Shown: in pieces, positions 1 to 64,000 of the stretch
Layout of the letters: every line of letters starts with the position of its first letter
Numbering within the stretch: the stretch's first letter is position 1
DNA from: Dromiciops gliroides
Lineage: Eukaryota; Chordata; Mammalia; Microbiotheria; Microbiotheriidae
DNA: 64,000 nucleotides
Direction of reading: 5' to 3'
NCBI RefSeq assembly: GCF_019393635.1
Contig: NC_057861.1
Span: 60,000,532 to 60,064,531, forward strand
Notes under the pieces: model-generated
What the model saw: the letters and a program-made list of their open reading frames with translations, nothing else
What the model was told of the DNA's origin: nothing
Databases searched by the model: none
Translations under genes and position numbers: made by a program

Positions 1-281
1 GAACCTCAAGTTAGAGATAACATAGCATCTGAGAAGAGGGAAATCAAGCACTCCAGGGCAAGAATGCACAGTGTCAGGGAAAGGTCCAGCATGGTCCAGG
101 AGAAGAACTGATACTAATCTGGAAACTGGGAGGCCAATAGCTAAGTGGCTATTTGTAACTCTGATTCTCTAATTCCTCCATTAGAGACTCAGGGAGCCCC
201 TATTCCTTTACCCCTTCCTCAGAGGGAGTTATTCTGCTTTCAACAGCTCCCCAGGCCAGTTTTTATTTTGGTGTTTTGTTT

Positions 282-424
282 GTTTTTTCAGGGCAATGCG
301 GGTTAAGTGACTTGCCCAGGGTCACACAGCTAGTTAAGTGTCAAGTGTCTGAGGCTGGATTTGAACTCAGGTCCTCCTGAATCCAAGGCCAATGCTTCAT
401 CCACTGAGCCACCTTGCTGCCCCC
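282..424 (-). mobile_element. tRNA-derived marsupial SINE
   Basis: Minus-strand copy: the + strand shows 'gggttaagtgacttgcccag' then 'ccaccttgctgcccc' at its 5' end. In the intron upstream of gene A exon 6. Confidence 0.88.
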
Positions 425-1215
425 AGGACAGTCTTTTTAAAGGAGAGCACCAGGAAGTATTTCATGATTCATTATTTACAATTCAGGAAACTTGAGCACA
501 AGGATGGGTATACCTAGTTGAGGCACTGATTATGAATTATTGAAATTCCGCAGTGGGAGTTTGAGCCCAAGGTAGGAGATAGTTTCATCTTCTTCCCCCA
601 TTCTTGGGACTATGAAGACCATTACTGCTTCCCATCACCACAGCTCAAAATGCTTTAACCTTTTTGCTAACACAAACCATCAAGCATCAGTGCTGAACCT
701 GACCTTTAAAAACAGGCTCTCCTTGTGTTTCTCTGGGCAGCAATGGCAACCAGGCCTCAAAAAGATCTTGTCCATACCTCTGAATCATGAGCAACATAAT
801 CAATAAAGATAAAATCTTTTTGCCTGGTCCTCTACTCTAAGATAGCATTGGCATAGACATAGTTTTGGCCCTTAAGAATTCCCAAACTAGTAGGGAAACC
901 AGAAACTGGTAGAATGCTATAGTTCAGGCTAAGTGCTTTAGACACCAAGGGTTTTAGGCGATCAGAAAAGGAAGAGTTCACTGTGTGCTGGGATATCAGG
1001 GAGGAATAGAAAGGATTCCCCCAGCAGAAAAAATGATGTGAGCAAAGTTTGCTTGGAGAATATTGTACTTATGGGCAACTTTAGAGGCCAATGGAGGAAC
1101 AATATAGAGGAATAGTAGAAAACAAAGATGAAGAGGTTGGTTGGCTGCAAAGAGCCTTAAATAACAAGCTAAGGAGCTTGAGCTCTGGGCAAGTCATTCT
1201 TTCAGCCTCAATTGC

Positions 1216-1985
1216 CTTATTTTTTTAAATTTTATTTTATTAATTTCCAGTTACATATAACATATAAGGATAGTTTTCAACATTTTTTACACTGGGTTTT
1301 TAGTTCCAAATTTTTCTTTTCTCCACCCCCCCCTTTCCTCCCTCTTCCCCAAGACAGAAAGCAGTCTGATATAGGTTGTATATGTACAGTCACATCAAAC
1401 ACATTTCTACATTAGATTAGTCATCTTGTGAAAGAAGAATCAGAGCACAAAGGAAAAACCTCAAACAAGAAGGAAAAAAACAGTCCAAAAGTAGAAACAG
1501 TATGGTTCAATCTGCATTCGTAATTCACAGTTCTTTTTTCTGGATGTTGAGAATATTTTCTATCATGAGTTCTCTGAAAATGTTTGGATTGATGCACTGC
1601 TGAGAAGAGCCAAGTCTATCCCCATTGTTCATCACACAATATTGCTGTTACTATGTACAATGTTCTCCTGGTTCTGCTCCTCTCAGTCAGCATCAGTTCA
1701 TGTAAGTCCTTCCAGGTTTCTCTGAACTCCTCCTGCTCATAGTTTCTTACAGCACAATAGTATTCCATTACATTCATATACCACAATTTGTTTAGCCGTT
1801 CCCCTATTGATGGGCATTCCCTCAATTTCCAATTCTTTGCCACCACAAAGAGAGCTGCTATAAATATTTTTGTACATGTGGGTCCTTTTCCCTTTTCTAT
1901 GGTCTCTTTGGGATACAGACCTAGCAGTGGTACCACTGGGTCAAAGGGTATGAACAGTCCCATAGCCCTTTGGGCATAGTTCCAA
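1216..1985 (-). mobile_element. L1 LINE 3' end (ORF2 C-terminus and 3' UTR)
   Basis: The minus strand encodes KIFIAALFVVAKNWKLRECP and EYYCAVRN at about 1616-1963, the L1 ORF2 C-terminal region. The 3' UTR follows with the family's 'tatatcagattgct' and 'ggttgaaaactat'-type words. It is 5' truncated. Confidence 0.88.
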
Positions 1986-2235
1986 AAGCCTCAATTACCT
2001 TATATGAGAAATGAGGATCACAATGCTTGCCTATGACAGAACTAGGAGTAATGAATGGAAGTTACAGAGATTCAGATATAGGTTTGATGAAGGGGGAAAA
2101 CCTTCTTCATAGTGAAAACTATCACAAAGTAGAATGTACTGCCCGGGAAAGTGGTATATCTCCTTTCACTGGATGTTTTTAAGCTGAGGCACATGGAGGA
2201 TATTTTAGAGGGAATTCCTATCAAGATAAAAGGCA

Positions 2236-2370
2236 GGGGCAGCTAGGTGGTGCAGTAGATAAAGCACCAGCCTTGGATTCAGGAGTACCTGAGTTCAAAT
2301 TTGACCTCAGACACTTGACACTTACTAGCTGTGTGACCCTGGGCAAGTTACTTAACCCCCATTGCCTTGC

Positions 2371-2380
<10 letters not shown>
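2236..2380 (+). mobile_element. tRNA-derived SINE inside L3/CR1
   Basis: It runs from 'ggggcagctaggtggtgcag' to 'attgccttgcaaaaaaaaag'. Its A-tail has grown into the (AG)n tract that follows. The flanking 'agataaaaggcag' is repeated at 2433-2445, giving the target duplication. Confidence 0.92.

Positions 2381-2435
<55 letters not shown>
2379..2435 (+). repeat. (AG)n microsatellite at SINE tail
   Basis: About 28 uninterrupted AG units arising from the A-rich SINE tail. Confidence 0.97.
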
Positions 2436-2438
<3 letters not shown>

Positions 2439-2712
2439 AAGGCAGACTAGGCATACTCTAGGGTCTCTTGCAACACAGAGTCTATGATATAATGGAGGAA
2501 TAAGAGTCATGATTTGTTGGGGCTCAGGGAGAGGAAGGAGTAGGGGTCACTTACTGGGAAGAGGTCATGTCAGTGATGAGGACAAGCAAGTTTGGGTGGG
2601 GAGCTGGTTGGGGATGCTAAGGAGCTCAATCTGGGCTATATGGAGTCTACAGGGCCAGAGTTTTCTCCATGTCTGTCTTTGGTCTTGACCCTGGCCCCCA
2701 TGCTTTTGACAG

Positions 2713-7835
<5,123 letters not shown>

Positions 7836-7922
7836 GCATTTTCTCCTACCTTGGGCAAGGGACTCTGGTGACTACCTGCTCCTTAAACCAGGGCCATTTT
7901 GAGTGTGATTATCCTGAATAAA
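7836..7922 (+). other. CYP4F: 3' UTR and poly(A) signal of CYP4F gene A
   Basis: An AATAAA lies at 7917-7922, 82 bases after the stop codon, followed within 30 bases by T/G-rich sequence (7930-7960) suited to cleavage. The short 3' UTR holds no repeat. Confidence 0.8.
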
Positions 7923-9500
7923 AACACACTTTGTACATTGGCTTTCACTTTGTGTTTTTGTCCCAAGAAGGTTTGAGATAGAGACCAGGCATATGTTCCT
8001 AGCTTCAGTAACTGTAAAGAAACAGGAGTTGAAGTAAGCTTCATATCTATTGGCTGAGCTGGGCTGATTTGAGAATAGCCAGAGCCTTGCCTACAAGGGA
8101 GATGCTTACTCATCATAACTCCTCCAGTACATGCAATATTGAGTTGCAGGAGACTCTAAAGATAGCACCTCAGCCTAAGAATATAACTGAGGAAGTTTGC
8201 ATCTGCATTCTATATTTCTATATAGAAGTATAACTGAGGCATAAAAAGCTGCAAGATCAGGCTGAAGAGCACACTGAAAGAAATGGAGCCTTGCTTTTAC
8301 TAGATGTCCTCACTGACAAGATATTCCCCCAAACTGAAACATCCTTGAGATATTGAAGTCTATTTCATGCCTAAAGGATGAATTATCTCAAGTCTAACCT
8401 TGGGGATTCATTTCCTGGCAAACCATCTTAGCAGTTTTTTCAAGTATATGCATCCGTCATGTGTCTATCCAGGATTCAGTTGTGCCATAAGAAAAATTTG
8501 CATCTTCAGCTGTGTGCTACTGATGATCTTACATCAGGCTCCAGTGACCACTTGCCTGGTGGAATGGCTATACTTTTATATGCATCTCACTAGAGATTTT
8601 CTGTAGACTTTCTGCTTTTGAGCCTATGTGACCAACAGAACTTTCTTGCTTTGCTTCTATGAAAAGCATGCGATAGTCTGGCATAAGAGGAAGTTAAAGT
8701 TTCCTGAGTTCAACCACTCTTGCATATGCTGTCCAGTCCTCAAAGTTTTCTATTAGTTTAATAATATATGACAAATCACCTGCTTAGTACGGTTAGCAGC
8801 TAGCACAGTGTTTAGTGCTTAATACAGAGCAAAAAACTCCTCCCATAGTCTCCCTTTATATATCAACCTCCCAGCCATCTCTTCCTTTGCCATCCCCCCT
8901 TCCTCCTCCTCTTCTTCTTCCTCTTCTTCTTCCCTACTGCCCAGGATAAGCTCATGACCAGGAAATTCATCATGGAGATTGTTCCGGCTTTGCTCTGCAT
9001 ACCTCATCAGTCCCCTCAGTTGCTTCTGACCCTCTAAGGCTGGAGGGCAGAGCAGAGCAAAAATGTCCTCCTATAGCCTCCCCTTATAGAAGACTCAATC
9101 TCTCAGGCATCTCTTCATTTGCCATGAGTTGTTGGATTTGGTTTTCATTCTATCATCATTATTATGCCCTGGCTGCTGTGTACCTGCCCTCCACCCACTT
9201 TTCAGATTCCTTTTGTATATTGCCTTCCTCACTCTATTCTCACTATTGTGCAAGTCTCTGTGATTCTCAGAGTCAGCAATTTCCTATCCTGCATCTCTGC
9301 CACTCCAATGTTGTGTTGACTCTCAATGGGGTGGATGGTTGTGGATCAAAACATTCAGAACAGCTCTGAACCATGGCCTACTGACAAAACCCACTTCTTC
9401 CTAGGGCTATATTTAGCTTAGTACATCTGGTCACATAGTCTTGGCATAATGGTGTTGCTCTTTGCAAAAACACACTTTCTAAGTAGATTGCTTCCCACTT
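7923..9500. other. Intergenic region without recognised gene
   Basis: No exon or young mobile element is seen. It holds a (CTT/CCT)n-rich patch at 8902-8935 and a diverged direct repeat of about 70 bases (8825-8893 and 9054-9125). Confidence 0.5.
8825..9125 (+). repeat. Imperfect ~70-base direct repeat
   Basis: 'agagcaaaaaactcctccca' at 8825 and 'agagcaaaaatgtcctccta' at 9054 open two copies. They share 'tagtctccctttata'-like and 'catctcttcntttgccat' words, with copy starts 229 bases apart. Confidence 0.7.
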
Positions 9501-9504
9501 CACC

Positions 9505-9835
9505 ATCTTTACTCGGCCTCACATTCCATAGGCATCTTAAACTCAACATGTCTGGAACTGACCTCATTATCTTTCCCCCAGAATTCTCCCTCATTTCAAT
9601 CTTTGTTGTTACTGTGTGAGATATCACCATCTTTCCAGTCACCCAGGCTCACAACCTAGGAATCATCTTCAATGTGTCACTTTTTCACCCTGAACATCAA
9701 ATCTGTAGTCAAGGTGTATTGATTTTACCTTTGTCGCACCTCTCGTATACACCACCTTCCATCATCTGGCACCCCCACCACTTCAACAGCAAAAGCAAAG
9801 ATTGGAATGAGAGAGATTTCTGTCCAAATGAACAG
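9505..9835 (+). mobile_element. L2/CR1-type LINE fragment (reverse transcriptase C-terminal region)
   Basis: 'ctcaacatgtctggaactga' and 'cctcattatctttcccccag', with 'acaacctaggaatcatcttc', follow the order of L2 ORF2 (NMSxTELIIF... NLGIIF). The frame is broken. Confidence 0.65.
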
Positions 9836-9837
9836 GC

Positions 9838-9882
9838 TTGACCACTTAACCCCAATTGCCTCACCAAAAAAAAAAAAAAATT
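9838..9882 (+). mobile_element. SINE 3' tail fragment
   Basis: Only 'accacttaaccccaattgcc' with 'tcacc' and an A-run remain. Confidence 0.6.
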
Positions 9883-9884
9883 TA

Positions 9885-10570
9885 AAAAATCAAGGCCCTT
9901 TAGCAAAGTCACAGGATACAAAATAAACCCACATAAATCCTCAGCATTTCTATATATGAACAATAAAGATAGAAAGAGAAATTCCATTTAAAATAACTGT
10001 GGCCAATATGCAATACTTGGCAATCTACCTCCAAAGACAAACACAGCAACTATATGACCAGAACTACAAAACACTTTTCACAGAAATAAAGTCAGATCTA
10101 AATAATTGGGAAAATATTAATTGCTCATGGGAGGCAGAGCCAATATAATAAAGATGACAATCCTATATAAGTTAATTTATTTATTTAGTGCTATATCAAT
10201 CAAACTATAAAAAACTATTTATAGAGCTAGAAAAAATAATAAAATTCATCTGGAAAAACAAAAGTTCAAGAGTATCATGGGAATCAATAAAAAAATACAA
10301 AAAAGGTGGTCTAGCCATACCAGAACTCAAACTGTATTATAAAGCAGTAATTATCAAAACAATCTGTGGATCAGTGGAATAGAATACATAGAAATTACAC
10401 TATAGGGGTGGCTAGGTGGTGCAATGGATGAAGTACCTACCCTGGATTCAGGAGGACCTGAGTTCAAATCTGGCCTCAGACACTTGCCACTTACTAGCTG
10501 TGTGACCCTAGCTGGCCAAATCACTTGACCCTCATTGCCCCACCAAAAAAAAATTATACTATAGTAAATG
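9885..10570 (+). mobile_element. L1 LINE ORF2 fragment split by a SINE
   Basis: Frames here encode FIELEKIIKFIWKNKSSRVS and KKGGLAIPELKLYYKAVIIK, the L1 ORF2 region after the RT domain. The copy is truncated at both ends. Confidence 0.85.
10405..10553 (+). mobile_element. tRNA-derived SINE
   Basis: Flanked by 'aattacactata' and its near copy 'aattatactata'. Inserted in the L1 fragment. Confidence 0.9.
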
Positions 10571-10754
10571 ACTATAGTAATTTATTATATGATAAAGTCA
10601 AAGATCCAAGCTTTTGGAACAAAAACTCATTATGTGTCACACTCTGGTATTTATCTTTGGCTATCTACCCTTGCTTCCATGCAGAGGCCTTTCTGAGTCC
10701 TCTTGAGTTCTAGCAACTTCCCAGCCAGGGTTATCTTCTGCTTTGCATGTGACT

Positions 10755-10812
10755 TCTATATACATACATATATACATGCATACCTATCTGTCTATCTATC
10801 TATCTATATCTA

Positions 10813-10843
<31 letters not shown>

Positions 10844-10879
10844 ATATATATATATATCTGCTTTGCATGTGACTTCTAT

Positions 10880-10942
<63 letters not shown>

Positions 10943-10966
10943 CCCACACACACACACACACACACG
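10755..10966 (+). repeat. Compound microsatellite: (TATC)n, (TA)n, (TC)n, (CA)n
   Basis: TATC/TATA units fill 10785-10858, a pure (TC)n run 10885-10940 and (CA)n 10945-10966. The words 'ctgctttgcatgtgacttct' flank the TATC part on both sides (10738 and 10859), so the block also contains a direct duplication. Confidence 0.95.
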
Positions 10967-11029
10967 TCATTTCCCGCAGTATAAGGTAAGTACTTTGACC
11001 ACAAAGACTGTTTCACTTTAATAGTCGTG

Positions 11030-11085
11030 TTCCTGGTGCCTGGCACATAGTAAGCACTTAATAAATGCTTGTTGATTAGTTGAGC
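11030..11085 (+). mobile_element. Short old repeat, AATAAATG-containing
   Basis: 'tgcctggcacatagtaagca' then 'cttaataaatgcttgttga', a common mammalian interspersed-repeat end. Confidence 0.4.
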
Positions 11086-11113
11086 CGCATATCTTTTAAA
11101 AATCAGAATCAGG

Positions 11114-11260
11114 ATGCAGCTAGGTGGCACAGTGGATAGAGCCCTGGCCCTGGATTCAGAAGGACCTGAGTTCAAATCCAGCCTCAGACACTTGACACTT
11201 ACTAGCTGTGTGACCCTGGGCAAGTCACTTAACCCCAATTGTCTCACTAAAAAAAAAAAT
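11114..11260 (+). mobile_element. tRNA-derived SINE
   Basis: Complete, between 'aaaaatcagaatca' and 'aaaatcagaataag' (target duplication). Confidence 0.9.
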
Positions 11261-11329
11261 CAGAATAAGTTGATGGGTTCCCTGTGCATTGGTCTCCATG
11301 TGGTTCTCTACTTTTCACCAGAATCATTT

Positions 11330-11448
11330 TTTTGCAGGGCAATGAGGTTTAAGTGACTTGCCCGGGGTCACACAGCTAGTATGTGTCAAGTGTCTGAGGC
11401 CAGATTTGAACTCAGGTTCTCCTGAATCCAGGACCGGGGCTTTATCCA
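11330..11448 (-). mobile_element. SINE, 5' truncated
   Basis: Minus copy lacking the agctaggtggc end. Flanked by 'caccagaatcattt' on both sides, so it was truncated at insertion. Confidence 0.88.
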
Positions 11449-11449
11449 C

Positions 11450-12555
11450 CACCAGAATCATTTAAATTTTTTATCTTCAGAATGTGACTAATGCACAATG
11501 TTATTGTTTGTCTATTCTGTTGCTTTTGAAAAGCTGTAGTCTACCCTTCCAGAGCCATCTTCCTGTTATAAGTCCCAGTCTATCAAATCTCGGTGTAATG
11601 TCTTTCCTTACCTTACAAGCTCTTAGTCACCCTGTGTAATGGCCCAAACTTCTGTGTTTGCATATAGAAATCTCATGGCTTTTTGATAGCTTTTTTCTTA
11701 GATATTGTCACTAATAAATTACTAGTCCTCTCTTCTGCTATTTATCTTCCCATACTGTACCCATTACTCCTTACTTTTTCAGGCATAGCAGAATTATGTG
11801 AGTATTTTTCTTCTTCCCCCTGCCGTTTGTAATTTAAAGCCCTTACAGTGAAGCCCACTGCTTATTATACTAGAATAGTCAATTGGCCCAAAGCCATTTA
11901 TGTTGCTTCCATTCATGACGTACTTTCCTGGGAAACTCAAAGTTTCTCTGTGACTATTTTCCATGTCAGGGGAATTCCTTTGACTCAGGCATAAATTTCA
12001 TCCCCTCTATAGAAATCATTTCTGATACATAAAACCTACTAGACAGGATATCAGCATTCATTATAATCCTTTAGGACCTATAATGAACAATGAGTTCTGA
12101 GCTAGTGAGGGCAGCATTCCATAACTGGAGCCATTGCTTACCCAGCAAACAATTTGGGATACCCCCAAATCATGAGCTGGTGTGCTCATCCGCCTTAGTT
12201 CTTTTATTCAGGGTTCAAAAGTCCATACATGTTTTAGTTTTCCTGATCTTTTATAAAGCTGCTAAACAGTAATTAAGGCAGATAAGCCATGGAGAGGGAA
12301 GAAGCAAGTCATGGTTCAGACTATACACTGCATCATGGAGTATTCAGTAATACAACTTATCCTCAAGCACTCGAGTGGTAATTCTGGAAGCAAATTTTCA
12401 ACCATCAATAAGTATTAGTTAAGTATGTATTATGTGCTAGGCACTGGAAATACAAATATAAAGAATGAAACTCTCCCTATTTATAAGGAGTTTACATCCT
12501 CTCCAAAGAAGATTAAGATTTCCTACCATGAGGAGAGGAAGCTGGTTACACAAAA
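11450..12555. other. Intergenic, no gene seen
   Basis: No exon pattern found. 12405-12490 resembles the 'tgtgctaggcactgga' type of old interspersed repeat; the rest is unassigned. Confidence 0.4.
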
Positions 12556-12559
12556 GACC

Positions 12560-13730
12560 ATCACAAATAGTGAAAAGAAAGTTTACTCAAGTAGATAGCA
12601 AACAGAAAGAAAAGTTCTACAGAGCAGAATATACCAGAAAATACATGTGTGAATGAGTTCTTTATATAGGAATAAGATAAGATTTTATTCAACTAAGAAA
12701 GAGAGACCTCAGTCTCATCCAACAGGTATGCAGGGACCAATTTTTAATTGGGGAATGTTAGCTAAGCGGCTAGCCACAATATTGGGGCAAGGAAAAAGGC
12801 AGACAGCCTCTCTCAAAACAGAGCAGGATTTATTTAACAAGAACAAACTTTAAAAAAACCACACAAACAGGATCAGTAGGATTAAAGGAAAGGAAATAAA
12901 ATGGGGAAAGGGAAATTATACAACTTGAACAATACCACTGCCCAGGAATCAGCTGAGAACACACATCAGCATCCTGTAGCCTTCCAGCTTCAAGCTAGAA
13001 TGGCAAAAAACCTCCCTTCTTCCCAGCAGACCCCAGGTTGACCACACACAGCCCCCAGCCAATTGGCTGGCTGCTCTGACAGTCACATAACTGCCCTCAC
13101 TGGGCTTCTAATCATTAGAATTTTGCCAGGCCCATGTAGGTGTTGGCGAGTGGTGATGACGTGAGGTGCCAGAGCCATGGTGATGGCTACAACCAGTGGG
13201 TAGAGCACCGTGCGGTTTGCAGAGCCCCAGGCTAGTGCATACGCCAAGGTTTTTTTTTTAATTCTAGCCAAAAGATGTGGTCATAAAAATCTCAAATAAC
13301 AATTAATTCTTTACAGGTAATTCTTCGCAGTCTCTAAGGAGGCAAACTAGAAATCAGGGATATGTTGAAACATTGGCCCTTCTACACGTCTGCTGCTTCC
13401 CAAAGTCTTTTCTATGTCGCCATGGTCTCTCCCCCAAAAGAGTCTATAACCATGTGTCTCTCCAAGAATACAAATGGCAAAAACAGCTATATAGGTACAA
13501 CGTCACTGTCTATAACAGGCTATATGTACAGCTTCACAGAATGTCCAACAACATACCTCAACAGTGAGTACTCTACAGTAACCCAGTTGGCACACACTAA
13601 CTACTACTCAGCAAATGAGAAACTCCAGGCCCTTTGGGGAAAGATTGTCTTACCCGGATGATTAATCATCCTCAGAGAATATGTTTACTTACTCAGAGCT
13701 AATTGAGAAAGTGAGCTCTGATCCTGTTAA
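12560..13730 (-). mobile_element. Possible old LTR sequence
   Basis: The block contains 'ggatttatttaac' (AATAAA on the minus strand, about 12823) and GC-richer, promoter-like sequence at 12960-13250. Words at 12572-12650 recur at 25630-25680 ('aagaaagtttact', 'aaagttc'). I see no clear TG...CA ends, so this is tentative. Confidence 0.3.
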
Positions 13731-14027
13731 TTGGTGATAAACAAGATGGTAGTAGAAGGAAAGAGAAGGAATCTTTTTATTTCCTGGAGACATTGCCAAT
13801 ATGTACCTCAGAATGAAGTACTTTCTGAAGGTAATCAGATTGAAGGGTCATTGATAGTCCAGTGTCATGATGTAACTTTTACCCCAGAGGGGAAATAATT
13901 TAGAATAATTACTTCACCATAGCTTGCATCATTTAGATTCAAAAAACCCTAAAAGACATCTCTTCAATTATCAATCAATAAAAAGTAAGCACCTACTACG
14001 TTCCAGGCATTATACTAATCTCAGCTT

Positions 14028-14178
14028 AATTTTTTTTTTTTTGGTGAGGCAATTGGGGTTAAATGACTTGCCCAGGGTCACACAGCTAGTAAGTGTCAAG
14101 TGTCTGAGGCCAGATTTGAACTCAGGTCCTCCTGACTCCAGAGCCGGTGCTCTATACACTGTGCCACCCAGCTGCCCC
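14028..14178 (-). mobile_element. tRNA-derived SINE
   Basis: Minus copy flanked by 'ctcagcttaat' on both sides. Confidence 0.9.
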
Positions 14179-14400
14179 TCAGCTTAATCTTTATTAAGGC
14201 GACCCTGTACCCACTGGTTCTCTTCTCTTTACTGCTGATCCACATTCCTGTTTCTTACTCTTTTCCTTTTGAAGTGTGTTTAATAGTAACTTTTTCTTTC
14301 CTACTCTTTTCTAGTTCTTTATTCTTATTCTCTTTTCTTTCTTCTAGGTTAAGTAGAATCCTCCATTCTCTCCTCCTCTTCAACTTGTTCTATTCATTAG

Positions 14401-14884
14401 TGTGAGGGAAAGCAATCCTTTTCTCAATAATTCTCAGGAACTCAGCAGCCATGTGACAAAGGTTCTTTTATTTCCTTCTTGTGAGAAGGAGGCACCCTAG
14501 TGTGCAGCTAGTGGGTGCCAAGAAAGGGGACTCGCAGGCCCTGTTTTATATCCTAGTCCCTAACATGAATGGACCCTCCCCTTTTTCATCATTGGTCAGA
14601 TTACTCAAGGGTTACAATATACACGCAAAAACTAGCCAACCAGAACATAGTATTCCTACCCCTCTTCCTTATATGGGTATAACTCAGGAGTGGACCTTAT
14701 TCTTCCTTATATTGACACAACTCCAGAGCAAAACTTATTGAGACCAGGGCTCCTTGAACCATGTGATTTTGTTAACCAGAGGGGGAGGAGGGGATCTGAG
14801 ACCTTTGTCCTACAAACAGGTCAGGAGGAATATGATTGACTGTTATATCCTCATTGAAAGGAGACAACTACCCATTTTCTCACA
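14401..14884 (-). repeat. 3' LTR of the minus-strand provirus
   Basis: On the minus strand it starts TGTGAGAAAATGGG and ends CCCTCACA, giving TG...CA with short inverted ends. AATAAA lies at 14468-14473 (minus). The flanking 'ttag' (14397-14400) would be one target copy; its partner is not found. Confidence 0.75.
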
Positions 14885-14903
14885 ATCCCTCCTCTTTATT
14901 TTT
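14885..14903 (-). other. Polypurine tract of the provirus
   Basis: Minus strand reads 'aaataaagaggagggat' directly before the LTR, the site that primes plus-strand DNA synthesis. Confidence 0.7.
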
Positions 14904-14928
14904 GACTATTGTGCTCCTCTCATTCCAT

Positions 14929-15206
14929 TTATATCTCCTCTGCCTCTTGATCTAAATCTGTGAATATTAGCATTTGAATGTTTGCCCTTACTTTCCCAAA
15001 TGGAGTAACCTTTGTGAGAGAAGTCTCTATTAGCCTCTGTTTTAACCCTTCAAGGAAGGGAAGGATACAACATAAAACTCCTGCCACTATAATGAGAGTG
15101 GTGAGGATTGAGGCAGTGAAACCTTTCCATTTCCCAAACCAGGATTCCATCCATTCAGTCCAGGTGGTGTCAATCCCTGAATTTTTGCTAATTCCTCAGT
15201 CAGTAT
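14929..15206 (-). pseudogene. Provirus env, C-terminal part (membrane anchor and tail)
   Basis: The minus frame encodes ESWFGKWKGFTASILTTLII, then a hydrophobic span ending in Cys-Cys and a tail of about 40 residues, in the order of a gammaretroviral TM protein. It is cut from the rest of env by the 3.7 kb insertion at 15207. One frame change occurs near 15150. Confidence 0.85.
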
Positions 15207-15564
15207 TGTAACGATTGGAATAACGCCACCTGCTGGATACTTACTGTAGAAGAGTTCTGCCCATGAAGGGAAGGTCTTTGAGGGCAAGACCAGGAGTCAG
15301 GAAGTGACGCGGGCTAGTGGGAGGAGGAAGGAAGAGACTGGCGCTGACTCTGGCTCTCTTTCCTCTGGACTCTGGCGGAGAAGGGAGCTAGAAATGTGCT
15401 CTCCCTTTAATAGATAGGAATCTAGGCCTTTCTCTCTCTCTTTACCAAATTCTTATTCTCCTTAATAAATGCTTAAAAGTCTAACTCTTGCTAAAGCTTA
15501 TAATTTATTGGCGACCACTCATTAAATAGTTTAGACAGTTTAGCTAGAATTTTACCCCTTAACA
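15207..15564 (+). repeat. 5' LTR of the young element
   Basis: It starts TGTAACGATTGG and ends CCCTTAACA. AATAAA at 15464-15469 marks the R region. (CT)n and 'ccctttaatagatagg' lie just upstream. Confidence 0.93.
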
Positions 15565-15566
15565 GA

Positions 15567-15584
15567 TGGCTGACCACGAAGAGG
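15567..15584 (+). other. Candidate primer binding site (tRNA-Arg-like)
   Basis: TGGCTGACCACGAAGAGG starts two bases after the LTR. It resembles the complement of the 3' end of a tRNA-Arg, with one extra T and one other difference. The related word TGGCGACCAC also occurs inside the LTR (about 15510). tRNA assignment is inference. Confidence 0.5.
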
Positions 15585-15699
15585 AAAGCTAAACCTCAGT
15601 CTTCTGATCTTCTGGTTGGGTAAGAAATTTCCCCTACACTCTCCCTTTAACTGCTAAGTACTGGCGTACTGGCTGTGTTTTCCCTTTAAATTTTTTCGA

Positions 15700-16431
15700 A
15701 TGGACCTTTTAAACTCCCTAATTATCCTATTTTTGATTTTAGTCTGTTTAACCAGACAAATGGGAGATAAGATCATGTTAATGCTTTGTTTTTGTGGATT
15801 TTCTATTTTTCTTTTTATTTTTGTTAAAAGAGCCAGCAACTTACTCACACAAGGAAATATCTCTCCCTCTCCCAACCATGCTTTTTCAGAGAAACCTGAA
15901 GAGATTCCCGCAGCTTTTCCCAGTTCTAACAGTAATTGTTGCTTTAATTTTGCATGCCTAGAGGCAATGACCCACCCTCTAGAAGCTTTTAATCCCCTAG
16001 CACCTGGAGGCAAAGTGGGGGAAGAGGAATCCAGGCCTGAGTTCAAAATCAAGTCTGATTCAAATTGCCCTGGTCCCTCCCCTCCTCTCCAGACCCCACC
16101 CTCTACTCCTCCCATGGCCAAGCCCATTGCTTCCCCTGCCCGGGAAGTCCAGAGATCTGATGCACATGCTCAACTTTCTCTAACTACATTTGCAGATTCA
16201 GGCTCAGCCCTTCCCCAGCCTGGCTGTGCTTTTGAGACAATCTTAGAAAACCCTTTAAATTCCAGATATGCTCGTTTTGTTCTTAATTTTGCTAACCTGC
16301 TTTTGTCTTTAATTAGTAATCTTATAAAGCATTTGTATGGTGAAAAGGCTGACAGACAATATAGAGGGGTTAAAGAAGAAAAACTTAAGCCGAATAAGAA
16401 TGACAATCATCAACATAGTTCAAGACTCTGA
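15700..16431 (+). CDS. Unassigned 243-residue open frame of the young LTR element
   Basis: I do not recognise this protein. Residues 4-17 and 27-43 are strongly hydrophobic (SLIILFLILVCL; LMLCFCGFSIFLFIFV), suggesting two membrane spans or a signal anchor. A Pro/Ser-rich polar middle follows (about 50-175), then a hydrophobic stretch (about 193-212, FVLNFANLLLSLISNLI) and a basic, Asn/Lys-rich tail. No zinc knuckle, protease, polymerase or CX6CC motif is visible. The ATG is about 135 bases after the LTR, where gag would normally start. Start context is moderate (G at +4). It could be a gag remnant, an accessory gene or a captured host sequence; because the element is young, openness alone does not prove function. 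Confidence 0.5.
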   Translation: MDLLNSLIILFLILVCLTRQMGDKIMLMLCFCGFSIFLFIFVKRASNLLTQGNISPSPNHAFSEKPEEIPAAFPSSNSNCCFNFACLEAMTHPLEAFNPLAPGGKVGEEESRPEFKIKSDSNCPGPSPPLQTPPSTPPMAKPIASPAREVQRSDAHAQLSLTTFADSGSALPQPGCAFETILENPLNSRYARFVLNFANLLLSLISNLIKHLYGEKADRQYRGVKEEKLKPNKNDNHQHSSRL

Positions 16432-18564
16432 TTCTTTTGCCATGGAAGGGTATATATTTTACAGAAATGTAGAAGTAAGCAGCAAGGTATTGATATGAGT
16501 ATTGGGGATTTTAGATATCGGAATCAAAAGTGTTCTGAATTCACTCAAAGTAATAGTATCAGTTCAGAGGTTACATAGGATTTCTATGCTATTATATATA
16601 CATTTTGAAATTAATGGTATGGGTTTATTTTCGTAGAGATTTTCATGCATTTGAGATTGTGTTTTATACTTAGTTTCTAAAACAAAGAGAATATTTGTAA
16701 AAGCTTTTTATAGTCATGTGGTCCAGTTTATATTTTATAATACTCTTATTGATATTAAGTTCATATTCATTTAGATTTCCCTAGTTTGAATTTCATTGTC
16801 TTTTATTGTTCCACGTGTATCTTCTTCTATTCATTCATCTATCTAATTTTGAAACATGGTTTTGATTTCATAATACAATGTTAATTCTAGGAGTATTGTG
16901 CTCCCATATTCTGAGTTGTTTGTTTTTGTTATTTTTTCTCAACTGATTATTTGATCAAACTCTTTAAAGCATTTCCCTGGCAAATTGGTTGCCATGGCAA
17001 GTATAAATTGATTCTAGAAGTATTATTTTTGATAAGCATATTCCAAAAAAAAAAAAAAAGAGGGGAACATTTGTAAAAGTTTTCTTTTTTTCAAAAAAAA
17101 AGTTTTCTTTGAGATTCTGTTGTGCTTTAACTTATATTTAAATATGTTCAGATTTTTCACAAAAGTAATTGTATACTAAGTAAAAAAAAGGTATTATTTG
17201 AAATTGTTGCATAATTATATATTATATTCTGAGTCAAGATGTATTCACATTTTTTGCAATCATTTATTATCCTCAATTTTTAAATCCATATGAGACTTGG
17301 ATTATGGGAACTTATCATTTAAGACACTAATTGCCTTTATTCTGAGTTATCAGATGCCAGTTGGCCAAGATGCCATCCAATCACAAGAGGAATACATGCA
17401 AGAGCAGACACTGAACTGTCACATGAGGGGAGACATGCATGAAGTCAAGGTATGGCCGAGGGAACGGCTTTTGACTAATGTTGAGGTTGGATTCTCTTGG
17501 TTTAATATTTTATTTTATTTTTCCCCACAATATTGTACAGATGGCTGGAAGTATTCATCCCACCCATCTCACTTCTACACCTGGCTTCTATGCTCCCTCC
17601 TATATGCCTGATGCCATGGACATCTCAATCCCATGCATCTGATTAAGTCTGACTCAGTTTCCTCCAATATGTTCGGTGGCATGGACATATATTCCATCCA
17701 TCTATTTTAAGCCTGGCATACTGTATGGGCAGTACATATTGCTCAAGTGTGGGAATGCTCATATCCCATCATTTCTCTGTTCTTTTATGGTAACCCCCAT
17801 AATTATCTCAGGTGTCATGATAAATAACAGTGTTGAATTTGGCCTTGACATCTGTTACTAATTATATTAGATTTTAAAATTTCTCATAATGGCATGAGGA
17901 TAATTAGGCAGATGATGCAAAAAGTGATGAAACAAAGATAAAAAATTATTTTTAATAATTAATATCGCAGCAATTGTCTTCTCAATTACCCTCCATAAGG
18001 GGGGGACTATAGTAATATTATAATTTTAAAGAATGGTTCAATTTTTGTTTTATTATATGTTTCATGTGTAACAACTAAGATTCTGAATTCCCTTAGACAT
18101 GTTTTTGAGAACTTTCATTGTTTGATTTGATTATTGACAAAGCTATTTTAAAGTTGTGTTAAGCTCAATTTTGTAGGAAATTTTCCTGGCTGATTACCAG
18201 CATCCACACATCAACCCCTGAAAAGACTTCCATTCCACGACTACACCTAGAGGACATCTGAGAAAAGACTTTCAGAGACTTTAAATGAACAGTTTTGATT
18301 TGTTGTTTTTGTTGTTTTTTTCTCTTTCTGTTATAATATACACCATCTGTAACATGTATTCTCTGCAGAAGCCCTCCCTTTGCAAGACTAATGTCAAAGC
18401 GTCGGTTCATGAGGACAAAAAAAAAATCGCCCCTCTGGACAAAACTTTCCTCTCTTCCTTTTCTATATTGTTGTTCACATATTATTAGTTAGCAATAGTT
18501 ATTATATTCTTTTTACTGTTCCGTCAAGGAAACATTTTGTTTCTTGAGGAACAACAGGGGGGAC
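16432..18564 (+). other. AT-rich non-coding interior of the young element
   Basis: No long frame on the element's strand. Parts (17590-18564) recur in the minus copy at 63027-64000, and 17740-17860 and 18200-18560 resemble 21080-21490. A polypurine tract (about 18550-18564, 'acaacaggggggac') precedes the 3' LTR. Confidence 0.75.
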
Positions 18565-18922
18565 TGTAACGATTGGAATAACGCCACCTGCTGGATACTT
18601 ACTGTAGAAGAGTTCTGCCCATGAAGGGAAGGTCTTTGAGGGCAAGACCAGGAGTCAGGAAGTGACGCGGGCTAGTGGGAGGAGGAAGGAAGAGACTGGC
18701 GCTGACTCTGGCTCTCTTTCCTCTGGACTCTGGCGGAGAAGGGAGCTAGAAATGTGCTCTCCCTTTAATAGATAGGAATCTAGGCCTTTCTCTCTCTCTT
18801 TACCAAATTCTTATTCTCCTTAATAAATGCTTAAAAGTCTAACTCTTGCTAAAGCTTATAATTTATTGGCGACCACTCATTAAATAGTTTAGACAGTTTA
18901 GCTAGAATTTTACCCCTTAACA
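18565..18922 (+). repeat. 3' LTR of the young element
   Basis: Same length as the 5' LTR and no difference found by eye; AATAAA at 18822-18827. It is followed by the GTAT target copy. Confidence 0.93.
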
Positions 18923-18926
18923 GTAT

Positions 18927-19120
18927 CCTTAAGCCTTTCAAGGCTCTAGTTATTGAATCATCAGGGGCAGTATTATGTGGGATAAAGGTGCAGCATTGGC
19001 CATCCAGCATGACACACACTCCCCCTTTTTCTGCTAACATCATATCAAGGGCTATTCTGTTTTTCCAAGCCATTTTGCTAGTTGCAGCCAGTTGTTCAGA
19101 AATACTTTGTACCACATCCC
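18927..19120 (-). pseudogene. Provirus env, TM ectodomain (CX6CC region)
   Basis: The minus frame shows the heptad-rich segment followed by ALDMMLAEKGGVCVMLDGQC and a second Cys. This is the immunosuppressive-like segment and CX6CC motif of gammaretrovirus-type TM subunits. A stop separates it from the upstream SU frame, and the insertion follows. Confidence 0.87.
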
Positions 19121-19139
19121 TAATGTAACTGATGAACCT

Positions 19140-20166
19140 CTACTGGTTCCAATCTACATTTTTAGTTATGGTTACCCACTGTAGGAGAGATTCTGGCACA
19201 CCCCATGAGACTCCTATGCTGTCTAGGCAGATTGGAGCATCAGATGACCCTTTTTGCCTCTCTGGGCTGTGTTTCTTTCTTGATTTAGACTCAGATTCAG
19301 AGAAATGCTCAGATGCCATGGTAAAGGGGGTGGCCAGCCACACCAACCCACAAGTCCCAGCCCAGTTAGGGGGCAAGGTTGATCTTCCACCACAATAGGT
19401 CTGGTGGGGAAGGATCAGGGATGAAAAATCTACGGAGTTGTTCTCGGTTACTTCCCATGTTTGGACACAACTCATATTACCCAAGACCAGAAAACCTTCT
19501 CTCACCCATATGGAAAGACAGGCAGGATGGTTTCCTGTGACTCCAACAAAGGTGTGTATGATCTTTTCTGCTGTCCTTTTTATTACAGGGAAGAGTAGCT
19601 CCAAATCCCTGCAACTCTCATCCTTTGCCAACCCATTCTGGTATAATTGAAGGAGACACAGGAACCACTCCAGGCTAAAATCTGGACTTAGAGTATGGGC
19701 AGCTGGTCTTCCCAAAGCACTGACCCATTCCATCCGAGCATTTGAATCTCCAAACCCAGTCTCTGTCTCCACTGTCTGTCTCACATCCTTAACTTCAATG
19801 GCCTGTAACTCAGGAGTTTCAGGGTTTCCTAATTTCCCCTCTGGACTTGAAGAGGTTATTTCTGGAGTCTTAAAAGGATAGGGGGATGTAGGATCCATGG
19901 GATTTTTGAAGGAATATTCCTATTCTTCCTACAAGATCAGTTCTTCCTTCAGATGCCCATATACCAAATCCATATATTACAAAGGTCAGTCTATTTGGGT
20001 CACGTTGTTCTTTTTGATACTCATCTCCCTGGATACTTCCCTTAGAGTTATAAATTGGTTCTGGGCACATGTGTCTCTCATGATCTCTAATCCTCTGCTG
20101 TACCCCAAGATCATGGTTACACAGGGCGACTTTACAAGTATCAGATTCTACTGTTTGAACTGACAC
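19140..20166 (-). pseudogene. Provirus env, surface-subunit part
   Basis: Two overlapping minus frames (19140-19898 and 19870-20166) cover a Cys-containing, SU-like region directly upstream of the TM part. Similarity is judged from position and the weakly conserved Trp/Cys spacing. The frame change near 19880 and the stop near 19140 break it. Confidence 0.65.
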
Positions 20167-20486
20167 ATTCCTTTTTGTTGCATGTGGTGCACTGGAATGG
20201 ATTCAAGGGCATAACAGTACCCATTCACCATTCTGGTCCCAATAGTTAGTATAAAAAGGAGTGCAATGTGCCTTCTAGCAGGCCAGAGATGAGTCCTCAT
20301 TGCTCCTTCTTCCCCCCCCCCCCAGCCCCCATAATACCCATCCTTTTTGCTCCTCCAGTACTTGTTTGCCAGAGCAGCTACCACTACCCCAAAATGTTAC
20401 CTCCCTTCCCCCTTTTTGTACCAGCCTTGGTTTATTGTACATTAAAGTCTTTATAAACTTCACCCTCACTCCATCAGATTCCTTAT

Positions 20487-21075
20487 TCACTGCTCATGCT
20501 TTGGCTTTGGCTTTTCTTCTGGAAAAGGTGCCCCTTTTACTTGAGAGTAATCCCAATCAGGTTCCAACTTGTTTCTCTTCCAGGCTCTTATCAATACCCA
20601 GTCTCCAGGCTTAAATTGGTGAGCTGGAAACTTGAGAGGAGGAGTCTGGGCTAGAAGTCCCTTTTCTCGGAGTAAAGAAACAGGGGCAGAGAGGCCAGAA
20701 ATGTGTTCTCTGAGAAACATGTCTTTCATTTCTATTCTTGGGAACTTTGTTTCCCTTCCCAAGTAAGGATACCCAAATAACATCTCATATGGGGATATTT
20801 TTACTTCTTTCTTAGGGGTGGTTCTTATCCTAATTAGGGCTAATGGGAGACATTTAGTCCAGAGAAGTTTGGTTTCAAGCATTAATTTAGATATTTGCTT
20901 TTTTGATGTCTGGTTCACTTTTTCTACCTTCCCTGAGGAGGGAGCTTGACAAGGAGTATGAAAATCCCATCTTATTTCTAAAGCCCTCGTTATTGATTGC
21001 AGTTTGAGCAGTAAAGTGCGCCCCATTATCTGAGTCTATATTCTCCACCAGTCCATACCTAGGAATGATCTGTTC
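20487..21075 (-). pseudogene. Provirus integrase, core second half and C-terminal domain
   Basis: The minus strand encodes the core word DNGAHFTAQ (second catalytic Asp) and SSGKVEKVNQTSKKQ (third catalytic acid). The C-terminal KPGDWVLIRAWKRNKLEP domain follows. A frameshift near 20990 separates the pieces. Confidence 0.88.
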
Positions 21076-21494
21076 TGTGCTAGGCCACAGGTGGATGTCT
21101 CGAAACCATGAGATGTGGTATGATAACCTTTCCATAACATTTTCAGGTATCATGAATACATTACTAAATTTGGCTTTGATCCAGACACATGGTGGTAAGA
21201 AGTATTATAGATTTCATAACTACCTCAACCCTCTATTATATAAAGGAGGGAATGTAATGGAATGTATTAAATTTGATCAGTGACAATGCTATGCTAAGGT
21301 TTAGTAAAAAATCCAGCAATTCAAACAGTTAAAGAAGAAGAATCCAGCTTTCCAGACCAGAATCCAGCTTCCTCCTGAGGACATCTTACCACTCCAAGAA
21401 GACAAGAGAACTGAGAAAAGACTTCCAAAGACTTAATTATTTTTTACTGTTTCATCAAGGAACACCTGTTCCTTAGAAGAAACAAAGTGGGGAA

Positions 21495-22088
21495 TGTGAT
21501 GAAATAATGGGATTTAGCAGATACTCAAAGACCCACCTGGAGATTAATCAAGACTGATTGAACCAAGTGAGAGTAATTGACTGCTGATTAAGCCTACTTC
21601 AAGTTAATTGGATTGTAATCACACCTGGCTATCCCTTAAGAAGGTATTGTTCTCAGAAACTAGACTGTGAACTCAACTTGAGAATACCTTCAAAGACAAT
21701 GGATTTGGATGACACCAACCAATCACCTTGAAGCAGTGTGTAAGAACTGCCTCTGTTCCAGATCTATAAAAAAGCTTCCACAAACAGCTTGCTAAGGAAT
21801 TCCTGATTAAGACAGGCTGGTGAAGGAATTCCTGATTAAGACAAGCTGGTAGAGGAGTTCCTGATTAAGACAGGCTTGTTGAGGAGTTCCTGATTAAAGC
21901 AGGCTTGTGGGGGAGGACTTCAGGAAGAACCCAACCAAGCTGGAACTCTAGGCTAGGTAGGACTTCTTTTTCATAACCTTCTGAACTCTTTGTAAATATC
22001 TGTATGTTCTAATAAATGTTTAATGCCCAAAGACTGGTACTGAAGCTTCTGATTTAAGGCAACCACAATTTAGATTTTAAACATCACA
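21495..22088 (+). repeat. LTR (594 bases) of the integrase-interrupting element
   Basis: TGTGATGAAATAATGG to ACATCACA. TATAAAAAA at about 21765 and AATAAA at 22011-22016 fit a promoter/poly(A) layout. It is longer than its solo relative at 39603-40110 because of an internal tandem repeat. Confidence 0.88.
21786..21901 (+). repeat. 29-base tandem repeat, four copies, inside an LTR
   Basis: Units of the form 'gaggaattcctgattaagac' plus 'aggctggt' repeat four times between the TATA-like word and AATAAA. The relative at 39603 has only about one unit. Confidence 0.9.
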
Positions 22089-22092
22089 GTTC

Positions 22093-22302
22093 TAATGTCA
22101 GTTTAGTTACTACTTGGGAAGTAGCCTTTCCTGTGGGGAAAGCCTCGACCCATCCTGTCAGGTGATCCACCAAGACTAAGAGATATTTCAATTTACTTAT
22201 TGGTGGCATTTCTTTAAAATCTTCCTGCATGCTCTGGAATGGTCTCGGTCCCGGGGCCTGACCCCAGGTATTTCATTGACTTTTTACTTTGTTATTTATT
22301 TT
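22093..22302 (-). pseudogene. Provirus integrase, first half of core
   Basis: The minus frame encodes KLKYLLVLVDHLTGWVEAFP, around the first catalytic Asp region. Stops occur near 22290. Confidence 0.82.
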
Positions 22303-22968
22303 TCAGCAAACTATACAGCCCTCACTAATCTGCTTTGCAATAGTATAGATCCCAATGGATCCATACCATCTTAATATATCACACATAGTCTGTGCTCCCA
22401 AATGGTTCCCCTGATGCCAAGTGCCCATGAGTTCTCTCATGATGGCTCTGTTAACCATTTCCCTCCCAACAGGAAGTACCCATCTCCCTCTATCTGTGCA
22501 TTGAGCCCCCACCTCCCTGAGTTTTCCAAACACATGTACTATTCCAAAGACATACTTTGAATCAGTATATATAGTTCCTAAGTCATTGGCCAAGCATTTT
22601 AATGCTTGATTCAAATAATATAGTTCACAAGTTTGTGCTGACCAGTCATTTGGCAGCCTTCCACTCTCTATGACCATAGCATGGTTCCCATCAATTATAA
22701 CATAACCATTATGTCTCCTTCCCTCCACCACCCTGGAGGACCTATCTATGAACAAGTGTTTCCCTTGAGTAGATGGATATTCTTGTAAGTCCCCCAGAAC
22801 TTTTGTTTGATAATCTATAAGGTTCAGACAATCATGTTCTAATGGATCATTGTTATCACTAACACCATGCCATAGAAAAGATGAGGGGTTCAGACAGTTT
22901 TCCACAGTGAGTACCAAGTCATCCTTTTCTAATAAAATTGCCTCATATTTCAAAATTCTAGAATCCAT
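22303..22968 (-). pseudogene. Provirus RNase H and integrase zinc-binding domain
   Basis: A 221-codon frame. FIDRSSRV, QTCELYYLNQAL and YTDSKYVFGIVH carry the RNase H acidic residues. GTWHQGNHLGAQTMCDILRW to GCIVC is the integrase HHCC finger. The frame ends at a stop right after the finger. Confidence 0.88.
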
Positions 22969-22986
22969 AAGCCATCTCCCTGCCTT

Positions 22987-23345
22987 CTACTTGAGGGTTC
23001 TTCTAACTTGATGAGGAGTGCCCACCACTAGGGCTCTTCCAAGTGTCAGTTTCCTGCTCTCTTTTACTAATAGGGTGGTTGCAGCTACTGCCTGGATGCA
23101 TTCAGGACACCCCCTTGATACTGGATCTAATAATTTTGACAGGAAGGCTATTGGTCTTTTTTTTCCTCCCCAGACAGTCCACCTGAGCTGCTGCTTTCTC
23201 CCAGTCTGGGGATCTTCCCTCCTTACAAACACCTTTTGTGCTACTCTCAATAATTCCTCCAGTGGCTTGTCACTCCACCCCTCGACTTTTTATAATTTCT
23301 ATTACTCTCTGGCCAGGACTTGGTTACAGAGTTTAATTTAAGCAT
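22987..23345 (-). pseudogene. Provirus gag-RT deletion junction
   Basis: The minus strand starts with capsid-end-like LKLNSVTKSWPESNRN and RVAQKVFVRRE. It then passes without a break into the RT connection region (KRPIAFLSKLLDPVSRGCPE and AATTLLVKESRKLTLG). Nucleocapsid, protease and the RT palm with its YxDD are missing. Confidence 0.75.
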
Positions 23346-24433
23346 TCCTTGTGCTAGCTGACTTTCAGGGTCCATACCTCCATACATAGGCACCTTTCCC
23401 AATTTTCCATTGCTGTAGAACTCAAGGCCCCTTCTCCCTCTTGTATTCCAGATGCTCCCACAACTGGAGGGAGCATAGTGGGGAGGGAGCAAGTACTCTA
23501 ATGGATCCCACTTTGAGCTATCCTCCATGTACTTAGTTTCTTTATTCCCTAGGGAAAACAGGCTAGTGTCAGACAGTCATATTCCCCTTCTTGATTTTGG
23601 GGAGTTTTACTATTCACATATACATTTTTTGTGGGTCACTTGGGGTCAAGTGACTTGCCCAGAGTCACACAGCTAATGTCAAGTGTCTGAGGTCAGATTT
23701 GAACTCAGGTCCTCCTGAATCCAGGGCTCCTGAATCCACTGTGCCACATAGCTGCCCCACATATACATTTAAGGTTTGACATACCTGATTTTCATTAGAC
23801 CCAAATTTAGGCCAAAGGACTGAACCTCCCTCGAGGGGAACCCCAGCCCCTATTAGGCAACAATATTTTATCATTCTCTTTTTTTCATTTTCCTCTATAC
23901 CTCTCAAGTTTATCCCAGCTTTCTAATTTGTCTCCCAAAGGGCTGTCTTTGGGAATTTGGGGATGTACTTTCTTCTTTTTCTGTATCACCAGAGGTGGCA
24001 TTCTCCATCTTACTTAGTTCCTTCAACACAGTCTCTAATGAACCCTTTGAATTCTTGGGAACCACCCCCACCTGGCACACTGCTTGACATACCTTGGCAC
24101 ACTGCTTGGCACACCCAGTGCCTACAGACTCTAATCGCCTGGCACACTGCTTGGCACAATATGTTTGCCTTGTATGAAGAGCATGTTTTCTTTTAATGTT
24201 ATTGTTTTTTTGCTTTTCTTTTTCCAAATTGTCTTTTACTTCTATGTATTCACATTCCCAATTGGTTGTCTTCTTTTTTGTTTCTTTGGTGAATCCACCA
24301 TGGATTCAGGTTTTTCTATTCTATCAATTATTTCTGCTGTCCAGGCTATGAACTCTTCTCCCACAAGTCTCAGTTCCCTTTTAAACCACTCAGGAACTTC
24401 ATGTTGTGATTCCAAACTTTCCTCAAATTCCAC
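23346..24433 (-). pseudogene. Provirus gag remnants
   Basis: Short minus frames include LPPHYAP (a degraded late-domain-like PPxY word) at about 23480 and a matrix-like WPKFGSNENQVCQTLNVYV at about 23770. Frames are broken and a SINE sits inside. The most upstream piece (24242-24433) is assigned by position only. Confidence 0.6.
23624..23759 (-). mobile_element. tRNA-derived SINE inside provirus gag
   Basis: Minus copy flanked by 'cacatatacattt'. It postdates the provirus. Confidence 0.9.
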
Positions 24434-24499
24434 AATGTCCTCTCCTTTTCCTTTGTTGTGCAGTATTTGCCTGAACTCAATTACTAGATCTGGAGGCTA

Positions 24500-25880
24500 T
24501 GTTTTCTTCTGCTGTTAATATCTTCCCTATTTGTTTATCTGTGCATGTTCTGAAGGTCTTTGATTTTTCTTCCTCCTGAGGCCTTAGGTAATTTCACTTT
24601 TCTGTTTCTTTATTTACCTCTATTGCTCCCTTTTTGACTCCCTTCCTTCTAATAGTGTCCTGGGAGCTATATCTCAAAACTCCTAGGCTCTTCTCATGCT
24701 GAGCAATTCACAGTTCATTAGCTTAGGTCTTTTCCACAAGTGACTTTTGGAGAGAAAGAACTGGCCCCACTTGAATGTTGTGCTCTTTCCCTCAGGTTTA
24801 TAATGAAATCCAAACACACATAGTATTCTACCCTGATCTAGTTCTCTGACCCAGTAATACAGAGCATTGCTAGGCTGTTGATATGGCAGGCTGGGCAAAT
24901 TTCTACCATTTGGAATTTGGATTTCCAAAGCACTGGGAAGAACTGAGGGTGAGGATTTAGAATTAAGCTCTATTACAAGTCCCTACTCTGTTCCCTCTGT
25001 TTGTCCACTCTCCTGCAGAGCTCTGTTGCAGTGCAGAATGTTTCTAAGGCACTTTCTATAAAGGTTTTAGCAAATTTTCTGCAATTTGGAGTTTGGATCT
25101 CCATGTAACTAGAAGAGAAAAGGTATTAGGGCATGATGTGTTTTGTTGCAAGCCCATGGATAGGATCAACTAGTGCAACCTTCTGTCAGAAGCTGACGTG
25201 CAATGTGGGAGGAGGTATGGAATGAGCATGTGATCAGCACTCGTTCATGGAATTTTTAATCATCTTTTGGTTCTTAATGTCCTAGACAATAGCAACAAGT
25301 GAAATTATTTTATCTTTAGCACATCAGTTCTCTTTTAGAGAGCTTTGAGAGGTAATAAGGATCAGAGAAAATGCCTCCTCTTATTGGTCATGTCACTCAG
25401 AAGTCATTCTAATGATATATGTGTGTGTGTGTGTGTATACATACACACATATATATGTATGTATATGTATATGGCTGTATGGTTCTTATTATTTCCATGA
25501 GTGGTACTAATTCTACTCTAGAATTCTGAGCATAAGAAGTATCATTTCCCCTTCTACTTTATGTCTTTTCAAATCCCTAATAAAATCAATAATAGGTAAG
25601 AGGTGAACTGATAGCCTCATGGGAGAAAGTAAAAGAAAGTTTACTTCAGTTCAGAAACAAAGTTCAGAGTTTAGCAGATAATAAAAGAGAAGAATCAATT
25701 AACAAGATCTCTAAGAGGAATCCAAAGGCAAGATTACTTCAGCCTAGGCCTTTGTACTTTCTGGTATATCCTGACTAAAGAGAGCTCCATACCTATTGGC
25801 TAACAGTGCTTTTGCCCTCCCTACAGAGAAGAAACTTACTCATCAGCACATCCCAGTAGATTTGGGGGATGAAGGGAAGG
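24500..25880. other. Region upstream of provirus gag, unassigned
   Basis: Words near 24888 ('gcaaatttctaccatttgga') return near 25069 ('gcaaattttctgcaatttgg'), a diverged repeat. (TG)n/(TA)n lies at 25418-25470. No LTR partner was found. Confidence 0.4.
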
Positions 25881-25884
25881 GAAC

Positions 25885-26095
25885 AACAATTTTATTAAAT
25901 ACCAACTATGTGTCAGGCATGGTACTAAGGACCTTACAAATATTATCTCATTTGATCCTATGAGGTGGATGCTATTATCATCCCCATATTACAATTCATG
26001 TAGCTGAGGCAAACAGAGGTTAAACAACTTGCCCTGGGTCACCCAGCTAGTAAATGTCTGAGGCTAGATTTGAATTCAGATGAAGAATTGAATGG
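25885..26095 (+). mobile_element. MIR SINE
   Basis: 'attaaataccaactatgtgt', 'tatctcatttgatcctatga' and 'cttgccctgggtcacccagc' follow the MIR order. Confidence 0.75.
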
Positions 26096-26640
26096 TGCAT
26101 GGTTCTGAAGGTAACCATATGCTCTGCTACTGTTGCCCCACTTCTTCCCACCTTGACCAGCACCTTCTACACTAGACCCCTAGAATTCATATCCCAGTTG
26201 CTGGGGACATACATACATTCAACTTTGGAACTGGCATCCTGGGACTGAGCAATCTTGTTTAATGATCATGTGATTACAGATGTGCTTAGTCCATTATTTC
26301 TGTCTCCTAGACCATGCTTCATATACTATCCAGCCATTCCATTGTCCATTTGTACTATCTTACCATTTGCTCTGTCACCAATGTGCATGTCCTTTCTTCT
26401 CCCCCCTTGCTTTCCTCCTCTTGCTCTGAGGATGGCAATCAAGTCAACATTGCTATTTCTCCCAGAAAGGGAGCCTCATTTGGCTGACTGATGCATCGAT
26501 TGTCACTACCCTGACCAAAAATGCCCTTGGCCACCACTCCCCTCCATGAATTGTCTTCCTTTCTTAAAACGTAAACTCTGGGAGAAAAAGGACTTTGATC
26601 TTTTATATTTTTATCTCCAAAATTTTGCCTGACATATATA
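26096..26640. other. Intergenic, no gene seen
   Basis: Unique-looking, pyrimidine-rich sequence. No splice-framed exon identified. Confidence 0.4.
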
Positions 26641-26699
26641 GTAAGCACATAAATGCTTCATTAATTCATTCATTCACCCAAAATGAGGCACCAAAGAAG

Positions 26700-27215
26700 A
26701 TTTTTAAAATACTATTTTCTTTTCCCTCAATTACACATAAAAACAAATTTTAACATTTGTTGTTTTTTGTTTTGATTTGGAATTCTATCCCTCTCTCCCT
26801 TTCCTTCCTTCCCTCCCTGAGATGTCAAGCAATCTGATATAGGTTATACATGTGCAATCATAGAAAGCATTTTCATACCAGGCATTTTGTGTAAGAAGAC
26901 TAAAAAGAAAAGAAAAGAAAAGAAAAGAAAAGAAAAGAAAAGAAAAGAAAAGAAAAGAAAAGAAAAGAAAAGAAAAGAAAAAATGAAAAATCACATGCTT
27001 CAGTCTGTAGTCAGATACCATCAGTTTTCTCTTGATGGCATATAGCATTTTTCATCACGTGTCCTATGGGATTGTCTTTGATCAATGTATTGCTGCCTAT
27101 AGCCAAGTCATTCATAATTCTTCATTGTACAATATTGCTGTTACTGTGTACAATGTTCTCCTGGTTCTGCTTACTGCAGTTTATATCAGTTCATATAAGT
27201 CCTGAAGAAGTTTTT
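26700..27215 (-). mobile_element. L1 LINE 3' end
   Basis: Minus-strand 3' UTR words 'caatctgatataggttatac' and 'caatattgctgttactgtgt', with an (AAAAG)n expansion inside. Confidence 0.8.
26904..26981 (+). repeat. (AAAAG)n microsatellite
   Basis: About fifteen clean AAAAG units. Confidence 0.97.
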
Positions 27216-27404
27216 AAGAAAAGGCTGAAAAGCAGACAGAAAGGATTGTAGCCTCTCCACCACAGAAGGAACATCTCTCCCAATGGATAGTGGAAGTAAA
27301 TAAAAGATCTAGAACCACAGTACCTCTTATGGATATGGTTACCAGATTTCCAGGTCATTTCCAGAGTCAATAAATAATGGAGAGCAAGAAAAATCAATGC
27401 TTAA

Positions 27405-28152
27405 GCTCTCTTTGTGGTGGCAAAGAACTAGAAATTGAAGGGATGCCCATCAATTGGGGAATGGCTGAATAAGTTGTGGTATATGAATGTAATGGAATAC
27501 TATATAAGAAATGATGAACAGACAGATTTCAGAAAAATCTGGAAAGACTTAAATGGACTGATGCCGAGTGAAGTTAGCAGAACCAGGAGAACATTGTACA
27601 CAGTTCTGTGATGATCGGCTGTGATAGATTTTGCTTTTCTCAGCAATTCAATGATCCAAGACATTTCCAAAGGACCCATGATGGAAAATGCTCTCCACAT
27701 CCAGAAAAAGAACTGTGGAATCTGAATGCAGATTGAATCATACTATTTTTACTTTTTCTTTTGTTTTTTCCCTTCCTTGAGGTTTTTCTCTTTTGTTCTG
27801 AATATTCTTTCACAACATGACTAATGCGGGAACATGTTTAATGGGATTGTGCATATATAACCTATATCAGATTGCTTTCTGTTTTGGAGAGAGGGGGAGG
27901 GAAGGGAGAGAGGGAGAAAAATTTGGAACTAAAAATCTTATAAAAACAAATGTTGAGGGGGCAGCTAGGCGGTACAGTGGATAGAGCACTGTCCCTGGAT
28001 TCAGGAGGACCTGAGTTCAAATCTGGCCTCAGACACTTGACACTTACTAGCTGTGTGACCCTGGGCAAGTCACTTAACCCCAATTGCCTCACCAAAAAAA
28101 AAAAATGTTGAAAACTATCCTTACATGTAACTGGAAAAAATAAAATACTATT
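27405..28152 (+). mobile_element. L1 LINE 3' end, split by a SINE
   Basis: From 'gtggtggcaaagaactagaa' (the ORF2 C-terminus, VAKNWK-like) through the 3' UTR to 'ggaaaaaataaaatac'. Confidence 0.88.
27957..28105 (+). mobile_element. tRNA-derived SINE in L1
   Basis: Flanked by 'aaatgttga'. The same L1 3' UTR site carries a SINE at 30091, an independent copy. Confidence 0.92.
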
Positions 28153-29940
28153 AAGGAAAAACAAATTTTAATTTTAAAAAGATCAATGCTTAGTTGAGAG
28201 CTGAAGAAAACAGCTTCTGGTGAGTGTGAGACAGCAAAGGAGACAGACTGAGGCTGACATAAGTGAGTTAGGGGACACTGTCTGAGGGTTTTCTTCTCCT
28301 CCTGCTCAGCTGGAACAGGACTGAGTGGGAGAGAAGAGAAGATCTGGGAGGGAGGCCTAGAAGTTAGTGGAGAGAATTAATTTAGAAGCTTGGACTCTTT
28401 TCTCTCTTACCCTTTCACCTAATAATGCCTAACCCTTGGTCTCATCAAATAAACTTGGTATCTTTTATATCCTGTCTACAGCCACCTCCTCCCAGCCTCC
28501 ACCCAGCTCCATTCTTTCCCTATGACCCTCCCTCAGTCTCTTTCCTATAAAGGTGGAGTCTGAGATGAGACTATAAAAAAACAGCAGACCTTTCTCTCTG
28601 ACTTTAGATGGCAGTGAGGAACAAGTGGAATCCCAGGATAGCAGAAGTGTGACCTTGACCTCCCAGAGCTATCTTCCTCAGAGACTGAGACAGAGACTCA
28701 GAGACACCAGGTATTGCCTGAAAAGAAAAGGCTGAAATCAAAGATTGGGGCTGGACAGGGAGTCTCTCCAAGCTGTAGGCAGCAAGATGAGAAAGGGATT
28801 GGGCATGGGGATAGAAAAGAAGAAGCTGATAGGAACTGTGGGATAGAAGAGAATAAAAGTTGGGGGGAAACTCAGGAGGCACTAGAGAAGTGGGAAGTGG
28901 TGAGAAACCAGGGGATACAGTTACAGGGACATTGGAGGTTGGGAATAATCTGAGCACAAGGAATTGTCACTGTAAGCAGGCTTAACTGTAAGCTGGGTAC
29001 AGAGTCCATCCAAGAGAGGGATCGATGGAGACAGGCGAGGCTGTGGCCCTAGGGATTGGCTGCCAGAAAACAAAACTGCAATCAGAAAAAACAAGCAGTT
29101 ATGCTTGAATCTTGGGCCACAGCTCTGGTAATGATACAGGATTAGTCCAAGGAAGGAGACTTGGAGACTCAAGGAGGGGTTCTGCAAGGAAAGAGAAAGA
29201 AACTGAGGTTAGTCAGTCTCCAAATCTTACCAGGGGTAGGCATATTCCCTCTTTTTCTATTATACTTCTTTATAACTAATCATTTACGGACACACACCCC
29301 CAATCCTAATGCTTTATTCTACAGCTTCTTTTGTACCTTTGTCCCATCGCTCCCAATCTATGTGCAGATCTCTAGGGTAACATTTACCATTCATTGTCTA
29401 TGTAAAGTATTTACCAGGCCACAAAACTTTATTATTGAAGATCGTTATTCTTTTTTAATTTTAATCAAAGGAGAGTTTTATTTTTTAAAAAGGAAAAGGA
29501 AATACTTGAATCAGCAACCATTAGTCCCAAAGAGATATGTCAATCTCTGAAATCATTTATGGTCTTGAATGCAAGGGCCTCTCTGGCAAAGGTTCTACTC
29601 CACAAATTCAGTCTTGGATCACTGCTCTTCCCCAGGCTGCTTCATAAAAATAGAGAGGCATGACACTTATTCCTCTGTTCCATTCATTCATAGAAATAAC
29701 TTGGATCAGAAAAGTACAAAGGACAGATCTCTGGGTACTTTCTAGAACCATCCTTCTAAGTTTCCATTAAACTCTTAACAATTCCTCTTTAGATCCAATC
29801 ATTCTCCCAGTTCCAAATCATCCTAACCTCTCCATCTTACATGCAAAAAAGCATGAGATATTTTATCAAATGCTTTGCTAAAATACAGTAATACCATATT
29901 TGCAGCATTCTTCTGACTTGTCATTCTAGTTATTCTGTAA
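28153..29940. other. Intergenic, mostly unique sequence
   Basis: Apart from the candidate promoter at 28544-28710 I see no gene. 28400-28470 contains AATAAA and may be the end of an old LTR. Confidence 0.4.
28544..28710 (+). promoter_or_regulatory. Candidate TATA promoter and untranslated first exon, possibly of CYP4F gene B
   Basis: This non-repetitive stretch has two TATA-like words (TATAAA 28546-28551; TATAAAAAA 28572-28580). Then comes a possible exon ending CAG at 28710 before GTATTG. Inside it, TGACCTTGACCT (28650-28661) reads on the minus strand as TCAAGGTCA, the extended half-site bound by NR5A/ERR-type nuclear receptors. Gene B needs a non-coding first exon somewhere upstream, but this one would be 12 kb away. 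Inference only; the donor is weak and the TATA words could be chance. Confidence 0.25.
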
Positions 29941-29944
29941 AAAA

Positions 29945-30320
29945 TGAAAATAAGGTCAGTCTGTAATGCAGAAATATGTTTAATGTGATTGTACATATAT
30001 AATCTACATCAGATTGCTTGCTGTCTTGGGGGGAGGGAAGGAAGGGAGGGAGAAAAATTTGGAACTAGAAATCTTATAAAAACAAATGTTGGGGCGGCTA
30101 GGTGGCGCAGTGGATAGAGCACTGGCCCTGGAGTCAGGAGTACCTGGGTTCAAATCTGGCCTCAGACACTTAACACTTACTAGCTGTGTGACCCTGGGCA
30201 AGTCACTTAACCCCAATTGCCTCACTAAAAAAAAAAAAAAAAAAATGTTGAAAACTATCTCCACATGTAATTAGAAAATAATAAAATACTTTCATGATTT
30301 AAAAAAAGAAAAGAAAAGAA
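29945..30320 (+). mobile_element. L1 LINE 3' end with SINE
   Basis: Contains 'gattgtacatatataatcta' and 'gaaaataataaaatactttc' around the SINE. Confidence 0.85.
30091..30243 (+). mobile_element. tRNA-derived SINE in L1
   Basis: The 'ggggcggctaggtggcgcag' and 'cacttaacacttac' variant. Flanked by 'aaatgttg'. Confidence 0.92.
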
Positions 30321-30384
30321 GGTTAGTCTGGTATGATCTATTCTTAATGAAGCCATGCTGGCTTTAAGATTTGCTGCTTTTCAG

Positions 30385-30955
30385 CTCTTTTCGTGGTAGA
30401 GAATTGGAAATTGAAGTGATGCCCATCAATTGGGGAATGGCTAACAAGTTGTGGTACATGATTATGATGAAATAGTATTATGCTATAAGAAATGATGAGC
30501 AGGCTAACTTTTAAAAAAACCTGGAAAGACTTAAATCAACTTTTACAAAGTGAAGTGAGCAAAACCAGAGAATTGAACACAGTAACAGTAATATTATAGG
30601 ATGATCAACTGTAAATGACTTAGCTATATTCAATAATACAATGATCCAACACAATTCCAAAGGACTCATGATGAAAAATGCTATTCACATCCAGAGAAAG
30701 AACTGATGGAGTCTGAAAACAGATTGAAACATACTATTTTAAATTTTCTTTTTTGTAGTTTTTTTTTCCTTTTGGTCTGTTTCTTCTTTTACAACATGAC
30801 TAATATAGAAATATATTTTACATGATTGTACATATATAACCTATATCAAATTGCTTACCATCTTAGAGGTGAGGAAGGAAGGGAGAAAACTTGGAACTCA
30901 AAATTTTATTTTTAAAATGAATGTTAAAAATTGTCTTTACAGGTAATTGGTATAT
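30385..30955 (+). mobile_element. L1 LINE 3' end
   Basis: ORF2 C-terminal and 3' UTR words in order ('tggtagagaattggaaattg' to 'gaactcaaaattttat'). A second copy in the same orientation as the preceding one. Confidence 0.85.
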
Positions 30956-32890
30956 GCGCGTGTGTATGTATGATTGCTGCTTTCCTTTCTGAAAATTCAT
31001 CAATCTTCCCTCAAAATATGTTCAAGAATTTTTCAAGGAATCAAAATCAAGCAAATTGGTCAACAGTTAGAAGTTTCCACCTCTCTCTCTCTCTCTCTCG
31101 GGGGGGTTGGGGTATGGGGGGAGTAATCTCTTTGGGGAAGGGGGAGTGAAACCAAGGTGGTAGAATACAGGCAACAACCAAGAAATTTATATATAAGGTT
31201 CACATGAGGATAACTTCCTACAATTGCAAATTAATTTGGGTGCATGAAAAAGTTCTCCAAACCATTATAAATAACTTTGCTTTCAACTGGAGAAGTTTCT
31301 GTTATAGAATTAAAATATAGAACATTTTTTTCTACACAGTGTAATAGTAGAAGGATAGAAATCTGGTTCTGAGGCAAAGAAGGCTCAAAGTTTTCTTCTA
31401 GCAATAGAGTATGATAGGGGAAGGGAGAAAAGCATAAAGTGACACCAAAATTCAGGGCAGAGCCCTCCTCATAACCACAAGGTGTATTGGTGGAAGAAGG
31501 CAAGGTGTCCTGGTTTGAACTTTAAGCTTTAAGGTATAAAGGGAAGTTGGACAAGGCTATTGATTTCAAAGTGTGATTAGAATAGGCCTTGTAAATAATG
31601 ACTATTGTAAATAAAATTAAATAAATAAATAAGATGACTATTATAAATGCCCAAATTAACTACAAAGGACAAATGAAGGAAGGTGTTATCTGCATCCAAA
31701 GAAAGAACTGATAAATAGAAGTATGTATAAAATGCTTTTACATATGTAAACATTTACATATATAAATATATTTACATATGTAAACATATTTGGTAGCCAT
31801 GGGGGGAAGAAAAAAGTGACATGATAACTTTGACTATATTTACTATATATAAACTATACCAAAATGTATTATTTATGTACTTATAATTTATACATACAAA
31901 TTCATATTATATATGTATATTTCTATAAACTATATTTAATAGTTACTTACTATAACTATTATATTCTTATTATAACTATATTTAAAAGGAATAGTGAATT
32001 GTACATAATAGATTTGCAGTTTTATGTGCAAGCCTCTTCTATTATACTATGCTATGGAAATACCTGTTTTTTCCATAAATTAAAAATAAAACAGATTTTT
32101 AAAAGGAAGATGGAATGAGATATTCCAAAAGGCAAAAGAAAAAGATCTACAACCAAGAAAAACTTAGACAGAAACTCGAGTATGATCCAACAAGAAAAAT
32201 AAATGGATCTTCAATGAAAGAGTGAACTTTCAAACATTTTTATGGAGAAAAAAACTAAAGCAGACTAGGAATTTTGAAATACAAATATGGGAGCAAAGAA
32301 AAAAATTATAAAGTAAATAAAAACAAAAGTATGCCATCATCTGAATTTAAAATTTTCTTTAAAGAACAACAGGCTGTGAGATATGGGGAGAAAGCAATAA
32401 TTACAAAGGTCTAAGTCTAACTTGCTATAGGGTGTATCTTCAAGATGCAATTGTAACATCTCTCACAAATATCTTCACAGAATTACAAAATCTCAGAGTT
32501 TGAAGAGATCTAAAAGGCCATGTAGTCCACCTTGCACTTGACCAAACATTTTTTCTACAAAATCCTCAATAGTCATCCAGTCTTGACTTGAATGAATGAA
32601 TAAATGAATGAAGCGATACTTAAGTACTTACTATGTGCTAATCATTTGATGTACAAATAGAAAAGTAAAATAGGCCCTCTCAAGGAACTCACCTTCGAAT
32701 GGGGAAGACAACACACATGCAGTCTTACAGCTGCAAGTCAGATGAAGAGATTTCATGGTCTTTAGGTCAAAGGGAAAAGTAGATGGTAATGCCTCTTCTT
32801 TAATGTCATTTCCACTAATGAAATCATATTAGATTTTATTTTTTTTCCAATGAGGGGGAACTCACCAACTCCTGAGGCAGCCCATTCCAT
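30956..32890. other. Intergenic, AT-rich, no gene seen
   Basis: (CT)n at 31080-31099, G-rich patch 31100-31145, and TA-rich stretch 31730-31990. Old repeat-like end at 32585-32760. Confidence 0.4.
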
Positions 32891-32904
32891 ACCTTGATCT
32901 AATT

Positions 32905-33700
32905 CTTTTTTTTTTAAATAAAAGTATTTTATTATTTTCCAGTTACATGTAGAAATAGTTTTCAACATTTGTTTATATAAGATTTCCAATTTCAAATTTT
33001 TCTCCCTCCCTCCCCTCCCTCCCCCCTCCCCTAGACAGCAGGCAATCTGATATAGGTTATATATACATAATAACATTAAACATATTTCTGCATTAGTCAT
33101 GTTATACAAGAAGGATCAGAGCACAAAGGAAAAACCTCAAATCAGAAAACCAGCATCAAAAGCAAAAGAAATAGTTTGGTCCAATCAGCATCCATATTCC
33201 ACAGTTCCTTTTTTTTTTTTCTGGATTTGGAGAGCCTTTTCCATCATGAATCCTTTGGAACATTCTTGTTCCATTGGATTGGTGAGAAGAATCTAGTCTA
33301 TCACAGTTGATCAACACATAATGTTGATGATACTGTGTATAATGTTCTTCTGGTTCTGCTCATCTCACTCATCATCAGTTCATGCAAGTCCTTCCAGGTT
33401 TCTCTGAACTCCACCTGTTCATCGTTTCTTATAGCACAATAGAATTCCATTACATTCATATACCACAACTTGTTCGGCCATTCCCCAATTGATCAACATC
33501 CCCTCAATTTCCAATTCCTTGCCACCACAAAAAGAGCAGCTATAAATATTTTTGTACATGTGGATCCTTTTCCCTTTTTTTTTTTTTTTGATCTCTTTGG
33601 GGAAAAGACCCAAGAGTGGTATTGCTAGGTCAAAAGGTCTGCACAGCTTTATAGCCCTTTAGGCATAATTCCAAATTGCTCTCCAGAATGGTTGGACCTT
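32905..33700 (-). mobile_element. L1 LINE 3' end
   Basis: The minus strand has 3' UTR words, then the ORF2 C-terminus near 33419-33613 (CSFCGGKELEIEGML with frame damage). Confidence 0.87.
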
Positions 33701-33739
33701 GATCTAATTCTCGAGATATCATTGCTTATATCAAGCCTC

Positions 33740-34480
33740 AAGGAACTTACTTTCTACTAGGGATGGAATAAGGTGTAATCCAAGGTAGGGAGTTAAGTTG
33801 CTGAGGAAGATCTCAAGAAAAGTACTCTAGGAAATTCTGAGGAGAAAAAATACCTAAAACCAAAGGAAACAGGAAAGGTTTCATGGAGGAGGTGACACCT
33901 GATCTGAATGTGGAAGGAAGAAATGGATTCTAAGATGGAGAGGTGAATAGGCAAGCCATGCCAGGAATGCAGGACAACTTGTGTAAATGCAAAGAGGTAA
34001 GATATCTAGCATCAAGTTCAAGAAATCATTAGTATTTTAACTTTGCTGGAATACAAAATTCTTCAAGCAAAATTATTTGAAACAAGGCGGTTAAAGTATG
34101 ATGCCAGATTGTAAAGGACTTTGAGTTCCAGACTAAAAGGGTCACATTTTTTCCTAGAGCCAAAAGGAAGTCACAGGAGTTTTTTTTGTTTGTTTGTTTT
34201 TGTTTTTTAGTAGATAGCTGACATGGTTAGACCTGTATGAGCAATATTAACCTAGCAACTATATGGAAGAGGGATAAGCAAAAGGAGAAACTGGAGGACC
34301 AATTAGGCAAGAAGACCAAGCATGGATCAAAAAGCATGTATTAAGTATTTACTATATGTCAGGCATTGTGCTAAATTCTGGGAATATGAAAAAAAAAGCA
34401 AAAATAGTTCCCACCCTTAAGGAATTTACATACTAATGGGAGAGATAAGCAAATAAAAACAACACAGATGATAAGAACTG
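33740..34480 (-). mobile_element. L2/CR1-like LINE fragment, diverged
   Basis: 'ggtttcatggaggaggtgac' and 'gacatggttagacctg' with 'caggcattgtgctaaattct' match the layout of the better preserved copy at 37190-37850. Confidence 0.5.
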
Positions 34481-35310
34481 TAATCTTAAGAGTTGGCTCA
34501 AGACCAGTAAAGAGTTGGAGCCACTCCCACCTACCAGGGGTTTTGTTTCTTCTCAGGTTTTTGGCTGTTCTGAGCATATGGCATGCACCTCCTGGTTGAT
34601 AATGCCCATCAAGGGCATGCTGAAACCACGTCCTACTGAGGAGTGATTGTTAAATTTAAATTGATTGTCTAGACTTAAGAAAGTAATAGAGAAAATGTTA
34701 ATAATGCAGATTAAGCTTTAAATGAGTCAGAGAGCTGGTTGTTCAACATTTATCAACAGAACCTGATAATGATTATCCAATGTCTTATTAGAGAAGGAGA
34801 CTGTCACCTTGTGTCACCTTAGATAAAGACAGAATCCCTTTTTCCAAAGTAAAAACTGTCCCTAAGCCTCCAATTTCCTTATGCCCAGATCTGATCCCTT
34901 AGCCTCTCAAACCCACTATACCCTGAAGTCCCAACTTCTAGAACCTTTCCCTTCTCCCTCCCCCAGCCCCATCCTTGGACTCTCTTTGGAGCCCAATGTG
35001 GGCAGGAAAGCCAAGGCCTGAGCTACAGGTGGCTGAGAAAAAAGAGGGAGAGGTGACATCTCTTTAATACAGGAAATAACCTTTAGCTATCTAGAGATTT
35101 CTGATATATTAACACTCATATAATCTCCCAAGGTGCCCCATCAACTCCTGCCTACATAGCAGTTCATCTATCAATATGCCAACAATGTGATGTGGTAGGC
35201 AGAAAAGCTAAGCCAGTCTTAGGCTTCATGAGGACCAGCATAGGGTCCAAGGATAGAAAAGTAATAATAGGTGTAAGTAAATATAGTTAGCCTTTGTCAG
35301 TCCCCATCTT
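34481..35310. other. Intergenic, no gene seen
   Basis: Unassigned. No exon-like open block with splice sites was found. Confidence 0.35.
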
Positions 35311-35493
35311 GGATATTATATTACATTCTAGGAGCCACAGTTTAGGAAGGATGTGATAAACACAAGTGTCTGAAAGAGGGCAACCAGATTGAAGAACCTT
35401 CAGCTCATCTCATATGAGGGCTTATTGAAAGACCTTTGGATGTATAGCCCTGAGAAGAAAAAACTTAGGAGTATCTATCACGTATAAAAAGTA

Positions 35494-35632
35494 TTCTTCT
35501 CCTCCTCCTTCTTTTTCTTCTTCCCCTCCTCCTCCTTCTTCTTCCTCCTTCCTCCCTTCTTCTTCATCTTCTCCTTCTCCTTCTCCTTCTCCTTCTCCTT
35601 CTCCTTCTCCTTCTCCTTCTCCTTCTCTTTGT
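35494..35632 (+). repeat. Pyrimidine tract, (CTTCTC)n
   Basis: Pure C/T for about 135 bases, with nine or so CTTCTC units near its right end. Confidence 0.95.
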
Positions 35633-36545
35633 ATGATATAATTATGGAGTTGAATCAGATTAAACTCTGAGGATGGGGTCTGGAAGGTACCCAGCCCTGC
35701 CCTAGTATAGTTCGTTTAGAAGTTTATTGCTTGTCAAATTCTCACTGTCTCCTTTAAGTTTTATTGCCAATTAACAGTATTTTTACTTCTGCTCAGTCTC
35801 CCCACTTGTCAGCTACATATTAGTTTTGTCTGCAATCCATCATGTGTCAGAACCCCAGTCAGTGGGTCAGGGAGTTAGCCCACCAATTCAATACTCGGGA
35901 CTCAAGAAGAAAGGACAGGGCTCAGCACAGGATGCAGCAATTGAGTTGAGACCAGATGTTAAGTGACATGTCTCTTTTTCTCAGAGCAGAATCCCCTTGA
36001 CCCTAGGGTCCCAACAATGTGTTATTCTTTTATTCTTTATTCTATTTCTTTGACTTCCCAACATAGCTGAAGATAAATTTTAACCCTGTCATCCTTAACA
36101 ATGCTGAAGCACCTGAGTGACTCTTCCTGTTATTCAGGTTGAATATCTTTAGAGACAGGGGCCTGGAGAGGGGAGTCAGTGGGAACTGTGAGATCTGAAA
36201 CATCTGACTGTCACTCCCCTGTTTCCTCTTCCTTTGGTTTGACCTTGTTCCCCCTCCCCTTTTCCCCCTTGTTCCTGGAACACGTATGCATGTCTCCATA
36301 CATTGATCACGAGCTGAACACGTACCCTGGGTGAGACAGGATTGGATGTTAGATTGTGAGCTCAACCTAGTGTGTGTGGGGACTTCCCCTCTGACCAACA
36401 TTCCTATATAAGGTCAAGGCGTGTATTAGCTGGCGCGGCTCGGGCATTGAGCTTGCCCATTCCTATGGGAATGTAATAAATCTGTCTCTGCTTGACTTGG
36501 TGGTCTCCTCGAGTTATTTGGGTAAACTGAGGCAGTTTGCTCCAT
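35633..36545 (+). mobile_element. LTR-like insertion
   Basis: TATATAAGG at about 36405, a 'gagcttgcccattcc' R-like segment and AATAAA at about 36474 give a retroviral promoter/poly(A) layout. The exact left end is not determined. Confidence 0.5.
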
Positions 36546-36547
36546 AT

Positions 36548-36697
36548 ATCCTTCTCCTCCTTCTCCTTCTCCTTCTCCTCCTTCTCCCCCTTCTCCTCCT
36601 TCTCCTCCTTCTCCTCCTCCTCCTTCTTCTTCTTCTTCTTCTCCCTCTCTTTTCCCCTTCCCCTCCTCCTTCTCCTTTTTCTTCTTCTTCTCCCCTT
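36548..36697 (+). repeat. Pyrimidine tract, (CTTCTCCT)n
   Basis: About 150 bases of nearly pure C/T on the right side of the LTR-like insertion. The apparent poly-Leu and poly-Arg/Glu frames here are artefacts. Confidence 0.95.
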
Positions 36698-37184
36698 GAG
36701 AGCAGAACTAGGAACGATGGATGACAGGTGCAAAGAGATAGATTTAGGCTTGATGTCAGGAAAGACAATTTAAGTTATCCCTAAGTGGAATGGGCTGACT
36801 TAGCAGGATAGTAGACTGCCCTAACTCAAGATCTTTGAATCAATGTTGGATAACAATTTATCAGGTCTGTCAGGGAGAAAATTCAAAGTGAGGTTTTGTG
36901 TGGAAGCTCTGAATGGCTTTTGAGGTCCCTTGCAACTCCAAAATTCTGTGTTTCCCTTGTTACCCAAAGTCCCAGAAGTTTGAGTCCTTGACCAACTGGC
37001 CAGTTTCTCCCCTTGGTACCCCATATTACCTTGGTACCTAGTACTTATCCTCAGGTCTCAATGCTCCCCTTGTCTATCTCAGATACTAGGAGTGACAATA
37101 CAAAAGGATGGTGATGAGTAACAAGTCATGGGGATGAGGAGATTTGGACCCTGGCTTCTGTGTGAAGAGCAAGTGATGATCCAA

Positions 37185-37855
37185 ATGTCAGTCACTCAGT
37201 ATTTTTTAGGCACCTGCTAATAAATACTATTATTCAGGCACTGTGCTAAACACTAGGGATACAAAAAGAGGCAAAGGCAGTCCCTGCCCTCAAGAAGCTC
37301 ACAACCTAATGGATGACACAACAAATGGATAACTACAAGCAAACTATAAACAGGATAAGTAGGAAATAATTAGAAGACAAAAGGCAATCAAGAGAGGTTA
37401 GAAAAAGCTTCCTATAGAAGATGGGATTTTAGTTGGGACTTAAAGGAAGTCAGGGGATCCAGGAAGCAAAGAGGAGGAGTGAGAGCATTCCAGGCATGGG
37501 GGACAATCAGAGAAAATGTCCAGAACCAAGAGATGGATGGTCTTGTTTGCAGAATAGCAAGGTCAGTGTCCCTGGATTGAAGTGTATGTAAGGTGTTAAG
37601 AAGAATTGAAAGAGAGGGGGAAGGTAGGTTATGAAGAACTTTGAATGTCAAACGGAGTATTTTGTATTTGATCCTGGAAGCAACAGAGAGCCACTGGAGT
37701 TTGTTGAGTAGGGGAATGACATGGTCAGACCTGCACTTTAGGAAAATCACTTTAGTAGCTGAATGGAAGATAGAATGCAGTAGGGAGAGACTTGAGGCAG
37801 GCAGACCCACCAGAAGCTTTTGTGATAATACAGATGTGAAGTGATATGGACTGAA
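37185..37855 (-). mobile_element. L2/CR1-family LINE, ORF2 C-terminal region
   Basis: A 132-codon minus frame (37412-37810) reads [40 protein letters not shown] and SFKSQLKSHLL. This is the conserved end of CR1/L2 reverse-transcriptase proteins. The 3' part continues to 37185. Confidence 0.85.
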
Positions 37856-39140
37856 ACCAAACTGGGGGCAGTGACAGAGGAGAGAGTGGGCATGTTTAAC
37901 AGCTGCCTGAGAACTTAAATATGAATCCTGTCCTAAATTGTTGTGTGACTATTGGCAAGTGGAAAGTGGATCAGCTTCTCTGGTCCTCCTTTAGGATCTC
38001 TGGTCCTCCCCACTGCTCCCAAATGTCATCACCCTTCACCACCAGCACACCTAGCATATTTAATTTGGATGTGCATGCAGGAAATGTTTGAAAATTAATT
38101 GTAAACATTTGTTGACTAGTCGATCATAAAGGACATTTTATTCATCACATGAACTAAAACTAAAACATAACTAGATGGTTTTTAGATGAGCAACTAAACA
38201 TTGCTCTATAAATGCAAACTTTGCAAGGTTTTTTTTTAAACTTTCCCCTTACCTTAGAATACTAAACAAGCTTTTCAGCCTCATCCCCTTACCTAAATGG
38301 GCATCTTTCCAACCAAAGCCTGCTCCTTTTAACCTTTACTTTTCGTTTTTCAGGGCAATAAGGGTTAAGTGACTTGCCCAAGGTCACACAGCTAGTAAGT
38401 GTCAAGTGTTTGAGGCTGGATTTGAACTCAGGTCCTTCTGAATCCAGGGCTGGTGCTTTATCCACTGCACCACCTAGCTGCCCCCTACCCCTTACTTTTC
38501 AATGAAAGGCCAGTAGTGGAGCCTAAGGACTAGTGATGGAAAGTCTATTATCTTGAAGTATAAAATGTTAACTTTTTCACTTTCCCTGCCTATGCTGACC
38601 CCAGGGTCAGGCAGCACAAATTGAGCCATGGGAAACAAAATGGCCAAAGAAGTTGTGGGGCGGGAAGAGGCTAGTTAATTTTTTCCTGTCCCAGCTGCAG
38701 CCAACTAGGATCCCTGGACAATAGCAAGGGTTTTCTGCAGGTAGAAAAGAGTGATGCATCCAGCCCACCTGACTTCAATAAGTACTGGGCTCTGCATAGC
38801 AAAAATGACCCTGGGAAAGGGTCAGAGTGGAGCTCCAGACTAGTGGGAAGCAGAAGAAGGAAGCAAGAAGCTTGATATCAGTGGTTTTAGCAAATAGGAT
38901 CCCCAGGGATTGGAAAAGCTGCACTCAATCCCTAGCCATCTCAGGATCCTAGGCAGCCTCTGTGAAAGGGCAGTTTAAACATAGGTATATCCCTGGTAAT
39001 CCAGACCACTCCCTATGCACATCTCCACTCCCTCACCTCTTTTTTTTCTCTTTGCTTATTTAGACCTTAGAATGAGGAATGAAGCCTTCCAGAGCCTAGA
39101 TGAGACTATGCCATCACACAATTCCCACCTTTTTCATAAG
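37856..39140. other. Upstream of gene B, mostly unique sequence with one SINE
   Basis: No exon identified. 38600-38950 is moderately GC-rich unique sequence that could be regulatory; nothing decisive is seen. Confidence 0.35.
38345..38485 (-). mobile_element. tRNA-derived SINE
   Basis: Minus copy from 'cagggcaataagggttaagt' to 'cacctagctgccccc'. Confidence 0.9.
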
Positions 39141-39149
39141 GCCTTTCTC

Positions 39150-39420
39150 GGCCTTATTGTTCAGTGGTGACCAACTCTATGTGACCCCATGGACTTTACT
39201 CATGGGGTTTTCTTCACCAAGATACTGCAGCAGTTTGCCATTTCCTTCTCCAGTGTATCTCCATTTTATAGTTATACATTTTACTGTATGGAACTAAAGC
39301 AAATAGGGGTTAAGTGACTTGCTCCAGATCATGCAGCTAATAAGTCTCTGATGTTGTATTTGAACTCAGTTCTTTTTGATTCCAGGCCTGGTGCTCCATC
39401 TACTGCACTGCCTAGCCACT
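39150..39420 (-). mobile_element. Older, longer SINE
   Basis: Shares the 'aagtgacttgctccagatca' core with the abundant SINE but adds a 3' part ('gttcagtggtgaccaactct', 'gtttgccatttccttctcca') also seen at 56640-56760, 57125-57210 and 62335-62450. Confidence 0.75.
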
Positions 39421-39602
39421 GCTTTCCTGGGCTAGCTCACTGCTAATGTCCTCTTTCTGAAATTACTTCCAATGTACATTTTATATATCTCATATATACA
39501 TCGTGATAGAAGTGACCTCAGACTAGGGACTCTTTCTTCTGAGTATGCATTTAATAGGGACCCAAGGAAGCCCCCACCCCAAACCTTTCTCCAATTTCCT
39601 CT

Positions 39603-40110
39603 TGTGATAAAATAATGGAATTTGGCAAATGCCCAGGAGTCCCACCTGATTGATTTAGTATTGTTTGAATTGGGTGAGAATGACTAAGTACCTACTTAAG
39701 GGTGATTAGATTGTAACCCCACCTGGCTAGCCCTTAAGGAGGTATTGTCCTCAGAAGTTAAGGACTTTGAACCAACTCGAGACCACCTTCAAGTCCAGTG
39801 AACCAATGGATTTGGATGATGCCTACCAATCAGCTTGAAGCAGTGTGTAAGGACCGCCTCTGCTCCAGACCTATAAAAAGCTTCCACAATCAGTTTGAAA
39901 AGAGTTCAAGGTTGAATCAGGCTTGTGGTGGAGGACTTGAGGAAGAGCCAGACCAGGCTGGAACTCTAGACTAGATAGGCCCTCTCTTAACTCCACATGT
40001 TCTTTTTTTTTTTCTAATACCTAGTATGTTTTAATAAATTCTTAATCCCCAAAGACTGGTGCTGAAGCTTCTAATTTAAGGCAACCACACATTAAATTTT
40101 AAATGTCACA
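39603..40110 (+). mobile_element. Solo LTR, relative of the integrase-interrupting LTR
   Basis: TGTGATAAAATAATGG to TTAAATGTCACA, 508 bases. CTCT is duplicated on both sides (39599-39602, 40111-40114). TATAAAAAG and AATAAA are kept. It lies 0.7 kb upstream of the gene B first coding exon. Confidence 0.9.
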
Positions 40111-40790
40111 CTCTTTAGGAGCAGAGGGGCAGGGCACCTGCTTTATTGCAGTGTCCTGAAGGACAATGAGATCCAGAGAGGGTAAGAACTGGTCTCAGCA
40201 TACACAGCCTAGGAACTTAGTGTCCCTGTTTCTCTACAACTGTCCCCTTACTCTCTGCCTCTTCCTCATGACTTTGCCAGCCCTAATATCCCTCCCTGCC
40301 TCTTCCTCATGACTTTCTCAGCCCTGATATCCCTCCCTCCCTTTTCAAAACCTGCTCCCCCTTTTGCTACCCCCATCCTAGAAATCTCCCTTCTATATTC
40401 CATCTTTTATCTCTTCCTCTTGTGCCTCTTCCCCCACAGCCCTCCCCATATGTCTTCCCCTTTGGCTTCCTTCATGTCTTTCACCTCATGTCAGTTATAT
40501 GGAGGGATGCGGTAGTAGATGTTTTACAACTGGCTTTTGAGGGCAGGAAGGGGTACACGTGACATACTTTCAAGTTTAATCTGCATCATTAACATTCATT
40601 TCTTGAATCTAGACAACAAACAAAATAATAAATCAAATCCTGATTTGTCTAGTTTGATAGTTTCCAAGATGTAAAGGCTTACTCTGAAAATATAACAATT
40701 GGCTCAAGAATCATTCTGGCTTGTTCCAGCACAGTTGACTTCCGCTCCAGTTTCTCCCCACTAAGTCCTCATTTTGGTCTCTCCCTGCAG
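40111..40790. other. Intron or upstream sequence just before gene B start
   Basis: Contains a 30-odd-base duplication ('cctccctgcctcttcctcat' at about 40250-40310). No exon recognised. Confidence 0.4.
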
Positions 40791-40791
40791 G

Positions 40792-41007
40792 ATGTTGCCT
40801 GGATTTAAGTGGCTGTCTCACCAGCTGGGCCTGGAAGGGCTGAGCAATGGAGTTTCCTCAGGCCTGTTCCTGTTCTTCTTGGCACTTAGCACATGGATCC
40901 TGGCCCAAGTCCTGTCCTCTGTCCACAGATACTATACCACCTGCCAGTATTTTAGATGCTTCCCCCAGCCACCCATTCAGAACTGGTACATGGGCCACCT
41001 GGGGATG
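40792..41007 (+). CDS. CYP4F: CYP4F gene B coding exon 1 (membrane anchor)
   Basis: The ATG sits two bases after an acceptor-like 'ctccctgcag' (40781-40790), so a non-coding first exon should lie upstream. The sequence reads [20 protein letters not shown], then a hydrophobic run (about residues 23-42, [16 protein letters not shown]) serving as signal anchor. The [10 protein letters not shown] hinge and GHLGM follow before GTGAGT. The start is chosen because it is the only ATG between the acceptor and the anchor. Confidence 0.92.
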
Positions 41008-44000
41008 GTGAGTGGGACCACTTGGACCAAGAGCTGGGGAGCTCAGTGGGTAGATGAGCTAGGATGCTAAATGGACAAAGTATTGGGTGGGGGGAGTGAG
41101 TAAGGAATCTGAGCAGTTGAGAAATTAGAGCAGGACACAAAAAGGATGAGGAACTAAAAAGACCTTCATGAGGAAAGGGTAACCTAGGTTTCCTGTGCTC
41201 CCAGAAGTCTGAGTGATCCAGATAGAGAAAGGGTCTCTCTGGAATTATTAATGCCCAGAAAATGCTTAGGAGGGACACAAAGAAGGTGACTGATTTCTCA
41301 GTGTGATGTGGAGACACAAGGAAGGAGAGAGCTCTCAATCTGCTCCTCCAGGGGCAGGAGACAACAGGGATCTCACTTCCCTTGCTGTGGATAGCAGGCA
41401 TTTATTTATGTTGCCTGAGAGCATATCAGCTATTTTGGTCACTATGATACAATGTTAATTCCTGGTGACTGTGGGTCTAATAAAATCCCCATATTTTTCT
41501 CAGACAAACAAGTTCCAAATGCATTTAACTATACTGGAACCTAGTCAATATAATCCAGAATAGAGGTGTCAAACATTCAGCTAACATTCCTAAAATGCAA
41601 TAGCTAAATGCAATTGGGAATTATTCAATAAATTGATAGGAATACAATAGAATATGGATAATATTAATATATGGTTTTCTAAGTCAATATACTACCCATA
41701 TGTATACCACTAGACCAGAGGATTTAGTGTTGAAGGGGACTTTAGAAATCACAACTCTAAATTTCTCATTTTATATATATGTGTGTGTATTATAGATATA
41801 ATATTATAGATACATATATATATACATATACATATGGAAGCTGAGACTTAGAGAGGTCAAATGACTTCCCCAAGATCATGGAGGAAGCAAAACCAGATGT
41901 GCTGACTCCAAATACATTATTTTTTCACTAGAGCATACTGTCTCACAGGACATCATGAGAGTCCTTGACTAATGCCTCATTAAAATCCAGATATATCATA
42001 GATTACAACACTACATTACAAAGATCATACACTATAACCAGGTGGGATTTATACTAGGAATGCAGAGCTGGTTCAATATTAGGAAAACTATCAGCATAAT
42101 TGACCACATCAATAACAAAACCAATAAAAATCATATGATTATATCAATAAATGCAGAAAAAGATTTTGACAAAACACAGCATCCATTGCTATTAAAAACA
42201 TGAGAAATCATGGGAATTGATGGAGTCTTTCTTAAAATAATAATTTTAAGTGGTATCTATCTAAAATCAAGAGTAAGCATTATCTGTAACAGGGATAAAC
42301 TTGAAGCCTTCCTTATTAGATCAAGGGTAAAGCAAAGATGTCCATTACCAACATTATTTGGAACTCAAAATCTTACAAAATGTTGAAAATTATCTTTACA
42401 TGTAATTGGGAAAAATAAAATACTATTTTAAAAATAAGTAAATTAGGGGAGCATAGAAAATGTACATGTCAGATCTATGGGCAAGGGAAGAGTTTATGAC
42501 AAATAAGAGTTAGAGAGGATTATATGAAGTAACATTGATCATTTTAATTATGTGAAATTAAAAAGGGTTTGCACAAACAAAACTAATGCAGCTAAAATTA
42601 GAAGTAAAATAGGAAACTGAGGTGGGGGAGGGATTTAAAGCAAGCTTCTCAACTAAAGGTCTCATTTTTCAAATATATGGGCAACAGGACCAAATTTACA
42701 AAAAAAAATAAGAGTTATTGCCCAATTGAGAAATGGTCAAAGGATAGGAACAGGCAGTTTTCAGAAGAAATCAAAGTTATCAATAATCACATGAAAAAAA
42801 TCTCTAAGTCACTATTGGTTAGAGAAATGCACATTAAACAACTCTGAATTACTGCCTCACATATATAAGATTGGCTAACATGATGGAAAAATTATAAATG
42901 CTAGAGGAGATGTAGAAAAATCGGGGCTCTAATGCACTGTGAACTAGTCCAACCACTCTGGAAAACAATTTGGAGCTATGGCCAAAGAGCTATAAAACTG
43001 TGCGTACCTTTTGACCCAGCATTGCCACTACCAAATCAATATCCCAAAGAGATGAAAGAAAAGGGAAAAGGACCTGTTTGTACCAAATATTTATAGCAGC
43101 TTTTTTTGTGATGGCAAAAAATTGGAAATTGAGGGGATATCCATCAATAGCGCAATGGCTGAACAAGTTATTATATATGGTTGTGATGGAATGCTATTGT
43201 GTTATAAAAATTCATGAGGACGACTCACAAGAAATCATAAGGATGATTTCAGAAAAACCTTGGAAGAGTTATATGAACTCATGAAAAGTGAAGTGAGCAG
43301 AGCCAGGAGAATATTGTATACAGTAACAGCAATAGTGTAAGGATGATCAACTATGAAAGAATTAGCTACTCTAATCAAGACAATGATCCAAGACAATTCC
43401 AAAGGAGCCATGATGAAAAATGCTGTCCATCTCCAGAGAGAGAACTGATAAACTCTGAATGCAGGTTGAAACATACTTTTTTAAACTTCATTTTTATTGT
43501 TTTGTTTTGTTTGTGTTTTCTTTTGCAACAAGACCAATATGAAAATATGCTTTGTATGACTTCATATGTACAGTCGATATAAAACTGCTTGCCTTCCCAA
43601 GGAGTAAGAGATGGAAGGGAGAATTTGGAATTTAAATTTTTTTTAAATAATTGTTCAAAATTTTTATATATGATTAGAAAATATTTAACAAAATAAATAA
43701 AAATATTTTTTAAAAAAACAAAGAAAGAAATCCAGATAAATCCTTAGTATGGCATTCCCTAATCTACTCACCTTGTAACCTTTTCCATAGAGAAAATGAA
43801 GTAAATTTGGCATGACATGTTCCTTGTAAGACTTGCTGGCTTTTAATGATCACTGCTGGCCCTTCTTTAATGCACATAAACCTGTAACGATTAGAATGAC
43901 GCTACCTACTGGAGACTGACTGTAGGAAAGTTCTGCCATGAAGTGAAGGTCTTTGAGGGCAAGACCAGGAGTCTTTTCTTTGGCATCAGGAAGTGACGCT

Positions 44001-47000
44001 GGCTAGTGGGAAGAAGAAGGAAGAGACTGGCGCTCTGTCTCACTCTCTTTCCTGAGGACTCCAGTGGAGAAGGGAGCTAGAAATGCGCTCTCCCTTTAAT
44101 AGATAGGAATCTAGGCCTTTCTGTCTCTCTTTATCAAATTCTTATTCTCCTTAATAAATGCTTAAAAGTCTAACTCTTGCTAAAACTTATAATTTATTGG
44201 CGACCACTCATTAGATATTTTAGATAGTTTAGCTAGAATTTTAGCCCTTAACAAACCTTAGCTTTAATCATATAATAGAGAATTTTTCCTGGAACAGAAG
44301 TCAAACTCCCAATCCTGTAGTTTAAAAAATTTACTCCCTTACCATTTTGAAAGATCAGGACATTTGATTATTTCTGGCTGCAAGTCATTATCCAAAATTT
44401 TTGTTACCTGCCAGCTCTTGTCAGTGTCATGGGACCTGTAGTTATTTTAAGTCTGGAGACTTAAACTCACTGAGTATTTTGGATTTCAACTCACCATTTG
44501 CCATTTTCATCGCATCCTTACAAGTCTAAATATCAATCTCCCTTAGAAAACAGAAATTAACAAGACCTCAGTAACTGTCTCTCTTCTTTATCTGTATCAT
44601 CATCTCAGATCTTTCCAGAAGTTTGATGACAGTTAATGTGGCACAGTAGAAAGCATGCTTAATTTATTATGAGAGGAATACAGTTCAAATTTAGGCTTTA
44701 CCACTTATTACCTGTAGGAACTTGAATAAGTCACTTCAATTCTCTCAGATTTGGTTTCCTCAGCAAAATGAGATTTTTTGGGTTTTTTTTTTGGGGGGGG
44801 GGGTAAGGCAATTGTGGTTAAGTGACTTGCCCAGGGTCACACAGCTACTAAGTGTGTAAAGTGTCTGAGGCCAGATTTGAACTCAGGTCCTCCTGAATCC
44901 AGAGCCGGTGCTCTATCCACTGCACCACCTAGCTGCCCCAAAATGAAATTTTTTGAATAAACGAATCAATGAATTATTAAATGAAATAACATCTATAAAG
45001 TATTTACTATGTGCTGAGCAGTGTGCTAAGAGCTGCACATGCAAATATGAACAAGTAAGATTATCCTTGTCTTCAAGGATCTTACATTCTCACTGGGGAA
45101 GACAACACATATGAGAGTGACAAGAGAGAGTATTTCAGACAGGAAATTCAGAGGGATGGTGGTTGGAGTTGTACAAAAAGTAGTTGGCAGGGGGCAGCTA
45201 GGTGGCACAGTGGATAAAGCACTGGCGCTGGATTCAGGAGAACCTGAGTTCAAATCTGGCTTCAGACACTTGACACTTACTAGCTGTGTGACCCTGGGCA
45301 AGTCACTTAACCCTCATTGCCCTGTCTAAAAAAAAATTTTTTTTAAGTAGTTGGCCGATCTCTTCCAGGAATGGTAGCACTGATTTGATTCATGGTAATA
45401 GATTATTCCTAAGGTATCTTCCAGTTCTAAATTTCAGATCCTATGATTCCTTCTCCATTTTTTCTTCTTCACTGTCACACTCATGAACCTTAGTTCCAGC
45501 CCTCTAAACTGTCCTTGGTTTTGCATCTATCACATATCTTCCTTCCACTGGCCTCTGTGCACTATGTTTTACCTTGTAGATAGTGCTTCTGCATCTCCAT
45601 TTCCTCAATGAGAAAAAAAATCACTATAGGCTCTCCTTCTAGCCTTTTTCTTTTGCACATGGGCAAGACAAAAGTGAACTAGTAAGAAATACAGAAGACA
45701 GGATCTTCCAGAAAGTGTATCAAGCAGGGGGCAATGAGGATTAAGTGACTTGCCCAGGGTCACACAGCTGGTAAGTGTCAAGTGTCTTAGGCCAGATTTG
45801 AACTCAGGTTCTCCTGAGTCCAGGGCCGGTGCTTTATCCACTGTGCTATTTAGCTGCCCCTGCAGGGAGAAATTTTCAATAAAATATTGAAAAATTCAAA
45901 AACAAAATTTTAAAAAAGTGCATCTGGGTGGTACAGTGAGTAGAGTACTAGGCCTGGAGTGAGGAAGACCTGAGTTCAAATCTGGCCTCAGACATTCACT
46001 AGCTGTGTGACCCTGGACTTAACTTAAATCTAATTCAGTTTCCCCATCTGCAAAATGTGGATAATAATAGTTCCTTCCTCTCAGGGTATTTGCAAGAATA
46101 AAATGAAATATTTGTAAAGGATTTTGCAAACCTTAAAGCTTTATATAAATGTTAGCTAGCCTCTGTAGCTCTTTGGAACTGATATTGTTCTTTGAAGTTC
46201 ATCAAAGTTTGACTTAGCCTTTTAATGTTGTTTTTAATCATATTTGTATTTATCATTATCTTTCTTTGTTCTGCATCACTTCAGGATCATTCTGTGTCTC
46301 TGAAATCCTCGTTTTAATAATTTCTTTTGTTGCAGTAATAGTCCATTATATTTTTGTGCCATAATTTATTGAATTGATCCCCAATCAATCACAACCTATT
46401 TTGTTTCTATTTTTTTGCTATCACAAAGTTTTGTGACTAATAGTTTGTTATATAATAGGACCTTTCTATAAGCCATTGACCTCTTTGGTGTATGTGCCCC
46501 GTGGTGGGACCATTGGGTTAAAAGAGTATGAACAGGGGGCAGCTAGGTGGCGCAGTAGATAAAGCACTGGCCTTGGATTCAGGAGTACCTGAGTTCAAAT
46601 CCAGCCTCAGACACTTGACACTTAACTAGCTGTGTGACCCTGGGCAAGTCACTTAACCCTCATTGCTCTGCAAAAACAAAAAACAAACAAACAAAAAAAA
46701 CGAGTATGAACAATTTAGTGAGTTTTCTTGACCCATTCAAAATTGCTTCTCAGAACAGTTAAACCAATTCACAATTCCACCAACAATGTACTCTATGAGT
46801 TTGTTTGCCTTCTCACAGTTACTATAACATTTATTGCTTCCATTTTTAATCTTATTTTCTAATTTGATGGGTAAAAGGAAGAGAATTTGAAACACAAAGT
46901 TTTTTAAATGGATGTTAAAATTATTTTTACATGTAATTGGGGGAAAATAAAATTCTAAATTAACTAAGTTGACAGGGAGAAACCTCAAAGTTGTTTTAAC

Positions 47001-50000
47001 TCTTGTTAGTGATTTAGAACATTTTTGTAGGGCTATTATATGTGTTTATTCTATAAACTATTCTTATCTTGCTTTTTGAAAATGGCTAATGGTCATACAA
47101 AGGATAGAAATTGAACCCATGATTTCATTAATTAGGGAACTCCTAGGTCCTGGGGACAGCCAGCCCCAGGTTTCACCTGAGAGAGAAAGTTAATACAAAG
47201 GGACATTAGAGATGCTGAGAGTGGCGGTCAGCACAGAGGAGTTGGAGAAAGGGCTTTCCAGTTAGAAGGTAGAGAGAAAAAGATGGACAGTAGTGACTCT
47301 TACCTTTGTTTCATTTATAGATAGAACTCAAAGAGGAAAGATTAGAGTATATTTTGAATGCTGTGAGCACTTTCAGGGAGACCTTTCTGCTCTGGATTGG
47401 ACCTTTCCGCCCAGCGGTTGCACTCTGCCACCCTGACTACATCCGGCCTCTTACTTCTGCATCAGGTATGAAAATTCTAGAGGTCAAGGTCAGTTTGGCA
47501 ACATCTGTCCCAGACTACTCCTCACATATCCAGGATCCCCCATAGGGCCTTCTCCAGTGATCCAGGCCCTCTCAATCACCTTACCTTCTTCTAGTCCTCT
47601 GTACTGTCATATTAACATATATATATATACACATACACACAGAGACACATTTCAGTAAGTCCCCTGGGCTCTTCCCAATCAGAAGTTCCATTCTCAATAC
47701 TCTGTCTTCGGGGGCAGCTAGGTGGCACAGTGGATAAAGCACCAGCCCTGGATTCAGGAGCACCTGAGTTCAAATCTGGCCTCAGACACTTGACACTTAC
47801 TAGCCGTGTGACCCTGGGCAAATCACTTAACCCCCATTGCCCCCAAAAATAAAAAATAAAAACAAACAAACAAAAACAAATCAATACTCTGTCTTCCTTT
47901 TCTTTCTGTGGATCAACCAATTAAAACTATTTACTAAGTACCTGATGTAGGCATCTCTATTTCTCTGTATAGTCTTCTATGTCTGACTGTTGCTTTGTTT
48001 TTCTCTTTAGTAGTCCCCACTCATTTTCTTCCTTTCTATTATTCTCTGACCTCCCCACCTTCACCAATTCCTCTAGGTCCTTCTTTCTCACTTCTTCCTT
48101 TACCCTTCTTCCGTCTTGTTTCCACCTCATATTCCCAACTTTTCTCTAATACTGAATGACCACTAAATTTCCCAGGTATACATCGGCTGAGAAAAATGAG
48201 GGCAGAAGAAAGAGGAAAGAGCACTTTCCTCTGTTGGAATGAGTTGAAGTTGTTTCCAGTGTCTCTTTCTTCCCTGGTTGTAGGAGGAGATTTGAAGCTA
48301 CTTTCTGGCCATATCCAATGGCAGAAGGGAGTTTATTATGTGGATTTAGGGGCATCTGAGGTTGAAGGAGAATGTTAGGAGCAACATTGGCCCTAGAGAT
48401 CCTTTTTCACCAAAGCATTTTCTATGATGGAATAGAGAAACTTAATGACACATGAAAGAAAAGAGATCCCTGTTCTTGGGAGTAGGAGTAGTGATGAGGG
48501 CGGGAGGTTATGGAGGAAGGTTCCTAGGGTCAAGAGAGAAAGAGTGGGAGATGGAATGATTATTTCTTTGAGGTAGAATTCATTGGCTTGTGGGCAGAGA
48601 TACCTGTAAACAAGGCCAGACATTGAGAGCTTACCCTCAGGGAGATGATGTTAGCACTGCAAACCTGAGGGATGCACAGTGTTGGTCAGAAGATCTGTTG
48701 CAGATGTGGGGCTCCATCTTCATTAGCATCTCCCTGTCTAATACTGTGAAATAGCCGTGGATTTTAAGTCATAAGACCATGGTTTGAATTTTAGGACTGC
48801 TGCTTATTGGCTTTATGACACTGGACAAGTCATGTTGCCTTCTCTAGGTCTCAGTTTCTTTATCTGCAAAACAAAGAAATTATACTAGATAACCCATAAA
48901 GTCTTCAAACTCTAACACTCTATGATTCTCTGGTGTTTTTATTTAAGGGTGCTAGGAGATATCAATTGGCTTTGAAATATTTTCAAGAGCTTACTATGTA
49001 CCAGGCACTGTGCTAAGTATTGAAGATACAAAGAAGGCAAATATAGTCACTTCCCTCATGGTGCATTTATTCTAAGTGGAGAAACAACATGGAAATCACT
49101 TCAAAGAAAAAGTAAACAGAAGTCTCAGAGGGAAAGGAACCTTCAAGGTCTGCTGTAGATGGTAGGATCTTAGCTGAAATTTGGAGAATTTCAGGGAATC
49201 TAGAGGTGATTAAGGAAGTAGCATATGATCTCAGTCCTCACAACATACAAGTTAGATGTTATTAGTCCCATTTTATATATGAGGAAACTGAGACTGAGAT
49301 ATTATAAGTGACTTACCTAGGGTCACATAGCTGTCTGAGTATCTGAGATAAGACTTGACCTGAGGTCTTACTGGAAGTAGAACATTCTGGGCATCAGGGA
49401 CACCCAATAATAAAGCACAGAGATGGGGATGATAGATGGTCCCAGAGAACAGGAGACCCAACTGGGAAAGGTAGGTTTCACCAGCTAGATAATTACCCTA
49501 TAAATTCAATTAAATTCAATATCCATTTTTAAAACTCCTACTATGTGCAAGGTATTATACTAGATATGGGATGAAAGTGTTATAATTGTTTCTTGCAGTT
49601 TATTTGCAATTTCCCCTTTGCTGTTTTTAAAATTATTTTTATGCCTTTTTGTTTTTTACATCCCAATCATTTCTGGATATCCCTGTATTCTAATCTCTAC
49701 CCTAAAAGTCTTTACTTCCTTTCCATCTTCATGGGCAAAATTCTTACCCAAACATAAGGAAGTTTAGATGAAAATCCCATAACATCATTTCTGGTAGGAT
49801 TGTATGCATACACTAGACATGCCCTTTTGACTCCACTGAGATTTCTGCATAAGCCTCAGGTGTCCTAATATGTACTTTAATGTGGGACTAAAATATTCAG
49901 GTTCAATGCCTCTTGGGGGAGGAGATGACAAGGGAGCCATGCCACACTTCCTGATTGCTGCTTAAAGTCTCTGCCTTGGCCAAGATAGAAACTTACAAGG

Positions 50001-53000
50001 AATTCATAGAAAAATATTCCTCCCCATAAAATGTTAACCAATTCAGAATCTTTTTGGTTTCTGTTTAAGTATGCCTATGCCTAGTCAAGTCAAGTTACTA
50101 TGCATTTATTAAGAGCTTACTTAAAAGATTCTTGTACAATCATCTTTTTTATTATACTGTTATGAAAATTACTGTCTTATTCCATAAATTAAAAATGAAA
50201 TAAATAAATTTTTTAATCCCTAAGCACTAGGGATTAAAGGAAAGGTAAAAACAATCACTTCTCTCAAAAAGCTCTTAGTCTAATTGGAGAGACAACATGT
50301 AAATAACTGGGGGAAAGCCAGAAGTATACAGGATAAATTGGAATAATGAACAGAGGAAAGGCACTAGCATTAAGATGGACTGTGAAAGGCTTCTTGGAGA
50401 AAGTGGGATTTTAGCTGAGTTTAAGGAAGCCAGGAGGCAGGGATGAGAAGGGCGGAGCAATCCAGGCATGATTAGGGTTTCATGTTTGAAGAGCAGCACG
50501 AAAGGCCAGTGTCACTGAATCATAGACTATTTTGATGGGAGTGAGGTATTAGAAGATTGGAAAGGTCAGAAGGGACAACATTAGAAAAAGTTTTAAATAT
50601 CAGGCAGAGGATTTTATATTTGATCCTAGAAGTAGCAGAGAGTTACTGGAGTTTATTGAATTGGGGTTGACATGGTCAGACTTTGGCTTTAGGAAAATCA
50701 TTTTGAAAGCAAAGGGGGGATGGACCGGAGTAGGGAAACATTTGAGGCACAGAGACCAAGCAGAAGGTTATTGCAGTAATAAAAGCATGAGATGAGGAGG
50801 GTCAGGACCAGGCTTGTGGCAGTGTCAGACAACAGAAGGGGGCACATATAAGTTAAATGGCAAAGCTAGAAATAATGAGACCATAAAGATAGGATTGGTT
50901 ATTCAACTGACTGAATATAGGGGGTGAGAGCAGGGAGTTGAGGGTGACACCTGGGTGGTAAGCCTGGGTGACTAGGAAGATACTGATGACCTTGATGGTT
51001 ATAGAGAAGTTTAGAAGAAAGGAGAACTTGGCAGGGGAAGACATAATGAGTTCAGTTTTAGATATGTTGAGTTTAAAATGTATACAGAACTTCCAGTTCT
51101 GGATTCCAAGGGTCACTTGGAGATATGAGACTAGAGATCAGGAGAGAAGTTAGACCTAGACAACTAGATCTGAGAATCTTCTACATAAAGATGATAATTC
51201 AATCCATGAGAGCTGATGAGATCGTCAAGAGAAATAGTATAAAAGAAAAGAAAAGGGCCTAGGACCAAACCTTAGGAGACAGCCACAATTAGCAGGTAGA
51301 GCTAGATGAAGAGCGAGCAAAATATACTGAGGAGGAGACAGCTAGGTGGCACAGTGCATAAAGCACTGGCCCTGGATTCAGGAGGACCTGAGTTAAAATC
51401 TGGCTTCAGATACTTGACACTTACTGACTGTGTGACCCTGAGCAAGTCACTTAACCCTCATTGACCCACCAAACAAACAAACAAAAAATTCCCCAGCCAA
51501 TTTTTTCCTTTTAGTCTTAATTTTATTAAATCATGTAACCCTGGGCAAGTCACTTAACCCTCATTGCCTCGCAGCAAAAAAAAAAAAAATCATTGGTCAC
51601 TTTGGAGAGTAGTTTGGATTGAATGATGAGGTCAGAAGACAGACCGCAAAGATAAGAAAAAATTAAAAGGAAAAAGGAAACATAGACGTCCTTCTCAACA
51701 AGGTTAGCTATAAAATGGAAGAGAGATAAAGAATGATAGCCAATTGAATGGACAGATCAAGTGAGAAGTTTCAGGATGGGGATAAATGTGTGTGTTTCTA
51801 CAACAGTAGGGAAGCAGTCTGTAGACAGAGAGAGAGACTGAATACTAGTGAGAATGGGAATGATAGAGGAGCAATCTGATGGAGAAGTCAGGATGAAACA
51901 GAGTCATTTGAGCACATGGAAAAGTTTGTCTTGGGAAGAAGGGCTGCCTCTTCATGTGAAACAAGGTGAAGAGGGGGAGATACTGGGGGAAGACACCTGG
52001 ATAATCTGAGATGAGGAGAACAGAAAGAGAAGAAACTATACAAATGACCTCAATTTTTTTTTTTTGATGAACTATGAGACCAAGTTCTCAGCTGAGAGTT
52101 TTCAGGGGGATGAAAAGGTTTTGAAAATCCATTGTGATAAGTGAGATAGTTAATAATTTAGGGAAGTATGAAAGGATTACCTTGCTGCAGTGTGGGCAGA
52201 GAGATTATGTAACATAAATTTGTAATGGTCACAGTAAGCATAGTTTCATCATTTTCTTCATTTTCATTCAGCAGTACATGAAGACAGCAGATATTGAGAG
52301 TAATGCAAGGCTGACAGCTGGCTGGGGTGAACTCTTTCCCATTCCTTTAGGGCAAAATACCAAGTCTCCACCCCAATCCCCATCCCTTGGAGAGCATGTT
52401 GGTGGCACTCATGAGGCAGCCTAATGGAGCAGTAGGTAGAGTTCTGCATCTGGAGTTAGGAAGACCCTAGTTCTAATCCTGCCTCATACAGGGGGCCAAA
52501 ATGAAGATAATAATAATATTACCTCCTTCCCAGAATTTTTGTGAGGATCCAATGAGATGTCTTTGGCAAACCTTAACAAACTATATCAGTGATAATTGTT
52601 ATTATTATCATTTTCACTAACAATTAATCATCACAATGTAAGATGCCCTAGTTATAGCTATGGTACACTCTTCCCCTTCCAGATGCAGTGGTCTCTGAGA
52701 TCCCTTTGGTGCCTTCCTGGCTGCTCTAGGACAAAGAGAAAAGGGTGTCTATAAACTGCTTAGTAAGGCTGAGCCATCAGAGAAGAGGGGAAAAGTTGGC
52801 ACATTCATTTCGGCATCCTTCCCATCTGTACTGTTACTCTCCTTACCATCACAATCCCCAGTCCCACCCCTTCAGATTCTGAGGGCATATTTCACCTGTA
52901 TCCAGGATGTATAATTTCTGGGCCTGCCTAAGACTCTTCAGTGCCATAGTTGGTGTCAGGTTAAATCAAGCCATTAAGTATTTATTAAACGTCTCCTCTG

Positions 53001-56000
53001 TGTCAGATTCTGTGCTAAGTGCTAATATGTCTGAGAGTATGCCCAGCGTGCTTCTGGGAAGTGACTGGGCAGTGCCAGAGCTATCTTTAAGGTCATGTCT
53101 ACACTAGATAAATTCAGAGTCTTGGCTAAAGCCATGTCTAAACTAACTAAGGATATTTTAAGGTTGTATTCCGAATATATGTCTAGGATTGTGCCCAAGG
53201 CCATGTCTATGGGGTGTTTGGGTAACAGTTGGATGAAAACATCTGAGCTGTGGCCACTATTTGAGATTATTTCTTAAAAGCCATGTCTGGAGTCATGAAT
53301 AGGGGTATGTCTAGACCATGTCCTGGGAATGTCTGAACTATGTGTGGGGAGGTAATGTCTAATTCAGGTCTGGAGAGTGTCTTGGCCACTCTGGAGTTAT
53401 GTCTTAGTGGAGTCCTTGGACCATATGAAACTCACTATATAGGGATATATGTATAGATAAAGCTAACTATTCATACATATATACATATTTGTATGTGTAT
53501 ATGTATATATGTATGTGTGTGTGTGTATTCACCCCCTTTGAAGGATTTATCTCTCTCAACAGCCCATATTGCAGCCAAGGATGACCTTATCTATGGATTC
53601 TTTAAGCTCTGGCTGGGTGAGTAATGAGTGTGATCAGAAATAACACCAGGGGGGGAAGCTAGGTGGCGCAGTGGATAAAGCACTGGCCCTGGAGTCAGGA
53701 GGACCTGAGTTCAAATCCAGCTTCAGACACTTGACACTTACTAGCTGTGTGACTCTGGGCAAGTCACTTAACCCCCATTGCCCCGCAAAAAAAAAAAAAA
53801 AAAAAAAAAGAAATAACACCAGGAAGCAGGGATAAGGCCTAGGGAAAAGTCACCCAAATGCCCTTTGCCTAGGGGGCTGGGAATCCTGGGAGTTAGGTGT
53901 TTGTAGATAGGGAGATGGAGACCTAGGGTGGGCTGGTGTGTGGGGAACCAAGGCTTGAGGCTAGGCATTATGGGTGAGGGATTCAGGTCTAAGTAAATGG
54001 CTGATAGGGGGTAGGTGGATGCTGTTGGGTCTGGGGCTCTATGTAGGAGTCTAATCTGGGGCTCTAAGTGGGCAAGGTACTCAGGGGCTATATCTGGGCT
54101 TCTTTTATCTCCTTTACTCCCCAGGAGATGGGCTGCTCCTGAGTGGAGGAGACAAATGGAGCCGGCACCGGCGCCTGCTGACCCCAGCTTTTCACTTTGA
54201 CATCCTCAAGCCCTATGTGAAGACATTTAACCAGTGTGCAAACATCATGCATGTGAGCCCAGAGGGATCACCAGTGGGTTGGGAGAGGAATACCTACCAC
54301 AGCCAGAGCCTTCATTGAGTGCCTACCCTCCTAGACTAACCTGGGTTACAACAGATGTGATGTTGGACTCAGAAGAGCCATAACTAGGACTTTACTGAGG
54401 GGCAACAAACTTAGAAGATACTGACTATGGAAACTACAGTGATTTAGTCCTCTAGAAACAACAAATACTTAGGATCCAGTTAGTAAGAACAGTCATTTAA
54501 AATAAACAACTGGGGCATCTAGGTGGCACAGTGGATGAAGTATCAGCCCTGTATTCAGGAGGAGCTGAATTCAAATCTGGCCTCAGACACTTGACACTTA
54601 CTAACTGTTACCCTGGGCAAGTCACTTAACCCTCATTGCCCCCTAAAAAATAAAATAAAATACTACCAGCTGGCAGCAGGGATGAGCTCTTTCCCTGCTT
54701 CACGGTTATCCAAATCCCCATCAATCTGAGCAATGACCTCAAATTGTAGTCATGTGACCTCTTTTCCTTCCCTGTTGGGAGTGTAGTTACTGCTTCATGG
54801 TTGATAACAGTTGCCCAGACACAAAAATGTCTAGTTATGGCTCTGAGACATCACACCATCCAACCTCTCCTACCAAATATAGCTTGACTTTGGCAGGGAG
54901 GCAGAGCCCACAGACACCATTATCCATGAGCCTCCTCTGGTACCTTTCACATGGTAGATGAGTTTCCAATACCCAAAATACCATTAAGGACATACAGTAA
55001 ATCAGGGACAGAGTAATAGCAAGACCTCAGTTGCTAATTCCTAGTTCTGGCTTTCTTCATCCCCATGACACATTCTCAGGGCTGCCCAGAACCACAATGT
55101 ACTCTCCATGGCAAAGGTTTCTCTCTTGCCCTCCCTGTGTATTTGGAGAGACTGGGATCATCAGGTCAGATCCTGGGAGGAGGCCAACCCCATATTTTCT
55201 CTCTCTCTCTCTCTCTCTTGGGTAGGCGAAGTGGAGGCGTCTGTGTGCAGAGGGTAAAACCCACCTGGACATGTTTGAACACGTCAGTCTCATGACCCTG
55301 GATGGCCTGCAAAAATGCATCTTCAGTCATGATAGCAACTGTCAAGAGTGAGTACCTTTTTGGCCTTGGTTTGTAAGGTCTCAGGAACTGGAGATGATAT
55401 AGCCCCTTGTGAACATGGGAAAGAAGAACTCCAGGGAGGGAGTACACAGTACCAAGGATAAGATCTGAAACCATCAGGAAGGAGGGGCAGCTCAAGACTA
55501 ATTGTAGAGTTCCCATAGATGATTGACTCCTCATGACTTTAATGCCCCAATTCCTGCACATACACCCCTTCCTTAGTAGGAGACATACTGCTCTTTATAC
55601 TTCCCCAGACCAGTCTATTTAAGCGAAGGCACCAGAGAAGTTTTCAATACCAACTATTTGCAAATCAGGCAATTTCCAATACAGGCTGAGCCCAAAACAG
55701 GTATTAAACTGTGGCACTGTTGTGTATTATTGAAGTCCCCAGTGACAAGTCTCAAGTTCACGAGTGGGGGTCATATTTTTTGTTTCTTCTTCACTAAGTT
55801 TCCCACCTTCCAGGTCTCTTTTTCATCTCCTTTCAATACTAACCTTCTTATTCCTTTCCAATTCTTTTCATGGTTCTTTTCTTTGAGTTCTACTTATCCT
55901 AACAGTGGCTATCTTGTTGGTGAGGCAGGTTACTCAAGAGAAAAGACAGATGTGTGAAGTAGAGCTGTCGACTGGGGAAGGGCAACAAAAAGAAGTACAG

Positions 56001-59000
56001 GTAGGAAGACAGTTGTCACCATGTAATCTGATATGAGGAAACAGGAAAAAGTGCAAACAAATAGGCAGGGAGGGCACATTATCAACGGTTTGTGTGGTAG
56101 TCACAGATTTAGCCAAGGATACATTCAGTACCACATAGTGGGGACTCAGTAACAGATATTTTACTTTTGTTTAAATAATGTTTAAAGCATACAGATTTAT
56201 AAGTATTTCCTGTTCTTTTTAGAATTTATGCTACATAATTACCTGGTGATAATAAAATGTGATAATATTACATATATATATGTGTGTATACACATATTAT
56301 ATTATATATTTGTGTGTATATATACACACATGTAGATATGTATATACATCCATATATGTATATATGCACATTTAGATAGATAGCTAGATAGACAGGCACA
56401 CCAGGCAGCAGGTATGTGTGTATGTGTGTGTACACACACATAAATAAATATATACATATACATACATACATAAACACAGACACACAAAGACATGTATACA
56501 TGGACATATATATGCCACATAGCTAGGTAGTATAGTAGATAGAGTGCTGAGGGCCTGAAATCAAGAAGACTCATCTTCTTTAGTTCAAATCTGACCTTAG
56601 ACACTTACTAGTGATGCTGGGTCAGTCGCTTCACCCTGTTTGCCTCAGTTTCCTCATCTGTAAAATGAACTAGAAAAGGAAATGGCAAACTGCTCTAGGA
56701 TCTTTGCCAAGAAAAATCCAAACGGAGTCATGAAGATTCCAACATGATTGAACAACAAAAACAACATACATATATATATGTTCACGTGTATAACAAGATA
56801 AGGCATTTTATGGTAACGTTTCATATAGAATAAAAATGCAATCACTTTTCTATTTAGATCATAACAAGATCATTTCCTGCCTTACTAAAATGGAAAGAAT
56901 ACTATCCTCTAAAATTTATTCTTTGTACTCTTACCTTGTTGATGTGTTTGATAGATAATAGAGAAAGAGATATATGTTCATATACAATAATGTGTGCATC
57001 CTTATTCCATCTAATGTAGTCCCACCCTATTAATTTCTTCTTTATATCTGTATATTTAGGGCTAATACTTAGATGACGCTTTGTCATTGACCAGATCCCA
57101 ACCTCCCAAATCCCCAATTTCTGTTGTTTATGCATTTCAGTTGTGTCTGACTCTTCATGACTCCATTTAAGTTTTCTTGCCATTCCTTTCTCAAGCTCAT
57201 TTTACAGATGAAGAATTGAGGTAAACAGAGTTAAGTGACTTGCCCGGGGTCACACAGCTAATAAGTGTCTGAGGCCAGATTTGAACTCAGGAAGATTCAT
57301 CTTCCTGACTTTAGGCCTGGTACTCTATGCACTGTGGCACCTAACTGCCAAAAATTCCCACCTATCACAACATTACAATACACTCTATAGCCCTCCCAAG
57401 CCACATGCTGACCCACCCTGTTATTTGTCAATTTTGCCTGATACAGACAATGGGAAAGCAAAATATCTATTCTAAAAGGAGACGGTAACATCTATGATAG
57501 TGATGGTCGAATTCTTATTATCCAAAATTACTAAGTCTGATTATAGTGCCTCTCCAAGTCCAGGAATCATCAAATTGACCAACACTTCAGTTGTTTCCAG
57601 CATCCTAATAGCCTTAACTAGTCTATTTAAAATGACATTGTGCTACTAGGTAATAGCTTCATTCAACTGAGTATAGCTGTAGGTGAGAACATGTGGGAGT
57701 ATTTGGGGTTTGAGGTTTTTTCCTTTTTTTCCTACCCTCTCCCCCCAAAAAATAGAATGGAGCTTGAGATGGCTACCATTCAACACAAATGTTTTTACTC
57801 TTCCTGTTTTAGGTATCAATATCATATTTGTTTCATAAAAGGAGATTGATAGGATGTCTTCTTTGCCTATTATCCCAAATAATTTATTTAATATTGGAAT
57901 TAGTTGATCTTTAAATGTTTGATAGAATTCACTTATATATCCACCTGGTCCTAATGCTTTTCTTTTATGAAGCTCATTTATGGCCTGTTCAATTTCTTTT
58001 TCTAAAATAGGTCTATTTAGATGTTCTTTTTTCTAATCTAGGCAATTTATATTTTTCTAAATATTCTTCCATTTCATTTAAATTGTTAAACTTTTTGGCA
58101 TATAATTGAGCAAAATAACTCCTTACAGTTCTTTTAATTTCATCTTTGATTGTGGTATATAACCCTTTTCATTTTTGATACTAGTGATTTGGTTTTTTCT
58201 CTCTTTTAATCAAATTTACCAACTGTTTATCTATTTTATTTGTTTTTATTAGTTTTATTTATTTATTTATTTATTAGTTTTATTTATTAATTCAATTTTT
58301 TACTCTCAATTTTATTAGTCTCCCCTTCAACTTCTAGGATTTCCAATTTAGTGTTTAATTGGGGATTTTTAATACGTTCTTTTTCTAGTTTTTTTAACTG
58401 TATAACCAATTCATTAGTCTGTTCTTTCTCTATTGTATCCCACAGGTTTTGATATGTCTCAATATTGTCATTCTCTTTAATGAAATTATTGATTATTTCT
58501 ATGATTTGTTCTTTAACCCACTCCTTCTTTAAGATTAGGTTGCCTAATCTGTCCTGGCCTGAATATTGTTGCACCATATTGGTCACTGCTATTCTTGGTG
58601 GTTTCTAAGGTGCCTGCTGTGTTTTTCCAACCACCATGGGTTTTTTCATGAGAACCCTGTGTTCTTGCTTCCATACAAACAGTTACTGGCCTAAACTATT
58701 ATTACAATGGGCTGTGACCTCTGACCTCTCCTAGTCCTGTGACCTCCCTGATAGGCATGCCTAAGAAAACAAGCAAAGATTTGTGGTCTAAACAGAAACA
58801 GAAGAACACCCAGCTCCCACATACTTACTCTAATAAACACCAAAACTCATACACAACTGAATAATGATCAGGAAATCCAATGAAAAATGGTAGGAAGTGG
58901 TTTCTTCTACCCAAGAATTGCCAAAAAATTCAGCCAGAATCCCAAGCAAAGTCCAAAGAGTACAAACAAGTCAACAAACTTTCTAGCACAATAGAGATGG

Positions 59001-60188
59001 TCCTTTGATATCTAAAATCTGTAAGGCTCTGTGTATGGAAAGGGAGGTCCATCCTTGCCCTGGTCTACATCTCTATGCAGACTATTTCTCTATCCAAAAC
59101 AGTGTTCAGTTCTGGATATCACATTTTATGAAAAAATACCGATGAAATATAATATGTTCAGAAAAGGGTAACTAGGATGATGAAGGGACTACGGATAATT
59201 CTGTAAGAACATTAACTGAAGAAGCAGATGGAGGAATTAATGGTAGTTGTCTTCAAGTGATGGAAGGGCTGACAAATGAAGAGGGATTCGACTTGTTTGA
59301 GGTACAAGAGAGCATAACCAGAAGTGATGAATGGAAATTACAGAAGGCAGATTTGGAGTTGATGTTAAAAGAAAATATTTCCTAACAGACCTAGCTGCCC
59401 CTCATTAATTATTAACAGATCAGAGTTGATCGACACACTCAGGAGCACCTGCTCCTCCAATAGCATAGGTAGTGCAGTGGATAGAGCACCGGCCCTGGAG
59501 TCAGGAGGACCTGAGTTCAAGTCCGGCCTCAGACACTTAACACTTACTAGCTGTGTGACCCTGGGCAGGTCACTTAACCCCAATTGCCTCACTAAAAAAA
59601 AAAAAAATTAAATAAAAATTAAAAAAAAGAAAAGAAAAGAAAAGGCTGAAGGACCACTTCTTGAGGGATCTTGTAGCATTGATTCCTGTCCAGTTAAGGG
59701 TTGTTCTAAAAAGCCCCAGTGGTCCCTTGCAGTTATGAGATTTTATCATTCTGTTAAGATTTTGGAGGAAGAATGGACAGAACCAAGAGTTGTTTTGACA
59801 CTGAAAGAAGGTAGTGACAGTGACTAGGAAGTTCTGGGGGCAGAAGAACATTAAGGATCTTGGTCTGAACTTCCTACCTGGTCCAGAGCCTTACCCTGCT
59901 CCCCCTTCTTTGAACAGGAAGCCAAGTACCTACATCTCTGCCATCCTGGAGTTAAGTGCCCTTTCAATGATTCGTTTAAAACAAGTCATTCTACACTGGG
60001 ATAGACTGTACTTCCTCACCAAACAAGGGAGACGCTTCTCCCAGGCCTGCCGCCTGGTGCATGACTTCACAGATGCTGTTATCCAGGCCCGGAAACAGGT
60101 CCTTGCTGAACAGGGTCCTGAAGCTTTCCTTAAGAACAAGGGTAAAAGCAAGACCATGGACTTCATAGATGTGCTGTTGCTGGCCAAG
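40792..60188 (+). CDS. CYP4F: Cytochrome P450 family 4F gene B, 5' part (coding exons 1-6)
   Basis: Six exons (216, 145, 54, 128, 122, 271 bases) splice into one open frame of 312 codons from an ATG. The product begins with a hydrophobic ER signal anchor, then CFPQPP (hinge) and the N-terminal half of the P450 fold, including the C-helix WSRHRR that contacts haem. The remaining exons (I-helix to C-terminus) are not found before 64000 and must lie to the right, because an LTR element enlarges the following intron. It has the same strand and same splice phases as gene A, so the pair is a tandem duplication. The MLP start, HPDYI and KDDLIYGF words recall the CYP4F22 branch, but I would not name an orthologue without a tree. 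Confidence 0.93.
41008..41990 (+). other. Gene B intron after coding exon 1, unassigned part
   Basis: No repeat of clear identity except TA/TG-rich 41765-41835 and a MIR-like end at 41836-41940. Confidence 0.4.
42000..43735 (+). mobile_element. L1 LINE, rearranged ORF2 pieces and 3' end
   Basis: 42003-42330 matches the RT region ('gattatatcaataaatgcag', 'aaagattttgacaaaacaca'). 42640-43300 covers the ORF2 C-terminus ([20 protein letters not shown]), and the 3' UTR follows. An internal piece is lost. Confidence 0.87.
43883..44253 (+). mobile_element. Solo LTR of the young-element family
   Basis: TGTAACGATTAG to CCCTTAACA, 371 bases. AACC is duplicated at 43879-43882 and 44254-44257. It has 13 bases ('ttttctttggcat') absent from the LTRs at 15207 and 18565, plus scattered substitutions, so it is an older or different subfamily. 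In gene B intron 1. Confidence 0.93.
44254..44770. other. Gene B intron, unassigned
   Basis: 44620-44770 looks like a MIR-type SINE ('gtggcacagtagaaagcatg', 'gtaggaacttgaataagtca'). Nothing else recognised. Confidence 0.4.
44775..44939 (-). mobile_element. tRNA-derived SINE
   Basis: Minus copy with a T/G-rich tail; flanked by 'caaaatgaaatttttt'-like words. Confidence 0.9.
45190..45336 (+). mobile_element. tRNA-derived SINE
   Basis: Flanked by 'aagtagttggc' on both sides. Confidence 0.92.
45725..45860 (-). mobile_element. tRNA-derived SINE
   Basis: Minus copy, 'caatgaggattaagtgactt' to 'tagctgcccc'. Confidence 0.9.
45915..46155 (+). mobile_element. Older tRNA-derived SINE with long 3' part
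   Basis: The head resembles the young SINE but is diverged. The tail 'cagtttccccatctgcaaaa' to 'aaccttaaagctttatataa' is MIR/Mar-like. Confidence 0.75.
46230..46965. mobile_element. L1 fragments around a SINE
   Basis: The minus-strand L1 3' region 46290-46745 ('gtagtccattatatttttgt'-like words) is split by a SINE. A + strand L1 3' UTR scrap follows at 46870-46960. Confidence 0.6.
46534..46700 (+). mobile_element. tRNA-derived SINE
   Basis: Flanked by 'gagtatgaaca'; tail (AAAC)n. Confidence 0.92.
47321..47465 (+). CDS. CYP4F: CYP4F gene B coding exon 2
   Basis: Acceptor 'catttatag', donor 'gtatga'. The exon encodes [20 protein letters not shown], then [20 protein letters not shown] and IRPLTSAS, the A-helix and first beta-sheet. 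Phase 0 in, phase 1 out. It lies 6.3 kb downstream of exon 1, across an intron full of L1 and a solo LTR. Confidence 0.92.
47710..47880 (+). mobile_element. tRNA-derived SINE
   Basis: Flanked by 'tcaatactctgtcttc'. 245 bases downstream of gene B coding exon 2. Confidence 0.92.
47881..50215. other. Gene B intron 2, first half, largely unassigned
   Basis: Holds MIR-like pieces at 48730-48930 and 49200-49420 and an old 'accaggcactgtgctaagta' repeat at 48990. No exon seen. Confidence 0.4.
50218..51330 (-). mobile_element. L2/CR1-family LINE
   Basis: Minus frames near 50853-51116 read [36 protein letters not shown] and similar, as in L2 RT. The C-terminal and 3' parts continue to 50218. Broken frames. 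Confidence 0.78.
51335..51590 (+). mobile_element. SINE plus adjacent SINE tail
   Basis: One copy at 51335-51487, then a second tail ('tgtaaccctgggcaagtcac' to the A-run) at 51534-51590. Confidence 0.88.
51591..52390. other. Gene B intron 2, LINE-like purine-rich sequence
   Basis: Words such as 'gaagcagtctgtagacagag' and 'gaatgggaatgatagaggag' suggest a continuation of old L2-type sequence. No gene. Confidence 0.35.
52395..52600 (+). mobile_element. Older SINE (MIR/Mar-like)
   Basis: 'gagcagtaggtagagttctg' to 'ttgtgaggatccaatgagat', diverged. Confidence 0.6.
53017..53420 (+). repeat. Degenerate minisatellite upstream of gene B coding exon 3
   Basis: The word 'catgtct' or 'tatgtct' recurs every 20-45 bases (53093, 53131, 53178, 53201, 53282, 53308 and on). 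Often with 'aagcc' before and 'a-g-g' after. Very diverged. Confidence 0.5.
53440..53530 (+). repeat. (TA)n/(TG)n microsatellite
   Basis: TATA/TGTG-rich sequence ending 35 bases before the coding exon 3 acceptor. Confidence 0.85.
53563..53616 (+). CDS. CYP4F: CYP4F gene B coding exon 3
   Basis: A 54-base exon between 'ctcaacag' and 'gtgagt', encoding [17 protein letters not shown] with split codons at both ends. The size equals the small exon that CYP4F genes have at this place. A SINE begins 34 bases after its donor. Confidence 0.9.
53651..53808 (+). mobile_element. tRNA-derived SINE next to a 5' splice site
   Basis: Flanked by 'agaaataacaccagg' on both sides. It starts 34 bases after the gene B coding exon 3 donor. 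Confidence 0.93.
54125..54252 (+). CDS. CYP4F: CYP4F gene B coding exon 4 (C-helix)
   Basis: Acceptor 'ccccag', donor 'gtgagc'. The exon reads [20 protein letters not shown], then [17 protein letters not shown] and CANIMH. W-S-R-H-R is the CYP4 form of the C-helix WxxxR motif whose Arg holds a haem propionate. Confidence 0.94.
54511..54660 (+). mobile_element. tRNA-derived SINE
   Basis: Slightly diverged copy ('catctaggtggcacagtgga'), 260 bases after gene B coding exon 4. Confidence 0.88.
54661..55225 (+). other. Gene B intron between coding exons 4 and 5
   Basis: Nothing recognised except the (CT)n run 55196-55218 that serves as the pyrimidine tract of the next acceptor. Confidence 0.5.
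55226..55347 (+). CDS. CYP4F: CYP4F gene B coding exon 5
   Basis: The acceptor AG at 55224-55225 follows a (CT)n pyrimidine tract; the donor is 'gtgagt'. The exon encodes [20 protein letters not shown], then [20 protein letters not shown] and two bases of Glu. This is the D/E-helix region. Confidence 0.93.
55350..56255 (+). other. Gene B intron after coding exon 5, unassigned
   Basis: No repeat or exon recognised. Confidence 0.35.
56266..56512 (+). repeat. (TA)n/(TG)n/(CA)n-rich block
   Basis: Mixed TATA, TGTG and CACA runs over about 245 bases, giving spurious long frames on the minus strand. Confidence 0.9.
56515..56765 (+). mobile_element. Older, longer SINE
   Basis: 'cacatagctaggtagtatag' through 'aaaggaaatggcaaactgct' to 'attccaacatgattgaacaa', the long SINE type with MIR-like middle. 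Confidence 0.8.
57125..57352 (-). mobile_element. Older, longer SINE
   Basis: Minus copy of the same long type ('cagttgtgtctgactcttca' at its 3' end). Confidence 0.8.
57785..58610 (-). mobile_element. L1 LINE ORF2 fragment (between endonuclease and RT)
   Basis: The minus frame 58287-58586 reads [20 protein letters not shown] and [20 protein letters not shown], the L1 linker region. RT-start sequence follows towards 57785. Confidence 0.88.
58611..59100. other. Gene B intron, unassigned
   Basis: Probably further LINE-flank sequence; no feature recognised. Confidence 0.3.
59105..59800 (+). mobile_element. L3/CR1-type LINE 3' end, split by a SINE
   Basis: 'agttctggatatcacatttt' to 'gttaaaagaaaatatttcct', then after the SINE 'ggctgaaggaccacttcttg' to 'gtcccttgcagttatgagat'. 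It ends just before gene B coding exon 6. Confidence 0.65.
59460..59610 (+). mobile_element. tRNA-derived SINE
   Basis: Copy with 'cagtggatagagcaccggcc' and 'cacttaacacttactagctg'; first bases diverged. Confidence 0.88.
59918..60188 (+). CDS. CYP4F: CYP4F gene B coding exon 6
   Basis: Acceptor 'tgaacag', donor 'gtaaat'. The exon reads [20 protein letters not shown] and ends [13 protein letters not shown]. It is the partner of gene A 2713-2983. The upstream intron ends are also alignable, as are parts of the next intron. Confidence 0.94.
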
Positions 60189-60535
60189 GTAAATGTGCGG
60201 TAGGTGAGTGGAGAATGTGAAGGCTGGCAGGCTTGGGGAAGGGAGGGGAAGTGTTTAGTTGTGTACAAAGGGCTTCAGTGTCTGTGGGGAGAGAGTCATG
60301 GAGACCAGGGTAGAGGGCCCCCAGTAAAATCATTCTTGACTTTTGCTATCTTCTTCAAAGGCTTTTTTCCCCTCCTCAGAGTAGCATTTACAGCATCAGA
60401 TTGAAAAGGGTTTGTGTGAAGAAGGGAAAGGACTAATTCTGTTTCTTTCCTTCTGCTGGTGTGGAATAGTCCTCCAAGTTGGTTCCTGGTATTACAAAGG
60501 AGTCTGCAATAATAGTTAAGAATAACAGCTAACAT

Positions 60536-60708
60536 CGGGGCAGCTAGGTGGCACAGTGGATAGAGCACCGGCCCAGGATTCAGGAGGACCTAAGTTCAAA
60601 TCCAGCCTCAGACACTTAACACTTACTTACTAACTCTGTGACCCTGGGCAAGTCACTTAACCCCAATTGCCTCACAAAAAACAAAACAAAACAAAAAAAC
60701 AAAGAACA
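60536..60708 (+). mobile_element. tRNA-derived SINE
   Basis: Flanked by 'acagctaacat' on both sides. Confidence 0.92.
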
Positions 60709-60744
60709 ACAGCTAACATGCTTGAGTTCTTGTGGGTGGGGGGC

Positions 60745-60855
60745 GGGAAGAGAGGGAGGAAGAGAAGTTGGAACACAGAGTTTTAAAAAATTGATGTCAA
60801 AATTTGTTTTTACATATATTTTGGAAAATAAAATTCTATTCAATTTTTAAAAAAA
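60745..60855 (+). mobile_element. L1 LINE 3' UTR scrap
   Basis: 'ttgtttttacatatattttg' then 'gaaaataaaattctattcaa'. Confidence 0.6.
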
Positions 60856-60859
60856 GAAT

Positions 60860-61125
60860 AACAGCTAACATTTATATACCACTTGCTAAGTCCCAGGCAC
60901 TGTTCTAAGTGCATTGCCAGTATAAAGTCATTTAATCCTCACAACAACCCTGGGAGGTAGTGCTATTATTAACCCAAATTTACCTATGAATAAACTGAGG
61001 CAAAAAGAGATTATTCAATTTGCCGAGGGTCACGAAGCTATTACGTGTGTACAACTGGATCTGAACTCTGGTCTCCCTGACTCCAGGCCCAGGGTCTCTC
61101 TACTGTGCCATCTAGCTGCCCTGAT
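60860..61125 (+). mobile_element. MIR-type SINE
   Basis: 'cccaggcactgttctaagtg', 'ttaatcctcacaacaaccct' and 'gaataaactgaggcaaaaag' follow the MIR order. Confidence 0.8.
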
Positions 61126-61129
61126 ACAT

Positions 61130-61850
61130 CAAGGAGTATCTTTATGACTGGTTCTGGGTATATCAAAAGTATCTTTGGGGTTCTAAAAATAGATAGGTGT
61201 ATTTTGTATCTGGTTGTATTTTCATTAAGGTAATTCTTCCCAAGTTCTATTTGTTTCTAGGAGTATCCTTATTGACAGTTCTCATAGATAATAATTCCTT
61301 TGCTAATATTTTTTAATGCAAATCACTTTATAGTGAACAAAGCACTTTCACATAGGATAGTAGGTTTAAATAGAGCTGGAAGGGACTTTAAACATTTTCT
61401 TTTCCAATGCTCTAATTCGGAAGATGAGGAAACTGCAATCCTGATTGGATGAGCAATCTGCCCAGCATCTCACAAATAGTAAAAAGCAGACTTGTGATTT
61501 GAACCCAGGTCCCCTATTGCCAAATCCAGTTCTCAATCAAGTTCCAGATAATTTAGGCGTGTTTCTGTGGTCGGTTCCATGTGCATGTTCTTGTCTCCTG
61601 GGTCTATGTGTATTTTGAAACATTGCTGTGGTTCAAGTACATCAGCAGGGTGTCTAGGATTCTAAATGTCTCTAGAAGCAGCTCCAGTTCTGGGCATATC
61701 AGGACAATCTTGTGCATTCTAATGGTATCTAAGAATATCTCTGTGGTTGATTCCACATTTGTTAGGGGAGTCTCTTAGATCCTAGGTATGTCCAGCAGTA
61801 TCTGTGGGTAGTTCTAAGTATATTGAAGAAGTCTAGCTCTGCTGGGAAAA
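61130..61850 (+). repeat. Degenerate ~30-base minisatellite, intron 6 of CYP4F gene B
   Basis: Blocks at 61130-61300 and 61540-61850 repeat 'ggttctgggtatatcaaaag', 'tctaggagtatcct' and 'tctctagaagcag'-like units. The stretch 61763-61830 aligns directly with gene A 4432-4500 ('gagtctcttagatcctaggt'). Confidence 0.62.
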
Positions 61851-61900
61851 ACCAAAGGTTCTGGTTTACATATATGAGAGATAGGATTGATAAAGAATAA

Positions 61901-62077
61901 GGGGTGGCTAGGTGGCACAGTGGATAAAGCACCAGCCCTGGATTCAGGAGTACCTGAGTTCAAATCCGGCCTCAGACACTTGACACTTACTAGCTGTGTG
62001 ACCCTGGGCAAGTCACTTGAGCCCCATTGCCCCGCAAAAAAAAAACAACAACAACAACAACAAAAACACACGCACAC
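61901..62077 (+). mobile_element. tRNA-derived SINE
   Basis: Flanked by 'aaagaata'; tail expanded to (CAA)n and CA-rich sequence. Confidence 0.9.
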
Positions 62078-62202
62078 AAAAGAATATATTAAGGTTGATG
62101 AAGTGGTGAAGGAAAGGGAGACAGGGGAGTAAGAGGACATTCTACAGGAGTTCTTAATCTTTGGGGATTGCAGATCACTTTAGTGGTGTTGCAGAGCCTA
62201 TG

Positions 62203-62460
62203 GAAGCATTGGAGACAGCTGGGTGGCACAGTGGATAGAGCCCTGTCCCTGGAGTCAGGAAGATCTGAATTCAAATCCAGCCTCAGACACATACTAGCTG
62301 TGTGACCCTGGGCAAGTCACTTAACTTCTGTTTACCTTAATCTACTGGAGAAGGAAATGGCAAACCACAGCAGTATCTTTTCCAAGCAAATCCCAAGAAG
62401 AGTACTGGGATTCTATGGTCCACAGGGTTAAAAAGAGTCAGGCAAGATTGAACAATAAAA
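62203..62460 (+). mobile_element. Older, longer SINE
   Basis: 'gagacagctgggtggcacag' to 'caggcaagattgaacaataa', the long SINE type. Confidence 0.82.
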
Positions 62461-62655
62461 GCCTACAGACCCTTCCTATGAATAATGTTTCTAAATGCAT
62501 AAAATAAAATACATTGAATTACAAAGGAAACCAATTATATTGGGAAAATAGTTTGATTTTTTTAAAAAGCAAACTAATTCACATACCCCAGCTTAAGAAC
62601 CTCTGCTATAGGAGCATTCCAAGCCTAGGTTTACATCTCTGAAAGTAGATGATAT

Positions 62656-63026
62656 TGTTAAGGGTTAAAATTCTAGCTAAACTGTCTAAAATATCTAATG
62701 AGTGGTCGCCAATAAATTATAAGCTTTAGCAAGAGTTAGACTTTTAAGCATTTATTAAGGAGAATAAGAATTTGGTAAAGAGAGAGAAAGGCCTAGATTC
62801 CTATCTATTAAAGGGAGAGCACATTTCTAGCTCCCTTCTCCGCCAGCGTCCCCAGGAAAGAGCCCCAGAGTCAGCACCAGTCTCTTCCTTCCTCCTCCCA
62901 CTAGTCTGCGTCACTTCCTCCCCGCCAAAGAAAAGACTCCTGGTCTTGCCCTCAAAGACCTTCGCTTCATGGGCAGAACTCTTCTACAGTAAGTATCCAG
63001 CAGGTGGCGTCATTCCAATCGTTACA
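62656..63026 (-). repeat. 3' LTR of the right-edge element
   Basis: + strand reads TGTTAAGGG to CCAATCGTTACA. 'tttattaagg' (minus AATAAA) lies near 62752. Confidence 0.92.
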
Positions 63027-64000
63027 GTCCCCCCTGTTGTTCCTCAAGAAACAAAATGTTTCCTTGACGGAACAGTAAAAACAATATAATAACTATTGCT
63101 AACTAATAATATGTGAACAACAATATAGAAAAGGAAGAGAGGAAAGTTTTGTCCAGAGGGGCGATTTTTTGTCCTCATGAACCGACGCTTTGACATTAGT
63201 CTTGCAAAGGGAGGGCCTCTGCAGAGAATACATGTTACAGGTGTATATTATAACAGAAAGAGAAAAAAAAACACAACAAAAACAACAAATCAAAACTGTT
63301 CATTTAAAGTCTCTGAAAGTCTTTTCTCAGATGTCCTCTAGGTGTAGTCGTGGAATGGAAGTCTTTTCAGGGGTTGATGTGTGGATGCTGGTAATCAGCC
63401 AGAAAAATTTCCTACAAAATTGAGCTTAACACAACTTTAAAATAGCTTTGTCAATAATCAAATCAAACAATGAAAGTTCTCAAAAACATGTCTAAGGGAA
63501 TTCATAATCTTAGTTGTTACACATGAAACATATAATAAAACAAAAATTGAAACATTCTTTAAAATTATAATATTACTATAGTCCCCCCTTATGGAGGGTA
63601 ATTGAGAAGACAATTGCTGCAATATTAATTAATAAAAATAATTTTTATCTTTGTTTCATCACTTTTTGCATCATCTGCCTAATTATCCTCATGCCATTAT
63701 GAGAAATTAAAAAATCTAATATAATTGGTAACAGGTGTCAAGGCCAAATTCAACACTGTTATTTATCATGACACCTGAGATAATTATGGGGGTTACCATA
63801 AAAGAACAGAGAAATGATGGGATATGAGCATTCCCACACTTGAGCAATATGTACTGCCCATACAGTATGCCAGGCTTAAAATAGGTGGATGGAATATATG
63901 TCCATGCCACCGAACATATTTGAAGAAACTGAGTCAGACTTAATCAGATACATGGGATTGAGATGTCCATGGCATCAGGCATATAGGAGGGAGCATAGAA
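62656..64000 (-). mobile_element. Another copy of the young LTR-element family, cut by window end
   Basis: A minus-strand LTR (62656-63026, 371 bases, TG...CA) is followed by internal sequence that is the reverse complement of about 17590-18564, including the polypurine tract. By eye divergence is a few percent. It carries the 'cttttctttggc' segment like the solo LTR at 43883. It lies in the gene B intron after coding exon 6, antisense to the gene. Its other end and any 243-codon frame are outside the window. Confidence 0.92.

What the first reader, a model, noticed from the sequence alone, without database searches (positions are those of the whole stretch)
15207..18922. Recently inserted, non-autonomous retrovirus-like element with no recognisable viral genes
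The two 358-base LTRs show no difference by eye and the GTAT target copies are intact, so insertion was recent. The 3 kb interior lacks gag, pol and env motifs but keeps a primer site and polypurine tract. This is the layout of a parasite of another retrovirus, like the MaLR or ETn types in other mammals, but in class I style (4-base duplication). I do not recognise the family as described.
Basis: partly seen in the sequence, partly recalled or inferred. Interest (0 to 1): 0.75.

Follow-up and report, generated by a model that had tools for sequence, protein, structure and literature searches.

The report
High-copy gene-poor retrovirus-like parasite family
This is a likely recent copy of a jumping DNA family, with about 4,760 copies in this one genome, that has the two ends of a retrovirus but no recognisable retrovirus genes, and so probably spreads by borrowing the proteins of another retrovirus in the same genome.

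Summary
The two 358-bp LTRs are identical (0 of 358) and flanked by GTAT copies. The copy is not a lone oddity: in the window's own genome 4,764 places match the 5' junction (LTR end plus primer site) and 4,761 the 3' junction, with 0 matches to reversed control patterns. Of 100 listed 5' junctions 71 could be paired; 65 of 71 enclose 2,931-3,010 bp (median 2,988), and no gag-pol member was found. It is an amplified non-autonomous class I-style family, not a one-off deletion.

It matches no Pfam family. Hints that the frame is kept are weak, and amino-acid changes run at the neutral rate (omega 0.98). Diversity is lowest just before the 3' LTR.

Most likely mechanism: mobilisation in trans by a class I retrovirus. 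A candidate helper, unproven, is a high-copy family whose open frame ends in an MLV-type integrase tail fused to an OTUD3-like domain.

The parts
15203..15206 (.). left target-site copy GTAT
15207..15564 (+). 5' LTR, 358 bp, TG...CA
   Evidence: identical to the 3' LTR over 358 bp
15464..15469 (+). AATAAA poly(A) signal in the LTR (same in the 3' LTR at 18822-18827)
   Evidence: sequence; function inferred
15508..15518 (+). TTGGCGACCAC inside U5: resembles the start of a tRNA-Arg primer site
   Evidence: sequence; tRNA recalled
15567..15585 (+). primer-binding-site-like TGGCTGACCACGAAGAGGA, imperfect match (two extra bases) to the 3' end of tRNA-Arg (UCG/CCG, recalled)
   Evidence: TGGCTGACCACGAAGAGG in 13 of the 16 interiors printed; L016 and L017 carry variants, L019 lacks the region
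15700..16431 (+). ORF, 243 aa here, 291-293 aa in most other copies read; two predicted N-terminal helices in a hydrophobic stretch, proline-rich middle, and a tail that in some copies recalls a CCHC knuckle with Y in place of H
   Evidence: no Pfam match
18065..18564 (+). least diverse block of the interior (mean pairwise 1.1-1.5% against up to 5.5%)
   Evidence: 13 copies
18556..18563 (+). short polypurine tract AGGGGGGA before the 3' LTR
18565..18922 (+). 3' LTR, 358 bp
18923..18926 (.). right target-site copy GTAT
62656..64000 (-). second copy of the family: 371-bp 3' LTR 62656-63026 and interior from 63027, running off the window; the whole copy in L021 has identical LTRs and an ATAT duplication
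43883..44253 (+). LTR of the family without an adjoining interior (solo), 87.9% identical, AACC duplication

Best explanation
This is a likely recent member of a retrovirus-like family with about 4,760 proviral junctions in this genome that encodes no recognisable Gag, Pol or Env and is therefore probably copied in trans by the proteins of another class I retrovirus. Shown: identical LTRs, 4-bp duplication, a near-constant interior of about 3.0 kb in the copies measured, no recognisable retroviral genes. Inferred: the LTR drives an RNA ending at the AATAAA; helper Gag packages it through cis signals, for which the leader and the low-diversity last 500 bp are the candidates; a tRNA-Arg primes reverse transcription; a class I integrase inserts it with a 4-bp duplication. 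The 292-aa frame may be translated, but its amino-acid sequence is not measurably constrained. The candidate helper, also inferred, is the class I family whose open frame ends in an integrase tail fused to an OTUD3-like domain.
For: LTRs 0 of 358 different, GTAT duplication. 16 LTR pairs: 10 substitutions in 5,752 sites, 9 pairs without substitutions (one of these, L025, has gaps); 12 of 16 show an exact 4-bp duplication. 4,764 5' and 4,761 3' junctions, reversed controls 0 and 0. 65 of 71 paired copies have interiors of 2,931-3,010 bp; the 7,467-bp one carries an insertion of about 4.5 kb in a family copy; the 6,735-bp one spans another family copy's junctions (positions). 20 of 20 junction-chosen copies carry the same ORF region after the leader. 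No Pfam match to gag, pol or env in the pieces tested. 14 interiors differ by 2.7% on average, but a copy's own LTRs only by 0.17%, so most variation arose in replicating source lineages. MLV-type integrase tail in a high-copy family whose best 150 scored places are identical over 243 aa.
Against: No helper was linked by sequence: the 1.5 kb of the integrase-OTU insertion that I read shares no DNA with the element, and its LTRs, primer site, gag and most of its open frame were not seen. The primer site is imperfect. 11 of 15 LTR-chosen and 15 of 20 junction-chosen copies keep the frame, more than a useless frame might be expected to. Of 100 listed 5' junctions 29 stayed unpaired (the 3' list held exact matches only), so a rare full-length member could have been missed; 4 of the 16 measured copies lack an exact duplication.
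Confidence: 0.82

Rival explanations
1. The element is a semi-autonomous family: the 292-aa protein (two N-terminal hydrophobic helices, proline-rich middle, tail that recalls a nucleocapsid knuckle) is a shortened or replaced Gag, or an accessory membrane protein, that helps its own RNA.
For: Frame open in 15 of 20 junction-chosen and 11 of 15 LTR-chosen copies. Indels shared by two or more copies are multiples of three in 3 of 4 cases in the frame (33 copies against L022) and in 2 of 27 in the leader and rest (12 copies against L022); Fisher P = 0.008, but on unequal sets of copies. No indels at runs of five or more bases in the ORF (66 sites) against 36 distinct in the rest (244 sites), P = 0.0001. 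Pairwise dN/dS of codons 61-180 was 0.45-0.59 in an early estimate.
Against: With equal copy sets the shared-indel contrast is 1 of 1 against 2 of 27, P = 0.11. N:S = 128:54 in 26 intact copies against a neutral 2.41:1, omega 0.98. The ORF's middle is the most diverse part of the interior. Run-matched indel depletion at shorter runs is not significant (P = 0.13 and 0.42). The knuckle-like cysteines are complete in 9 of 30 sequences and the histidine in 0 of 30. No Pfam match, and no solved-structure match better than E 0.79. AlphaFold2 mean pLDDT 37. L009 has identical LTRs yet four private frameshifts.
Confidence: 0.2
2. A simple internal deletion of a known full-length retrovirus that happened to be copied, with the full-length parent still present.
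For: TG...CA LTRs, primer site and purine tract are retained.
Against: Among 71 pairs only three exceed 3.4 kb: 6,735 spans another family copy (positions), 7,467 holds an insertion, and 14,853 shares its 3' junction with a normal pair. No tested piece of the interior matches gag, pol or env. LTR lengths 358 and 371 fit none of the seven? clades with a stated LTR length in PMC11334065 exactly; the nearest is 373 bp for MEBrv 5, a 7.8-kb class II clade (sequences not compared).
Confidence: 0.12
3. An old, inert element whose LTRs look identical through gene conversion.
For: Gene conversion between LTRs is known in general (established knowledge, no call).
Against: 8 of 16 pairs are fully identical and a ninth differs only by gaps, while LTRs of different copies differ from one another (92-98.6% to the window's); 12 of 16 keep exact 4-bp duplications.
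Confidence: 0.04

Closest known systems
ETn elements mobilised by MusD (mouse, class II); described in passages of PMC10089650
   Same: LTR element without retroviral genes, high copy, moved in trans by a coding relative
   Different: class I-style 4-bp duplication; no sequence-related helper found; carries a 292-aa frame
Non-autonomous ERVK-like families of the deer mouse, e.g. Pman_ERV2_4.24 (PMC10089650, passages seen)
   Same: most abundant lineage-specific ERVs without obvious coding capacity; there the region most conserved between helper and parasite lies just before the 3' LTR, which is also the least diverse block here
   Different: class II; there a related helper group (mysTR) was identified
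MEBrv 3, amplified env-less ERV of dasyurid marsupials (PMC11334065; abstract, sections 7 and 10 and passages seen)
   Same: very high-copy, recently active LTR element
   Different: 7.3 kb with gag, pro and pol, 469-bp LTR, class II; that screen counted ERVs containing core retroviral genes, so it would probably not register a family like this one
VL30 (mouse, class I non-autonomous; recalled, nothing seen)
   Same: class I LTR element packaged by a related retrovirus
   Different: recalled only; no comparison run

Membership tests
LTR retroelement / endogenous retrovirus | two LTRs with TG...CA ends and a target-site duplication | tested here: met
   12 of 16 copies with an exact 4-bp duplication
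LTR retroelement / endogenous retrovirus | tRNA primer site just inside the 5' LTR and polypurine tract before the 3' LTR | tested here: inconclusive
   both present as sequence; primer site imperfect against a recalled tRNA-Arg, tract only 8 purines
Class I (ERV1) elements | 4-bp duplication | tested here: met
   also 6 of 9 further LTRs
Class I (ERV1) elements | gamma-like gag/pol sequence | tested here: not met
   none detected in the pieces tested; class I is therefore a style, not a proven ancestry
Non-autonomous ERV family (ETn-like) | many full-length copies with uniform interior and no coding machinery | tested here: met
Non-autonomous ERV family (ETn-like) | sequence-related autonomous helper | tested here: inconclusive
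   none among 71 pairs; the 1.5 kb of the integrase-OTU insertion read shares no DNA
MaLR / ERV-L | 5-bp duplication (recalled) | tested here: not met
   duplications found are 4 bp
MEBrv 3 (PMC11334065) | 469-bp LTR, gag-pro-pol | tested here: not met
   358/371-bp LTR, no gag-pol in the pieces tested

The most novel reading that the evidence does not exclude
The genome runs a split retrovirus: a pol family fused to a captured host deubiquitinase, a gag-only family, and this gene-poor family that keeps one translated membrane-protein frame, each high in copy number and complementing the others in trans.
Probability: 0.1. Interest if true: 0.85.

Novelty: new member of a known kind. Interest (0 to 1): 0.5.

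Why it matters
Non-autonomous retroviral families show what a retroviral RNA needs in cis. This one has thousands of junctions, a near-constant length and a sharp diversity gradient, so the required sequences should be mappable by comparison alone. Gene-based ERV screens such as the one in PMC11334065 would probably not register it, so ERV load in such genomes may be under-counted. The search for its helper turned up a high-copy open frame in which a retroviral integrase tail is fused to an OTUD3-like deubiquitinase domain, which looks like a captured host gene.

Tried and rejected
Gag-only family as helper or parent: the Gag_p30 search (best 150 of 3,388 candidates scored) shows many open frames of 631 or 637 aa, but the one copy read (L059) has other repeats and a Lys-type primer site (recalled), shares no DNA beyond a 20-base chance match and no convincing protein similarity (best E 1.9) with the element; rejected as a relative.

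The 7,467-bp copy as an autonomous member: rejected, because it is a family copy with an insertion of about 4.5 kb.

The CCHC-like tail as proof of a nucleocapsid: rejected (histidine in 0 of 30, cysteines complete in 9 of 30). Purifying selection on the whole protein: not supported by N:S counts, although an early pairwise estimate with crude site counting gave 0.63-0.93, below 1 mainly through codons 61-180. Structure prediction was uninformative. No homologue of the frame in the large protein collection (795 candidates, none at E 0.1), Pfam or solved structures (best E 0.79). Rfam and tRNA scans of the window gave nothing.

Rows dropped: 15 of the 30 loci lie on the minus strand and were not turned by my script, so searches used the 15 plus-strand ones; L019 and L025 (deleted or broken), and in places the near-duplicate L012, were left out of interior comparisons; L070 did not align from the start codon and was left out, but counts as not intact.

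Not obtained: a count of all LTRs, a genome scan for tRNA-Arg primer sites, LTR ages of the 20 junction-chosen copies and the ends of the integrase-OTU family.

'Tandem' for the 3,362-bp pair and 'most' for the lost cysteine were withdrawn.
Full report
Observation. The element at 15207-18922 is real. Its LTRs are 358 bp and differ nowhere, they begin TG and end CA, and GTAT stands on both sides. The interior is 3,000 bp. A primer-site-like stretch follows the 5' LTR after two bases and a short purine tract precedes the 3' LTR. Pfam finds no gag, pol or env in the long ORF or in nine further ORF pieces.

Context. The element lies, in opposite orientation, inside an older class I ERV: an Env piece (TLV_coat) in 18849-19112, an MLV-type integrase piece in 20490-21035 (below Pfam's cut-off) and RNase H in 22306-22986, all on the minus strand. 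Cytochrome P450 pieces lie at 2621-3127 and 59805-60200. The window belongs to a held genome of 3.30 Gb in 17 contigs.

A family, not a single relic. The first LTR search scored 40 of 2,141 candidates, all shown at 97% identity or more, two of them the element's own LTRs. I read 20 regions, most of them around these hits. Besides the window element, 15 LTR-interior-LTR copies were measured: 13 have interiors of 2,973-3,015 bp, L019 has 2,325 and L025 has 1,313. Twelve of the 16 show an exact 4-bp duplication, as do 6 of 9 further LTRs. LTR pairs differ at 10 of 5,752 sites, 9 of 16 pairs at none (L025 among these has gaps). With recalled mammalian rates of 2.2-4 x 10^-9 per site per year the mean age is 0.2-0.4 million years, and a pair identical over 358 bp is younger than about 1-2 million years at 95%. 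The sample was picked mostly by similarity to this LTR, so it leans to young copies.

Genome-wide count. The 27-base 5' junction occurs 2,426 + 2,338 times with up to two mismatches, the 31-base 3' junction 2,447 + 2,314 times, and the reversed control patterns 0 times. Only the first 100 places of each were listed, all exact and all on contig C1. Of 100 5' junctions, 71 pair with a 3' junction within 15 kb. Of these, 65 enclose 2,931-3,010 bp (median 2,988). The other six are 2,645, 2,747, 3,362, 6,735, 7,467 and 14,853 bp. The 6,735 spans the junctions of another family copy in the opposite orientation, so it looks nested. The 7,467 is a family copy with an insertion of about 4.5 kb. The 14,853 shares its 3' junction with a normal pair and is a mis-pairing. 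The other three were not read. 29 of 100 5' junctions stayed unpaired, perhaps because their 3' junctions are not exact. No member carrying gag and pol was found.

The open frame. ORF 15700-16431 gives 243 aa here. In most other copies read the frame continues to 291-293 aa. A protein search scored 150 of 8,846 candidates, all without stops, but that list is best-first and favours intact copies. Two samples not chosen by the ORF are fairer: 11 of 15 LTR-chosen copies with the start of the ORF, and 15 of 20 junction-chosen copies, taken as every fifth of the 100 listed. Intact copies exist; the window copy ends early. Indels shared by two or more copies within the frame are multiples of three in 3 of 4 cases (33 copies against L022); in the leader and the rest of the interior they are so in 2 of 27 (12 copies against L022). 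Fisher's P is 0.008, but the copy sets differ; on the same 12 copies the contrast is 1 of 1 against 2 of 27, P = 0.11. So the case for a kept frame is suggestive only. Against a needed protein stand four results. In 26 intact copies, nonsynonymous to synonymous variants are 128:54, and the neutral expectation from the non-coding interior is 2.41:1, so omega is about 0.98 (P = 0.94). The ORF's middle is the most diverse part of the interior. Run-matched indel depletion is significant only at runs of five or more bases. L009, whose LTRs are identical, carries four private frameshifts. I therefore treat the frame as carried along and perhaps translated, not as a proven gene. The N-terminus holds two predicted helices in a hydrophobic stretch, in a model of very low confidence (mean pLDDT 37). 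The tail recalls a nucleocapsid knuckle, but the histidine is present in 0 of 30 sequences and the three cysteines in 9 of 30 (7 of the 15 intact junction-chosen copies).

Where constraint seems to lie. Mean pairwise diversity of 13 interiors falls from 5.5% at 16065-16314 to 1.1% at 18315-18564, with a second low stretch at 17315-17814 (1.7-1.8%). In the deer mouse, the block just before the 3' LTR is what non-autonomous ERVs share with their coding relatives (PMC10089650, passages). Recombination could also cause such a gradient; this was not tested.

Helper candidates. The insertion in the 7,467-bp copy led to L080, whose open frame joins an MLV-type integrase C-terminus (PF18697, E 2e-11) to an OTU domain (PF02338, E 4e-14; best solved structure OTUD3, 4bou, E 2.7e-58). 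In the genome, the best 150 of 3,775 candidates, one of them L080 itself, are 100% identical over these 243 aa, and 125 of the 150 lie in an open frame of 1,392 aa (my count). The list is best-first, so it shows how many identical copies exist, not how uniform the family is. The frame upstream of these 243 aa was not read; that it is pol is inferred. This looks like a young, high-copy class I family with a captured host gene. A second family carries an open gag of 631 or 637 aa in many of the 150 places scored; in the one copy read, L059, gag stands between repeats about 3.34 kb apart, which leaves no room for pol, and its ends differ from the element's.

Novelty. Non-autonomous ERV families are a known kind (ETn, deer-mouse ERVK derivatives; passages). 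The dasyurid survey PMC11334065 (abstract, sections 7 and 10 and passages seen) lists eight clades; its Table 3 gives lengths of 7 to 9.5 kb and LTRs of 281-486 bp where stated, and it counted ERVs containing core genes. None is a 3.7-kb element; sequences were not compared. Literature searches listed no paper whose title or abstract start describes this family, but several showed only part of the papers found (20 of 30, 15 of 77 and 8 of 13), and repeat libraries were not available. I file it as a new member of a known kind. For the OTU fusion, searches (8 of 38 listed; 4 of 5 listed) showed no paper on such a fusion by title or abstract start.

Noticed in passing
L080:3-731 (G000:C1:50503002-50503730) and the other places: A class I ERV family whose open frame (1,392 aa in 125 of the 150 best places) ends in an OTUD3-like deubiquitinase domain fused after an integrase tail: an apparent captured host gene; the best 150 of 3,775 candidates are identical over 243 aa.
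   Followed up: partly
L059 and the places with 631- or 637-aa open frames: A separate LTR-like family with an intact Gag_p30-type gag and no room for pol in the one copy read; two pairs of hits on C6 are spaced 3,374 and 3,388 bp, close to the 3,341-bp repeat spacing of L059.
   Followed up: partly
window 18849-22986, minus strand: Older class I ERV (env, integrase and RNase H pieces) in which the element is nested in opposite orientation.
   Followed up: partly
window 62656-64000 and L021: Second copy of the same family, minus strand, with a 371-bp LTR variant (a 15-bp insertion and further changes) but a 95.6% similar interior.
   Followed up: yes
window 15508-15518: Inside U5 stands TTGGCGACCAC, a cleaner match to a tRNA-Arg 3' end (recalled) than the actual primer site about 57 bases downstream; it may be a former primer site taken into the LTR.
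   Followed up: no
L009, L025 and L079 (ORF region): Several single-base frameshift indels, nearly all private to one copy; in L009 the LTRs are identical. Either assembly errors or copies made from a defective source.
   Followed up: partly
window 2621-3127 and 59805-60200, plus strand: Two pieces about 57 kb apart that match the same part of the cytochrome P450 profile, perhaps a tandem gene cluster.
   Followed up: no
interior 15565-18564 across 13 copies: Diversity falls about five-fold from the ORF's middle to the 3' end; selection on cis signals and recombination were not told apart.
   Followed up: partly
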